Of a stretch of DNA of 64,000 nucleotides, positions 1 through 64,000 are shown in pieces. Source of the DNA: Mesaphorura yosii (lineage: Eukaryota > Arthropoda > Collembola > Poduromorpha > Tullbergiidae). Location: assembly GCA_009869945.1 (NCBI GenBank), contig WIXG01000105.1, positions 1-64,000 of the forward strand, in the 5' to 3' direction. How positions within the stretch are numbered: position 1 is the first letter of the stretch; each line of letters starts with the position of its first letter. The position numbers and the translations under genes were made by a program. The notes beneath the pieces were generated by a model. It saw nothing but the letters and a program-made list of their open reading frames with translations, ran no database searches and was not told where the DNA came from.

Positions 1-105
1 GGCAGTATTGCGAATTCAGTTATGGAAAATACGCTAGTTGGGGTACTTAAACTAGCAATCAGTCTTCTTCTCGGCCAGACCATTTCTTTCGCCAGTTGCT
101 GTACG

Positions 106-147
106 TATAAAAGCTGGGACCGCGGAAAATGATGAAATTCAGTCAGT
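106..147 (+). promoter_or_regulatory. TATA box plus initiator of the acyl-CoA synthetase gene
   Basis: TATAAAAG lies at 106-113, and arthropod-type initiator cores TCAGT lie at 139-143 and 143-147, about 30-37 bp downstream as expected for a TATA/Inr pair. Transcription from about 141 would place the ATG at 129 upstream of the cap site. This favours the ATG at 231 as the start codon and gives a 5' UTR of about 90 nt. The promoter assignment is inferred from spacing only. Confidence 0.5.
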
Positions 148-230
148 ATCTGGAAACCTACAATACATCGACGGAAGTTGTGAATTACTTGCTCCAAAAC
201 ATTGGGAATTCTCAATCAGCCGAAACCAAC

Positions 231-2560
231 ATGAAGAATCCCAGGCAGCAGGAGAGCGGCAGGGTGGCGACTCCTTACCACACGTCCAGCGCAAGCGCCC
301 AGGTCTACAATGATGAAAGCAAATTCACACTGCGGTCGACCCTTCCGCCCATTCAACTGGAGGAACACGAGCTCAAACTTACACTGAGCGAATTCTTGCT
401 CCAGAAGGCGAAGGAGTGGGCGAGGCGAGGGAAAGGAGACTGGATTGTGAGGCCGGAAGCGACAACCGAATTTTGTTCTGATTTATTACCTCTTTAACAC
501 TTTAACCGTCTTTGATCCAGGTCGACGTCGAAACTGGAGTCTCAAACTCGTACGCCAATTTTGACCGACAAACTCGATCCATCGCAAGCTTTTTTTACAA
601 ACGCGGCATGCGAAAGGGCGACACTGCCATTTTCATGTCGTACGACATGGTAAACTTGCACCTCTTCCTGGCTGGTGTCTGGAGAGCAAACGGAATCGCG
701 AGGGCGACGTATCCGGAGGAAGACGAAGGTGAGTAAACTGTAAGCCATCAAAGAGCATGGAACCTCGTCATTTATTTGTCGGCGCGACGCCTGATTTTAG
801 AGACTCTGCTCTCGCGCGTCGAAGAATCCCGAGTTGGTTGGATTCTGTGCGACCCGGACACGGCGGACATGTGCTTGGAGGTGGCCGGCCAAATCTATTG
901 GGGCGTCGAAGTGATTGTGGTTGGAACGAAAGCCGGATGCACTTCACTTCAGGAGCTGCTTGACGACGACGGTCGCGAAGTTCCCGATCTCCTCGTGCAA
1001 CCGGACGACATCGCCCTGATTCTTTGCACGTCAGGCACGACGGGGAAGAGCAAAGGCGCCGCCCACACGCATCAGACTTTCATGCACCAGATCAAGGCGA
1101 TCGCCGCCCTTCCGTGGTTTGAGTCCAAGCCGAATTTGATCGTGTCGAAGGGCACTCACATCACAGGGGCTTTGTTCCCGATCGCGACGTTCGTGACGGG
1201 AAAGACGGCGCTGGTCATGATGAATATTAACAAGGATAACGTGCTGAACGCTGTCGACAAATACAAGCCCGGGCTGATTTGGGGGTTCCCCACGTTCTTG
1301 CTCCTGCTGGTCAACGACCCAGACGCGCACAAGTACGACGTCAGCAGCATTGAAGTCTGTGCATCAGGCGGGGCTCCCGTCACACCAACGATTGAGTCGA
1401 CGCTCATGAAACTGCCCAACGTCAAGTCAGTGATAAACGTGTATGGGCTCACGGAAACCGTACCGCTAATTACAAGCTTTGATTTGGGCCGCCCTGAAGC
1501 ACGCCAAAAGTATTCTGGTGAGTAAACTTCAACTTGACACTTTGTACGAATGAATTACGAATCTGATGATGAAGCTAACCTGCTACTAATTTTAATTGCA
1601 GGAACCCCATTGTTCACGGTTGGAAAGGTTTATCCAGGTAAAGATCCAGGTTTCTGGGCAAAGAAGCTACGGAGCTAAACAGCGACAAGGGCTTTTTTAA
1701 TTTCAGGTGTTGTTCTTCAAATTCGCGATCTTTCTACTGGCGTTCCGCTCGGACCGAATAAACGAGGCGAGATTTGCGTCAAGACGAAGACCGTGTTTCA
1801 TTCTTACTTCAAGAATCCAAGGGTACGTAAATTCCTGACCGCACGCACCGGACCCAAATTCATACATGGTTCTTCGAATTAATCATGCATGGTTTTTGGT
1901 TTTAATTCAGGCTACCCAAGACACATTCGTCGACGGCTGGTTTAAGACTGGAGACGTGGGAATGTACGACATGAACGGATTCCTCTTCATTGTTGACCGC
2001 ATGAAGGAGATTTTCAAATACTACAACAATCACGTGAGCGAAATTTTGCTAGCCGCCTGGCAGTTGTCCAGAATTTGGTTGCTAACCTGGCTTGAAATTA
2101 ATTACTACTTCACGCACCAATCACCAATCGATTTTGGCTAATTGGCTTTGGCAGATTTCACCGACGGAACTCGAAGACACAATCTGCAAGCATCCACACG
2201 TTGCCGAAGCCTGCGTTGTTGGCGTGCCCGATCCGGACGGCGGTGATCACATTCCCCGGGCGTTTGTGACGCTTAAGCCTGGAGCGACGTGCAGCGCAGT
2301 GGAAATTCAGAAATTCGCGAACGGTAAGTCGAATTTGCATTTCGCATTGTAAGAAAGCATGCACTCACGAAAGCATTGATTTTTTTCATTCCAATTTTCG
2401 GATTTCAGGCAAGCTGGCAAGCTACAAACACATTCGCGGTGGAGTTTACATTATCGACGAGCTTCCAAAGGGCAAGACGGGCAAAATTACGAGGCAACTG
2501 GCGGCCAAGATAAAAGTGCCTGATTCAGGAGCGGGGATAAATGTGGAAGGGGAAGAATAG
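231..2560 (+). CDS. Acyl-CoA synthetase (4-coumarate:CoA ligase / luciferase-like ANL family), 8 exons
   Basis: The enzyme should activate a carboxylic acid as acyl-AMP and transfer it to CoA. Exons are 231-446, 521-728, 801-1517, 1602-1637, 1707-1822, 1911-2033, 2155-2323 and 2409-2560; all joins keep frame and give 578 aa, normal for the family. Motifs in order: the phosphate loop TSGTTGKSKG, the adenine-binding YGLTET, the GWFKTGD segment carrying the ribose-binding Asp, and PKGKTGKI near the end with the catalytic Lys. The C-terminus ends in VEGEE and lacks an SKL-type peroxisomal signal, unlike firefly luciferase and many 4CL-like insect enzymes. An in-frame ATG at 129 would add 34 residues, but the TATA/initiator spacing favours 231. 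The acyl substrate cannot be read from the sequence. ATTAAA at about 2660 is a possible poly(A) signal. Confidence 0.92.
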
Positions 2561-4476
2561 GAATAGGAATTATTTGAGTTGGAAATCTGCCGGAGTTTTG
2601 ATTTGTTCAACTTTAACGAGCGCCATTTTTATATAGGTTCTTGAATCAAGGAGGAGTGTATTAAAAGATCAGCGGAATTCCCTACGTATAAATTGTAGTA
2701 TTAGAATTATGAACATAGTGAACTAATATAATAAGAGAAAGTAAGTTAAGCAAACTTCCTTATTTGCATATGCAAATCGAAATTCGACTAGGCAAACAGG
2801 CTGTACCTTTTTTTTTAGATTCGCCGAACAGATAGAAAATGTAAAAATGAGGAAAAGCTGGAGTCGAACGAAAAAATTTGGCTAACAAATTCAATTATAC
2901 GTCTACCGATTGGAATCTGAAATTGAAACGAGGGAGAACGACGAAGAATATTGAATTGTAAAATTCCAAAACCGGGTCTGTAATTAAAAATGTAAACAGC
3001 GCACGAAAATTCTGAAAAACGCTCTGCGGTGCCGCCATAGACTTTGAGCGAGCTTGATTTGAATTCGGACTGAATTTTACGGTAAATAGTAAATTAGTAA
3101 ATAAAGATTAGAAGTACTACAAAGACAAACATTCCTCAAAACGTAGTAATTTGATGACTGACTGCTCTTAATTGGTAAAAAACAGTCACAGTCCGTCATG
3201 AAGAGAGAAATAGAAATGAGTCAATAAATCGTTCACCGCCCCGCAAATGTGGTCAGAAAAGTTCCATGCAAAATTTTTCACGAAATACGAAAGTTTGTCG
3301 ACGCGGCGACGACGCATAAATAACTTAATTGAGTTACTTCGGCTTCAAAATTTCGCCGGCTAATTTCATAACTTCCTTGAACTCATCGTAATTTTAGTTC
3401 ATGGCCGTGGAAAAATTGGTGATTCATCTCTAATTTTTCAGACAGATTTTGGGCCTAAATAGACAGTGAAGAAGTAAATAGCAAATAGGCACATGATTAA
3501 CCGCAAGAAGGAGCCGATCGAGCGAGCGAAGAACAAAAAGTACCAAAGAAATGTCAACAACCACAACGTCGTTGTTCGGACTTTTAATTTTAATTGGCCA
3601 TCGCGTACAAAAGCCGTAGAGCGGCTCAAAGTTCAGTCGTAGTAAAAGTAAAGTAAAAGATAAGTAACCGATAAGCCACAGAAAATAAAGTGATTCGCAG
3701 TTCCTGCCCGCGCATTGCCCGCTCGTGCTCCTGCGTCGTTCTGTCAATTGCCAAATGCGTATGGAAGTGTGAACTTCCCGATCCTGTTTGTGTTTACAAT
3801 TTGCAATTTACGGTTTACGGTACACGATCACGAGTTGAACGTGGTTAAATGTGTAAAATATGAAAGCTGTGCTAATTATAGAGCTTAGAGCAGCGGCATG
3901 CCAAACCGCAAGACAGTAAAGAGCTGACAACTGAAAGCGTGTTCGTTTTTTTTGCAGTGCAGGCATTTGTATTTCTATTCATTAATGAATGAGGGAGCAA
4001 AGATTCAGCAGTGGCAGTGATTTTGACTCTAATTGCCTACTCTGCCTTATCTCAACGTGTAGCATGTGATTGACCGCTGAGAACGGCGAACGGCCGATCC
4101 ACCGATCCGATCCCTACGCCTGCGCTACGCTTTCATGCCCGGATGACTCATTTCATGCATGCGAAATGTTGCGGGAATTATCATAGCAAAAGATTGATGC
4201 AATCGCCAAAACTAACTTTAAAGAACTTAAAGTTGAGTACGGTTTTATTCAGACAGCTTGGACAAAGTAAAAGGCACAAAAGTATACAAGAACTATATTT
4301 GGAAATTGCAGTTGCAATGAACGGCTGAAACTCGGAACTTTGTGTCCGTTAACTAAATTCTAATTCGAGCACTAACTTACATTAACAATTGATAGGTGCA
4401 TCAGATTCAGGAAAACTGAAGCACTATGCACTTAGCTAGCAGTTAATAATCAAATAGGCAACTCGCAAATCGCAAC
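2561..4476. other. Intergenic: 3' flanks of two converging genes
   Basis: No coding region is recognised. It holds the 3' flank of the acyl-CoA synthetase, a palindromic octamer element at 2762-2777, and the minus-strand 3' flank of the BH3 gene with AATAAA (minus strand) at 4249-4244. Open frames here are short and show no family motif. Confidence 0.5.
2762..2777. promoter_or_regulatory. Palindromic double octamer (POU-type) site
   Basis: ATTTGCATATGCAAAT is a perfect 16-bp palindrome made of ATTTGCAT and its reverse complement ATGCAAAT, the classic POU/Oct octamer. It sits 200 bp after the acyl-CoA synthetase stop codon. Binding is inferred from the motif only. Confidence 0.35.
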
Positions 4477-5401
4477 TTACTGCCTGGCACAAAATAAAGC
4501 GACTCCAGCCGAGATTCCGATTCCGAGCAGCAATCCGCCAGCGCCGATTGTCTGGAGACGTTGACGACACTGATTCGGACTCCATCGGCGTGGATGTGGG
4601 GCTTTGTTTTGGCGGTTCTGCTTCTCCACCGTCGGCGGCTCGACTTCTTGCGCTTGTTGTTTCTCATATATGTGCTCGCGCTAGAATAAAATCAAACCAA
4701 GACAAACAAATCAAGTTAAAAGCTTACGTAACCGACTACCGAAGATTTGTTGTGTCTGCTTTGCGGTAAAGCCGTTTAATTTAACGTTTAACACGATTAC
4801 CACGAAGTAGTTCAATAGACTCTGCACTATAACTACGCTGGACGATTGGACTCACTGGACTACGATTGGAACGTCGACTTACGTGGTAGGAGTCGGCGAT
4901 TTCCCTCAATGCGATTCCAATATCGCGAAATGTAGTGTCTGGGTCTGCGTCTCGGTCTGGGACGACGTCGGGAACTCGGGCTCGGTTTGAATGGGAAGGC
5001 GAAGGCGATGGACTGGAACTGGAACTCTCTGTTTCTGCTTCTGCTGCTTCTTCGCCGCTGTTACTAATCATGCTCAGGACGAGTCCATCGAGCACGAATG
5101 ATTTGTCGCAGGTAAATGTAAATATGCTGGTGTCGACGCTGCTGTCGCAGTTGCTGCTGCTCCTCCTTCGCAGCTGCAATGGTGAAGGCGAAATCGTAGC
5201 AGCAGCAAATTGAGCTGGCGGAGCGGAAATTGGCCAAGACGACGGTTTCGGAGTTGCAACCACGATTTGAATCTGGACTCGTCCTTCACTTGGCAGCACA
5301 GGAGCACCATAAGAAGAAGAATTCACCCTTTCTGGAGACCGACGGTGGCGGTGCTGATTTTCGTCTCCAGCGTCGCTGTTTATGTAAAATGGAATTGCCA
5401 T
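4477..5401 (-). CDS. Candidate BH3-only apoptosis protein with C-terminal tail anchor, 2 exons
   Basis: Exons (minus strand) are 5401-4883 and 4680-4477, joined in phase 0 through GTAAGT and TTTTATTCTAG; the product is 240 aa. Residues 160-172 read DIGIALREIADSY, matching the BH3 pattern of four hydrophobic anchors (I161, L165, I168, Y172) with the invariant Asp (D170) after a small residue. The following segment (HREHIYEKQQ) also recalls vertebrate BMF. Residues about 217-237 form one hydrophobic Gly-rich helix (GAGGLLLGIGISAGVALF) ending three residues before the stop, as in tail-anchored outer mitochondrial membrane proteins. The remainder is Ser/Pro-rich and probably disordered. No BH1 NWGR motif is present, so it is not a multidomain BCL-2 protein. 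The ATG follows an in-frame TAG by two codons, and a likely acceptor lies just upstream, suggesting a spliced 5' UTR. By family knowledge it would bind prosurvival BCL-2 proteins at mitochondria. That role is inferred. Confidence 0.7.
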
Positions 5402-6488
5402 CTTCGTCTACTGAATCGGAGTCAGTGCGAATGCTCGGCGTAGACTTTAGTTTTAGTTTTTCTGAGCCCTGGATTCGGGTTTAGGTTTAGGCGCTGGAAG
5501 TATTAAGTAGTTACTTTTGTAGTAGTGAACAGTGGAGCAGTGTTCGTACTTGGTTTTCATTAAATTGAATGTGAACTCACTGCCGTGTTTAATACAAGCA
5601 TGTTTCTTGAACCTGGACTGACTGGAGGTTTGATCCGTTCGGAACGAGGTGTTGAGTTGAACTGTGAATTTGACACCCGAAGACAGGCCATTTTGAACCC
5701 TCGGCTGAAGTAAGCAGCCAAAAGACAGGCACATTGCTTGCTTGCTGGAAGATTGTCATCATCGTCGTCGTAATCATTTTCGAAACACTGGACTTCGTAA
5801 TTCGTAATTAGCAGTGTCAACAACTCATCCTCAATGCTTCCAGTGCGGTGGTGGCTGTTGTACTTGGTTTCCTTTCCTGTTTCTTCGCAGCACGCCGTAC
5901 GCGATACGCGTCGAGTCGATTGGGTGCAGGGTCCGGAAAAGCAGCTGGGCGAAGTTAAGCACGTCCCCGAAACCGCGTCCGCCGTCGTCGCGCAGTTTCG
6001 CCTTTGCCTTTGCGCAAATTCACGGCGCCCCATCCGCAATGGAGTGGATTCATACGAATTGCGAATGTATCACTTTCCCCTTTCTGCCTTTCTCGAAGAT
6101 TTCACGGCGCACATTAATAAATTACTGGTCAATGACACGCAAATCACATTATCGCAAATATGCGAATTATGTGACGCGAATGACGTCAGTTTTTGTTGAC
6201 AGCTGCCATTGTTTATTGTTGTTTCCGATTTTGAGGTTTCAAGCCTGCGATCTTGTAATTCGGGTCATAAACAGCAAATGTTGAAGTTATTCGATCAACG
6301 GACGTGTCATTTCAACAAAACAACATTTCAAAACAACACGGAAACGAACCATGAAACACCTTTAATTTAAAGTGGTTATTGGATTTTATTTAAATCATTT
6401 CAAACAACGTCCAGCTCTGGCTGAGACCAGCAAAATTCTATTTTCAAGTTTTTCGATTTGCAAATTGTAAAATATCAATTGTGAATTT
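5402..6488. other. Flank upstream of the BH3 gene
   Basis: This is the 5' flank of the BH3 gene and the 3' flank of the P450 pseudogene. It contains a perfect CRE at 6181-6188. A minus-strand open frame at 5560-6039 (159 codons, acidic run YDDDDD) could hold 5' UTR or an alternative upstream exon, but it has no family resemblance. Confidence 0.4.
6181..6188. promoter_or_regulatory. Perfect CRE palindrome (CREB/ATF site)
   Basis: TGACGTCA is the full cAMP-response-element palindrome, about 780 bp upstream of the BH3 gene start codon. It is a plausible stress-responsive (ATF/CREB) element for that gene, but its location relative to the transcription start is unknown. Confidence 0.35.
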
Positions 6489-8178
6489 TTACCGCTGCCG
6501 CTGCTGTTTCACAACGTCCACGTAAAACGGCTCGTACCTCACCACATAGCTGACCCGACCTTGACTTTGGCGACTGCATCCTCCCTGCTGCGGAATTTGA
6601 ATTCTTTCTGGAATCTGCACAAAATGACCTTCGGGACAAACAAGCCAAGCCTTGACCGATGCAGTTTTGGTGTCCGAACCCGAAGGATGTGAACGCGAAC
6701 GGATTCAGTGCCGGGTGAGTCGCGTTAAGCCTGTCGCCGTCCCCGCGGTCCCTGCGGAGAAAGCGTTCGGTGCGAAAAGTCTCCAGCTCTTTGTAAACCT
6801 CCGGACTTCGATTAGTAGCCCATGCTAGCAGAACGACGTTCATGCCCTTCTTGATGCGAATCCCTTCGTGTGACCAGTTTTTATTGCACATTCGCATCGG
6901 GTGAAGTCGAAGAACTTCCTGAATACATGCGCTCAAGTACGGCAGCTCCGCCAGGGCGTGTGCCTGAGCCTCTGCGTCGGAATCCACATCACTGGTGTGC
7001 GCGTGCATGCGATCGACTTCAGCAATCACGCGCTCCTGCACGGCAGGATTCTTTGCAAACTGATAAGCGAGCATGTTTAGCACAAGCGCCATCGTGTCGT
7101 AGCCCGCGATGAAGAGCGACCAGCCCATGGCGAGGACGGCGTCACACGTGATGTTCAATCGCCTATATTCAGGAGACCCGACCTTATTCATCATCGTCTC
7201 CAGAATTTCCACGAAATCGTTGTACTTTTGGCTTGGAGCCTCGAGTTTTTGCTTCCGCCTCGCCTCGATGAGATGCTCAAACATTTTCCCTACTTTCAGG
7301 AGCTCGGCGATGTCGGGCATGAAACACATCAGGAATTTCACCAGGAACGGAAATGATTCTGGAAAAACAGCGTGCGAACTTGAAAGTCTTTGCAAATTCC
7401 AAATTCGAAAATTTGGCATCAGCTTACGAAATAAGGTCGTTGTGGAATCAGGTTTCATTTTTTCGAAGACGAAGCGAAGACCATAAAATTGTTTGGGTTC
7501 TTTCGATCTTCGACGGACGCACGGAGAGAGCATTTGGATGCCATTTCGACGAGATTTGGGATCATGAACTTACATACAAGACCACATCCCAGGCGTAATT
7601 CGGAGGGCTGGCGAAGCACACATTTTTACATTGAACATTGACTTACTCTCGGACGTTCATCTTGACCGCTGTGACCCCGTCCTTAAATTCCTGGTGCAGG
7701 TCGCCAATGTATTCGTACGCCCATCACAACGAGTCCCAGCTGCTTAATTCGCGCCGACGTGAACATCGGAATCATGGCGGACCGCACCGTCTTTCACTTT
7801 TCACCCGGCATAAAGTCGAGCATCTCGTTCAGCAGATTGTTGCCCAATTTCATCTCTCGCCGGTCGTAAAAGTGATCGACATCCTTCACGAAGATCAGGC
7901 GCACCCATGCAGGGTCGGTGACGTACATGTTTGGGGCACGGCCTTCGTAGGCTCCCAAGACGGGCTAACCCACTGCAGGTCCTGGTCCTGGACGCATTTC
8001 TTGCAGGAGTACGGATCGCTGCCTAAGAAAAAATGGGGCGACACTACGGTGAAGCCGGCGGACTCGAGAGTGCCGTAATTCCAACGGGCGTAGACGACGA
8101 GCAGAACGACGACGGTGCAGAGACGAGGAGGGTCGAAACGGAGCAGTAAGCGAGGAGGGTCAGAAGCCAGGACAGCAT
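6489..8178 (-). pseudogene. Cytochrome P450 pseudogene (CYP3-clan-like)
   Basis: The parts run in order on the minus strand: hydrophobic N-terminal anchor beginning MLSWLLTLLAY (8178), VVYARWNYGTLESAGF, MYVTDPAWVRLIFVKDVDHF, then I-helix AGYDT, K-helix EVLR, PERF-like TERF, heme loop FGFGHQNCIG (Cys codon 6661-6663), and a C-terminus VVRYEPFYVDVVKQQ ending at 6489. The copy is broken. A TGA replaces an expected Trp codon at 7796-7794. The frame changes at about six places: after the anchor, before LGAYEGRAPN, after QLGLVVMG, around SVEDRKNPNNF, and twice after the heme loop. The heme-loop Arg expected two residues before Cys is Gln. Remnants of introns with GT/AG persist, so it is not a retrocopy. 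Flanking genes read cleanly, which argues against poor sequence quality. Confidence 0.85.
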
Positions 8179-9369
8179 TGCATTGCACTGAGTCGTGTTA
8201 AAATGTTATGCAAGGACATTTTATAATCAAATACAATTCTTAGCCGTGGCGTCGCCATGGACGGACTGGACTCGCTCGCGTTCGCGTTGAGTTGTCAAGA
8301 TCAAGGCCAAGGTCGCACGCCGTGTTGGTCGGTCGGCTTTATCTGTATTCTTATTATTATTATGGGTTTATTTGATTGATAAGCACTATGGCCAAACCTT
8401 CAGCTCTAGCCAATCCTCAATTACAATACAGAAGTATCATTGTCTATTACGTAATACACATACGTGTGTGTGGTTTACGTACGTACGCGCTTTAATCTTC
8501 GTGTCATTAACATTAACTTGACTTGATTATTCAATCTGCTTAGTGCAGTGCGCAGACATCCGTTTTCCGGTCCCAAACGCTTTAGAATATGAAGAAAAAT
8601 GACGACGCGACGACGAATTCTGTCAACCAATTTTCCAGTTGACTTGAGACATGAAAACATTTACTTGGAGCTGTCAAATAAAGAACCGTACCGTGTTCTG
8701 TCACCAGCGCAGTCGGAGTCGGATTTACGATTAGCCAGCCTGAGCCTGAGTCGAGTCGTCAAGCTCGAAGAAGACTGGTAGCAGCACGTCTTTCGCCTTT
8801 CGCTGTTCAGTTTCGAGAATGCGATGGCTTGCCAAAATATTCCTACCTTTTCCTGTTAACTGTTTACACATGACGTGAGTCACATTCTCAGATTGAAAGA
8901 CCATTACATGCCAGACGCGACGCTATGCTATGATAATTGGGAATTCTGCATGACGAACACACACGACCTGCTTTTATTCTGCAATTCTGCACAGCATCGC
9001 ACCGGCTTAGTTTTAATTTAGCACAAAACACGAAGACAGATGCCTTCATTTAAATAGAGTCAAGCCGAAGGCGGAGAAGAAGCCAGTAGTCAACAGAGAA
9101 CGGAACTGAATCATAATGACCGACTGTGACTAACGAAAAGATAATGTTGATTTTCTTTGCTTGCATTGCATCGGATTCAGTTTGACTTTGAGTTCCGTCT
9201 GTGTTGGTTGAAAGACATACACGTGTTTCTTCCTCGGTCGTCCTCGACGTTGTTCTTTCCCAATTGCCGGCGTCTTACGTGTGCCCACTTGCAGTTTCGA
9301 TACCTGTATTCGGTATTCATATTGCTATTTCGTATATCGCGTGCTGGTTAAGTATTTGGGATATCGATC
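8179..9369. other. Intergenic, gelsolin 5' region
   Basis: No gene is recognised. The distal part should include gelsolin promoter and 5' UTR; an in-frame TAA at 9349-9351 precedes the gelsolin ATG. Short open frames at 8599-8781 and 9157-9437 lack family motifs. Confidence 0.4.
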
Positions 9370-12300
9370 ATGACCCTCGTCGATCCAGCATTCACCGGCG
9401 CCGGGGCAAAGGCCGGTACAGAAATCTGGCGGATTGAGGTAAGTTGTCGCCAATTAAATCGACGATTTGCTATTGCAATCAAGCGCCGAAGTATTGCAAA
9501 TGCAATAAATTGTTAATTGTTGGAATGTCCTGCCGAATTGCTGATTTTGCTGCTGCTTGGTTTCTAGAATTTTAAGCCGGTTGCATACCCGAAAAATGAA
9601 TACGGAAAATTTTACATGGGGGATTCGTACATCATTCTGCTGGTAAGCAAACCACAAAATCTGCCAATTTACTTGCGTGGGTGCGGTGCAAAAAGCAATT
9701 ACAGTTTTATTACTGTCGTTGGTCTCCTCACACATGAGCCATGAAAATCCTTTCTATTTTATATTCTGCTCTCGTGATTCTCGTCTCGACCCGGCTGGCT
9801 GTCTCGTCAAATAATAGACAAAGGAGCGCAACGGAGTCTTATCATGGGACATTCACTTCTGGCTTGGGCAGTATACAACTCAAGTAAGTCATTTTACGAG
9901 TTACGATTTTACAGATGCGTTGCGAGGAATTCGTTTTCTGTATCCTTAAAAATAGAATCTTAAGCCAGGCCGAAAGGCGGATGGCGAGTAGCGAATTCTT
10001 TTGATCTTAAACGTTCGCTTTGTTTAATGTAAATGGAATGCAAATGCAACGACGATATCGAGATACGAGAATCTCTTCAGATCGAATGACTTGAATGATC
10101 GATTTTATGACCGAAATGAAAGATAATCGACCGAGCGAAGCTAATCTGCATCATTTGTTGCTACTTTTCACTTTTCGCAGGATGAGAAGGGAACAGCTGC
10201 AATCAAGGCGGTGGAATTGGACGATATGCTCGGCGGGCTTCCAGTCCAGCATCGGGAAATTCAGGATTACGAGTCCTCACAGTTTTTGTCTATTTTTCCT
10301 GGAGGTAAGTCGATCAACCGACCGGCTTCGGTTGTTGTACAGCATTGAAGCTTTGAGTTTCGACTTGACGAGACGAGTTTTGACAGTCTGTTTATTTATA
10401 AACTCGCCCAACAGGAGTTCGTTATGTTCCTGGCGGTGTGCAGAGTGGATTCAAGCACTACGACCCCGACTCAGCACCTCCACGCCTCTTCCACGTCAAG
10501 GGAAAGAGGAACGTGCGAGTCAATGAAGTAAAAACGAAAATACTCTTTGTCTTTGTCTTTATCTTCTCCACAATGTTATTATACATACATCTTTGATTTT
10601 GCATCTGCCCGATTCTCGCAAACTAAACGCCAAATCCATAGGACTCGGAGCTTACGGCTTAGGTTTGGTTTTATGATTTTGGCAACTTTGGCCCGTTTCC
10701 AACTCCTTTCTTGCTTAATGCTTCATGCGCTCCAATAACTCACGAAGAACCGCATGAAACAGTCACAGTCACAGGCGATTATTTTTATATTCCGATTTCG
10801 TAATCAGTGCGCCTGCCGTGCCGTATTAATAATTTCTTATCCTGTCACTTTCGTTTAACTTCACACTCCTTCATTAAGCCTGCCGACCCCAAAGCCCGAA
10901 CGAATTGATGAGTTTTCCGGCATGAAATCTGGAAATAACAGCGCACTGTCAGAATATGATTGCAGAATGCTAATGCGTGTGTGCGTTTGAATTTAAGGTT
11001 GAGGTGAGCGTCCGATCGATGAACAAAGGCGACTGCTTCATTCTGGACACCCCGAAGAAGATTTATGTGTACGTGGGCCGGTACAGCAAGCGGACGGAGA
11101 AACTTAAAGCAATTCAAGCTGCTAACCAAATTCGGGACCAGGATCATGGCGGACGGATTAAGATCGAGGTCGTCGGTGAGTCCACTCACAATTCGCACAA
11201 AACAGAAAAGAAACTGTAAAAAGAAGTAATGCACGGTGCAATTTCAGACACGCAATCCACGCCCGACCTCGTTGCCGAGTATTTCAAGGCGCTTGGTGGC
11301 GGATCTCGCGACGATTTGGCGGATCCACCAAAAGAAGACGATGATGAGAGCTTTGAGAAGAAATTCGAGGTTGGCATTCTTAAAAGTAGGCGTAATTTTT
11401 CAATTATTCGCAGTGCAGTGGTTAATTTCCGTTTTCCAGGCGGTGATCACACTATACCGCGTGAGCGACTCCAGCGGGTCTCTGAAAGTGGAGAAGATCG
11501 GTGTTAAGCCGTTGAAGCAAGAGATGCTCCAATCTCAGGTAATTTCTAATTAAACCCGAATCCGTATAAACTGAAATAATCTCGGGTTCTCGATGACTTC
11601 TATAAAATATGTTGATTCTGATTCATTGTAAATCCTAACACGCTGGACTCCGTCACTCTCAATCTCTGGAATCGATTTTCGAAATATTCAGGATGAAGAA
11701 ACGCAGGTTACATACGCCTTACGCCTTAGAATTAGTCAGCTTTTCGCGCCTTGCTACGTTATCAGTTACAAGAACTCAAATTTCCAATGGCGTGGGTCTG
11801 ATTTTCTAATTCGTCGCTTTATTGCAATTGCAGGATTGCTTCATTCTTGACTGTGGACAATCCGGAATTTTCGTGTGGATCGGGAGGAATTGCTCGCGGG
11901 AGGAGAAACTTGGCTCAATCAAAACCGCCGAGTCGTTTCTGCAAAAGCACGGCTATCCTCAATGGACGAAGGTACCTTCCTAGAGAACTCTCATCCTGAA
12001 GCACTGAACTGTTGTAAAACTAATCATTTATACTCAGATTCAAAGAGTAATTGACGGCGGCGAGCCGACTGCCTTCAAGCAATATTTTCAAGTCTGGAAA
12101 GAAGCCAATGCCAATGAGCCAATCATCGGCAAAGTTTACACGCTGGAAAAGATTGCTGCCACCTCATCGGCCGTGTCGCCCCAGATCCAAGAAGTCAAGA
12201 GGGACCGCGAAAAACTGCGAAAGCTCATGAAGCACGTGGGCCGAGCCGTCGGATTCTGTCCGGACAACGGGCAAGGCGTAACTCAGCTGTGGAGGGTCGA

Positions 12301-13501
12301 GAATTTCGAGCTGGCGGCCGTTCCGCCCGAGAAACACGGCCTCTTCTTTGGAGGCGACTCGTACGTATTGAAGTACACGTACAAAGAAGGTGGAAAAGGG
12401 CGTGAGAAACACATCATCTACTTTTGGCAAGGGATTGACAGCACGCAAGACGAAAAGGCGGCGGCTGCCCTGCACGCGGTTCGCCTGGACGACGAGTGCC
12501 ATGGAAATGCGATCCAAGTGCGGGTCAACCAAGGATTCGAGCCGGCACACTTTCTCCGGGTTTTCAAGGGCAAAATGGTCGTTTTTCTTGGCGGCCATTC
12601 GAGTGGCTTCAAAAACGTGCGAGAACACGACACGTACAAGGCGAGCGCCACGAAACTGTTCCACATTCAGGGAACCTGCGATGAGGATACGCGCGCCGTC
12701 GAAGTGGAGCCTAAAGCAAGCGCTCTCGACTCGGACGACGTGTTTGTGCTCGATGGGCCGGGAGTCACGTACATTTGGAACGGAAAGGTAAAAACGTTAC
12801 TGCGGTTGGCTGATTGCAATGCAAATCACAGTCCCTGATTGGCTCCTGCTCAATTTTCTCCAGGGAGCTTCGGCCGAAGAAAAGGCCATGTCAAAGAACG
12901 TGGACAACATCGTCTCGCCAGACCGGCAGGGCATCCAAGTCAACGAGGGTGCGGAGCCCGCAGAGTTTTGGAAACTGTTGGGCGGAAAGGCCGAGTACAA
13001 CCGGGACACGTTCACAAATCAGGCTCCATCTTTGCACGCGAGACTTTTTCACTGCAGCATCACACCACCGTCGACGAAGCTGCAAGTGGATGAAGTTTTC
13101 GACTTTGGACAGGACGTAAGATAAGAAAGTTCCTCTCACACACAAATATCGCGCCAAAATTCATTCTCGCTCTTCGCAGGATTTGAACGAGGACGACGTT
13201 ATGGTGCTAGACACAGGCGCGGATGAAATTTTCATTTGGATCGGGCGCGGAGCCACTCGTGAGGAGAGGCAAAATAGCTTAAAGATGTCAGATGTAAGAA
13301 TTCGACGCGCGAATGGCGAATTCTCAATTCTCCAATCGGATGATGCGATTCTTCGTATTTTTTGTACAGGATTACATCAAAGCCCAGCATCAGCGTGCGG
13401 GAGGGAACGCGGTCACCGTCTCAATCGTGGTGAAGCAAGGGGAAGAGCCCGATGGCTTCAAAGTGCTGTTTCCGACGTGGAACGATAATTGGAAGGTATG
13501 A
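9370..13501 (+). CDS. Gel: Gelsolin (six gelsolin repeats), 13 exons
   Basis: This is a calcium-regulated actin severing and capping protein. Exons are 9370-9438, 9568-9642, 9818-9883, 10181-10304, 10415-10527, 10998-11175, 11248-11369, 11440-11538, 11834-11971, 12038-12787, 12864-13115, 13180-13293 and 13370-13501, giving 743 aa, right for a six-repeat gelsolin. Repeat 1 has the hallmark AGTEIWRIE and MGDSYIIL; later repeats show [43 protein letters not shown] and [18 protein letters not shown]. There is no villin headpiece and no signal peptide, so the form is cytoplasmic. Most junctions are phase 0. The largest exon (250 codons) spans the linker and repeat 4 into repeat 5. The donor after exon 7 is GTTGGC, a weaker site. 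At the 3' end a strong donor/acceptor pair (13496/13634) allows an alternative ending with TAA at 13635, one residue shorter. AATAAA lies at 14092-14097. Confidence 0.95.
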
Positions 13502-14499
13502 CGGGACAACGGGAACGTTTGCCCACTCGGCAACACATGTACAGAAACGCCAAAAGCCTTCAATGTCGCAATAACTTACAAAAGTAATATCAATGTTGTA
13601 ATAATTCATTATTCTCTTATCTCATCTCCTCCAGTAAATTCTCTGCCTGTGCCTACTCGCTGCTCGCTCACTCATTGGCCCTTCTGCTTTACGTTGTCTT
13701 TTGTAATCAAAATCTGTATTTAATTTACTATCGCGCTATTTCCTCCTTGCATGAACCGCACAGCGGAATATCTGACCAGGAAAAGGTAACTTTAACATAA
13801 TCGCAGAAGTGTTAGCGTAGAGTTAACAGTTTGAAAAATCGTAAATAACAACGAACTTCAATTTAATTTAAATTAGTGTCTTAATTTGTGACTACTTCAT
13901 GGAATTTGACTGGAAGACAGAAATTTTTGCAATGCAATGTTTAATTTGTGGGTTCTCAATTTCCAGGAGACAAGTGCTGCATATCATCGCTTGCTGGCTT
14001 CGTTGAATACAGGATTCTAAAAATATGGGTTTCCCAAGATTGTTGACTGTAGATTTTAGAGTTTGACATTGTCCAGTTTGAGCGCAATTGAAATAAAATC
14101 TTCTTTTCTTTCGTTGTTTCACGAGTTTTCGTTTTTCGTGTCACGTCACGTCGTTGACTTTTTCAAATTATTGGCGAAGAACGCGTGTGGGTTAAACAGA
14201 TTCTGTTTTGCCATGCTGGTGCGGTTTCTTTATACGGTTTTATTGTCATAAATCTCATTTAACAATCTAATTCTATTTAATCCGGTCGTACCGACCCTAA
14301 AATTTAAAGCACCAAGTCAAGTTTATTGAGCCATCACCAGAACAGGACATGTCTTAAATATATACTTCGTTAGCCAGGAAGACATTGAGCTAATTTAAGT
14401 AGTTAATATTCACATTACCGGATAATTTAAACCTACCGAATATCAACAAGAGTCGAATTCTGCTGCTATAAAAATATTTCTCCATAAATTAAGTCGGAA
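13502..14499. other. 3' tails of gelsolin and ADCK1 (convergent)
   Basis: AT-rich and non-coding. A plus-strand AATAAA at 14092-14097 fits gelsolin, and a minus-strand AATAAA at 14327-14322 lies 173 nt after the ADCK1 stop, so the two genes end towards each other. An optional last gelsolin acceptor ends at 13634. Confidence 0.55.
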
Positions 14500-16612
14500 T
14501 CAAGAAATTATCATCAGATCACTGGAGAAGATCGACTTGATCCACAGCATAATCTCGTACGCTCGTATCGAAAACAGGAGCCACTGTTGTGCAACACTGT
14601 TTCTAATCGCGCAGTAAAAACTCCGACACTGCCTCAGCTGCTCCGAGTACACGGCTCGCACGCAGCATTTGGACATCGTCGTGAATGATTTCATTCTGTG
14701 CGATAAGACAAAAACAAAGATGGACGTAAGCCATTTGAACTGATAAGAAACTGGTGCGCCTTCGTTGATGCGTGCGGCGTGACTTACGATTTTTGAGTCC
14801 GCAATGAGTATTCGACGCCTCGGAGCAAATCGTTTGTTTTGAGAATCAGCACCATTTCGCGAGGCACACGGTCTAGAATTTCGGAAATCTGGGGTAGATA
14901 GTTTGCAATCTCCATTTTGATCTTGTGCTCCTAAAACGAGATGAAACTGTTCTGCTTCTGTTTGAATGGCATACGACAACGTTGGTGCCGACGTACCTCA
15001 GACTTTGTCAGTTTCCTTCCTGTGATTCCATCCGAACTTGTTATCGACTCCCAACTTCGAGCAGTCACCATGCAGGCAAACAGCCCATAAAACTCACCGA
15101 CTCCCAATTCTTTGGCGTACTTTTTAATTCCGTCGATGTCTGAGTGCAGGATGCTTAGCCAAAGCTGAGAATAATTAAATCTAAAGTCGGACGGAAGAGT
15201 CTGCAAGCCAAAAGCGACAAAATCAAAGCATTCGCAAAGATCTTTTGAAATCTGAAATAGCAGTGGCAGTGCCTTAAAAGTAGCACTACAGTGTACATAG
15301 CACTCACTGCGTATAATCCGTGATCCAAGAGACTCATTTCGAGTTTACCACGTTCGTCCTTCCGTACAAAAATATTTCCTGGGTGTGGGTCGCAATGGAC
15401 GTTTCCATGAATGAAGATCATTTCCGAGTACATTTCGCCCAGCTTCGATGCGACTTCGATTGGCGATATCTTATTTTTAATCATGTAATCGTAGTCGTTG
15501 ACTTGAGCTCCTTCGCAGTACTCCATTGTCAGCACGCGTGTCGAACTTTGCTTCCAGTACACTTTAGGAATCTGCGGGGCACGAAAATCTTTAGCAAAAG
15601 TCACCAAATTTCCATATACAACGCAATTAGATAATTAACTACCTTCAGCCACTTGTAATTCTTCATCAGAATACTCATCCGCTCGGCATTGTGCGCTTCG
15701 TGAATGAAATCCAATTCCTTAGGGAGATTTTTCTTCGTCTCGTCTACCAGCCACAATAACTTAAAGTCTGGAAACATTCTCGCGGCGATCCGCACCAGAA
15801 TTTCCATCGTCTTGATGTCCACTTTGGAATGCGCGAGGACCTTTCGATGCTGGACTTTCACAGCGACAGTTTCGCCGCTGCACAGTTTTGCCTTGTAAAC
15901 TTGAGCGAGTGAAGCTGTGCCAAGCGGCTCCTTTGCGAATTCCTTGAAAATATTGTCCTTATTCTGTAATTACAAGTCGATGCTTCAATATATGGGAAAT
16001 GCTATTTTTAGTTTAGCCTTTTAGCCTACTTACGTCAACTTTCAAGTCTTCGCAAATGACTTTGTATACATCTTCTAAAGAAGACGATGGAGCTTGGCTA
16101 TGGAGTACTTTCAGGGTATTAATGAATTCTGATGGGAGCACATATTCCATGGAGCCCATGTGCTGACCAACTTTGATGAACACGCCTTTATTCGATTTGC
16201 ATAGCTGCAACAGCTTTTCGGCGGAGCGTTGGTGCACCTGCGGAAGCCGAATAAGACATTAATGAGAGGGTTTGAATGAATGAACTCGACTTACGTCTGA
16301 CCAGGCTTTGTCCACTGCTCCTTTGTCATCTGGTAATGTTTTGTAGTAGACACTAAACTTGTAATCGGCGACAATTCTGGCAGCCTACACGACAAAACGA
16401 AAAGACAATCAGGCAAAATATCCCTCAATGATCGGGTCAGGCCTTCGATAGCTTAAGGTGTTTACCGTAAATGCAGCTCTTCCAAACCTCACCAAACCAA
16501 TTGAGTTGATAAAATCCAGCTGATCTGCCAATGGTTGGCCTGTCATGACGTGGTAGCCGCTTCCACCGATAGCACCGGCTGCAATTAGCGACCCAAGCAC
16601 AGCTACTCGCAT
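14500..16612 (-). CDS. Adck1: AarF-domain (UbiB/ADCK) kinase, ADCK1 type, 8 exons
   Basis: This is an atypical UbiB-family kinase-like protein; ADCK1 relatives act in mitochondria. Minus-strand exons are 16612-16466, 16384-16295, 16237-16034, 15963-15643, 15571-15308, 15200-14997, 14930-14788 and 14695-14500, giving 522 aa (human ADCK1 is about 530). A hydrophobic N-terminus (GSLIAAGAIGG) is consistent with mitochondrial membrane targeting. Family signatures are visible: the KxGQ motif in IKVGQHMGS, the Ala-containing loop TASLAQVY replacing the usual Gly-rich loop, the Lys in VAVKVQH, DPHPGNI in the catalytic loop, and LLDHGLY with DHG in place of DFG. The C-terminal half (YGLFACMVTARSWES, LKTNDLLRG) matches ADCK1 rather than ADCK2 or COQ8. 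It converges with gelsolin. Confidence 0.94.
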
Positions 16613-18015
16613 GATTACGGCCTACGGCTCCAGGAAGAACAATTAAATGCTTTAGTAATGTAGTGCAGGGCTTCTGCAGTACACTCCTTTCAATCTGGCC
16701 TAAGTTCCATGTGCATGTCGCTAGCTAAGAACCACGGCAGAAAAATGATCAGTTTCTAGTCATACACTGATTGGTATTTGGATTGTCATTGTTAGACTTA
16801 ACACTTAATTGAGGTAGTACATTACGTAATCAACGAGGAAAGCAGGCAGGGTCGCACAAAAGATAATGACAATTTGCAAGTCACCGTCGTCATCTACAGG
16901 CAATCACAATACTGGCAAAAAAAAATTCTTGGAGAAGTTATCACACGAGAAGTGATGAAATACCAGAAAGCAAGTTTGTTTCCCACATTACCGGTTTGCG
17001 AACACGCAGATCACAGGATTCTGCGCACGACCAATCATCAAACTGAGCCAAGCCAGTCTTGACGTTGTACTTTGTTAAAGATGAGGAAACGAACCTGCTA
17101 AATTAACACGAGCACCATCAAATCAAATCTTCCTTCGTGAGGTTCATTAATGTCGAATGCTCACTTTGACAACCATCAGCTGAGCTGCGGTGATGACTTC
17201 AAGGCCTCTGTAATCAAACGCTTGCTCTCAATCCCCCTCAAGACCAAAGGAGTAAATAACAAATGGCGGCGGCCAAAATCCTAAAATGAAATGAAGGCTC
17301 CTCCAACTTTCTGAATTTAAATCCGATGCACTAAATTTCTGGTAAATAATTGGCACTTTGGAAGAGCCGCCGCTTGACTGCAGCAGAGGAAATAAATCTT
17401 TAATTTGAGGAGATAGTTTTTAAAATACAATTTAGTACGACACTTTTTTATTTATAATATCGATTTTGCTTCAGCAAATCCGCATCAGATTCTGCAAATA
17501 GAAAATTACCATAGTTAGACCTCCAGTCAGGACACACTTTCTACCGTTCATAATGTCTTGCACATGCATCACAGTATTTATTAAGGAAATACAGGGTTTA
17601 GTTCTATATCAGCCCGTTTACCTGAACCTGGGAAGAACAACCTTAAAATCCTACCACTCCCAGTAAAGTCCCCCAAAGTCGTACGTCCGTCCTACCGCAA
17701 TGGCAGCGGTCTTATAGCACCCATCCTGCTTGCAGCTAGTTTCCGATTCTACAATTCAATATTAAATAGCGTTTTCACCTTAACTAAATCCGTCAAGAAA
17801 ATGCTTTCCCTGAACAAACACGTGTTTGCAGAGCCTCAAGCATGCTCCTAAAATTACCCCAAATGATTTTGTTTTTAGGCTGGAAGAAACTAAATTAGAC
17901 AGCGTTGCAGAAACCCAGAAACTATGTTAACAAAATAATGCGATAATGGTGAGCAACAAATGAGTCGTTAAATAAAGAAGCCGATAAATATCGTTATTTA
18001 CGGACCATCACGTTT
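16613..18015. other. Intergenic upstream of ADCK1
   Basis: No gene is recognised over about 1.4 kb. It should hold the ADCK1 promoter and 5' UTR. The let-7-like decamer at about 16811 is discussed among rejected items. Confidence 0.4.
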
Positions 18016-18207
18016 ATGGCTCGTACCAAAATTATTAAGAAAAACGTGACGCGCCAGCATTGGTGGTGCCTGTCAAATGATTGTGGAATTGTAGACGATT
18101 ATGACTTCAGAGTAAGTTCCGCAGGTGAGCACTACAGAACTTTATACAAAAAAAGGTTCAAAAATAATCATACCAGCAAATCCTGTATTTGTTGTTCTTG
18201 CTGCTGA
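18016..18207 (+). CDS. Small ORF, possible first exon
   Basis: An ATG at 18016 opens 32 codons (MARTKIIKKNVTRQHWWC...) that end at a perfect GTAAGT donor after DYDFR (from about 18112). Read through, the ORF is 63 codons and runs into the Gln-rich repeat. I recognise no family. It may be the first exon of a gene continuing into the block to the right, or chance. Confidence 0.2.
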   Translation: MARTKIIKKNVTRQHWWCLSNDCGIVDDYDFRVSSAGEHYRTLYKKRFKNNHTSKSCICCSCC

Positions 18208-18281
18208 ATTTGCTGTCGAAGCTGCTAAATTTCTAGACCAAGCTGCTGATTATCTTCCTGAAGCTGCATTATTTCCTGTTC
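18172..18281. repeat. Gln-rich coiled-coil-like repeat, copy A
   Basis: About 110 bp starting ACCAGCAAATCCTGTATT, repeated with divergence about 305 bp to the right. On the minus strand it reads as heptad-like Gln-rich peptide (LQEDNQQLGLEI then QLRQQIQQQEQQIQDLL) interrupted by a TAG that the second copy shares. The shared stop means the copy was made after any coding function was lost, or that this strand was never coding. Confidence 0.6.
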
Positions 18282-18404
18282 TAAGTTGACGTCGGATGAC
18301 CTAGCCAAATATTCGGATTCAAAGCATGAGAATATGCCATCGACTATGCAATATGAAATTTACTTCCCCTTCCATGATTTTGTCAACCAATTATTGCAAT
18401 TTAA

Positions 18405-19403
18405 TTGCGACACTTATTGTTTGACGATGGATTACACTTCGCAGACAAAAGGGTACTGAGTGGAGTACTAGCAGGATACCAGCAAATCCTATATTTCTTA
18501 TTGCTGCTGTTGAATTTGCTGTCGAAGCTGCTAAATTTCTTAACCAAGCTGCTGATTATCTTGCTGAAGCTGCTGAATTTTGCTGTCGAAGTTTCTGAAT
18601 TTTTTTCCCGCCTTAATTTTTGCGGCAATTCCAACTCGACATCTTTGAACTGCTTGACTGGAAAACCGCTCTTACTGCTTGACATGTACGATCTTCAGGC
18701 AAATGTTGGCCATGTTCCGTGTAACAAAAGACACCTGCTGATTTCTATTTCCTTGAGATTGCACGAGGATAGGTTAACACGTGTCAAACATATCGACCTT
18801 GCATTTTGCAATTTGGGCATCCCTTCTCATGCTCGCAGTATTTGTGGACTGGTTGGCTGTATGACAATTTGTGGGTTTTGTATTATTGTACGTAAACTCC
18901 ATTTGCCGATTCTATGTGAAATTAAGCACGCACGACATCGACTCGGTTGGGATCAGCTGATCCACGTGTACCGGCAACATGGACTCCTTAACAACTATGT
19001 GATGTGTGAAATCAGGGACGTGGTTGGCTTAGCAATCACGTACAATGCTGCGATTCAAATATTTGGGCTTCTTCTCCTCATCGGTCTCCATGACAAAGTT
19101 GGGCTCATTGTGGCGGGTGAAACTGGGATTACAGCGTGCATTGCATTTGTTCTGACATCGGTTGCTATGCATTTAGCGAGTGAAGTCGGTGTTCTGTCCA
19201 AACAATTCTTGCATATAGCTCGATCATATGCACGAGAGCTGACTGCAGTGCAGCGTAAGACACTCCGTTCGTTAAGATCAATCTATATATTGTCAGGGTC
19301 ATTTGTACGAATCAAACGTCATACATTTATTAGTATATTTAGTGAAGTCGTACTTCATAATGTACTTGGTCTACTTATTATGTCCAAAAGTTCTAAAACT
19401 TGA
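18405..19403 (+). CDS. Chemoreceptor-like 7TM ORF, probably partial
   Basis: This single open frame has 332 codons. The first 65 or so overlap the Gln-rich repeat and are probably not native. The C-terminal half looks like an arthropod gustatory/odorant receptor: a hydrophobic span AITYNAAIQIFGLLLLIGL, a second (GITACIAFVLTSVAMHLA), a polar loop with KQFLHIARSY, then RSLRSIYILSGSFVRI followed by a final hydrophobic span FSEVVLHNVLGLLIM. Such families end with a loop of this type and a TM7. The usual insect TYhhhhhQF signature is absent, which fits a basal hexapod receptor or a decayed copy. The true start and any upstream exons are unknown, and the N-terminal helices are missing. A receptor assignment is inference from topology and local pattern only. 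Confidence 0.4.
   Translation: MRHLLFDDGLHFADKRVLSGVLAGYQQILYFLLLLLNLLSKLLNFLTKLLIILLKLLNFAVEVSEFFSRLNFCGNSNSTSLNCLTGKPLLLLDMYDLQANVGHVPCNKRHLLISISLRLHEDRLTRVKHIDLAFCNLGIPSHARSICGLVGCMTICGFCIIVRKLHLPILCEIKHARHRLGWDQLIHVYRQHGLLNNYVMCEIRDVVGLAITYNAAIQIFGLLLLIGLHDKVGLIVAGETGITACIAFVLTSVAMHLASEVGVLSKQFLHIARSYARELTAVQRKTLRSLRSIYILSGSFVRIKRHTFISIFSEVVLHNVLGLLIMSKSSKT
18477..18590. repeat. Gln-rich coiled-coil-like repeat, copy B
   Basis: This second copy begins ACCAGCAAATCCTATATT. It shares long blocks with copy A, such as AATTTGCTGTCGAAGCTGCT. On the plus strand it supplies the Leu-rich first part of the ORF at 18405-19403, so that part of the ORF is likely an artefact of the repeat. Confidence 0.6.
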
Positions 19404-20532
19404 AAAAAACGTAAATAATAATTCAATGAAATTTAAGGAATTTAGGATCATTTATAATAATTAAAACTTACTTCACCTTGTTTGATTGAGATTGAAGAAT
19501 TTGAATATTGAATGCAATCAGATCCTGCCTTCGTGTTCACTAATTCGTTCGCTACGTGTGTGACTCGTGTGTGACATCGACCTTGTGACTGGAAATAGAA
19601 AGGGGGACTGAAAGCACTGCTCGGATGATTGGCTGCATTCAGTCATTAACATCTCTTCTTCGATAATTCTAGTGTCTAAAAGATTCACTCAAACTAAACT
19701 TTGCCATTTCTTTCAACTGACTTTCTAAGTTATATGTTACACTTCAAATTGATTCAAATTGTTGCACAAATCAATTCGAAAACTGGAGTTGCTCGAAATG
19801 GCGTCTAGGAAAACAATCTGCCAACATAATTCACGGATCATTTAAAAAGTGTCATTTAAAATATTCACACGTTTTTGTCCATCACTTTGTAATCGATTCG
19901 TGCCAACTTTCCACAATATTCAATGTACAATTCAAGGTTTATTGTCAGCAATTTGTGAAAGGATAAATTAGTTGCAAATTGTGCAGACAGTCGACCTCGT
20001 CACTTGTACGAACCACCTTGAGTGCGCAGGAAATGGCGTCGCGGAAGACACTCAGACTCGTTCAAGTCATGGACAAGATCTGAATCCATGTCTTCAGTAT
20101 GTTGGCTGACTTCAGTATGAGCTGAAACCTGTCAAACCAAAGACTCGGATTAGATCAAGTTATCCAGAAGGATTAGACCAGAAGGAATAAAGTTTGATGA
20201 TGGTTGGCATTGGGCATTGTGTTCCTGACGAAATTCCAAAAGCACTTAGAAATTACACCTTCTTTTGTGACACTGGATCATTTAAATATTGAATGCAATC
20301 AGACTAATTTCTGTACCTCTCCGGTTCACTTCAATCGTGAAGAAGCGAAATTGGCTTACTATGTCTAAAATATTCATATTTCGACATTGTTTTATGAGCA
20401 GATTAATTAATTTCTTCTCTCACACGCACCTATGAATCAGGCAATTAAAACTCTCGAACAATTAAGTCGATTTGACCACTTACCAACTGGCGATGACGAC
20501 ATGAATTTTGAAGATTCGACTTCGACCCAATT
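19404..20532. other. Non-coding stretch with short duplicated modules
   Basis: No gene is recognised. Short words recur: AATATTGAATGCAATCAGA at 19504-19522 and 20285-20303; GAAATGGCGTC followed by a GGAA(A/G)ACA word near 19796 and 20031; GGATCATTTA near 19447, 19838 and 20275. This looks like local duplication or remains of a repeat unit. Confidence 0.4.
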
Positions 20533-21015
20533 TTGGGGAAAACTGAAAGAGATTTGGTATGCAAATTTCAAGGATCGGGGCGGATACCCCCTGTTTATGT
20601 GAACAGAGGCACCTGGGGACCTGCGCCGGGTAAAGAATTCAAAGTCAGAAGAGGAGCAACCTGTAAAGAAATTATTCCAGAATGCATCGGCGGTGCAAAT
20701 GATTGCCTTCGTCCGGAACTAATTAACAACTTTAATTTCACGGGTTTCCAGAGGCAGGGTAACCGGGGTAATGAGGTCCTGATTGGTATTCTGGGATGGA
20801 TCAATGTGCATGAGGAGTTGTACGCAGGATATCGCTTTGACCTGATTTTTGTCGACCTCGTGCCTACGAGACTTGTAGTGATTGACAAGGAGTACAATGC
20901 TCATTCGCCAATATTAAATTCATGTGAATACATTAAAATCTCGAGATTTATTTACGTATCGTGGTGGAGGTGCGAAATGGACACAAGTGCAATATGTTAC
21001 AATTTTGTATATTAG
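20533..21015 (+). CDS. Unassigned ORF, 160 codons
   Basis: The middle (about residues 18-125) has protein-like composition with Trp, Cys and alternating hydrophobic residues, for example VNRGTWGPAPGKEF, NFNFTGFQRQGNRGNEVL and ILGWINVHEELYAGYRFDL. It contains no domain I can name. Just upstream, another frame reads FEDSTSTQFWGKLKEIWYAN, so a longer, now shifted coding region is possible. Its neighbours are the duplicated modules on the left and the RFX 3' flank on the right. It may be chance. Confidence 0.25.
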   Translation: MGKTERDLVCKFQGSGRIPPVYVNRGTWGPAPGKEFKVRRGATCKEIIPECIGGANDCLRPELINNFNFTGFQRQGNRGNEVLIGILGWINVHEELYAGYRFDLIFVDLVPTRLVVIDKEYNAHSPILNSCEYIKISRFIYVSWWRCEMDTSAICYNFVY

Positions 21016-22146
21016 CACAATCTTCAACAGCGCATCTTCAAACATACTAAATGCTAAACCACTTTGAACGGTCATTGACCAATTTCTAGAGTAAAACAAG
21101 TCTAGTGAAGAATGTCAGAAAGGTTGAGGTCAAGGTTCAAGTTCAACAATAAAATAACAGCAAAGTTAATGACACAAAATAAAAATGAGGTATACGAATG
21201 CAAAATTTCAACATCAAAGCCGCAGATTTCCAAATTGAGGTAAAATTTCGAGAGGTCTTCGGATTTTCAGAGGTAAATGAATTACGGGGACTGACGCCGG
21301 CATGCATAAATCTAAATTAGCTACTCGTAAAATGTGATTACAATTAACACGTAAGTACAAGGAAGAAGAGGGTTCCAAGACAAGGATTTATAGTAATGAG
21401 AAAGGAGGTCAGGGCTGAGTTGATTCACTTAACCTTAATCCATTCACGACACGGCACGATGCCGTTTTTATAAAATTACGATATCGCTCACGCTTACGTT
21501 TTCCAGTACAATAGTAAAATTAAATACATTCTCTTAAATAGCTTTTGTCTTGCCGAAACGGACCGGACGCAATGAGTTGTCCTTTAAGGTGTCTCGTCGT
21601 CGAAAATGATAATTTGAGATTTGATCCTTCGAAGCCTTCCACAATTAAAATCCAAGCTAATCTACATTTCTAACGCGAACGTGAATATCAAAGGACTCAT
21701 TAATTAATTTACAATTGCTAATTACTAATTTGCACTGCACATTTCGGGGGCTAAAAGCTAAAATCATTGCTAGTCTAAATTCGCTTCTGGCCGAGATCAA
21801 CTTATCGACTAAATACACAAAACAGCTAGCAGCCAACGCAACTGAATTAAAAAAATCGCATGCTAACCGTAATTATAAATTGCCAACTGAGACTAGCAAG
21901 CTACAAGCGGAACCAAATCACAAATTACAAAGACAGTCCGTTAAATCTAAAGTTGATTACCCTGTTGTTTGACTAAGGCAATCATTGTTAAGATTTCTAT
22001 ACAGCTCGTCTACTTGAAAGTGCAAATACAATACACGGAAATCTTTCGTTCTTTAACTCCAACTCGTAGGCCTGATTTGATTTTGAAGTAGGCTAAAAAC
22101 TCTGTCTAAAATTCCCGACTCCAAACTCAGTAATGCAATCAACTAC
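21016..22146. other. 3' flank of the RFX gene
   Basis: AT-rich with no gene recognised. It lies downstream of the RFX stop codon on the minus strand and probably contains its 3' UTR. No convincing minus-strand poly(A) signal was identified. Confidence 0.4.
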
Positions 22147-25100
22147 TTAAACGACCAGAAAATTCTTCTTGCGCTGCTTGATTTCCGTCTTGGGTGTGTG
22201 CGCCTGGGCGTGGTTGGATGCCTGATGTGCTTCGGCAGTCGCAGCGCCGGAGTGGTGACCATCGCCAGACGACTCGTCAGAGATCGAACCACCATTCATT
22301 CCATTGCCATTTCCATTTGACGGGTGACTCGCTGCCGCTGCCGACTGCAGGTCGGAGGAAGTTTGGTTCAGCTGGCGGTCTTTGATATAGCGATCGACCA
22401 GAGCCTGAGTGTGCGAGTCCTCCGCGTCCAACGCAGTTGCAGGAGCGCCCGTGGAGGGTAAATTATTTTCAAGAGATCTCTGAATTAAGAAAGCAATAAC
22501 AGTAATTACAGTATAATTATTGACTACTGCCTGTAGGTTGCAATTTATTTGATTACTGTCCTCACCTTTCCAATCACTGCAATCGGCACAGTTCCGGTAA
22601 CTTCAGCCACTTTTTGCTCAACCAAGTAAAACATGTACTCGTCGTACAGAAGTCGGAGAAGGTGAAAAGACCCAAAACTGGCCGCGCTTCTTAAAGTGAG
22701 ATCCCGAATGATGAGAGAACTGCATCGAATCGAAGTGGTGAAATAGGAAAGTTATACTTCAGGACAAAAACGAGCTTTTCTAACTTGAATGACAAACCTG
22801 TAGAAAGACCATTTCAGGAGGAAATTTCTAGCGACTTTGAGAAAGTTGCCAGAATTCAAGTGAGGACGGAGAATTCTGTTCACAACTCCTTCAAGCCAGT
22901 GAGCCCACTGCTCGAGAGACTGCTGCTGGGAAAGCGTGGCCTTGAAATCTGCCTCGAGATCAGGGACGAGATCGCCATCGCATCCGCAAACCCACGCAGC
23001 CTATAATTTGCCAAATGGACGTAAACAAAATATTTCTAAACTCCCGATCTTGTCTCGATGATTCTTCACCTGCTCTTCGACGTTATGAAAATCGACGCGA
23101 TTGAGATCAGTCAGCATTTGGTTGATTTGAGTCTGATTTTGCAGCACAGCTCGGGCCGCCTGGGCCAAATGATTCAGCGAAGTGTAGCGACGCAACGTTT
23201 GCGCCAACGAATTGACGATCGTGACTTTGGTGGTGATCATGTCATCTGGAAGTCCAACCATAGCAGTAGCCAAATTACCTTCTAAACCCTTTGCAAAGTT
23301 TCGAATCGCTTGAGTCATCGTGCCTAAAGAATAAGAGAATTAGCCTTCAAATCTTGTCACTCAAATCTGTCCAAAATCCGTGAATTACTTGGAATTGGAC
23401 GCAGCACATCCGGAAGTAGGATGGACACGATGCTTTGGTAGAAAAGATAGTCTGCATCCCGTACGAAATGTTGAACTTCTTCTGTAGCACACAGCAACTG
23501 AAGCTTGGACCTTGAAAGAAGAAGAAACGCTTGCAAAAATTCTGCAACTTGTATTCACGAATTTATTCAATTTACCTTGAAATAATATTGTCGTACGGTT
23601 GTGCTTCGGCCCCTTGACTTTCACCAGTTCGCCAGAACGTTTTCCAGCGTTTGTCCACATCAGCCAATTGAAAGTTTACGATATCCTCCAGTAAAAGCTA
23701 CAAACCAAAAAGTTAGTTTACTGCCATAAAAATAGTATAACACAATGCGATTAATTAACCTTTACTAATTACCAACCTCACAGTGCTCGCGATACAAACT
23801 GTGGAAGAGGAGGACGTCATTTGGAATCAAGCCTTCCGGTAACGGAACGCCGAAATTCAAGTCAGGAAACTCCTCCAGCGCATTGCTCGGGTCACCCATA
23901 TATTGCTGCACGGCCGCCGTATCAGCTGTCGAGAGCCCGTTTGCGAGTTCGCCTGGTTCAGATTTGAGAAGCTTCGCTTTCTTGCTGGCGCTGGGCGCGT
24001 GATTGCTGCTATTGCCGGCTGGAGACGTGGACGGCACCACGCTGTGACGAGATCCGTTGACTGGAGGCGTGCTGGCGTTGGTGGTCGCCGTCACTGCCGT
24101 CGTCGACGCCGAGTGGCCATTGCTGTTGTGATGTTGATGTTCTACTTCCTCGAAGTGATTGAGAGGAGAGGAGGGCTTGAGACGAATTCCGTAGTAGTGA
24201 TACTTGGAATTTCCTCTTGTGCCCAGCCGCCGAGTCCGTAGCCCCAAGAAAACTGACCTTATCAGTTTGCCAAACGATGCCGCATTGACGGGATCCAGTT
24301 TATGCTCTTGGCAATGCCTCAGATAGTGGTAGTAAAGTGTCGAGCGAGGGAGGCTCACGCCTTCCGCTGTTTCGTAATTGTCCATGAGCCACTGGACCTG
24401 AAAATCGGGCAGGGCGAAGGCTTATCAAAGTCCGATGCTTATCGATTAATTGTTAATTTTCAGGTTACGGTTACGCCACAAACTTAAACCTCCAGCGAGG
24501 CTTACAATTACTAATTACGGATTTCGCTTACCAACTTTCATCGCTAAATTCCGCAGCTAATTCGCAAATTATGCTAGTTGCTAATTTCGTAGCTTGTACT
24601 TACAGTAGCTGGAGAAACTCTTGTTGCGTGAGATAAACTAGGCTGTGAGTCACTGTCCATGTTAGTAGATGCGTTAGAATTGGAGTTTACGGCTGAAGGG
24701 ACGAGATATGCAACTCCACCGTCCTGATAAAGTGTTTCTTTATGAGCATTATTAATTACGATTATGAAGTCTTCAGTGCTTGCTTGAAGAAAAAGATGCT
24801 CGTGTCTCATGTGCAAGAATCGAACGAAAACAAGAATCCCGAGTACTTAAAACATAAAATCTAGCCCAAAACAATGCAAAAACAAGGTTTCGAATCTATT
24901 TGCATTGCAAACTACTTGATTGCAATTAATTTTACTGTTTAAATATCATGCATAGTAAATTTCAGCGTTTCAGCAGACGTTATCAGTGCAGCGCGTCGTG
25001 AGTCTGAAATAAACACAAAAATATTTGCTAAATGATACCTTCTAACGACAACGAACATACATAAAATAATAGAATAGCAGTACTTAAATGAACGTAAAAG

Positions 25101-28100
25101 TGTAATTGGTAATTAATTAATTAGTGTGAACCAAACCGTAAAAAGTAAAGAACCCTTACCTGTGCATAAGTGATTGCATTGGAGCTAGAATAGTACTGAG
25201 CCGTGCCGCCATTCCCAAACATTGCCGCTCCTTCGCCGACCGCGTAAACCGGATACGACCTGCAAAAGCACAGCCGCAGCGGAGCATTTTTAGATTATCA
25301 CCTTGAAATCACGGGATCAATTTCTAGTAAAAAGCTGAGATGAGACAAAATATGCGAACTGAGATTTCAAACGAAGCCAAATTAAAAAATAATTAAAATG
25401 GGCATTGAAATTAAAATGTTGCGTTGCAAATAAAAAATATCACAAATTGCATTACGTTTGAGACATTGCAAGACAAATATGAAATTGATGAATGAATTAA
25501 GTATGCAATTAGCAATTAGATCTCAGCGTTACATAGTTTGTCCATTTGCGGATGCTGTTGCAGTAGCCGCCGCCGCGACAAAGATGGAGGAGTGGTCTCC
25601 AGACCCCTGCTCGACGTAGGTCACGTACGAAGTCTCTCCACTGGTGCTCGCCCCGCTCTCGTCGGACATGTGCCCACCGCTGCCGCCGTGCCCACCATCA
25701 CCTGCAAAGATAATAGATAAAAGATAAGGAGATTCAGATTAGACCAAAGCAGAGAAAAATTTGCCATTAATAATACAGCCATTATTGCAGATACGAACTA
25801 AGAAACTCAGGTCTTCTGTTCTCTGCATTATTCGAGTGCTTTTGCAAAATCCGTCCGAAATTAACATAATTCAACACCATTGCAAGGGCAATGCCAGCAA
25901 AGCAAAAACCCACGACCACGAATTCCAACAGCCACAACCACAAAATGACCAACTTCAAGCCAAGACACATGATCTGATGCACATTTGACATTTGAGACAT
26001 CTAACCATGGAATTCGCGTGCTGAGCTGCATTCTCGAATGTTCTTCATTTCGTTTCGCATGAAGCAAAATTTCTCTAATTCCCGGAGAGTGTGAGTTCTC
26101 GAATTTTCTTCCCACTAATTAGCAGAACAGTGTATCATTACACCATTACACGTGGCGAAAGACCAGCAATGGGTGGCGTATTTCTGTCAAAACGCGCGAT
26201 TAATTCCACTTTTCTATTCGCGTAATACTTGAGTATCAGGAAGAAGCCTGAAGAAATGAGCCTCAAATCTAGATGCGAGAACAAAAGCAGACCAAGAAAG
26301 AATTTACAATCGCCCGCCGAGAGAAAAGAAGCCGACTCAGCAACAATTTGCTAGCTATTTGCATCATCTGAATAAAAACAAGGGGCCCCCCGCCCGAAAA
26401 CGGAATAAAAGCAAATCCTCTGCTGTTTACTGTTGCTCGCTCTTGTTTTTCGTAAATATGGTATTATTTTCCACGTTAAAATGTGTCTGTAATAAGTAAT
26501 AATACACTCTCATCAACATAACGAGCGATGATGGAGATGGAGAAAGAAAAACGAAAGAGCCGCCTGTTTTACTCCTTTTACCTTTTTATCACATCTCCGT
26601 TTATAAGCTTTTAACAAAAGGTTAACAAAGGCACGATTCTCTTTTGCACTTTCTCCGCAATAATCATCACCATTTCAGGCGGCTAAAGGCTTTGTTTTCG
26701 CTTCAAGATCGTCTCCGACTCAAGAAAGCTCTTCTCTTTGGTCTTTTCCATTACCCAAATTTGAAACTGACGAGAAATCTTGTATTTCTCCGGTGAAACA
26801 CGCGCTCGAATTGCACTCTGTCCAATTTTGTTCATTTTTCTGCCCGTTGCGCAATAAAGTCAACAAAACCAAGCCCATGATTTGGGCTTCTGCTTCTGCC
26901 TTCAATTAATTTAATTGTGATTGTGATTTTAATTGCCGATGTGCTTATTATTGCTTTACCATTGCAAATGTCACTGCCTCCCGTTTTTGCTTTCTGCGTA
27001 ACGAATATTTTTAATTGGAAACAGAAGACTGTTGCAAGTCTCGCTGCCTCTGTCGCCTTATTTTCAGCACAGATCCAAAAAAGTTAATTACAGTACTCTA
27101 ACGGTGTGTTTGTATTTTTGCATGATATTTTGTAAATATTACTTCGAAATGCCAAATGCAACAACAGACTGTTAATTAACGCGCAACGAGCCAAAGAAGT
27201 CAAAATACAAGGCTGTAAAGAAAAGATTGACTCCTGCCTCAGCTCTTGCGCAATCAGAAATCACGCATAGCGAATTATTACATATTTGGAGTTGGGATCC
27301 GTATACAAAATTCTGAGATGCCAAAATTAGACCCTACAAACAGAAGATTCGAATGTGTATTATGCAGAATCGTACGCGTATTCATTCTTCACCGTCATTA
27401 TGACCCAAGCCAACAATTTTTACGAGGGTGATCTTCCGTCTTTGATAATGCACAAAGACTGAGTGAATTATGTGTAATCAAATCAACAAGCAACAGCAGC
27501 AGGGCATCAAGTCATTAGTCATTAACTGTCATTACGGCCACGTGCATTTATACTTTACCATGCTCGAGCCATGCCCGCACTATACAGCCAAATTATAATG
27601 TCGATCTTCTCATTCGAGACTGGCTTGGTCTGGCCTGAGTTCAATTTCACAATAATCGGCAATGGTACCCATTGAGTCCTTGCCGTTTGTTTGCCGAGAC
27701 GAAACACAGACGTACGAGATTAATAATCCCGGCCGATTAGGACCATTATTTCCAAGAAATGATACAGATTAAGTCATTATCTTCAGAATCTTCAGAGTAC
27801 TCGTAATCGTAATAAGCACCACCACGCCAAGTCAACATGCCCGCTCCGCATTCGCATCCACTCACAACAAAACAAATTACATTTACGACGAAGACGCTCA
27901 CGCTCACGAATCACGAACCACAATTGATAAGCTCTTGTATCTTACCAGCGTCTGGATTCAGCGGCGTCAGCGCCGCATATGAACGAGTGGTCGCCCCTTC
28001 TTTGTGTGTCGCATCGCGCGGCGCGATTGAAATAGAAAGTGCAAGGCAAATTTTACCAACGTGCCGAGAGAAAGAGTGCAAAATACTAAAATACCACACG

Positions 28101-28387
28101 AGAAATAACGGAAAATACCTTGGACGTAGTGGCCATGACCATGGCTGGAACTCCGTCGGGTCGTCACGCCTGAGGGGGTGACCGCGCCTGGAGTCAGCGG
28201 AGGAGAGGAATGCTGCGATGTTCCAGAGCCCTGCTGTTCAAAAACACAACGTAACTTAAGAAGAAATCGCAATTTGCAATGCATAAGTGGCATTTCGCAT
28301 CGTGTTAACACTTACGTGTGAAGAAATTGGAGCCGTCGCTGAAGGAGATTCGGAATGGTCACTCTCGGAAGGGGAGCCTCGCTCAAT
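22147..28387 (-). CDS. Rfx: RFX-family winged-helix transcription factor (RFX1/2/3 type), 12 exons seen, 5' end incomplete
   Basis: In animals RFX1-3/DAF-19/Rfx proteins bind X-box sites and switch on ciliary genes. Minus-strand exons are 28387-28316, 28233-28119, 25701-25533, 25259-25160, 24723-24604, 24397-23777, 23697-23576, 23510-23389, 23323-23070, 23000-22798, 22719-22566 and 22479-22147, all frame-consistent, giving 794 aa. The DNA-binding domain fills the start of the 621-bp exon: [58 protein letters not shown]. Then come the B and C regions ([50 protein letters not shown]) and the dimerisation region ([35 protein letters not shown]). The C-terminal tail is Asn/Gly/His/Ser-rich and ends [10 protein letters not shown]. 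Two donors are GTTGGT and GTAACG. No start codon occurs in the first listed exon, so at least one upstream exon exists. Confidence 0.95.
25702..28118 (-). other. Large RFX intron (2.4 kb)
   Basis: This separates the HGHGHYVQ exon from the [14 protein letters not shown] exon. AT-rich, with no coding region, RNA gene or repeat family recognised. Intron length is far above the roughly 50-650 bp typical of this gene's other introns, so regulatory content is plausible but not visible. Confidence 0.5.
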
Positions 28388-31300
28388 CTGCAGGAAAAAA
28401 GGCGAAAATGAGGGCACGTCACACGTCCGTCAATTTTACAGAAGAGCATATCTAGCTTTGCCCCGGTCCATTAAGATCGGACTTTGCTGGCGGTGGCGAT
28501 GTCAAATGTCAACCGTCAACGTCAACAATGCCAGCGACCAGCAAGTGCAAAGCAAGCATCATTGTCATTATTTTCAATTAAGTACGAGGACGCAGCGCAG
28601 CACTGCTTTAATGCACTGCACATCCTTTTAGCGTGATACACTCGCTGAAGAGATCACATATCAGTTTACACCGTTCCCAATTTTACTTTGACATGATGAC
28701 AGCCGAACAAAGGAGCTCATCTTGTAAACAAGCCGCAAGCCGCGTTCGCATTTTGCTTGCTATTTGCTCTTTTGTATATTCATTCCATTGTTATCTGCGT
28801 GGCAAGGAAGACTTGTCAAGAATCTTTATCTTTAAGAATGCGAGAATCCAGGAAACTTTCAGTAATAAAATCGGTAGGGATCTGAAACTTGTAATTATTT
28901 GATAGATTTCCACTCTGCGGTCCTCGACTTCCCTCCAGGGAACAGAGCGATGCGAGCACTGAAGGGTTGTTTTTAGCCAGACAAGCCTGATTTATTCCTT
29001 CACAACGCATGTGCCATTGACGTGATTGAGATTTTGATCATTTAAAATTTTCAACAATTTTCAGATTTACAGTCATACTTTGGAGCTAAAAGCCAGGCTT
29101 CGCTTGAATTGAAATTAGAAACCGTGATCAGAAATTATGAGACTTTAAATTAATATTTACAAATGCAAGCGTGCATGACTCAAATCCCGGCTTCGGCTTA
29201 CAAATTCGAGAGGACATTCAAAGAATCTCAAAGGAAGAAATTGAAAGTGGGAAAAAGAAGATTACAGCAGCAGCAATCGCAATACTTGCTAAGATTACTT
29301 TGCATTTCCTGAATCATTCGTGATTTATGATTCATGAATAACAAAATTGAAATATGACCAGGCGGGCCCGTGATGAAAAGGCGTAAGGATCTTTTCTTTT
29401 GCTCGGCTGGCATGAAATTCAAGTCCGATAATAATAAAATCATAAATAGCAGAGCCAGTCAAAAGAATCGGCTGAAAGCCTTTCCGGTTCTTATTTACGT
29501 ATTTTCTGTTTGTATTTGTGTGTTTGGTCAGATCAGAAAGACGGACAAATCAGCAGACGAAGAAATGGAAAATCAGATCAAGAATTTCTGATTCAGAAGC
29601 AGGAGACAATTTTTTTTACTTAGGTCGCTGTCCACCCATGCGTCCTTTGAATTCTTTGAATCAGCAATCAAATAAGCTCAGAATTCAGCGAAACACGATG
29701 GCAAGCTGTAAGAAGGGCTACGTTTGTGTCCCAAAGGGGAAATACCTTGTTAGTAAACATAAATACGTAGAAATTGTATTTGAGTCTATTTCATTTTAAT
29801 GCCTGCTATTTTAATAGAGAGTTTTTGCCCCAGCGACTCTGGCACTCATAAATAGCCAATGCATTTGTAAATAGAGTATATCTGCATATGAGCATCTTCA
29901 TTTGCTATTTGCAAGCCAAAATTTAAGCGGCAAAAACTCTCTAATAAATACGGAAGCCGATAAAAAGAGCCGAGCGCGACAATCAGAAAGCAAGATCTTC
30001 AAGAGCAAAGCGAACCTGAGCGGACGGAGTCCACCACGACGCGGGTGCCGCAGCAGCAGCGCACTGATGACAATGGGCAGTGTTATGCATTAAAGCAGCA
30101 GCGGATCTCCACCTTTTCTTAGCAACAGCAGCCGTCTCCGTAAACTCCGTCTTGGTCTTCGTGTGCCACGTCAAAGAAGTACAAGTAAAAGTTTAAAGAA
30201 TCCTCGTCGAATCGCTGTCCCTGTTTAATGCTTTTGGTCTTTCGATTCACAGATTCACAAATTTGCTTCACGGGAATTTCTTTCAATGGCAAAGATAACC
30301 CTGAAGATCAGAAAATCTTGGTCTTACACAGAAATTCTCAAACTCCCTCACTTTGTCGGCTTCCTCTTTACGAGACGCGACGCACGGAGCGGATTTTCCG
30401 GGCAATTCTTACAAACATGGGCTCAGATCGAATTTAGGGTTAAACCAAGTTCGAAATCTAAATGTGATAAATTGAAATGAAAGAGGAAAGCGTGGCCGTG
30501 ACGAGATGAAATCATAAAAAATCCGGCAGGGTGACAGCGACAGGCAAGCTATTCAAATCGAATCAAAGTTACAAATATAAACTGCTCACTGCTCACGGCT
30601 CGAGTTCTTCAATTGCCGTTGCATTGCTTTCCAGGCCAGGAAGAAGCGTGTAAGCGTCAGAAACTCAAAGACGATTCCCGAAACGAGCAGCGGCAAGTCT
30701 TCTTTTCTATTCACAATTCACTGCAGCTAAACAAGTCAATTAAATTTCCACCAAATCAGTTTATGGCTCAGTTCACAAGAGCGCCTGCCGCCTGTTGCTT
30801 TTTGTCGACTTGTTGCTTTCTTTTTGGCTTTGACTTTGATTTCTTGCAATTCTTTCTCTTTTCACCTCTCCTTTTTTTTCTTTTTGCCTGTTGACTCGAC
30901 TCTGACCCGGGAAGCCTTTCTTCTATGCACAAAGCACACGAGGCTCGATCGGCGATTGCGGCTGTGATTTCTTTTGATTTCACGCGCGTAGAGCAGAAAA
31001 ATCAAAAATATCAATTCACCAATATACAAACTATAAACACGAAAGTGCCTCGTTTGCTCGCTTTCTTTGCTATTAAATTCAGGCAGACACCCAAAAAGTC
31101 TGAAAAGTGAAACAAAAGAAAGCTCACGCTCACGCCTGTGCCCAGAAAAGATGAAACGCTGATTTGTTGCAGCCGACTGACTGAATGAACTTTTTGCTAT
31201 TTTGCAGCGCAACCTCCTGATTTTTAGTGCGACTTAACGAGCTAATTATTTTCCCGATACAAAACAACTTGCTGCTCAACAACTTTCTACTTTCTCCACA

Positions 31301-33780
31301 CACCGAGAACCGAAATCGAGCCTCGCCTTGCTTTTATAGCCTTCAGTCCAAAACTCAATTTGACGTGCGTGACGTGCAGTGAAGTTTCAACTTTCAAGAT
31401 CGGATCGCATCTAATATCGAGTTAATTAGACTTGGCTCTCAGCACAACTTCTTCACTCCACTTCTTTACCTGACTAATAACTTTGCTGCCTCGAAAAAGG
31501 CTCCTGAGAGCTAAAAAATCAAAACACGGACAAAACAAGGTAGGATTATTACTCAAGTGTTCATGCTCCAAGTCAAATATGAACAAGCACCGACATCGAC
31601 ACGAACACAGCATAAATTTAATGAAATTCGATACGTGAAACGAAACGAGGATGATCGTAAACAAGCACTGTACTGCACTGCACTGTCGACTAATTTGGAG
31701 TCGTCGGCGCGCGAGGCGCGGCGGTGAGGCAACTGGCAAGTTACTCGCACCTCTTGTGGGAATGGATCCAGGAGGCACAGGCACAAATAAGTTGGTATGA
31801 TTTCAGCAGCGCACTCGATCAACTTTTATTTCCCAAGCTGGAACACGCGAAAGGCGAAAGGCGAAAGGAAGCCAAGTGCCAAGTGCCGTACTTCCTGGTT
31901 CAGTTCAACTATGCTTTAATGCTGTCTGCTACAACTTTTCTCCAGCATTTCTGCCTGCCTGTCTTAATTTGCAGCTCAACAAGTGGCTCGTGCATGCGTG
32001 CATTCGTGCTGTGCAGCAGCTTCAGCTTGTTTACTTATTTCAAGTCTTCTTGAGCCAAAACTTGCAGCTAATTAGTTAATTAGTTAATCATTAAGCCGCT
32101 AACGCAAATTAAGGCCCACGTTGTGCTAATTGTAACTTTGATTCGATTTAGGGACGCTGGGAGTGAGTTTTAATTGAAAGCCACGTTATATCGAGCCCGA
32201 CGGGATGGACGCTGTAAATAAAAACGGAATTTAGCAAAACATCGTACTCACCAGTGCAGATGGAAAAAACTGCCTTAGCAGGACTCGTCGCAGGTTAGAG
32301 ATTACAAATGAAAGGATGATGCTCTCAATAAACTCCTGTCTCGGTCTACCCAAGCAGTGTCTGCTCTGATCTGGCCTGCTCTGCTTTTCTCTGGTCTCTC
32401 AATTTCTCTTCCAGAGCTTAGTTCTTTGACAAATGTTTAATCTTTTGACAAGTGATGTTTACTGGTTGCAGGAGAGCAACAAATACGACACAAATCTCTC
32501 GAATCTGCGCTAATATATCGTAAGTCTCAATTTTCCCTTGCCTGGCTCTTTCTGGCCGTGGTGTGATTTGGATGCAGGCTCTACGATAATATGCGAGGGC
32601 ATGGGCACACGGCACGAGCCAACCAGGTAAAAGTAGATGTGGAAGGTTCAAGCACCGCATGCGTCCCGCGCGGCGGTGCGGTGGTGTATCGCTCTCCGGT
32701 CATGATCATGATGCCTGCCTGTCTGCTTGATGGCCGCCTGGCCTGTCAAGAAGAATTCACAGCAAACAGTATCTTTGTGTTTGTATTACAGGATAGATTC
32801 ACGGGAGAGGAGAAAGCACCTGGAAAAGCAAAGCGAAAGCATTCACCATCAAGGATAAAGTAGTCAGTGATGCGCGAGGAGAACGGCGCGGCGATGAGGG
32901 GCATCTCTCTACCTTGTCACATCGTGGAGGCTCCCTCGCATGTCGCATTCGCATCAATTTTCAGAGCAGACTACGGGCACCGGGTTGATGAAGATGTAAA
33001 CACTTGCTTCGCTACTTCCTACTTGTGTTTGTATGTTTCCCTCCTTCCCTTTCTCGGCTCAACGTTGAATACACCCCACGCGCTTAGGATAGGATGCATC
33101 TGCATAACTGCATTTTGAAATTTTCAGTATTGCAGTTTTGTGCAAGTATGATCTGACAGAGTTCAATAATAAAGGCACGACAGAGATTGTAAACCACCTA
33201 ACTTTGAGTCACAGTGGGGTTTCAGAATGTTGTTTCCAATAAATTAACAGCGTGGAACTTTTCAGGTATGGACGTACGAGTTACCTTACGACAGACTTGG
33301 GGATCATGGATCATGATTACACAAGTACTTAATTAGGCATTAGGTACGACACAAGCAAAAAGCACAGAATCACATCTACCACTTCAAAGAAATTCACAAC
33401 TCAAAATCACTTGCAGGAGAAGCCAACCGGAAATGCAATTGGCTGAGTAGCGAGAAAAAGTCAAAGCTCAAACTCAAAGTCAAGGTCACATCAGTCAACT
33501 GCTAACATGTGAAGCGTTCTGTAGCCACAAATTCCTGCCTGCCCGGTACTTGAAACCACGCTGAATCTGACATGGACTAAATGACTTATTTTTCAATCAA
33601 ATCGTGACAAAAACCGAGCACTTCTATACGGTTCAATGTTAATTGCCTAGCAAGTTGTAAATTACAAGAGTTGAAGTGTCACTTGAAGGATTCACGCCTC
33701 TTCACGACATTGAGAATAATGACAATGATGCAATTTATCGTGTACAAAATGCAAATGAATTTCCATTAGTAGAAAGTCAC
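28388..33780. other. RFX 5' region, 5.4 kb
   Basis: Probably RFX 5' intron and promoter territory. No protein family is recognised. A minus-strand frame ending near 30015 (ALMHNTAHCHQCAAAAAP, then a CAG|GTTCGC donor-like site) is one weak alternative first exon. Low-complexity words such as CCTGCCTG, GCTTGGCTTG and purine tracts are frequent. Confidence 0.3.
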
Positions 33781-34164
33781 CTTTTCGACTGGAGCTGGAG
33801 ATTCGTGCCCATGCTTCTCGTCTTCTGTTGTGGGGCTGCCGACGCTACCCAATTTCACAGAATTGTGGCTCGACTGGGATTGAGATCTCGTTTTGCCTTT
33901 CATCTTCATTCGGACGCGGATTCCTTCGAGACTCGTCTTCGTCTTGGCCTGCTGGTCTCGGCTTCGTCCTGACTTCAATCCGATCGAGTCCGATTTCGTG
34001 ATGTCCGCCGTAGTCGTCGTCGAAGGGAAGAGAATTAGAGCATTCGCTTTTGTTTTCCGCTTGAGGTTGAGATCCAGTTTACAGATTACAGAATCTGAAA
34101 AATAACAATGAAAGCACGTGAAGCCAAGTTTAGCGCATGGACGTGAATAGCGAAGAATCGCCAC
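33781..34164 (-). CDS. Possible N-terminal exon of the RFX gene
   Basis: The minus-strand frame from ATG 34164 is open for 128 codons to a donor AAG|GTGACT after 33781. A TTTTTCAG acceptor also precedes 34094, so the exon may start there instead. It encodes a Lys/Arg/Ser/Thr-rich segment followed by GSVGSPTTEDEKHGHESPAP and EK. The phase is 0, the same as the first confirmed RFX exon ([16 protein letters not shown]) at 28387, and the composition flows naturally between them. Splicing the two would close the missing 5' end, with internal Met codons as alternative starts. The assignment rests on phase, composition and strand only; a separate gene is possible. Confidence 0.35.
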
Positions 34165-37100
34165 TGGTAAATCTGTATCTTAAAAAGATCTCCTAAAATA
34201 ATCTCCAACGCTAGCGAGTCCCAGCCGTGAAGGTAAAGATAAGACGAAATTTCGAGATCATGCTTTGGATTGTCTGGACGATTTTGAGCTCAAGTGTCAG
34301 GTATCAAGTTCAGCCGATCTCGAGTGAAGTCAGCCATAAGTGAAATCCCAAGACAGAGACCGAATTCCGAGAATAATCTCCTCAAATGCACGGTTCTTGA
34401 GAATCGCATTTGTCTTTTGTCTTTTACCTGCCTGATTAATTAAGGTAGGCAAGCGCACGCACACGGTCGGGTAGTCAAATGCGAAATGCCAAGAATGTCA
34501 TCTGCAAGAGCAAAGATACAATTTCGGGATTCTTCAGCATCATCGCATCCACATATTTTCTTCTATTTGTCCAACTCAACAAGCAATAAGCAGGATTTTC
34601 GAGATGATCACTCGAATATGTAAAACAACCTCTGTCCTGCCATTTCCAGTTTCCTGTGCTCGCCTGCCTGGACAATTCGTATCATCGTGCTCACTCGCGC
34701 AGGTATGCAAGTAAATAATAACATTTTTCGGATCGGATTCGAGGGAGAGGGAACAACGAAATTGAGAGAGCAGAGCAACAAGTAGCCAGACGCCAGGTCG
34801 AATAAATATTATTATGGAAGACGAAGACAGCGATAGGAAGAATGGGAAATTTGATTCTGGGCGGCCGGCCCGACTGTCCGAAGAAGCATTTCGTGGAAAG
34901 AAATAAAATAAGGAGAGCATTACACTTCAGCAAAAATGCGATTGTATTGTCTGCGAAGATGAGAATGAGGAGAAGAAAAGAAGATGCAATGCAAGCTGGC
35001 TAATGATTTCAAGGCACACGGCACTTGTCGCGAGTTGCTATCGTCGCTAAGCCCCTCTTCAACCCCAATGCTCTTTTCATCTCCGAAAATGCCGAAAATT
35101 CTGTGTTTTCTTAAGGGCACGACGCGCGAGCCCAATATGAAACTTGAGCTCACTTAAACTTTCTCTTTCTCCACTATTCTCTTGCGTTTTAATACATTTA
35201 CAATGTATCTTATCTCAAGAATGAAGAATCATCACGATTTGATTCGTGATACACAATTTCACGAGACGGCACGAATTCTTATTCGATTAGATTCAATTTA
35301 TGCCGGATACCAGAATTTTGTCCAGCTTGTCAAGCGGCGCCGCTGCGCGCGAGAAATTGTGATTTGTTTGCGTAAGGAAATGGAAAAAAACACAATATTG
35401 AAGCTTACTTCAAGAATATGTGGCTCCGTTCGATTGGGGTTTAGATCCCACTAACTCTTCAAACTCAATGTGGCCAATGTCACGTCACAAATATAAGGAT
35501 TGTCACGCACTGCATTCCAACTTTTCTTTGTTTGCATTAAATGGACAGAACTGGACATCTCAAAACGGAATGAAAGCGAAGGAATTATTTTCTTGCTGCA
35601 ACAGTAAACTAATTAGCTTGCTGATCTCTCGTTCTCCGGATTCGGACTAGCTTAGCTTAGCTGGTCGGCAGTTCCACTCCACCAGGACCAGGACTTGTAT
35701 TTAGAGCATTCAGCATTTATTAGCGGGTTTCCCATTTCACTTCCGGTCGCAAGCCAAAGACCAAGGCGTCATTTCTCACGAAGCCCACAATATAAACGCT
35801 GCTATTTTAAATCGTCCCAATGACTACCTGATTGCTAGCCTCAACCAACAAAGATAGAAGACAATGGCAACCGCAAAAAACTGAAGCAGGTACGCAATAA
35901 CCGAAATTCACCACCCCAGCCCTTCATAATAATGTATTCACGCGATTCGCATTCACTCAACGAACCCTCACCGAATCACAATTCGCTTCACTCTCGACTC
36001 TTTTCTCCTGCCCGGCTCGGCCCGGTGCGGTGCTCGTTTCAATGTAATCCGAAATTAAAACCAAGCGCAGGTACATAGGTACCGAAAAAGTAGGGTAAAA
36101 CTTTTCCGTGCGTGCTGCGTGCACTACCTGTTTTATTTATTGAGATTCATAATAGAAATGTACGTGTGTACTTTGTATTGTGCTTGTACTGGTCACGCCA
36201 CGCACACGTACATAATTGCACCGACCGAATCAGAAACGAATCGAAATCGAGTCTCGAGTGTGGTGCAGTAGCGTGTAAAATATTGATCCATCGATTGCCT
36301 GCTCTGCTGATTCATACTTCTGCTGACACTGACAAAAAGACAGGATAGGACCGCGAACGACCAAGCGTCCGTCCGTCCGCCTCGGCTTCCCCTGCAGGCC
36401 TGCCTTTTTTACGTTTCCATCTGATTACATCCTGTTCCTGAGCAGGTGAGAAATAAGCCAAGCCTTGCCTAAGCAATGCCACTGCATCAAGAAACGAAGG
36501 AACGAACAATGGGTAAAATCGCTCGTAAGGTTTCTCCGTGCCTTCCAAGAAAGTTTATCAACATTTCCCATTAAACTTAACAAAGTCGGAATTCGGGAAT
36601 TCAATTCAATTCAAATCCAAACCAATGCCAGACGACACAGGCCAACTTTCCCTTTTTATGCTTGAATAGCTGAATTTGAGCCTGGCCTGGCAAATGCTGG
36701 TGCTGAATGATGCTGTAAACAACGACTGGCGACGACTGAAAAGGAAGCCTTCGATCGTAAATCACGTCTGCTGTAATTGTAGTTTGTCGAGCGTCACTGC
36801 GTTACTGCCACTGGTTTCTCTATCTAGATCGAGAGTTCGAGAATTCGGTGGTTCTGGAGTCTGGCTACAACATCCTTTCATTCCAACAATGGACTAATGA
36901 AATGTAACACGGGTTGGAAAATTCCAACACGACACACGAACGAACGGAGCAATAAAAGGCATAATGCAACATTAAAATTTCATGATTTGAAAGTTAGTAA
37001 CCGGAAGCTATTGTGGCAGCAGTACGTACGGCGTACATTAAGTTTTTAACTGATTAGTCCCCGCTACGCGTCAAGCCGAAAAGTAAAAGGCCATGTGGCC

Positions 37101-38426
37101 ATGTCTAACAATCTCGCGACCCGTCCTAATCAAAATGGTAGCTTGGGATCATGTCTACTGGAACGGGACCTGATTTGATAAGAGTCCAACCATCGCAATT
37201 GTCACGAGTATTAAATGGAATGCAACAAATAGTCGTATTCGTATTATTCTTTACTTGTGTGTCATATGTTGACGTCTTTTTATAATAGTATCTCCAGTAT
37301 CTCGATGATCTGATCTGATGTCGATAAATAGTTAAGACTTAAATCCGAGCTTAACCACTTTCAAATAGAACCAAGCTTTGTGCCCTAACTATCCTAACTT
37401 CGATTAGCATTTAATTTAGTATGCATGATTGAAAAGAAGCAAATGTATTGGTGAATTTGTCTTGGCTGTGCCGAGCCCGCTGCTGCTTCCGCTACGTTTA
37501 TCTCATCAAAGTAGCCGAAGGCTCTAAAACTCAGGCGTCATTAGGCATGCGTAAATCTAGTGCTAGTGATAAATCTTCTTTTTGTGTGAGAGATAATTTA
37601 AAATTCAAATTCACCTAGAAGGTTGGCTGTGCTGTATGCTTGAATTCAATACCAATATTTGATAATCCAGTAGCGGTTGCGTTATTTTAGGTCGCTGGAT
37701 ATGCTGATAGAATCAGGAATCGTTCGTAGTCAGTGTTCAATGGACGTGGTTGAATCAAGGCAACTTGAATAATCTTGATTAGTTAGCGTTTAATAGGCTC
37801 CAGAAGTTCACCATTGTTTAAATCACTTTTTAACATTTACACAAACACGTACCGAACTTTAAGAAATACAAAAATACTATCAGACATGATTACAAGTACG
37901 TAATTTAGAGAAATTATCTAAATAGCAGTAAGAAGTGAAGTAATTATCGTGACTTTGACTTTCCCGTTTCGAGCATTCAACAAGCAAGTGTCTCCAGTTC
38001 CAGCGATCTAGCAGAGTTCCAGTTCTTCGTAATGCAATAAAATCGAATAAATAAATAAATGGATGGGAACTTCATGCAGGAAAGTTGAACAAGAAGGAAA
38101 GTTCAGCGACTTCTTTTGTGTGGCAGGTGAAAGCAATTCATGTCCAACTCCATAGGCAATTGGCTCGGGCTTACTGGAAAAGCACACACCGAGTAAGCGA
38201 CAAGTGAATTGTTATTGTATAGGAACTGCTGGATAAAAGGCGAGATTCAAGTTCCAACAGAATGCGCTGAAATGAACTGGCCACGAATCATGTGGCAGAG
38301 GAGGCGGCGAGAGCTTCAAATCAAAAAAAGTTCAGCCAGCCAGCCAGACAGATCGAGTAATCAGTCATTGTCGAAACAGTAATTTAGATCCCCACAAGCC
38401 AAGCCGGACGGACGGGCGGGTCCAAT
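34165..38426. other. Gene-poor stretch, 4.3 kb
   Basis: No gene recognised. Open frames are short, overlap on both strands and have no motif. Short direct words recur (CAGCCAGCCAGC, GGACGGACGG, AGCTTAGCTTAGC). The right end should include the TRAPPC13 promoter. Confidence 0.4.
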
Positions 38427-40269
38427 ATGGAAGAAAATCGGGATATCAAGACGCTGATTACAATTAAGGGTAAGGTCAATTTATTGTTCAGGAAGTCCGT
38501 GTTCAGATTAATTAAGGGAATCCGCCTGAATTTTTGCAATTCTTAACATTTTCGCAGTTCTTCGCTTAATGAAGCCTACGCTGGTCGGACCCTTGTGTCT
38601 TCGAGCTGATCCACATGACCTCGTCCACAATTTGTGGGAGAAGGAGAGCCAATCAGACGTCACCTCCATTCCTGGCCTGGAAGAATTGTCACTGGGCCAC
38701 TTTTTAAGAATTCCGCAAGGTTTCGGGTAAGTGCTTCCTGAATTTGTTGCCTGCAGTCGTCATGAATTCCCTTACAACGCCCCCGTCCTATGTTCCAGGA
38801 ATTTGTACCTGGGCGAAACATTTTCGAGCTATGTGGTGGTGCAAAACGAGAGTCCAATTACTGTAACTGATGTGCATTGTAGAGTAAGTGTCGGTATCAA
38901 TGTAATGGTGACCAAGATAATGCTAAATGTCATGATTTGTTATGTTTTAAGGTCGACCTCCAAACCCAGACTCAAAAATTCAACCTGGCCGACCGAAAAG
39001 GTGTGAAGGAAATGAAAATGGGGAATACAATCGATATAATCATGAATCATGAAGTCAAAGAAATGGGAAAGCACATGTGAGTTAGTTGGTGGACTTGGAC
39101 ACTTTACTGAGGTTGGAATTTTCGAGTTATAAAGTCAGCGTTTTCGATTCCAGGTTAATTGTCGCCCTCTCATACACGGTTCCAAATTTAAATCCACCTG
39201 AGCCCATTTTAATTGAACGCTATTTCAAGTTTCAAGTCAAGAAACCGCTGGACGTGAAAACCAAATTGTACAATGCCGAGGTGAGAAACGTACACGCAAA
39301 ACCCAAAACCACAAGAACTTAAACCAGATCCTCGCTTGTATGCATTGATTACCTTTTTCTCAAATGGAATTTACTTCTGCAGAATGATGAAGTCTTCCTG
39401 GAAGCTCAAATACAAAATATTACCGCAGGTGCTGTTTGCCTGGAGAAAGTGGAGCTGGAGCCTTCGCCGGCATTTAACTGTATGTGTGCTGATCCCCAGG
39501 AGCCTGTTGCAGCTATTTAATTATTTTCATTTAGCTAGCAGCAGTTAACTTTCTTTCTTGACGATTACCACCGTGCAGGTATTCCAATGAACACTCCAGA
39601 TAAGAAGGATTCCAGCCTCAGCTTGATCGACGACCTGTTAAATCTCAAACTAGACAGCAAGGCTCTGTGGCCAAATAAACTTGTCGACGTCGACTCCTCA
39701 TATCAGTTTCTGTATCGTCTTGTACCCAAAATCGAGCACGCAAGAGCGGCGACCAACATTGGGAAGCTTGACATAATTTGGCGGAGTGCGCTGGGCGATC
39801 GAGGTCGACTCCAAACGTCGCAGCTGCAAAGACAGCCTCCAATCCTGAATGAGCTGAAACTGACGCTGGAAAAATTACCGGAAGTGTGTCGACTTGATCA
39901 GCCGTTTGAAGCCAACATCAAATTGCTCAACACGACCATGTAAGAATTTGCCGACGCGGGAATTAAATGCAGGAGGCAGAACAATCGCATTTTTATTCAT
40001 CGGTCCGTCTGCGTCTCTTCATTTTCAGGGAACGAGAGATGGATCTTCACCTGGAGCTGGACCAGACGATAATCGACGGGTATTCTTGGCTGGGAATTAC
40101 CAAAACGAAACTCGGAAGTCTGAGCGCCTCAAAGACAATCTCCTTCAGCATTTTAATTTTCCCACTACGGACCGGACTGATTAATTTAACCGGAATTCGA
40201 GTCACGGAATTGAGAAAAGGAGAAAAATTCCAGTTTAACGACATCGGCCAAGTTTTTATAGTAAATTAA
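38427..40269 (+). CDS. Trappc13: Trafficking protein particle complex subunit 13 (TRAPPC13), 8 exons
   Basis: This is a subunit of the TRAPP tethering complexes acting in ER-Golgi and autophagy traffic. Exons are 38427-38469, 38558-38726, 38799-38883, 38952-39076, 39154-39280, 39383-39479, 39579-39939 and 40029-40269, frame-consistent, 415 aa (human about 417). Conserved stretches are plain: FGNLYLGETFSSYVVVQNES, VDLQTQTQKFNLAD, MNHEVKEMGKHMLIVALSYT, FKFQVKKPLDVKTKLYNAE, NDEVFLEAQIQNIT, IGKLDIIWRSALGDRGRLQT, and the C-terminal FNDIGQVFIVN. All are beta-rich Ig-like domains with no membrane segment. Poly(A) signal AATAAA lies at 40361-40366, 92 nt after the stop. The gene converges with the G-gamma gene, whose stop codon is only 192 bp away. 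Confidence 0.95.
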
Positions 40270-40322
40270 GTTACAAAACACCTCAATTCTAATTCTCAAA
40301 GCCAAGAAAACGCAAGTAAAGC

Positions 40323-40328
40323 TTTATT
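40323..40328 (-). terminator. Poly(A) signal for the distal G-gamma exon
   Basis: AATAAA on the minus strand, about 133 nt after the stop codon at 40461. It lies inside the predicted TRAPPC13 3' UTR (stop 40269, signal 40361), so the two transcripts should overlap tail to tail. Confidence 0.5.
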
Positions 40329-40360
40329 TGGCCATTTGGCGAGCCGAATTTTGATACATG

Positions 40361-40366
40361 AATAAA
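40361..40366 (+). terminator. Poly(A) signal for TRAPPC13
   Basis: AATAAA lies 92 nt downstream of the TRAPPC13 stop. It is close to, and overlaps in transcript space with, the minus-strand G-gamma tail. Confidence 0.5.
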
Positions 40367-40460
40367 TTTTAAAGCTACTGAATACAGAATAAAAACAAGA
40401 ATCAACATTCAACAATACAAATAAATTACAAATTGATTTCCATTCCAATTCCATGCGACT

Positions 40461-41843
40461 CTACAAAAGGGCGCATTTTGCCTTCTCCTGGAAGGGATTA
40501 TTTTTAGGTGAATGAAATCCAAAAACGAGGCAATCATCACGTTGATGCTCAACAACAAATCTCTGAAAAATTTCAAAATTCATGCGGGTTATCAGCAAAA
40601 TTAATAAATTCATGCTTAACTCTCATTATCACTTGATCAGGAATTTATTATTCAGTAAACACAAAGCAAAACATTGCAAAAGACAAAAAATGGAACTGCT
40701 GAACACAAAAAACTTGACACACAAAATTGGCAATTAGTGATTTAGCAGTGACAAACTAGAGAACATTGCAGGAGCCGGATTTAGCGAAGGGGTTGTTTTT
40801 CTGCGAGTTAAATCCGTGGATGAGGAAATCGTCACGCTGTCTTTCGGTAACGTACTTCTGTAAAGAGGCAGACGGTATCAAACTATTTGACCAAACAATC
40901 TTGCATTAAAGAGCTGAACAGTATATTCTTTTCAAGGATCAACGAAGACAGATACAGGCGCTACTAAATATGCGTCTTTTTATAAGGACCTCCATGGAAC
41001 AACTCATTTTAAATAAATATTTAATGGAATTGAAGGTAAACTCTGACAGCAAAAGACAAGATGCAGAACTCAAATTTGAATGAACAGAAATGTTTCAGAC
41101 ATGCAAAAATTGGGGTCGTGATCCTGATCATTGATAGCACAATTAAACAGCGCACTGAATGTTGCCTTAATGCGTATTTAACGACGGAAAGTTTGTGAAG
41201 CAGAAGCAAGCGGGGTTGGCAAGCAAACAATATTGGCTCTGAGCGCTAGCGAGCTTCTTCGATTCGGGAGGACTTCATTGCTTTTTAAAGCAGGGCACAG
41301 CCACTCTTTTCGCGGAACGGATTGGCCTTTTGCGACCCGAAGCCAATCAGCAAATAGTCTTCTTCCTCGTGCCCGTCAATGTATTTCTAATAAAAGAATT
41401 CTGCGGTATAGCCAAAAGCTAAAGCCCCATCAGCATCCGCAAATTCGCACCAGTGCCGTTAAAATGGTGGTGCAATCATTAGTGATCAACCCTATTCTTA
41501 CTTTGATGTCCTCCACCGCCTGCGAGACGCTGATTCGCTTCACAGCCGCTTCCCTGCGGAGCTGATCCACGATGATCCGCTGCTGCTGGAGTCCAGACAT
41601 CTGGAAGAGACAATACAAAGTTATTAGAAGACTCTGGAATCAAGACGCTTGACTTGACGCTTGGCCGGCCCTTACAAATCCCGCAAATTCGGGCATACTG
41701 GACTGCGGATTGAAAAACAGTTCACGGAGTGCTGGAATTGTGTTCTGGGCCGCTGCCGGCGCTTGGAACTGAACACGTTCGTATTGGTAGTGATTTGAGA
41801 AATAGAAATCGTCGTAGTACGCGTACGACTCGTCCGAAGTCAT
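40461..41843 (-). CDS. Ggamma1: Heterotrimeric G protein gamma subunit (G-gamma-1 like), distal last exon
   Basis: The gamma subunit pairs with G-beta and anchors it to membranes by a prenyl group. Minus-strand exons are 41843-41676, 41600-41502 and 40562-40461 (122 aa). The second exon starts with MSGLQQQRIIVDQLRREAAV, the canonical gamma coiled-coil start, and the last exon ends DDCLVFGFHSPKNNPF and then CALL, a CAAX box whose Leu predicts geranylgeranylation. The usual 66-aa gamma would begin at the ATG at 41600, immediately after a splice acceptor. The first exon, opened by an ATG that follows an in-frame TAA, adds 56 residues rich in Tyr and Phe (MTSDESYAYYDDFYFSNHYQ) in perfect phase. 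Whether both forms are made is unknown. A second last exon lies in between (40857-40756). Confidence 0.9.
40644..40649 (-). terminator. Poly(A) signal for the proximal G-gamma exon
   Basis: AATAAA on the minus strand, about 107 nt after the proximal exon's stop codon (40756) and before the distal exon (40562). This placement is what an alternative terminal exon needs. Confidence 0.5.
40756..40857 (-). CDS. Ggamma1: Alternative last exon of the G-gamma gene (CNVL form)
   Basis: The exon starts after a CTTTACAG acceptor in phase 0, the phase of the donor at 41501, and encodes 33 residues: KYVTERQRDDFLIHGFNSQK, then NNPFAKSGS and the CAAX box CNVL, then TAG. It has the same length and same layout as the distal exon (RFVVEHQRDDCLVFGFHSPK ... 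CALL): the DD pair, the GF pair, NNPF and the prenyl Cys align column for column. The two are therefore interchangeable second halves of G-gamma, presumably from an old exon duplication. Each ends in its own stop, so only one can be used per transcript. Confidence 0.88.
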   Translation of the reverse strand, partial: KYVTERQRDDFLIHGFNSQKNNPFAKSGSCNVL

Positions 41844-44800
41844 TATCGAGGCAAGAGTGAAGGGCTGTCGTTAATTTTCTCGTTAAGTTGTTAACTCGAC
41901 GCGTCAGAGCAATTATCAGTTGCAAAACTTATGTCTTTTGCGAGTATTCTTAAGAATTCCTTGTCCTACTCAAACTTCTCAATGAGGTACACAAAACTCG
42001 AGCACGCATATCGAAGATAATTTACGTCCTGCGAACTGTGTTTGACTAATGACCGGCCGGTCGGCCGGCTGATTGCCTGAACTGCTGAATCCTGAATTAC
42101 TCATGCAAAATTCTAAGCCAAGCGAATGCAAAATGATCCAAAAGTGTTTATGACTGATTTAAGGCCAAGTAGGCAAAATGAGGATGTTAATCAGCATTTA
42201 CATTACAGTCCAATTGAAATGTGGATGTGCATCAGCCAGAAACTCGTTCTAAGCATTAAATACTAATCTAAGGACATAGAGTTCGCAAGTTCAGATGGCT
42301 AAATTGGCCATTGACTTTATTGCCCGACTGAATATACGAATCTAGAATTTATAACTGCATTCATTCAGCTTGTAGTTCGGCGGTGAATGAATTCGTTATT
42401 GTTATTAATGGGCGAACCGCCAACGCCAATTGAAGATTGTCATTTTCATACAAACTGATCAGATTCGTTAGTAGGTGCGCATTTGACTTGTTTGCTATAC
42501 ATTCGTGCACTTCCTCTTCGATTAACAAAGCTGCCTTCGAATAAATTGTAAATTGCAATTAACAATTAGTGAATTTAGTAATTACCTTGTAATTAATTGG
42601 TCAATGCACCCGTCCTGTACAGTAATTGACGATGGTGACAGTGGTGGTTTGGTTTCAAGTCCACGTCCACGGCAATAAGTCAAGTCGTAGAAATAATTGC
42701 ACCTACGACAATTAATTGATGTCAATTAATTTGTGTCTAACTGAAACTCGAATTACACCCGTACATTTAATTATTACACTGCCTGGCTAGACTACAAAAT
42801 GTTTTCTTCTTGTGGTTGAATTTTGGTTTGTGTTTCCCTGTTCAGAAATGAATGATTGATTGAGTGTGACGTGACGTAATTCGTCATTCTTCTTCCTCCT
42901 GTGTGAGTCGTGTAGTCAGTGGCAGTCATAATTCGTCTGTACAAACGAACGTACATAATTTGAGCCCCTAGTCCCAAGCCTTTGTTTAGTTTTAGTGATA
43001 ATCACGATTCATGATCGCGTACGTGAACAAATCGACCAAAACTCCCAGCCTTCCAGGCGCAGCGCAGGACATAGGAGCTCCTGTGTCCCGTGCTTTTGTG
43101 TCTGCCAATTATATTTGCTTTTAACCTAAATAAATGGCTTAATGGACTTTTCGACGCGTCTTCACGGTATCACGGCGAAGTGCGACCGAAAAAACCGAGA
43201 AACTTCCCCAAAATGGCATCTGTCAAGAGATAGCGGGCAGACGGGGTGCGGACGCGGTACGCCTTCAAACTTAATTTCTTTTTCTCCGCTTCAGCTTTTA
43301 CTTGATTAAGAACTCTTCATTCATTCAATTTTAACTCTTTTCAGTCGCGCGACGCGACACCGACGAAGGTATTATTAAGACAGGAACAGGCCGAGTCGAG
43401 CTGAAGTTAATGGAACAGGAAGGAAGATGCTTACGTACCTTTTCCGGGACGAAGACGAAGACCGCAAGAAAAAAAACACTCCAGCCACGCCATGCCATCT
43501 CCTAGTCTACCAGCTTTTAACTCTTCAAGCAAAAGCATTGAATTGTCCACTGACGTCAATCGGCTGATGAATTTCCAATTTCTCCAAATTGGACAATCAT
43601 TATTGCCTAATTTAGACCAGAACCAAGAAAACCACAACAAACAGCAGCCATATTCGTTTTTTTCCGAATCCACGAGCCGTGATCCGAATTTTGCATGTTC
43701 AGTCCCAATTTTTATGTGCAGATTGTAAAAATTCAGGAGCGTCAGCGTGCCGCCCACCCTCAAGACGCAAGACTCTTGCATGGCCCAAGCTGGCAGGTAA
43801 TTGAAAAAGAGTTAAAAGATTAGAATTTCATTGCCCATATAATTTTATGGGTCGCGTACTCGCGTACTAAGAAAATGCGTGTCGTACTCATTTTTAGTAG
43901 CATTCAGCCTAGCACGGAATCAATCAACGTCAGTCTCGACTGGTTATTAGACGAATTATTGCATTTGTCCAGCAGGCAGGCAGTAAACAAGAAACGGCAG
44001 AAGTCCATAAAGATCAAGGTTGGCCTCCCGCAAGTTCTCGAACGCGTACGTCGCCATTACCCCATTACGCAACAGCAACTGGAGAAGAAGTTATTAAATT
44101 CCAGCTCATTATTATGCATTATGATTATTAAACATCATGGAACTTTCTTTTCAATGATCTTCCGCGCACTGAAGAGCCTCTTCCCCTTGCTTAGCGTGGT
44201 ATTATTACACAATTTCAGCTCGCACGGGTATTTAATAGTGATAATTACCGTTTTATTAAAAGTAATTTGCTTTCTCTCAAGCACTCGAGTACGGGAAGGC
44301 ACTTTCTTCTTCATCATCTCTTCTACTGATATTCCAATTCCAAGTTCCAGCCGGCTTTTGAGTTTATTGTTTACGAAATGAAGAATATGAATATTAAAAT
44401 CTTGTGTACAGCTCCTCACGCCACGCCACGATGGGATGATGACTTAATGAAATTGATGAAGTGGAGATCATTAAAACGGGCCACCACTTGATAACGGGCC
44501 AGAAACCACTCGACTCGAGAATGACTTCTTGTTCCATAATTGTGATTCCATTCCCTGTGTTCGGTGATAGTTTTCACAATTTTGGAGGACCTCAAACAAA
44601 ATTGACAATTACGTTTTACGTAAAGAAGCACGAGCCGAAAATCTGAATCGGTGTTGATCTGCTGGACCGAGCTTTAATTCTTGTACGAGTCTTAAATTGG
44701 TAAATTGATCCAAGATCCAAGAGGCTGCGCTAAAAATAGAAACCCGCCAGTTAATTCGCTATTCGCTGCCTGTCCACTTTCACTTAATTAAGAGCACTTC

Positions 44801-45801
44801 ATTCAATCTCAATCATTTAGCAGGCAGTGGCAGTGGCATAGACGAAGGTAAGTGAAAGACGAAGACGTAGGCCAAGAAAGTGGAAAACAAGGGAAATACA
44901 TTACACGCTACCGCAAAGAATTAATTTACTTTACTTACCCACTTAGTTTTCCACCTGTCAGTCTTCCTCCTGCCTCGCCTTCTGCGTTCCGGTTAGTTAA
45001 AAGTGGAACTGCTGCTCTTCCTTTTCCAGTATAATTAGGTCTGGAATGACGAGCAGCTAAAAAATGGAGTTCATTCCTCACTTTCTCTGCAGCCCGTAAA
45101 AGATTTCTTCATCTCAAGGTCTTATTAAGCGGCTGAATTCGTGAATTCCAGGAAAGACGAAGCATATGGACTGAAAATTACGTAAGTAAGTTTCTTTCTC
45201 ATCCATCTTATTACCAGTAGCACCAGGCTTAGACTTAGAGTACTGCCACGAGTTAGAGTTTTACCATGTTCCGGGCTATAAATACTCGTGTAATGTAATT
45301 CAGCTATTCAGCGGTGGTGCTCCAGAGGTAAAGAACTGGATACTGGAGTCTGTGCCCTGTGCCTGCACGAAGAAGTTGGCTGGGCTGGAGAAAGTGAATT
45401 ATGGCCTTGTTTTTTCGCTGGAGCTTGGCCTAGGTTATTTAAGATATTGTCTTGGTTCTTTCTTGGTTATTTTACTACCAAATGAGCCTTTCAAAATAAA
45501 AAACCCATAACTTTCTCTTGGGTCGGGCTGAACCACGCCACAGTTCTTGAAAAGCAAAGTTTCAATCTTACCTGCCATTGCCATTGTTCCACTTTCCAGC
45601 CAGGAGGCAACACGCCAGGAGATGAGATTTTTGGCTTCACGGCTTTAAGAATTCATTTCCCAACGTGTTAATAGACACTGGGCGTGTAAAACAAGGGTCT
45701 CTTATTAATTTTAAAGATTTTCGAATGCAAAGCCAAAATTAAATAAAAATAAAGATATTCTACAGCTCGTCCTTATAACCTGCATTGAAACTTGTATTGT
45801 T
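41844..45801. other. Intergenic, 4 kb
   Basis: No gene recognised. It holds the G-gamma promoter side (41.8-42.1 kb), including the GC palindromic tract CCGGCCGGTCGGCCGG near 42050. Open frames at 42361-42558 (-) and 43875-44381 (+) have no family motif. Confidence 0.35.
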
Positions 45802-47044
45802 CTACAGCAAGTATAAATGCTGAGTCAGCCGTTCGTCTGCCGCCGAGCTGTTGAGGGCCATGCCAGCCAAGTACGCGAGCTTCTTCGCGTACTGACACAC
45901 CGCCAGGACGCTGACGCGCCCGCTCCAGTTGAAGTACAAGTGCGTCAGTTTGTACGTGAAATGCTGGAGCTTGTCAGGCGCCTGGCCCTACTGATCGAAG
46001 AGGACGTTGTACGCCGTCGGGTTGACGGTGCCTTGCTTCGCGCGCTGGGAGACAAGATAGAAGTCGAAGCGTTCGGGCAGCGTGACGGCGTCGTCGAAAA
46101 TTGTTCCACATTGGATTTTGTCGGTGGGGGGATGAAGGGAGAAAGAAACGCATGTTGATCCGTTTGTTTACGACGATGAGCGTGAATTTTGGCGGTGGCT
46201 GATTGTGAGAGCCGTAAAATTCCGTCAAACCCTCCGAAAGGATGACGCAGCGTCAGAAACGAGAAGCGACTGGACTGTTGCGCCTCGCCCAAAAAGCAGA
46301 AAACTTACCTTAATCGCTTGGACCTCGACATATTATATTCACGTATTAAGCTGGCCTTCGCCAACACCATCGCGATACAGAATTATTTGGTCTGGAAGCA
46401 TGCCGTCATTCACGTTATGGTAGTTGTTCAGGCACTCTACGAAAGCGAAAAATGGCACGAATCGCGAAAAAAGGTTAAATTTTAAAAATTTCGTACTTCG
46501 TAAAATCCGGATTGGTGGTGGCGACCATCGCCCCCACCGTCTCCTCTTTCGGCCCCCGTCGTTGTTGTGCACGTCCAAGCTGACAACCATCACCTTCGAA
46601 CCGTCATTCTTGTTCACGATGCTCCACGGAATCCCACCAAGCTTGGCGTTCATTTGCACCACGACCTTGGTAGCGATAGACTTGAACCGTTTGCTCTTCA
46701 TGTTATCGGCGATGAGAGTGCAAATTTTGGTAAGTAAAATGAATCATTTTACGAAATTACTTAAAATGTTAATTGGCTTAGCTTGTGTGGTCAATAAATG
46801 CACGCTTTTTCACAGCTCTCCAAATATCCATATCTTTTTATTTATCTTTGTTGTGCAGAATGACAAACACAAGCTGCAGATGCGTTCTGTTCTGCTGAAC
46901 AGCCTTGTCGACATCTTCCGTGTAAGAAACGATGTCTGAGTCCCGAATTTTGTTGCTGCAAGGTGACAAGCACAGCACAATTTGTCCAATATTGATGCTT
47001 GAAACAGACGAATTAGTCAACGATTCCTCCCATTTGCATTGCAA
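45802..47044 (-). pseudogene. Piwi-clade Argonaute pseudogene (MID/PIWI part)
   Basis: The minus strand carries Piwi signatures in order. A MID-like segment (HLQLVFVILHNKDK, then AVKKRAFIDHTS) is followed by LIADNMKSKRFKSIATKVVV, QMNAKLGGIPW, VMVVSLDVHNN (first catalytic Asp), LYRDGVGEGQL (second Asp), KFTLIVVNKRINMRFF, DDAVTLPERFDFYLVSQRA, KLQHFTYKLTHLYFNWSG, CQYAKKLAYLAGMALNSS and a C-terminus HLYLL with stop at 45802. The copy is broken: stops follow the HNKDK segment, two lie just after GQLNT, one lies after NVLFDQ, and the frame shifts after VHNNDGG and after RQNP. Intron boundaries survive (AAG|GTAAGT near 46307), so it is an unprocessed partial duplicate. N-terminal and PAZ regions were not found. 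In animals Piwi proteins use piRNAs to silence transposons. Confidence 0.85.
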
Positions 47045-50024
47045 TTATTGTGATCGTACTTAAACTGTCGATTTACTGGAATTCTTTGGGGTTTGTGTTT
47101 TGTATTTGTACTACATTTCTGAGTATTGTATCTGTGACACGACAGGTCAAGCTCCGGCTCGGTTCAGTCGAATTTAGAGTCGTAAAATTGGCCATTGAGG
47201 CTTTGAGGCCATAAAATACGTGAACGTGAAGTCTCAGACTCGGCGACTCTACTGAGTGTGGCGCAGCAGGAGTCGGGAGGAGGTTTCCCAGATTATAAAA
47301 ACTGTCTAATCGCAATCGCTTTACATATCACGTCATTGTTCTATTGTAAAATATTATTGTTCGCGACAACAACAAGAGATTAGCCCCAGCCCAGCGTTGG
47401 AGTCTTGGAGTTCAGGTTCACGACCTTTTTCATGCGCGCTGCGTATTTTTACGTACAAGCGTGCAACTCGGCACGGCCTTAAAAAGCAAGTGATTCGGGT
47501 TTTGCATGTCTGTCTCCAATTACAGCTTGTAGCTTGCTAGCTGTGGGTCGGTTTCTTATTTTTCAGATTTGGAAAGCGATTAAATTCGACTACTGCCAGA
47601 AAAATAGTAAAAAGTACGAGTTCAAGACCAGGCCGATTTTTTAAAATGCAGTAGTTCGAATTTTGAGGTTGGAACAAACGATCACTAGAAAAAAGGGCGA
47701 CTTCTTTACGACGGAGACACTGAATACTTAAATTCGTTGATTTTTCGGCAGAAAAAGTTAAAACTGAGCTGTCGGCCTCATAAATTGGCTTCTGTTGTCG
47801 GATTTTTGTGTAATTTGGGCAAAACACGCGTGCTAACGTTGTTAATGAGTGATTGCGTTGGACATAGCATTTTCCTGAACTAAAACTGGAAGGGCGAGTT
47901 AGAATCCGTTAAATGAATCAAACTTTCTTGTTGAGATGTAAAAAAAATTTCAAGTCACTCGTGGTCATCCTTGTTAAGGATTGTAGCAGATTTTTAACTG
48001 ACAGCCGCGTAATTCGCATTTGTCAATTCAACAATTTAGCACCCACAAATCTTCGGCTGAAGCAGAGAACCCGAACGCCGCACCGAGAATGTCAAGAATC
48101 GAAGTCTACTGGAGAATCGCCTCGCCTCGCTTTCCATTTCCATGCTTTTCGTGTCGCGTGCTGCACCGCATTTTGCTATTTTAGAGGTTTTGCAGGTGGC
48201 AATAATTTTCGCCGATTGAAGTTTCCAATTTCATTTTCGCTTTGTGGCTCGAGACGTCGAGAATCGAGATCGCTTACGCATTTCTTGATTGTTTTCGCAA
48301 TTCACTGCCGATTTCTCCAGAAACTCAGAATCTCGCTCGTTTATTTCTGTAGGTCGCAAGTCGCAAGACGGGGTCGCAAAACTAAAATGCGTCCACGTTC
48401 CAGTTCGCAGGCAAGGTAAAGACAAAAGAATTTCATTTTTACTCAAGTAAGTTTCAGTTTCGGTCTGAACTTTTCCTGATTCTTGAGTCTTGGTCTTGTG
48501 TCTCATTTCGCATGGTTTATGGTTCCGCATCCGCGTCCTTCTCTTCCTGGAGATCGTTTTCGCATCCTCGCTCGTGCTGAGGACAAGAACAAGTACTTTT
48601 GGCAATGACCCTCAACCTCGATTCACATTTGACTTGACTTTGGCTTGGCTTGGCCGACCACAGGAAGCTTTCAGCGTAAGTTTCCTTTCCCGACCGCATT
48701 GCATTTCATTATTGTCAATTTGCCAGCACAACGCAGGGCTGGAAAAATTTCGGCTCAGCGACAAGACAAGTGAAACAAAACCTCAAATCAAATTACCATT
48801 ACAAGTCCAATAACGACAACGGCAGTGCAGTGCAACAAATGGCGGTGATTTCCGTGTGCTTTTACTTTACATTTACTGCGTTGTCTTCTGTTTATTGTTC
48901 GTGCCAAGCTTTTACTGGAATGAGTGCTTAAAACCCGATTTCCCCTGGTCACGGCCATTCGACCATAATGCACGCTTTGCTTTGCCGGTTCCATTTATTT
49001 GATGAAGATAATAATTGAATCTTTATTCTTTAGTGCTCGTAATCGTTGTTGTCTCTGCCCGTTGCGTTTTTTTGATAGCCGTGGATTGAACTGTGGTTTT
49101 GTAGTTCCATAATTAATTGCTGGATTCGATTCCAGTGCATCTCCCGCTCAACGATAACATCACCCAAGCAGCGACTCCAAGTATACCTGTTCTCAAGGTT
49201 TTCCTTTTAAGATAATTTTTACTCAACTTCAATTGACATCGATGAAGATTAGGATCGATTTTATTCAATAAATTCACAAGTCTATCTGCAAAAATTCATA
49301 AAATTAATTACACACGCGACAAGAGGTTCGAGTGGGATGTAATGTAATCAAGTAATTATGCTAAATCAGTAATTATGTAAGTATTTAGTCATTACACGAG
49401 TGAATACACGAAGTAGGGCAACAACAGCTCAATTTGCGCCACAAGCAAACTGCATTCATGATTCGCCCGCGTCTGCATTCTCGATTCCTGCTAAACTCAC
49501 ATCGGCATTCTTATCAGTTATCACATATCCCCTGCTTTTAGATTCATACGAAGACGTCCAGCGAAGACGAAGACACACACACAGCTGATTGATTAGATCG
49601 AGTGAATAGCGCAGTGCAGTGCAGTGAATTAAGTGAATAGTAACTTGGTTTTGGTAATCGAGTCAGTTATTAGTTAATTAAAGTAGCTAGCGGTAAGATA
49701 ATTGATAACGGGAACTGGCAGTATTTACAGGACAGACAGGCGGAAAGGAACTCCGCTAAGAACAGGAAGATGACGTAGAATCGCACGAAGATGAAGATCT
49801 CTGCTACTACTCGAAGTAGCCAACAAGTAAGTTTGTAAGTAGTAAATAATTTAATTTCTTTTTGGTCTCTACGCTCCATACGCAGTCGAACGTGAAGATT
49901 GGAGGATCATTCTTCATACTCCGGCAACTCAACTGGGGGCAGAGCTCGTAAGTCGTACTCGTATTTTTACGCCAAGAATTCATGATCATTTGCCCAAATT
50001 AGAGTACACAATAACTCTCATCTT
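47045..50024. other. Intergenic, 3 kb
   Basis: No gene recognised. A 168-codon plus-strand frame (47913-48419) and a 124-codon minus-strand frame overlap each other and both have biased, motif-free composition. The right end should contain the 3' UTR of the beat gene. Confidence 0.35.
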
Positions 50025-53000
50025 TTAGGTACTTGGATGCACTGAACTTGGGACGAGGAGACACAGACGCAGCAGCACGAAGCCGAGGAGCAGAAAATTG
50101 ATGATTGTTGAACTTGACATTTTAAGACTCGGCGACGAAGACAAGTTACTCGAGAATTCTGTAACGCAATGCAAAGAAACAGAAAACAGCTTAGAATTAT
50201 CATTCATGTCGAGGCCGAGGCAAGTTTAACCGAAACTGGAGAAGAAGTTCAAAGTTGGCGTTGGCAATGGCAGGCAACTTTGTAACAGCAGCAATAAAAA
50301 GTGTGTGACATTTATCGATTGCTCAGACTCCAGTGAATCCGGTCGAAATTCGTGAGTTTCGGCAGAAAAAAAGTGTGTGCGTGCATTCGTCGGCGTCTCG
50401 ACTAACTTTTGTAATGAATCTTAGCTTCTTAACCGGATCCGCTCCGTATGTACGCACCTGAATCGAACGTCGATTTGCTCTGCTCCATAATCGGGCCCTT
50501 TTCGGGGTGATCCTGAAGTACACTTTCCTCGTTCGTCCGCCAATAAAAGTCTTCTATCTTTGCCACGCATTTGATTTTCAAGTCTTTATTCCTAAAGTGC
50601 TTGCGCTTTATCTGAAAAGATGACATCCGAGAACTTTAGTCAACATTTGCATCTTTTTGTAAAAGATCTTCCACATTTGAGTGACTTTCGGCTCGCCTCA
50701 ACGACTCACCTGAAACGAGAGCCCAAGAACCGCCGTTTCCAGCCCATGCTCGTCAATTATGACTGGATACTTCCTCAAGAATCGTTCATCGGCCTGGTGT
50801 CAAATAAATTAGCAGATTAATTAGTTAAGTAATCAGTGCCTACTTAGATTTGCCCTACCATTTCGCCGTTGATGTGCCACACGAGTTTGGCAGCTGGTTT
50901 GGCTCGTGCCGAGGTGCAATTTATTCGCACGATATCATCAATCCCGTAGCGGGGTCGTCCTCCTTCTATAAGTGGGCCATCATCTGGCAAATCTGAAACC
51001 CAATCAAGAGGAAACCGCTGCGAATCAATTCACTGCACAGCACACCGAGAAAGTTCAGTGCATTATCACTAATTAATTGCCAACTGCTTAATTTGGTAAT
51101 TTCCCAGTGCCAGCGTTCTCGTTCTTCGTTCGTAAGTAAGTCGGCTCATATTAAGCGGTACAAATTGACAGCGATTGATTAGTGACATTGTTCATCTACG
51201 TCTGGAATGTCAAGCGGTTAATCGAACAAGCAAGACAAGAAGAATCGTCTTCGCAGTGGCAGTGGCAGTCTCGTAGAAGAAAAAGTTTCCAGTTTCGTGT
51301 ATCGCTTTCTTGCTCCAGTGAAACTGCCACCGCCGAAGCTGATAATGTTTCTCAAGCCAGCCTAGTCACAGGAGCCAAGGAGGCCAGATGAGGTCTCATC
51401 CTGACTGGCTTTGCATGCGGTATTTCGTTCATTGGAATACCAAGAGTGAAAAGGGTCTCCAGGGATCTCTTTCCATACACGTGACTTGCATAACTGAGCC
51501 GCAGCAGCCACGCCAGGCCAGGCCGACAAGACGAGACACTGCAGCAAGCAGCAGGAAGGCAGCAGGAGAAAGATGCGATACAACTTTCTTTTTGACGGGT
51601 AAAAATTGGCCTTCGCTTTGCAAATAAGGCTGAGGGCTGAATCGGCTGAGCACTGCGGTAAAACGAAGACGGAGAGGCAATGGTACTTCCACGACTCCGC
51701 TGCTGCAGGAGAAACGCTGGCCCAGAGACGTCAGAGACAAGAAGACTGACAAGGTGAAAAATTTGGAGTGTGTAAAGAAATGTACTTCACCATGTAAATA
51801 AGTTTACTCACGTGTGCTGTAAATGGTTAATTTAGTCGGAGGTGGTAAATTGCGGCCGACGATCGACGGCGGCTGCTCAGAAACGGAGAAACTGGAAACT
51901 GCCTTGGCGTGGCATAAATTTTAAAAAATGCAACCCTTTGGACCCTTCGCCGCCGGGCAATTCGACAATCATAAAAAGCAAGACGAAATCAGCAGTAAAA
52001 GCTAGAACTTAATCAAGAATCCAGAAAATTGCAAATCTAAAATCTAAATTACAAGTACAAGCCAAAAAGCAAGGCGCCAATTCAACTTTTGATAAACCTT
52101 TCACATCACAAACGCAACAGTACAGATTCAAAAAATTCCTCCAGGATTCAGAGCAACACCACAGAATTAAAAACGAAGCTCGGATTCAACTAACGAGTTC
52201 AAGAAAGTCAACATAAATTCTGAAATTATAAATTAAATCCTTGTTTCCTCCACCCGCGCGGCCGGCTCGTAAATCCAAGCAGATCGCCAGTCAAGCCAGT
52301 CGACTCATAAAACGGTCGGCTTATTTGAAGTGTGCAGGGCAAAAATTCGGCGAGCACGTACCAAAACAATATAAAACACAATCGGTCAGCAGTCGAGTTT
52401 ATGGTGCGAAACCGAAATTAAAAGTGCCGACGGAATCTCCTGCCAATTTCGCGTGCCGTTTTGTAATTGTAGAACAGACTGCCGCTGCAACCTCGTCCGG
52501 AAATAAAAAAGGCCAATCACGAGCGCCCAGCTCGAGTTTGATCAACTCATCGCCATCGCCATTGTCAAATTATGTGTTTTGGTCGTCGGACCGAGAACAG
52601 GAAACGGATTCCTTTGAACAATAATGCTAGGCCAAGACGGCAGAAGACGATTTCAACTTCTTTGTTTACATATCTCTGTTGTTCTTCTGAAAATTTGCTT
52701 TGTGCACGCGTAACGCAGGAAATCTGTCACATGAAAGAAATGGATACAAGAAAAGAATTCTTGAGACGAATATAATTTCATTATGGCCAAGGGACAGACA
52801 ACCGCGTAAGGCAAAACAAGAGGAAGACTACAGCGTGACATGGCATGGGAGGTTTTTTGATGAGCACAAAGGAAAAACTTCAAAGGCCAGCCAGCCAAGT
52901 TGGAGGACAAAGTTGGTCATCTTCAGTTCGTCTCGTTCTCAGCTCGTCAGGAGCGGAAATGTGGTCCAGGCGGCCAGAAACCTGAGTTCAGCCGTAGCAC

Positions 53001-56000
53001 CCAATTCGAATTGGAAACGAAACGAACGAGAATGACACACTTTTTTGGACCTTTTGAGAGATTTTTCATAAATTCGCGCGGTGCGGCGCGTGGCGCGACG
53101 GGCCGTGCGTGAGCACGCATGAAAAGAGCCTCGAAATGCACGCGAACGCGTGCGTACTGATTCCTCTTTCGCCATCGCGAGCTTGGATCTTGCTCGTGGA
53201 GAGACAAGAGACATTGTAAATTTCATGAATCTATAAAAGAAAAGGGATTATGAGGCTTTTCCCAGTTTTAAAACACTAAAACGCATTTTACTGCGTGCCT
53301 GCCTGCTTCACAATTCACGAACACGACCTGGCACAGGCACGGATCCATTCACAGGCTCATTGCTCATTCTGTGCCACGGCACGGGCACGGCGAATGCGAA
53401 TAGGCGAATCTGCATGCTTTTGCTTTCACAGTGCCTTGCTTTGCTGTGCGAATCTAATAAAAATCTTGAGATGTGTACGTATAATTTATAAGACCGTGCT
53501 TAAAATATTCATTCATTTTTATTATTAGATTACGATGCGTCTCGTCGGGTGCGGGTGTTGTAGCATTTTTTCTTTGAAGCTGTGCTGTGCTGCCAATGGT
53601 GTCAATGTGTTTCTTAAGTTTCTTCGTCTGTCAGTAGAAAATGTCACAATACTGAAAGACAGGCACAAGGTACGCCCACACATATTTGGAAATGAAGACG
53701 TTCCCAGCTTGATTGTCCCGTCATTCTTCTGCCTACGCACGCGCCACGCGTGCGGGACAAAGCAAAAGGCAGCCTGAGTTCGAGTTCCAGCCGTCTTTTT
53801 AACATTTTAACAGTCGGAGGAAATGAAAACGTGACTTTCATTGGAAATTCGGTGGACGAACGCTAAAAGATGAAATCCCATGCTCAAAACGCACGTTTTT
53901 TAAAAGTGAGAGTCAGGAGAAATTCGCAGTCCGAATGATCGTTTTTTGCAAATTATTCGCAATTCGCGAGGGTAAAAACTGAATTTTCGTGGTCGCACAG
54001 AGTTTTCAATTACCAATGTCGGTTGAAGTCATTTGTATTTTTCTATTTTCACATTATTATCAATTAACCCTCGACAAATTCCAAGGGGATCCCACCCGTG
54101 CGATGCGATGCGCATAAATTGAGTCAAATTGAGAAGTGTGGACACGAAATTTTGGTGTCCTTCATCATCGTCGCTCAAGATGCGTTGCGGAATAGCCTCC
54201 TGTCTGACTTGGACTCATTACCTCATCTCGTCTAGCAGCAGCCTAAAACTGACGCGAGTGACACTGACACCATGCCGGGCCTCACATCTCAAGATGATAA
54301 AGTGGTGGAGACTCAATTATGATTGTTTTCCTGAAGTAATGAAATTTAAGAGATGAATTATTGAATTATAAAGCAGGCGGTGCCCGCCCACGGCGGCCGA
54401 CGCGGTTTCAAGCCAGGCAACATTTGCAACGGCTTGGCTCTGGGAAGTGTCTTCCATAATGAAATGACGAAGAAGATGAAGATGAAGGAAGATAATGAAG
54501 AGCTGCCGCCGCCGCTGGCACAGGCAGGGAAAGCCTCTGTTCTACTCTGCTCTGCGAGGAAATTAATCAAGAAGTGTCTTAATGTCTTAAGTAGACGCGG
54601 CCACGCGGCGGCGGTTGCGTGGGGTTCTTGTCTGGCTCGTAATTACGATGCTCGTACAAGAATTCGAACAAGTTTGCGTGCGTTACGCGTTGCGTTAGTG
54701 TGCGCATCTGTGCCGTGCGTGCGCCTTGTGTGAGAGAACAACGTGATAAGATTTTTAAAATTCGCAGTCGCAGTCGCCGATTCAATTGCCATTTCTCTGG
54801 AGCCAAGCTCGAATTGTTAGAAACTTGACACAAGACACAAGACGAGAAAAGCAAAGGCAAAAGTTGGCCTCCCGGCATCAGTTTCCTTAAATTCTTTAAT
54901 TCTGTCAAACAGAAAAACGATAATTTATCCCTTGAGGGATTTAACCCATTTTTCCTTTATCTTTCGGGCCACCGTGCCGTGCCGTGCCGTGCCGTGCCGC
55001 CATTTTCGCATGGCATCTTGCGAGCCCGGAGCGACTCGCCGACTTGTCGACTTGACAGAAATGAATTCCCGACTGATACGATACCGGGAGACGAGACAAC
55101 AAGTTTGCGAATCGCAGCCTGAGTGGCATGACTTTTATACCCGCATTAGGCTTTTAGTGTCCCCTCGAGGCGGAGGCGAATCGAGTGCGCCAGAGATCAG
55201 AGACGCTGATAGAATTAGATTCGCCTTTCGCCGTCTTCGGGGAACGCGGACAGGCCGACTTCCTGACTCCTGACTTGACTTGACATGGCAGGTTGGCAGC
55301 CTTGTTGATAAAACAAAGGAATTATGAATGACGAGCCTACAGGCACCGGCTCTGGCCCGCCTGGAAAATGGGCTCAGATCAGATGGAGTCAGAGTTCATC
55401 AGGCAAAGAAACTGGCGCGACGCGCGAGAGCACGAATTTTCAAATCAAATCCCAAGCGGATACGCAGATTTGTTCCTGGAGCAGTACGACAGATGAAGAA
55501 TTCTATTTTTCAGTGCTCGGCTTGGCGCTCGGTTATTTATTCAGGAGGCAGTTGTCAAGATTTGCAGACTTGCTCTCGGTCGTCCAGGCCATGACCATAA
55601 ATATTCCATTCCAAATGATCATGTCTTATTTATCTAAGCAGTAAACAGTGAAGAGGTGCTGCACGGCTCCCTCCGACTTACCTACAACCATCATGTGGCT
55701 GCTCTGAACGGCCGTTTGGAACGCAGGTGCTTCTCCGCTCACTTCGCACTTGTAAACCCCCGACGCACTGAGCCCCACGTTCTCCAACGTGACGACGTTG
55801 TCAGTCGAATTTAGCAACTGCAAAAACAAACCACAACCGCAACAAATCAATTAGTCATCTGAGCCACAGCCACAGGCTACAGGCAGAGCCTACAGTTTGA
55901 AGTCGTTGGTCTGACGGAGATTAAGAGCTTAATCTTATAAGTCGGTGTGTGGCAATCAATTACAATTACTTACGTTGACTGTGAATCCTGGCAGATCAAA

Positions 56001-56243
56001 CGTTTGAGCTGGTGGATTATCACCTGGCAGAAATCTGTAAAACTCCTTTCCGTCCTTGTACCACTTGACAGAGTACAGGGCTTCGTTCTCCAGGTCGTAG
56101 TGACACTCCAGCCGAACGGGTTGTCCGTGTATTGTGTAGCGGGGAATACGGAGACTGGCAAGGCGCACCATCGAGACTTCTGAAAATGAGCACAAGGACA
56201 AAGCAAAACAATTAAGAAACGGTGAATGGAGAACGGCAGCCAT
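50025..56243 (-). CDS. beat: Beaten-path (beat) family immunoglobulin protein, 6 exons
   Basis: Beat proteins are Ig-domain guidance molecules that pair with Sidestep-family receptors in motor axon steering. Minus-strand exons are 56243-55974, 55817-55682, 50992-50859, 50793-50710, 50611-50458 and 50158-50025, giving 303 aa. The ATG at 56243 follows an in-frame TAA and starts a moderately hydrophobic leader (FLNCFALSLCSF). Ig1 shows VRLECHYDLENEALYSVKWY and SGVYKCEVSGEAPAF; Ig2 shows GGRPRYGIDDIVRINCTSAR, LVWHINGE, IIDEHGLETAVLGL and FYWRTNEES. The last exon is Ser-rich and then hydrophobic (IINFLLLGFVLLRLCLLV) with an eight-residue tail, suggesting membrane or GPI anchoring. A 4.7-kb intron separates Ig1 from Ig2. 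The acceptor-like TTTTCAG before 56179 leaves open a separate upstream signal-peptide exon. The beat subclass is not determined. Confidence 0.9.
50993..55681 (-). other. Large beat intron (4.7 kb)
   Basis: This intron lies between the Ig1 and Ig2 exons. No nested gene recognised; the 127-codon plus-strand frame at 52241-52624 has no motif. It contains a GCCGT tandem run at about 54972-54999. Confidence 0.5.
54972..54999. repeat. Tandem pentamer (GCCGT)n
   Basis: Five to six head-to-tail copies of GTGCC/GCCGT within the large beat intron, a short microsatellite. Confidence 0.8.
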
Positions 56244-59200
56244 CAACAATTACGCCTACTACGTCAAATTACCTACGAAAGATAAGAACTATGCTGAATG
56301 CCGAAGTAATTAAAGATACGAAGCAGGTAAAAATGCACTAATCTCTAACGGATGTACTAGCCGGGCATTTAAGACTCGCTCGCCGGCGTGTCGTGTCTTT
56401 TTGTTACCTCTAAACATTAAACCAATTAAGGCAAATGAGAATTGTTTTATAGTTTCTTAAATCTATTTCAGGTACCACCAACTTTTCGCATTCAGACTGA
56501 GCGAGTCGAGGAATGCGGAATGTCAAGGCTCAGGCAGGCATGGAAGCTGAGGTTCGTGTAGTCTGCATTCAGAAGTCATGTACGGTTAATTCCAAGACCA
56601 GAAACTATCACGCGCCTGTGAATCGTAATCGTAATCCATTCTTCAGCGTGGACGTGGACTATGGACCAACTTTTGTCAATTAATTTTAAAATGAACCAGA
56701 AAAAGCCAACTCTCGCTGCTAAAAGCCGGCCTTGTCGTGGCCAAAGAATGAATGGAAGAAAATATGAGGAAGAAAGCGACGACGAAGAACACAAAAGAAA
56801 ACTTTTAATCCATTCCTCCTCGACTCGGTATTGCGAGATCAACCCACGCCACGCTTACTTTCTTCTTGGTAAGTACGGCGACGACAAAGCAGTAAATTTT
56901 GTGCAATTTAGCAGTTTAAAAAGGAAGCCGTGGCCGTGGTCGTGCAAGAGATGAACATTAAGATTAACAGCAGCGCGGTGAGTGAAAATATTATCATTCT
57001 TAATACAATGACAATAGCGATGATCCATTGTTAGCTTTATTTTGTACTTTATCATTTTTGTGGAATCATTTTTCTTCACAAATCTTTATCTTGTCTTTAC
57101 AGTTTACTTTCGACTTTTACGCTCGTGTACACAATATCCGACAAGCTCCAAAACATGAGGGCAAAGGCCAAGTCAGGCGGGGACGAGTGGACTCAGTTTA
57201 CAGTAATTAGGCCGAAGTCAAGCGCCAAGCCGGCCACGTATTCTTTGCAAGTTTGGCCTTTTACTAGAAAAGTTGCGGATTTCTTGTCGGTTTTAATTTT
57301 ATGCGAGCGGGTTCGCTCGCCTTCTTCGTTTTCTTTCAGGAGCGCGAGCGGTAATTTATATTTATGGTACCCAAGCAGCGATGGCCACGCCACGCTCAGG
57401 AAAGACAAAAGGCTAAAGGCTCGGGGTGGCGTCATAAGGAGACGAAGCCACAACGCTCGGTAACTCGGCAGTAAAACGCGGTGGAGTGGAGTCGAGTGGA
57501 GACTGCGCCAGAAAGGTAATGGGCCATATTATTATGATGATGGCACTTTGGAGACAACAAGCCAAGACGGCGGCGGCCTCCTGACAAGATGCAAGATACA
57601 AAAATGAAAACACAACTTTCACTTTCTTAAGGCAGGCATTTCAAAATTTTATGTCCGTGCCTGCTTTGTAGCCCTGAACGCGGGCCGCGTTTTATGTTCG
57701 TTCTTTCTAATATACTTTGAATTATGAACCCATTCAACAACATTAAAAAATACACATTTCAGAGTACGGAAAACGGCGTGGGCTCGGGTTTATTATTGGC
57801 ACTTCCCAGCGACTGCGGCCGTGGCTGGAGAAAGTGAATTCAGGCTCCAAGATTCCGAGCCAAGGCTGACGAGCTCACCTGGTTTTTATGCTCGCGCGCC
57901 GCGCACGCATTTCACACTCAATACACTTGTCACTCAGCGACTCAGCAGCCTTTTTACTGCCGGTCGCATAAATATCGCACGTAAAATTATTATAGCCCGC
58001 ATTTGAGTACGCAAGAGCAAGCACAAGAGCAAGTTTTTAATAAAATAATCCATTACACGTACAGATGACAGATATTCTAACAGCATCTAACTTCATGGTT
58101 AAGAATGATAGCTTGAATTGTTTGCAATCATTTCAGCGGAGTTCACGACCGTCGTCCTTTGCATTTACAATAAAATGCATTCGGAATTGCACTTTCACCG
58201 TCGCGTCGTTAGAAACGCACTGGCACTCGAAAGTGCAGCGAAATACCAAGCATGTAAGCAAATGACTTTATTTAAATGTCAATGCACTTGCTGACTGACT
58301 GCTAATTCTTTGCTTTATGCTTCCTCGTCGTTTCTTTCATTTTTGTATGGCTTGGCTTGCTATAGACAGCATTCCGCAACTGCAACCAATTCCAAGCTCC
58401 GAGCTGCGGTTTGGCTGAAATTCGGGATCCTGATAGGAATTCCAGCTACGCATTCAATAAATTCCAGGCGGGCCAGGCACGGGCAAGACAAGCGACAGCA
58501 CAAAACAAGGCTCGAGCAGGTCACAAGTCACAGGCCTCAATTGTGCTTTGTGCATCTAACTTGACGGCTGCTGATTTGATTCAGGGTTGGGTTATTAATA
58601 AGAATACCAAAGCTCCAAAGCTGAATGTTTCGTTGCCTGAATAGAATTCCTGCTATTGCCTTTGCCTTTGAGAATTGAGAAGTAAATCATTCTCTCCTCA
58701 ATCACAATAAATTCCGAGCCAGCCTGTCTGCCGGCCTGGCCCAAATTACACAACCACAATAAAGTAAAGCACACACAGTTGTAAAATCAAAGCCGCCGGA
58801 GCCTCCAAGTTGCCAGCCAAGTCAAGTTCAGTGTTCCGGTTGTTTACTGTTCACACATCAGGAATCAGAGTCCCACGAGCCAAGCCACCAGCCCAGATTT
58901 TTCTACAAGATGAATTTCATCTCATTTCCTAAACGTGCGGCGTACACGGCAAGGATTGTATTTTCAGCGCGTGCAATTACGATTACGACAAGACTACTTA
59001 ATAAAGTTAAGGAAAGGTGAGCGGCCAAGAATACATTTCCATTTACAAACTTGGATCTTGGCAGTGTAGAAGTGTAAACGAAAGGGTAACAGGAAATGAG
59101 AACCAGGGCCAAGTCAAGTCAAGACTGAAAGGTAAATCCCAAGTGTCACGTACGTACAATTTGTTACGCTGTCAGAGAAAGTGAAAAGAAAACACGGCAG

Positions 59201-62200
59201 CCGCAAATGCATTCACGACCGAGTCACCAGCCTCCTACAACTTATTACAACAGCCGTGGGAGCCAGAAACCTGCAATTTCTGATACAAGAGAACCTTTCC
59301 ACGTTAAGTTTCATGGGTTCATGATTTGGAGGTCCAATTTCGCAGGAACCATCACATTTTTTACTGATTTTACATGTTTTACAGGTGAAACACTGTCGAT
59401 TTTTTTAAAACTGGAGTCACGCTGACCTGCAATTACTCCAAGGCATAAAATACAGCTTTTGGTCGAAGTGGAGATGATAAAGTTGCAAACGGGTGACAAA
59501 ATCGCATAAAATCATCGCGAACGTCACGAAGAATAAAATCTAGACCCTAAATGCAGAAATCTAAGCTCACAAGCCATCCAGATCCCTCGCTCATCAAAAT
59601 TTAATGGGAGGAGAGGTACGTGATCAAATATAAATGAATCTCGCCACTGCAGCGTCGGATTAAATAATCCAGATTCCCTTCCCATTCCAGAATTGGTTTC
59701 TCACTCAACAACTCAACACAACACAGTGAAAATCCGAGCCACGCCAAATCCACGCAGTATGCAGACTTCAAAAGATTGAATTACAAACCACAGCAGACAC
59801 AGATTTTGAATAGTAAATTGGTCAAATTATGTGGGATACGGATTACAAACACATAAACACTCAGCGAGCAACCTGGAAGTAGGGCTGGAGTGCTGGAGTT
59901 TGCACGGTCTGCAGAGTGGAAACTCAATATATCCTTGTTAACCATTTTATTTTATTCACTGACTTCACTTGATTTGCGATTGACTCGGCTTTCCTCAGCT
60001 CTGCCTCCTGCTTTCTTGTGACAATAAACAAACACTCCGCATGAAAAGATAATCACAGTCACGCTTGGCTGAGGCTCTCGTAAGTTATTCCGTCACAATT
60101 ATAAAATAGCATGCATATTTCACCAGGCTGCTGCGCCAAATTTTGCTTGGTGAGCGGAACATGATCGGACGCGATGCGAGTTTACGGCGAGTATCAGCCC
60201 AAACAGTACAAAAGTAGTCTTTCTTTCAACATCACACATTCTAAAGTAATCTGAATAAGAATTTTCCTTTATCAGGTCCCTTCGAAAGGACTTCAAACGG
60301 ATTGTCGCCTTGTATTGCCTGTCCTGGGGGAGCTGGACCTCCAGGACGCTTTTATCATTTCAGACAAGGTACAACAAATTCATATCAGCTGGCTGGCTGT
60401 GAAAATGTAAGTACGGTCGGTGAGCAAAAATTAGCCACTCCGTGTGCACCGTCGGTTCTTGCGAAATCCGGTAGTTTGTGCCGCGCAATCAAAACAAACA
60501 ACCCAGAACTGGAGCCACGAATCAACCCAGCAAAGAGCACAATGTCAAAAGCCAGCTACCCCAGCACCATCGCGTTGATTGATCTCTGATGTCACTTAGT
60601 TTGGTGTTAGGTTGACTTTAACTTCGACTTCGCACTGTACAATGCAAATGAGGCTCATTTCTCCAGTTCACAAATCATTGCTGTTCAATGCAAAGCACCA
60701 GAGCGGAGAGACCAATTTCCAAGAATTCAAGACCAAGACCATAAAACTCATCTGTCAAACCACAACAGCACCAATTTACCAATTTGGCACGTAGAACAAT
60801 GGAAACCATGAACGAACAGCGCTGGCGTTAATGTCTCGATGTCTGTCATTTCCAGCTAAAATCATTGATCAGCATCAAGAAGGAAGCAGCAAGCAAAGGC
60901 AAGACAATCAGGATAATTTCTCGCAGTGCAGTAATTAATTGGTTTCATTTGATTAATATTCATTTCTCCAGAACTCCAGAATAGAACCAGGCAAGAACGA
61001 CGCTGAGTGACTGGAAAGACCGACGACTCGTCTAGCAGAGCAGAGAATAGAAGCACTTGACGAAATTAAATTCTGCATATTTGATACGACGGAAATGACA
61101 AAAGAAGTTCCGAGAAGACAAGAAGACAGTTCGCAGCAAAATTCCGCCGGATAGGACATTTTAAAGACGACAGGGACTACAACAATTGTCAATTCACGAA
61201 TTCATGCTTCTCGATCAACTTCGACCGCAGATCAGTTTTTTGTTAGGTCAACTGATTAGGGACTTGTCGTGGTACGTACGTATTTACTTTTGTGATTGTG
61301 ATTATTTTGGGGTTCTGCAACAAAATGACAACCTGCAATTCCATCGTCGCCCTGCATGTTGGCGTTATACAATTGTTGTCACTGCCGGCCGTCATTTTGT
61401 CATTGCTCTTGCTTTTTGCATAGATGAATGAATTGACATGTTTTGAACTTTTGTATTCTCTTGATTATTATTTTGATTACAGAGATGGTTAAACAACGAC
61501 GACGGTGACGGTGACAGGCTGTATGGACGGACGGACGTGAACACGAAGCGACTCAGACGTAGGTGGATCAGTGCACAGAAATTATATTGACTTCCTGTCA
61601 GTCATAAACAATGCTTGTCATTTTGTCAAGCTTTGTGCTGCTCTTAATCTGTTGTGCTTTGCTTTACTATGCTACGCAGCTCTGGGCCGGAATTCTGTTC
61701 TGCATTGATGGGATGAAGTTTCTTGTCAATTAACTTACGAACCAGAGCCATCACCATCGTCATCTCGTTTGAAGCCAAACCGATCCAGCCCACTGCACTG
61801 CACTGCCACGGTATGCAATTTAAATTTGCAAGATACTTTGAGTTACTAATTTTGGACTTTAATTTGTGGGTAAGAAACCGGAAACTCGAGCGAGTTAATT
61901 TAAAGGAAATCGGAGGCGCGGCGCAGGTAATGAATTTAAGCTCTTCCACTTTGTAATTGCAAGTTTACCATGCTTTTATTTGTCAAATCGCAAATTACGG
62001 TTTACAGGTAGAGGATTCGCATTCGCTTTGTCCTCTTCGTGTCCGGATCATCTGCTTGGTCGAGCCAAAAATCTGTACACCGTTTGAAATATGAGGGTTT
62101 TACACAAGAATCAACCTATTAACAAAGGTTTCTGTGTTAGCTAAGAAATTCGAAAAATTAAACTCGTGTTTTGTTATTATTATTCAATTCCTCGAAATGT

Positions 62201-64000
62201 AATTTGCTCCAATAATTTGCTTTGTGTTTCTATTAAATTTACTCATTTACTCATCTACGCGTGCGCGTGTATTTTACGCTGTGCAGTAATTTGAAGCATC
62301 AAATCAATCAGGCGCATCGCATTTGCTCGTGTTTGTGTACGCATTCATGTCTTAAGTATGATTAAACTGTAGGCCGGCCATTTCTCTCCATTTTACGCGT
62401 ACCCGTTACGCCTGACTTTAATGCCCGTGCTTGTGCCGGAATAAGTTCCAATAATAACATTACTCGGGCGCGCGGATGAGAAAATTATTTTCTGCATGCA
62501 AGCAAACGGCAACAATATCATAATATTTTTAAAGAGATTCAAAACTGGAACGGCAATGGCAATGGAACATGTGAATTTTGCATGATGGTGAGAGAATCAC
62601 TTTAGCGTAATGTCCGTCTCACTTCTCTTCTCGTTCCCACCTTCACTTTCTCACTGTGCGGGAGAAAGCGAGCCACGCGGGTTGGGAAACAATAATAAAT
62701 TCTCATTTGTTGGGATTCTCAAAACACTGACGGCCGGCCGCGACCGTGGAAAGAAAGTGTGAAAAGAGAGACAGAGAGATGATGAAGCCAGCCAGCCATC
62801 AGCCAAGCCACGGTCTGCCTGCCTGCAGTAAAAAAGAAACTTTTGCGTGTGAAAATACCATCAAGAGGATATTTCTTTAAAAAGTTTGCACGCGATATGT
62901 GCAGCCTGTCTCGGCTGAGGAGCCAGTCGGTCCGCGTCAGGTTCGATTTTATTGAGCGCACTGACCGCTGTCCACCGAAATCCGAAATAAGGCAGATTAG
63001 ACATTTTTGGACCAAAATTCAGATTAATTGGTATCGTGACCAGATTTTTACACGGAAAAATGAAATGTGCGTGTGCTTCACATGCAAGACAGCAAGATGC
63101 AAGCTGCCATTAAAAACCACTTTGTGCCGTGTAAATATTGTGTGCTCTGATAACTGGTTTACTTGGCAGTGTCGAGTCGAACTACGTGTGTGGACATTTT
63201 TGACCTTGCCTGGGACAATTAGCTAGCAATTGCGTACGCACGTCGTAATTGTAAATCCAATTCGAATTAGGAATGAATCCGGTAATTCAAAATCAATTCA
63301 GAGGGTAATAAAAAGGAAAGAGACTTGTAATGCAAAGCAACGTACAATTGCACGTTTCACGGCAATTTGGGCTTTGACTTTTGCTCTTGGCTCTTGGGTT
63401 TGTCAGTCGGTCGAAAGTCAATTTGGCTTGTTATTGGGCCAGCACGCCTCAGGAATCCGAATTCGAATCCACAGTCCACATGCAACTGCAATCAAGCAGT
63501 CAAGCAGCAAGCAATGGCAGTAATTGAGTTGATCGTCGAAAAATATGAAATGAAATTCGAGCAAAAGGCAAGAACAAATTCACTTCGGCCCTGCTGCACT
63601 GCTACAAATACAAAAGTACATTAAAAAGGAGTTTCGAGTCTCGAAGCATGAGGGAAATGAGCCTCCAGCCAGATTACTGCGCTGCGTACTCCAGAAACAA
63701 GAACCAAAGTACTGGAAATTTGATTCCTGCACTGCAGAAGGGGAAAAGTCAAGCCAAGTCAGCGCCTCGCTGCGCTGCTGCGACTGGAAAAGCATTAAAT
63801 CGCTATGAATATTTAAGAGTTTGTTTTACTTTCGTTTCAAGCCGTGAGAGCCTGAGCGGCTGAGCCGTGAACTTAAATAATATTTTCAAAATATTTTGAT
63901 TGTGAGCTCCCGAGAATTCGTAATACTATATGAATTTATTATTCGGGAGCGTAGTGAAAGTGCTACTGCTCTAAATCTCTTGCATACTGCATGCGGCATG
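56244..64000. other. Gene-poor right end, 7.8 kb
   Basis: No gene, RNA gene or named repeat recognised. It lies 5' of the beat gene and may contain its promoter. Open frames are 60-130 codons, occur on both strands and lack motifs. Word repeats (CAAGCCAAG, GCCTGCCTG, CACTGCACTGCACTG) are common. Confidence 0.35.

Follow-up and report, generated by a model that had tools for sequence, protein, structure and literature searches.

Among the described BH3-only proteins, BIM, HRK and BIK share the layout of the candidate considered here, with one BH3 followed by a hydrophobic C-terminal segment. Their BH3 identity to the candidate is nevertheless low (5/24, 3/22 and 3/23 residues, respectively), and no match to their Pfam families was reported for it. 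The BH3 of PUMA (Bcl-2-binding component 3) is closer, with 8/24 identical residues and the pattern I-G-x-x-L-R-x-x-A-D common to both proteins, and that of BMF, with 9/24 identical residues around the BH3 Leu/Asp, is the closest of the nine BH3s compared. EGL-1 of Caenorhabditis elegans, an ecdysozoan BH3-only protein, has I-G-x-x-L...D in common with the candidate, but only 4/23 residues are identical and no Pfam match to it was reported.

In arthropods such proteins were called very sparsely documented in a preliminary description of the locus, which agrees with the excerpts available from two papers (PMC10107002, PMC8998228). The second, a 2022 survey, records BH3-only proteins from C. elegans but from neither insects nor the remaining branches of the nematodes (PMC8998228). 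Among the matches listed for the open-licence literature, which are partial texts, Sayonara (CG14044) of Drosophila is the sole arthropod BH3-only protein, and none is a tail-anchored arthropod BH3-only protein. Sayonara is, like the candidate, an arthropod protein with one BH3-type motif; its excerpted description gives a length of 378 aa, two coiled coils, membership in family PTHR21974, and a BH3 which is predicted in Muscomorpha only and which its authors consider to have arisen within Diptera, and the word “transmembrane” is absent from the paper (PMC10107002). The candidate, in contrast, is S/P-rich, ends in a hydrophobic tail and carries a different BH3, and no coiled-coil family was matched in it by Pfam; if real, it would differ from Sayonara in architecture. 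Partners of the BCL-2 type do exist in arthropods, since ticks have Bcl-2 and Bax homologues, for which the BH3 domain is reported in the excerpted text to be key to their interaction (PMC8336254).

The candidate lies in a stretch of 64,000 nucleotides, the whole of which is referred to here as the window. The reading preferred in the present work, to which about an even chance is given, is that the locus is a host gene for a BH3-only-type, tail-anchored protein that would dock into the BCL-2 groove at mitochondria. Its features are as follows.

4883..5401, minus strand: exon 1 (coding, 173 aa), an open frame with an S/P-rich region and a BH3-type helix at its 3' end
4681..4882, minus strand: intron of 202 nt, phase 0, GTAAGT...TTTTATTCTAG, with splice consensus and in-frame stops inside
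4477..4680, minus strand: exon 2 (67 aa and stop), with the post-BH3 segment REHIYEKQQ, a linker and the C-terminal anchor
4244..4249, minus strand: AATAAA polyadenylation-type signal, 227 nt past the stop codon
4883..4924, minus strand: BH3-type motif DIGIALREIADSYH, residues 160-173; BH3 matrix rank 1, HMM score weak
4486..4551, minus strand: putative tail anchor TIGAGGLLLGIGISAGVALFCA, residues 217-238, then RQ and stop (Kyte-Doolittle; predicted helix)

Exon structure and coding potential

The coordinates, two exons and 240-aa product given in the preliminary description were reproduced, and the strand, which it did not state, is the minus strand: splicing of 5401-4883 to 4680-4477 produces a 240-aa frame. 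This frame opens with an ATG at 5401 in the context GACGAAGATGG, which an in-frame TAG precedes by three codons, and closes with a stop codon at 4479-4477; the donor CAC/GTAAGT at 4882 and the acceptor TTTTATTCTAG/CGC at 4681 are both good consensus sites. Read-through of the intron gives a product that has the BH3 and lacks the anchor. The good splice sites and start context and the presence of a polyadenylation-type signal argue against the possibility that the locus is not protein-coding at all and is merely an open frame downstream of a P450 gene with fortuitous splice sites. The other long frames in the window argue in the same direction, since among the six further stop-to-stop frames of at least 200 aa, four hold Pfam-confirmed exons and one is antisense to such an exon, while the sixth (18405-19400) has no Pfam match.

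The codon score bears on this question from both sides. The frame used ranks best of six in exon 1 and in exon 2, and the exon 1 score of -0.014 is exceeded by only 3/74 control segments (median -0.226), these controls being best-of-six-frames segments from position 25,000 on that include a few real exons. The score is high but inside the control range, so that coding potential is supportive of the gene and is not proof of it; this weakens the BH3-only reading. The modest codon bias of exon 1, the S/P-rich, low-complexity character of the sequence and the fact that no homologue was found in viral and prokaryotic collections are what a non-coding origin would have in its favour, and with the evidence on both sides considered such an origin is judged quite unlikely.

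The search for relatives covered viral contigs, where 19 pattern stretches yielded no confirmed related locus, and prokaryotic genome contigs, where 81 stretches likewise yielded none; because these were the collections searched, the result says nothing about animals. There is no second copy of the gene in the window (apart from the gene itself, the best tblastn match is at E 0.95), and searches for RNA families and NCBIfam families gave none. An antisense or other-frame artefact was considered by scanning ten frames (the exon 1 read-through, eight alternative frames in or close to the locus, and one from elsewhere), and was rejected, the sole match being a sub-threshold one to CCDC84 (E 0.11).

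The BH3-type segment and the C-terminal tail

The BH3-like helix was placed immediately before the splice in the preliminary description, and the motif does indeed end at the junction. Its positions are filled by I161, L165, I168, A169 (the small residue), D170 and Y172, in agreement with the pattern h1-x3-h2-x2-h3-small-Asp-x-h4, and the helical hydrophobic moment is the highest in the candidate protein. The motif was evaluated using an ungapped matrix and a profile HMM, both built from the same 11 known BH3s. By the matrix, the site tops all 60,511 17-mers in the six frames of the window: the unspliced 17-mer scores 16.2, the best in the window, and the spliced one 15.1, compared to 13.8 for the next other site. 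The known BH3s score from 11.8 to 29.0 in leave-one-out evaluation, with 1/11 falling below the 15.1 of the candidate. The chance rate per position is 2.35e-6 at average protein composition (47/20 million) and 1.9e-6 at the candidate's own composition (38/20 million), which corresponds to 4e-4 to 5e-4 over a protein of the candidate's length.

The profile HMM is less favourable. The candidate scores 3.0 bits, a score reached by 11/1,373 window segments and by 87/20,000 shuffles of the candidate protein, and in all 11 leave-one-out models the known BH3 outscores it (10.5-30.0 vs 2.7-8.2 bits). An alignment with hhalign gives a BH3 match at residues 156-183 with P 0.0012 and a probability of 20%. 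None of the 11 BH3s used has a Tyr at h4, and none has Ile-Ala directly in front of the Leu. A PDB sequence search with the candidate segment gave no matches at E up to 10; in the calibration of the BH3 profile, the names among 60 of its 163 PDB matches listed were those of the BCL-2 family or EGL-1, except for two designed foldamers. The motif thus beats chance by the matrix, and only weakly by the profile HMM. The “textbook” BH3 claimed at the outset does have the four hydrophobic positions and the Asp, but the word is overstated because the HMM score is weak, and a fair statement is that the motif looks like a good BH3, short of textbook.

Motifs of this kind must also be weighed against their abundance, since more than 10,000 human peptides match L-x-x-x-[AGS]-D according to the excerpted text of DeBartolo et al. 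2014 (PMC4072508). The commonness of such strings, the weak HMM score, and a predicted helix that extends to residue 182 are consistent with a real small tail-anchored protein which has some other job, as a membrane adaptor, tether or fission factor, and in which the BH3-like helix is due to chance or is amphipathic in the manner of a coiled coil. On the other side, the protein matches no further Pfam family, and the spacing, the Asp and the small residue all fit a BH3, as does the rank of 1/60,511 by the matrix. This explanation is less probable than the BH3-only one, though it carries appreciable weight.

At the other end of the protein, residues 217-238 constitute its sole strongly hydrophobic segment, two residues from the C-terminus, as would be expected from the hydrophobic C-terminal helix that had been proposed. 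The best 19-mer has a Kyte-Doolittle value of 2.01, which is reached by 11/931 ORF ends in the window, the candidate's included. If the matrix rate is multiplied by the tail rate, approximately 0.1 chance cases per 20,000 ORFs result, a figure which assumes independence and is uncorrected for the choice made in the preliminary description. The architecture suggested there, BH3-only with a tail anchor, holds at the level of gene layout, BH3 spacing and hydrophobic tail.

A single-sequence AlphaFold2 model has a mean pLDDT of 42.3, with values below 50 for residues 1-179, and at this low confidence it predicts helices at 154-182 (the BH3) and 208-239 (the tail), together with three short strands (6-8, 42-51 and 89-98). 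The charge-hydropathy index is +0.078 for residues 1-150, which is on the folded side; it is -0.251 for 151-212, and taken over 1-212 it is -0.018. The protein had been called disordered, and the pLDDT of this single-sequence model over residues 1-179 and the index for residues 151-212 agree with that description, while the index for residues 1-150 does not. No recognised folded domain overlies the BH3 by Pfam. In the excerpts of DeBartolo et al. 2014, the full-length proteins with strong Bcl-xL signals, Bim and C6orf222, are disordered or predicted to be so, and most of the other BH3-like peptides sit within folded domains (PMC4072508).

Comparison with BMF

Against the 24,736 families of Pfam at E up to 10, the sole match of the candidate is to BMF (PF15185), at residues 146-178, and there is accordingly no match to a BCL-2 fold or to another BH domain; matches above E 0.1 are for the most part discarded by the HMMER filters in such a search. 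The BMF match itself is below threshold, as it reaches 12 bits (E 0.14) where the curated cut-off is 27, and the exon 1 read-through alone, which contains the BH3, matches no Pfam family at E up to 1. The segment that follows the BH3 shares HRxH....Q with BMF, and in its nine residues 4/9 are identical (P 0.007 by identity and 0.0003 by BLOSUM against shuffles, uncorrected, with three families tested). No such likeness is found to BIM (0/9) or to PUMA (1/9), from which the candidate differs in this segment.

BMF has a dynein-light-chain motif of TQT type, and no TQT motif is present in the candidate protein. The tail of BMF also differs from that of the candidate, whose hydrophobic anchor is at the extreme C-terminus; an anchor in that position resembles HRK, BIK or BIM more than BMF. 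Furthermore, scores of the size obtained here cannot establish orthology, because BMF itself retrieves BIM in the PDB at E 0.17 at best. The label “BMF-like” is supported by the sole Pfam match and by the post-BH3 likeness, and is not supported by the sub-threshold score, by exon 1 alone or by the TQT motif. Membership in the BMF family fails on the score and on the absence of that motif. Within the preferred reading, it is very unlikely that an arthropod has here retained a true orthologue of vertebrate BMF; the only Pfam match, the best identity among the nine BH3s and the resemblance after the BH3 would speak for this special case.

Proposed role and genomic context

The BH3-only reading is favoured because the two-exon frame is sound, the BH3 ranks first by the matrix and has the highest moment, the tail is hydrophobic, the sole Pfam family is a BH3-only one, the two helices in the model coincide with the BH3 and with the tail, and no folded domain is found over the BH3. 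It is weakened by the HMM score, the commonness of L-x-x-x-[AGS]-D strings, the low pLDDT, the lack of PDB matches and of a relative in the viral and prokaryotic collections, and the unusual Tyr and Ile-Ala. Under the BH3-only reading, the protein would be held by its tail in the outer membrane of mitochondria, a mode of anchoring that many BH3-only proteins have and others lack, and the S/P-rich N-terminal region would receive regulatory input such as phosphorylation. Following the known mechanism of BH3 binding in the groove, on which the docking and effector steps proposed here are based, the BH3 segment would become helical and occupy the groove of the species' BCL-2-like proteins, with its Asp paired with their conserved Arg, and this docking would release or activate a BAX/BOK-like effector.

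A broader and rather unlikely possibility is that a BH3-only trigger of the BIM/BMF type with a tail anchor, be it a BMF orthologue or not, survives overlooked in an arthropod lineage. The three-part BCL-2 switch (guardian, effector and BH3-only trigger) would then be ancestral to arthropods, and flies, in which Sayonara arose, would have lost or replaced it. If a conserved anchored BH3-only gene were detected in another arthropod, the retention of an ancestral mitochondrial apoptosis trigger by arthropods would become testable.

The neighbouring genes identify the host as an animal, because exons for an AMP-binding enzyme, P450, gelsolin-repeat, ABC1 kinase, RFX, TRAPPC13 and Piwi, all above their Pfam cut-offs, share the window with a G-gamma exon that is below its own. 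The arthropod host assumed from the start is supported mainly by an exon at 55959-56249, minus strand, which encodes a Beaten path-like Ig domain: its best matches are to Beaten path Vc (E 1.4e-10) and Beaten path Vb (2.7e-9), and a further 23 chains with E up to 1 follow, led by titin at 3.1e-5. The Beaten path family is not known from outside the arthropods or their close kin. A further exon may lie beside this one at 55629-55850 (V-set, E 0.054).

Several other features of the window may be recorded. The Cytochrome P450 exon at 6478-7569, minus strand (Pfam E 6e-38), has a frame that seems to break shortly past the heme-binding stretch, with apparent C-terminal pieces in other frames, so that assembly errors, decay of the gene or an intron may be involved. 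A similar 21-base unit is repeated in two short arrays, at 18200-18249 and 18506-18602, the latter inside a plus-strand frame of 332 aa that matches no Pfam family, and the minus strand reads as glutamine-rich pieces with stops. The Piwi-domain exons lie at 45805-46167, minus strand (Pfam E 1.5e-9 and 3.7e-11), and their best PDB match is “Protein piwi” (E 1.6e-13). Antisense to them, at 46018 on the plus strand, is a BH3-like string with a matrix score of 10.3, which shows how easily such strings arise.
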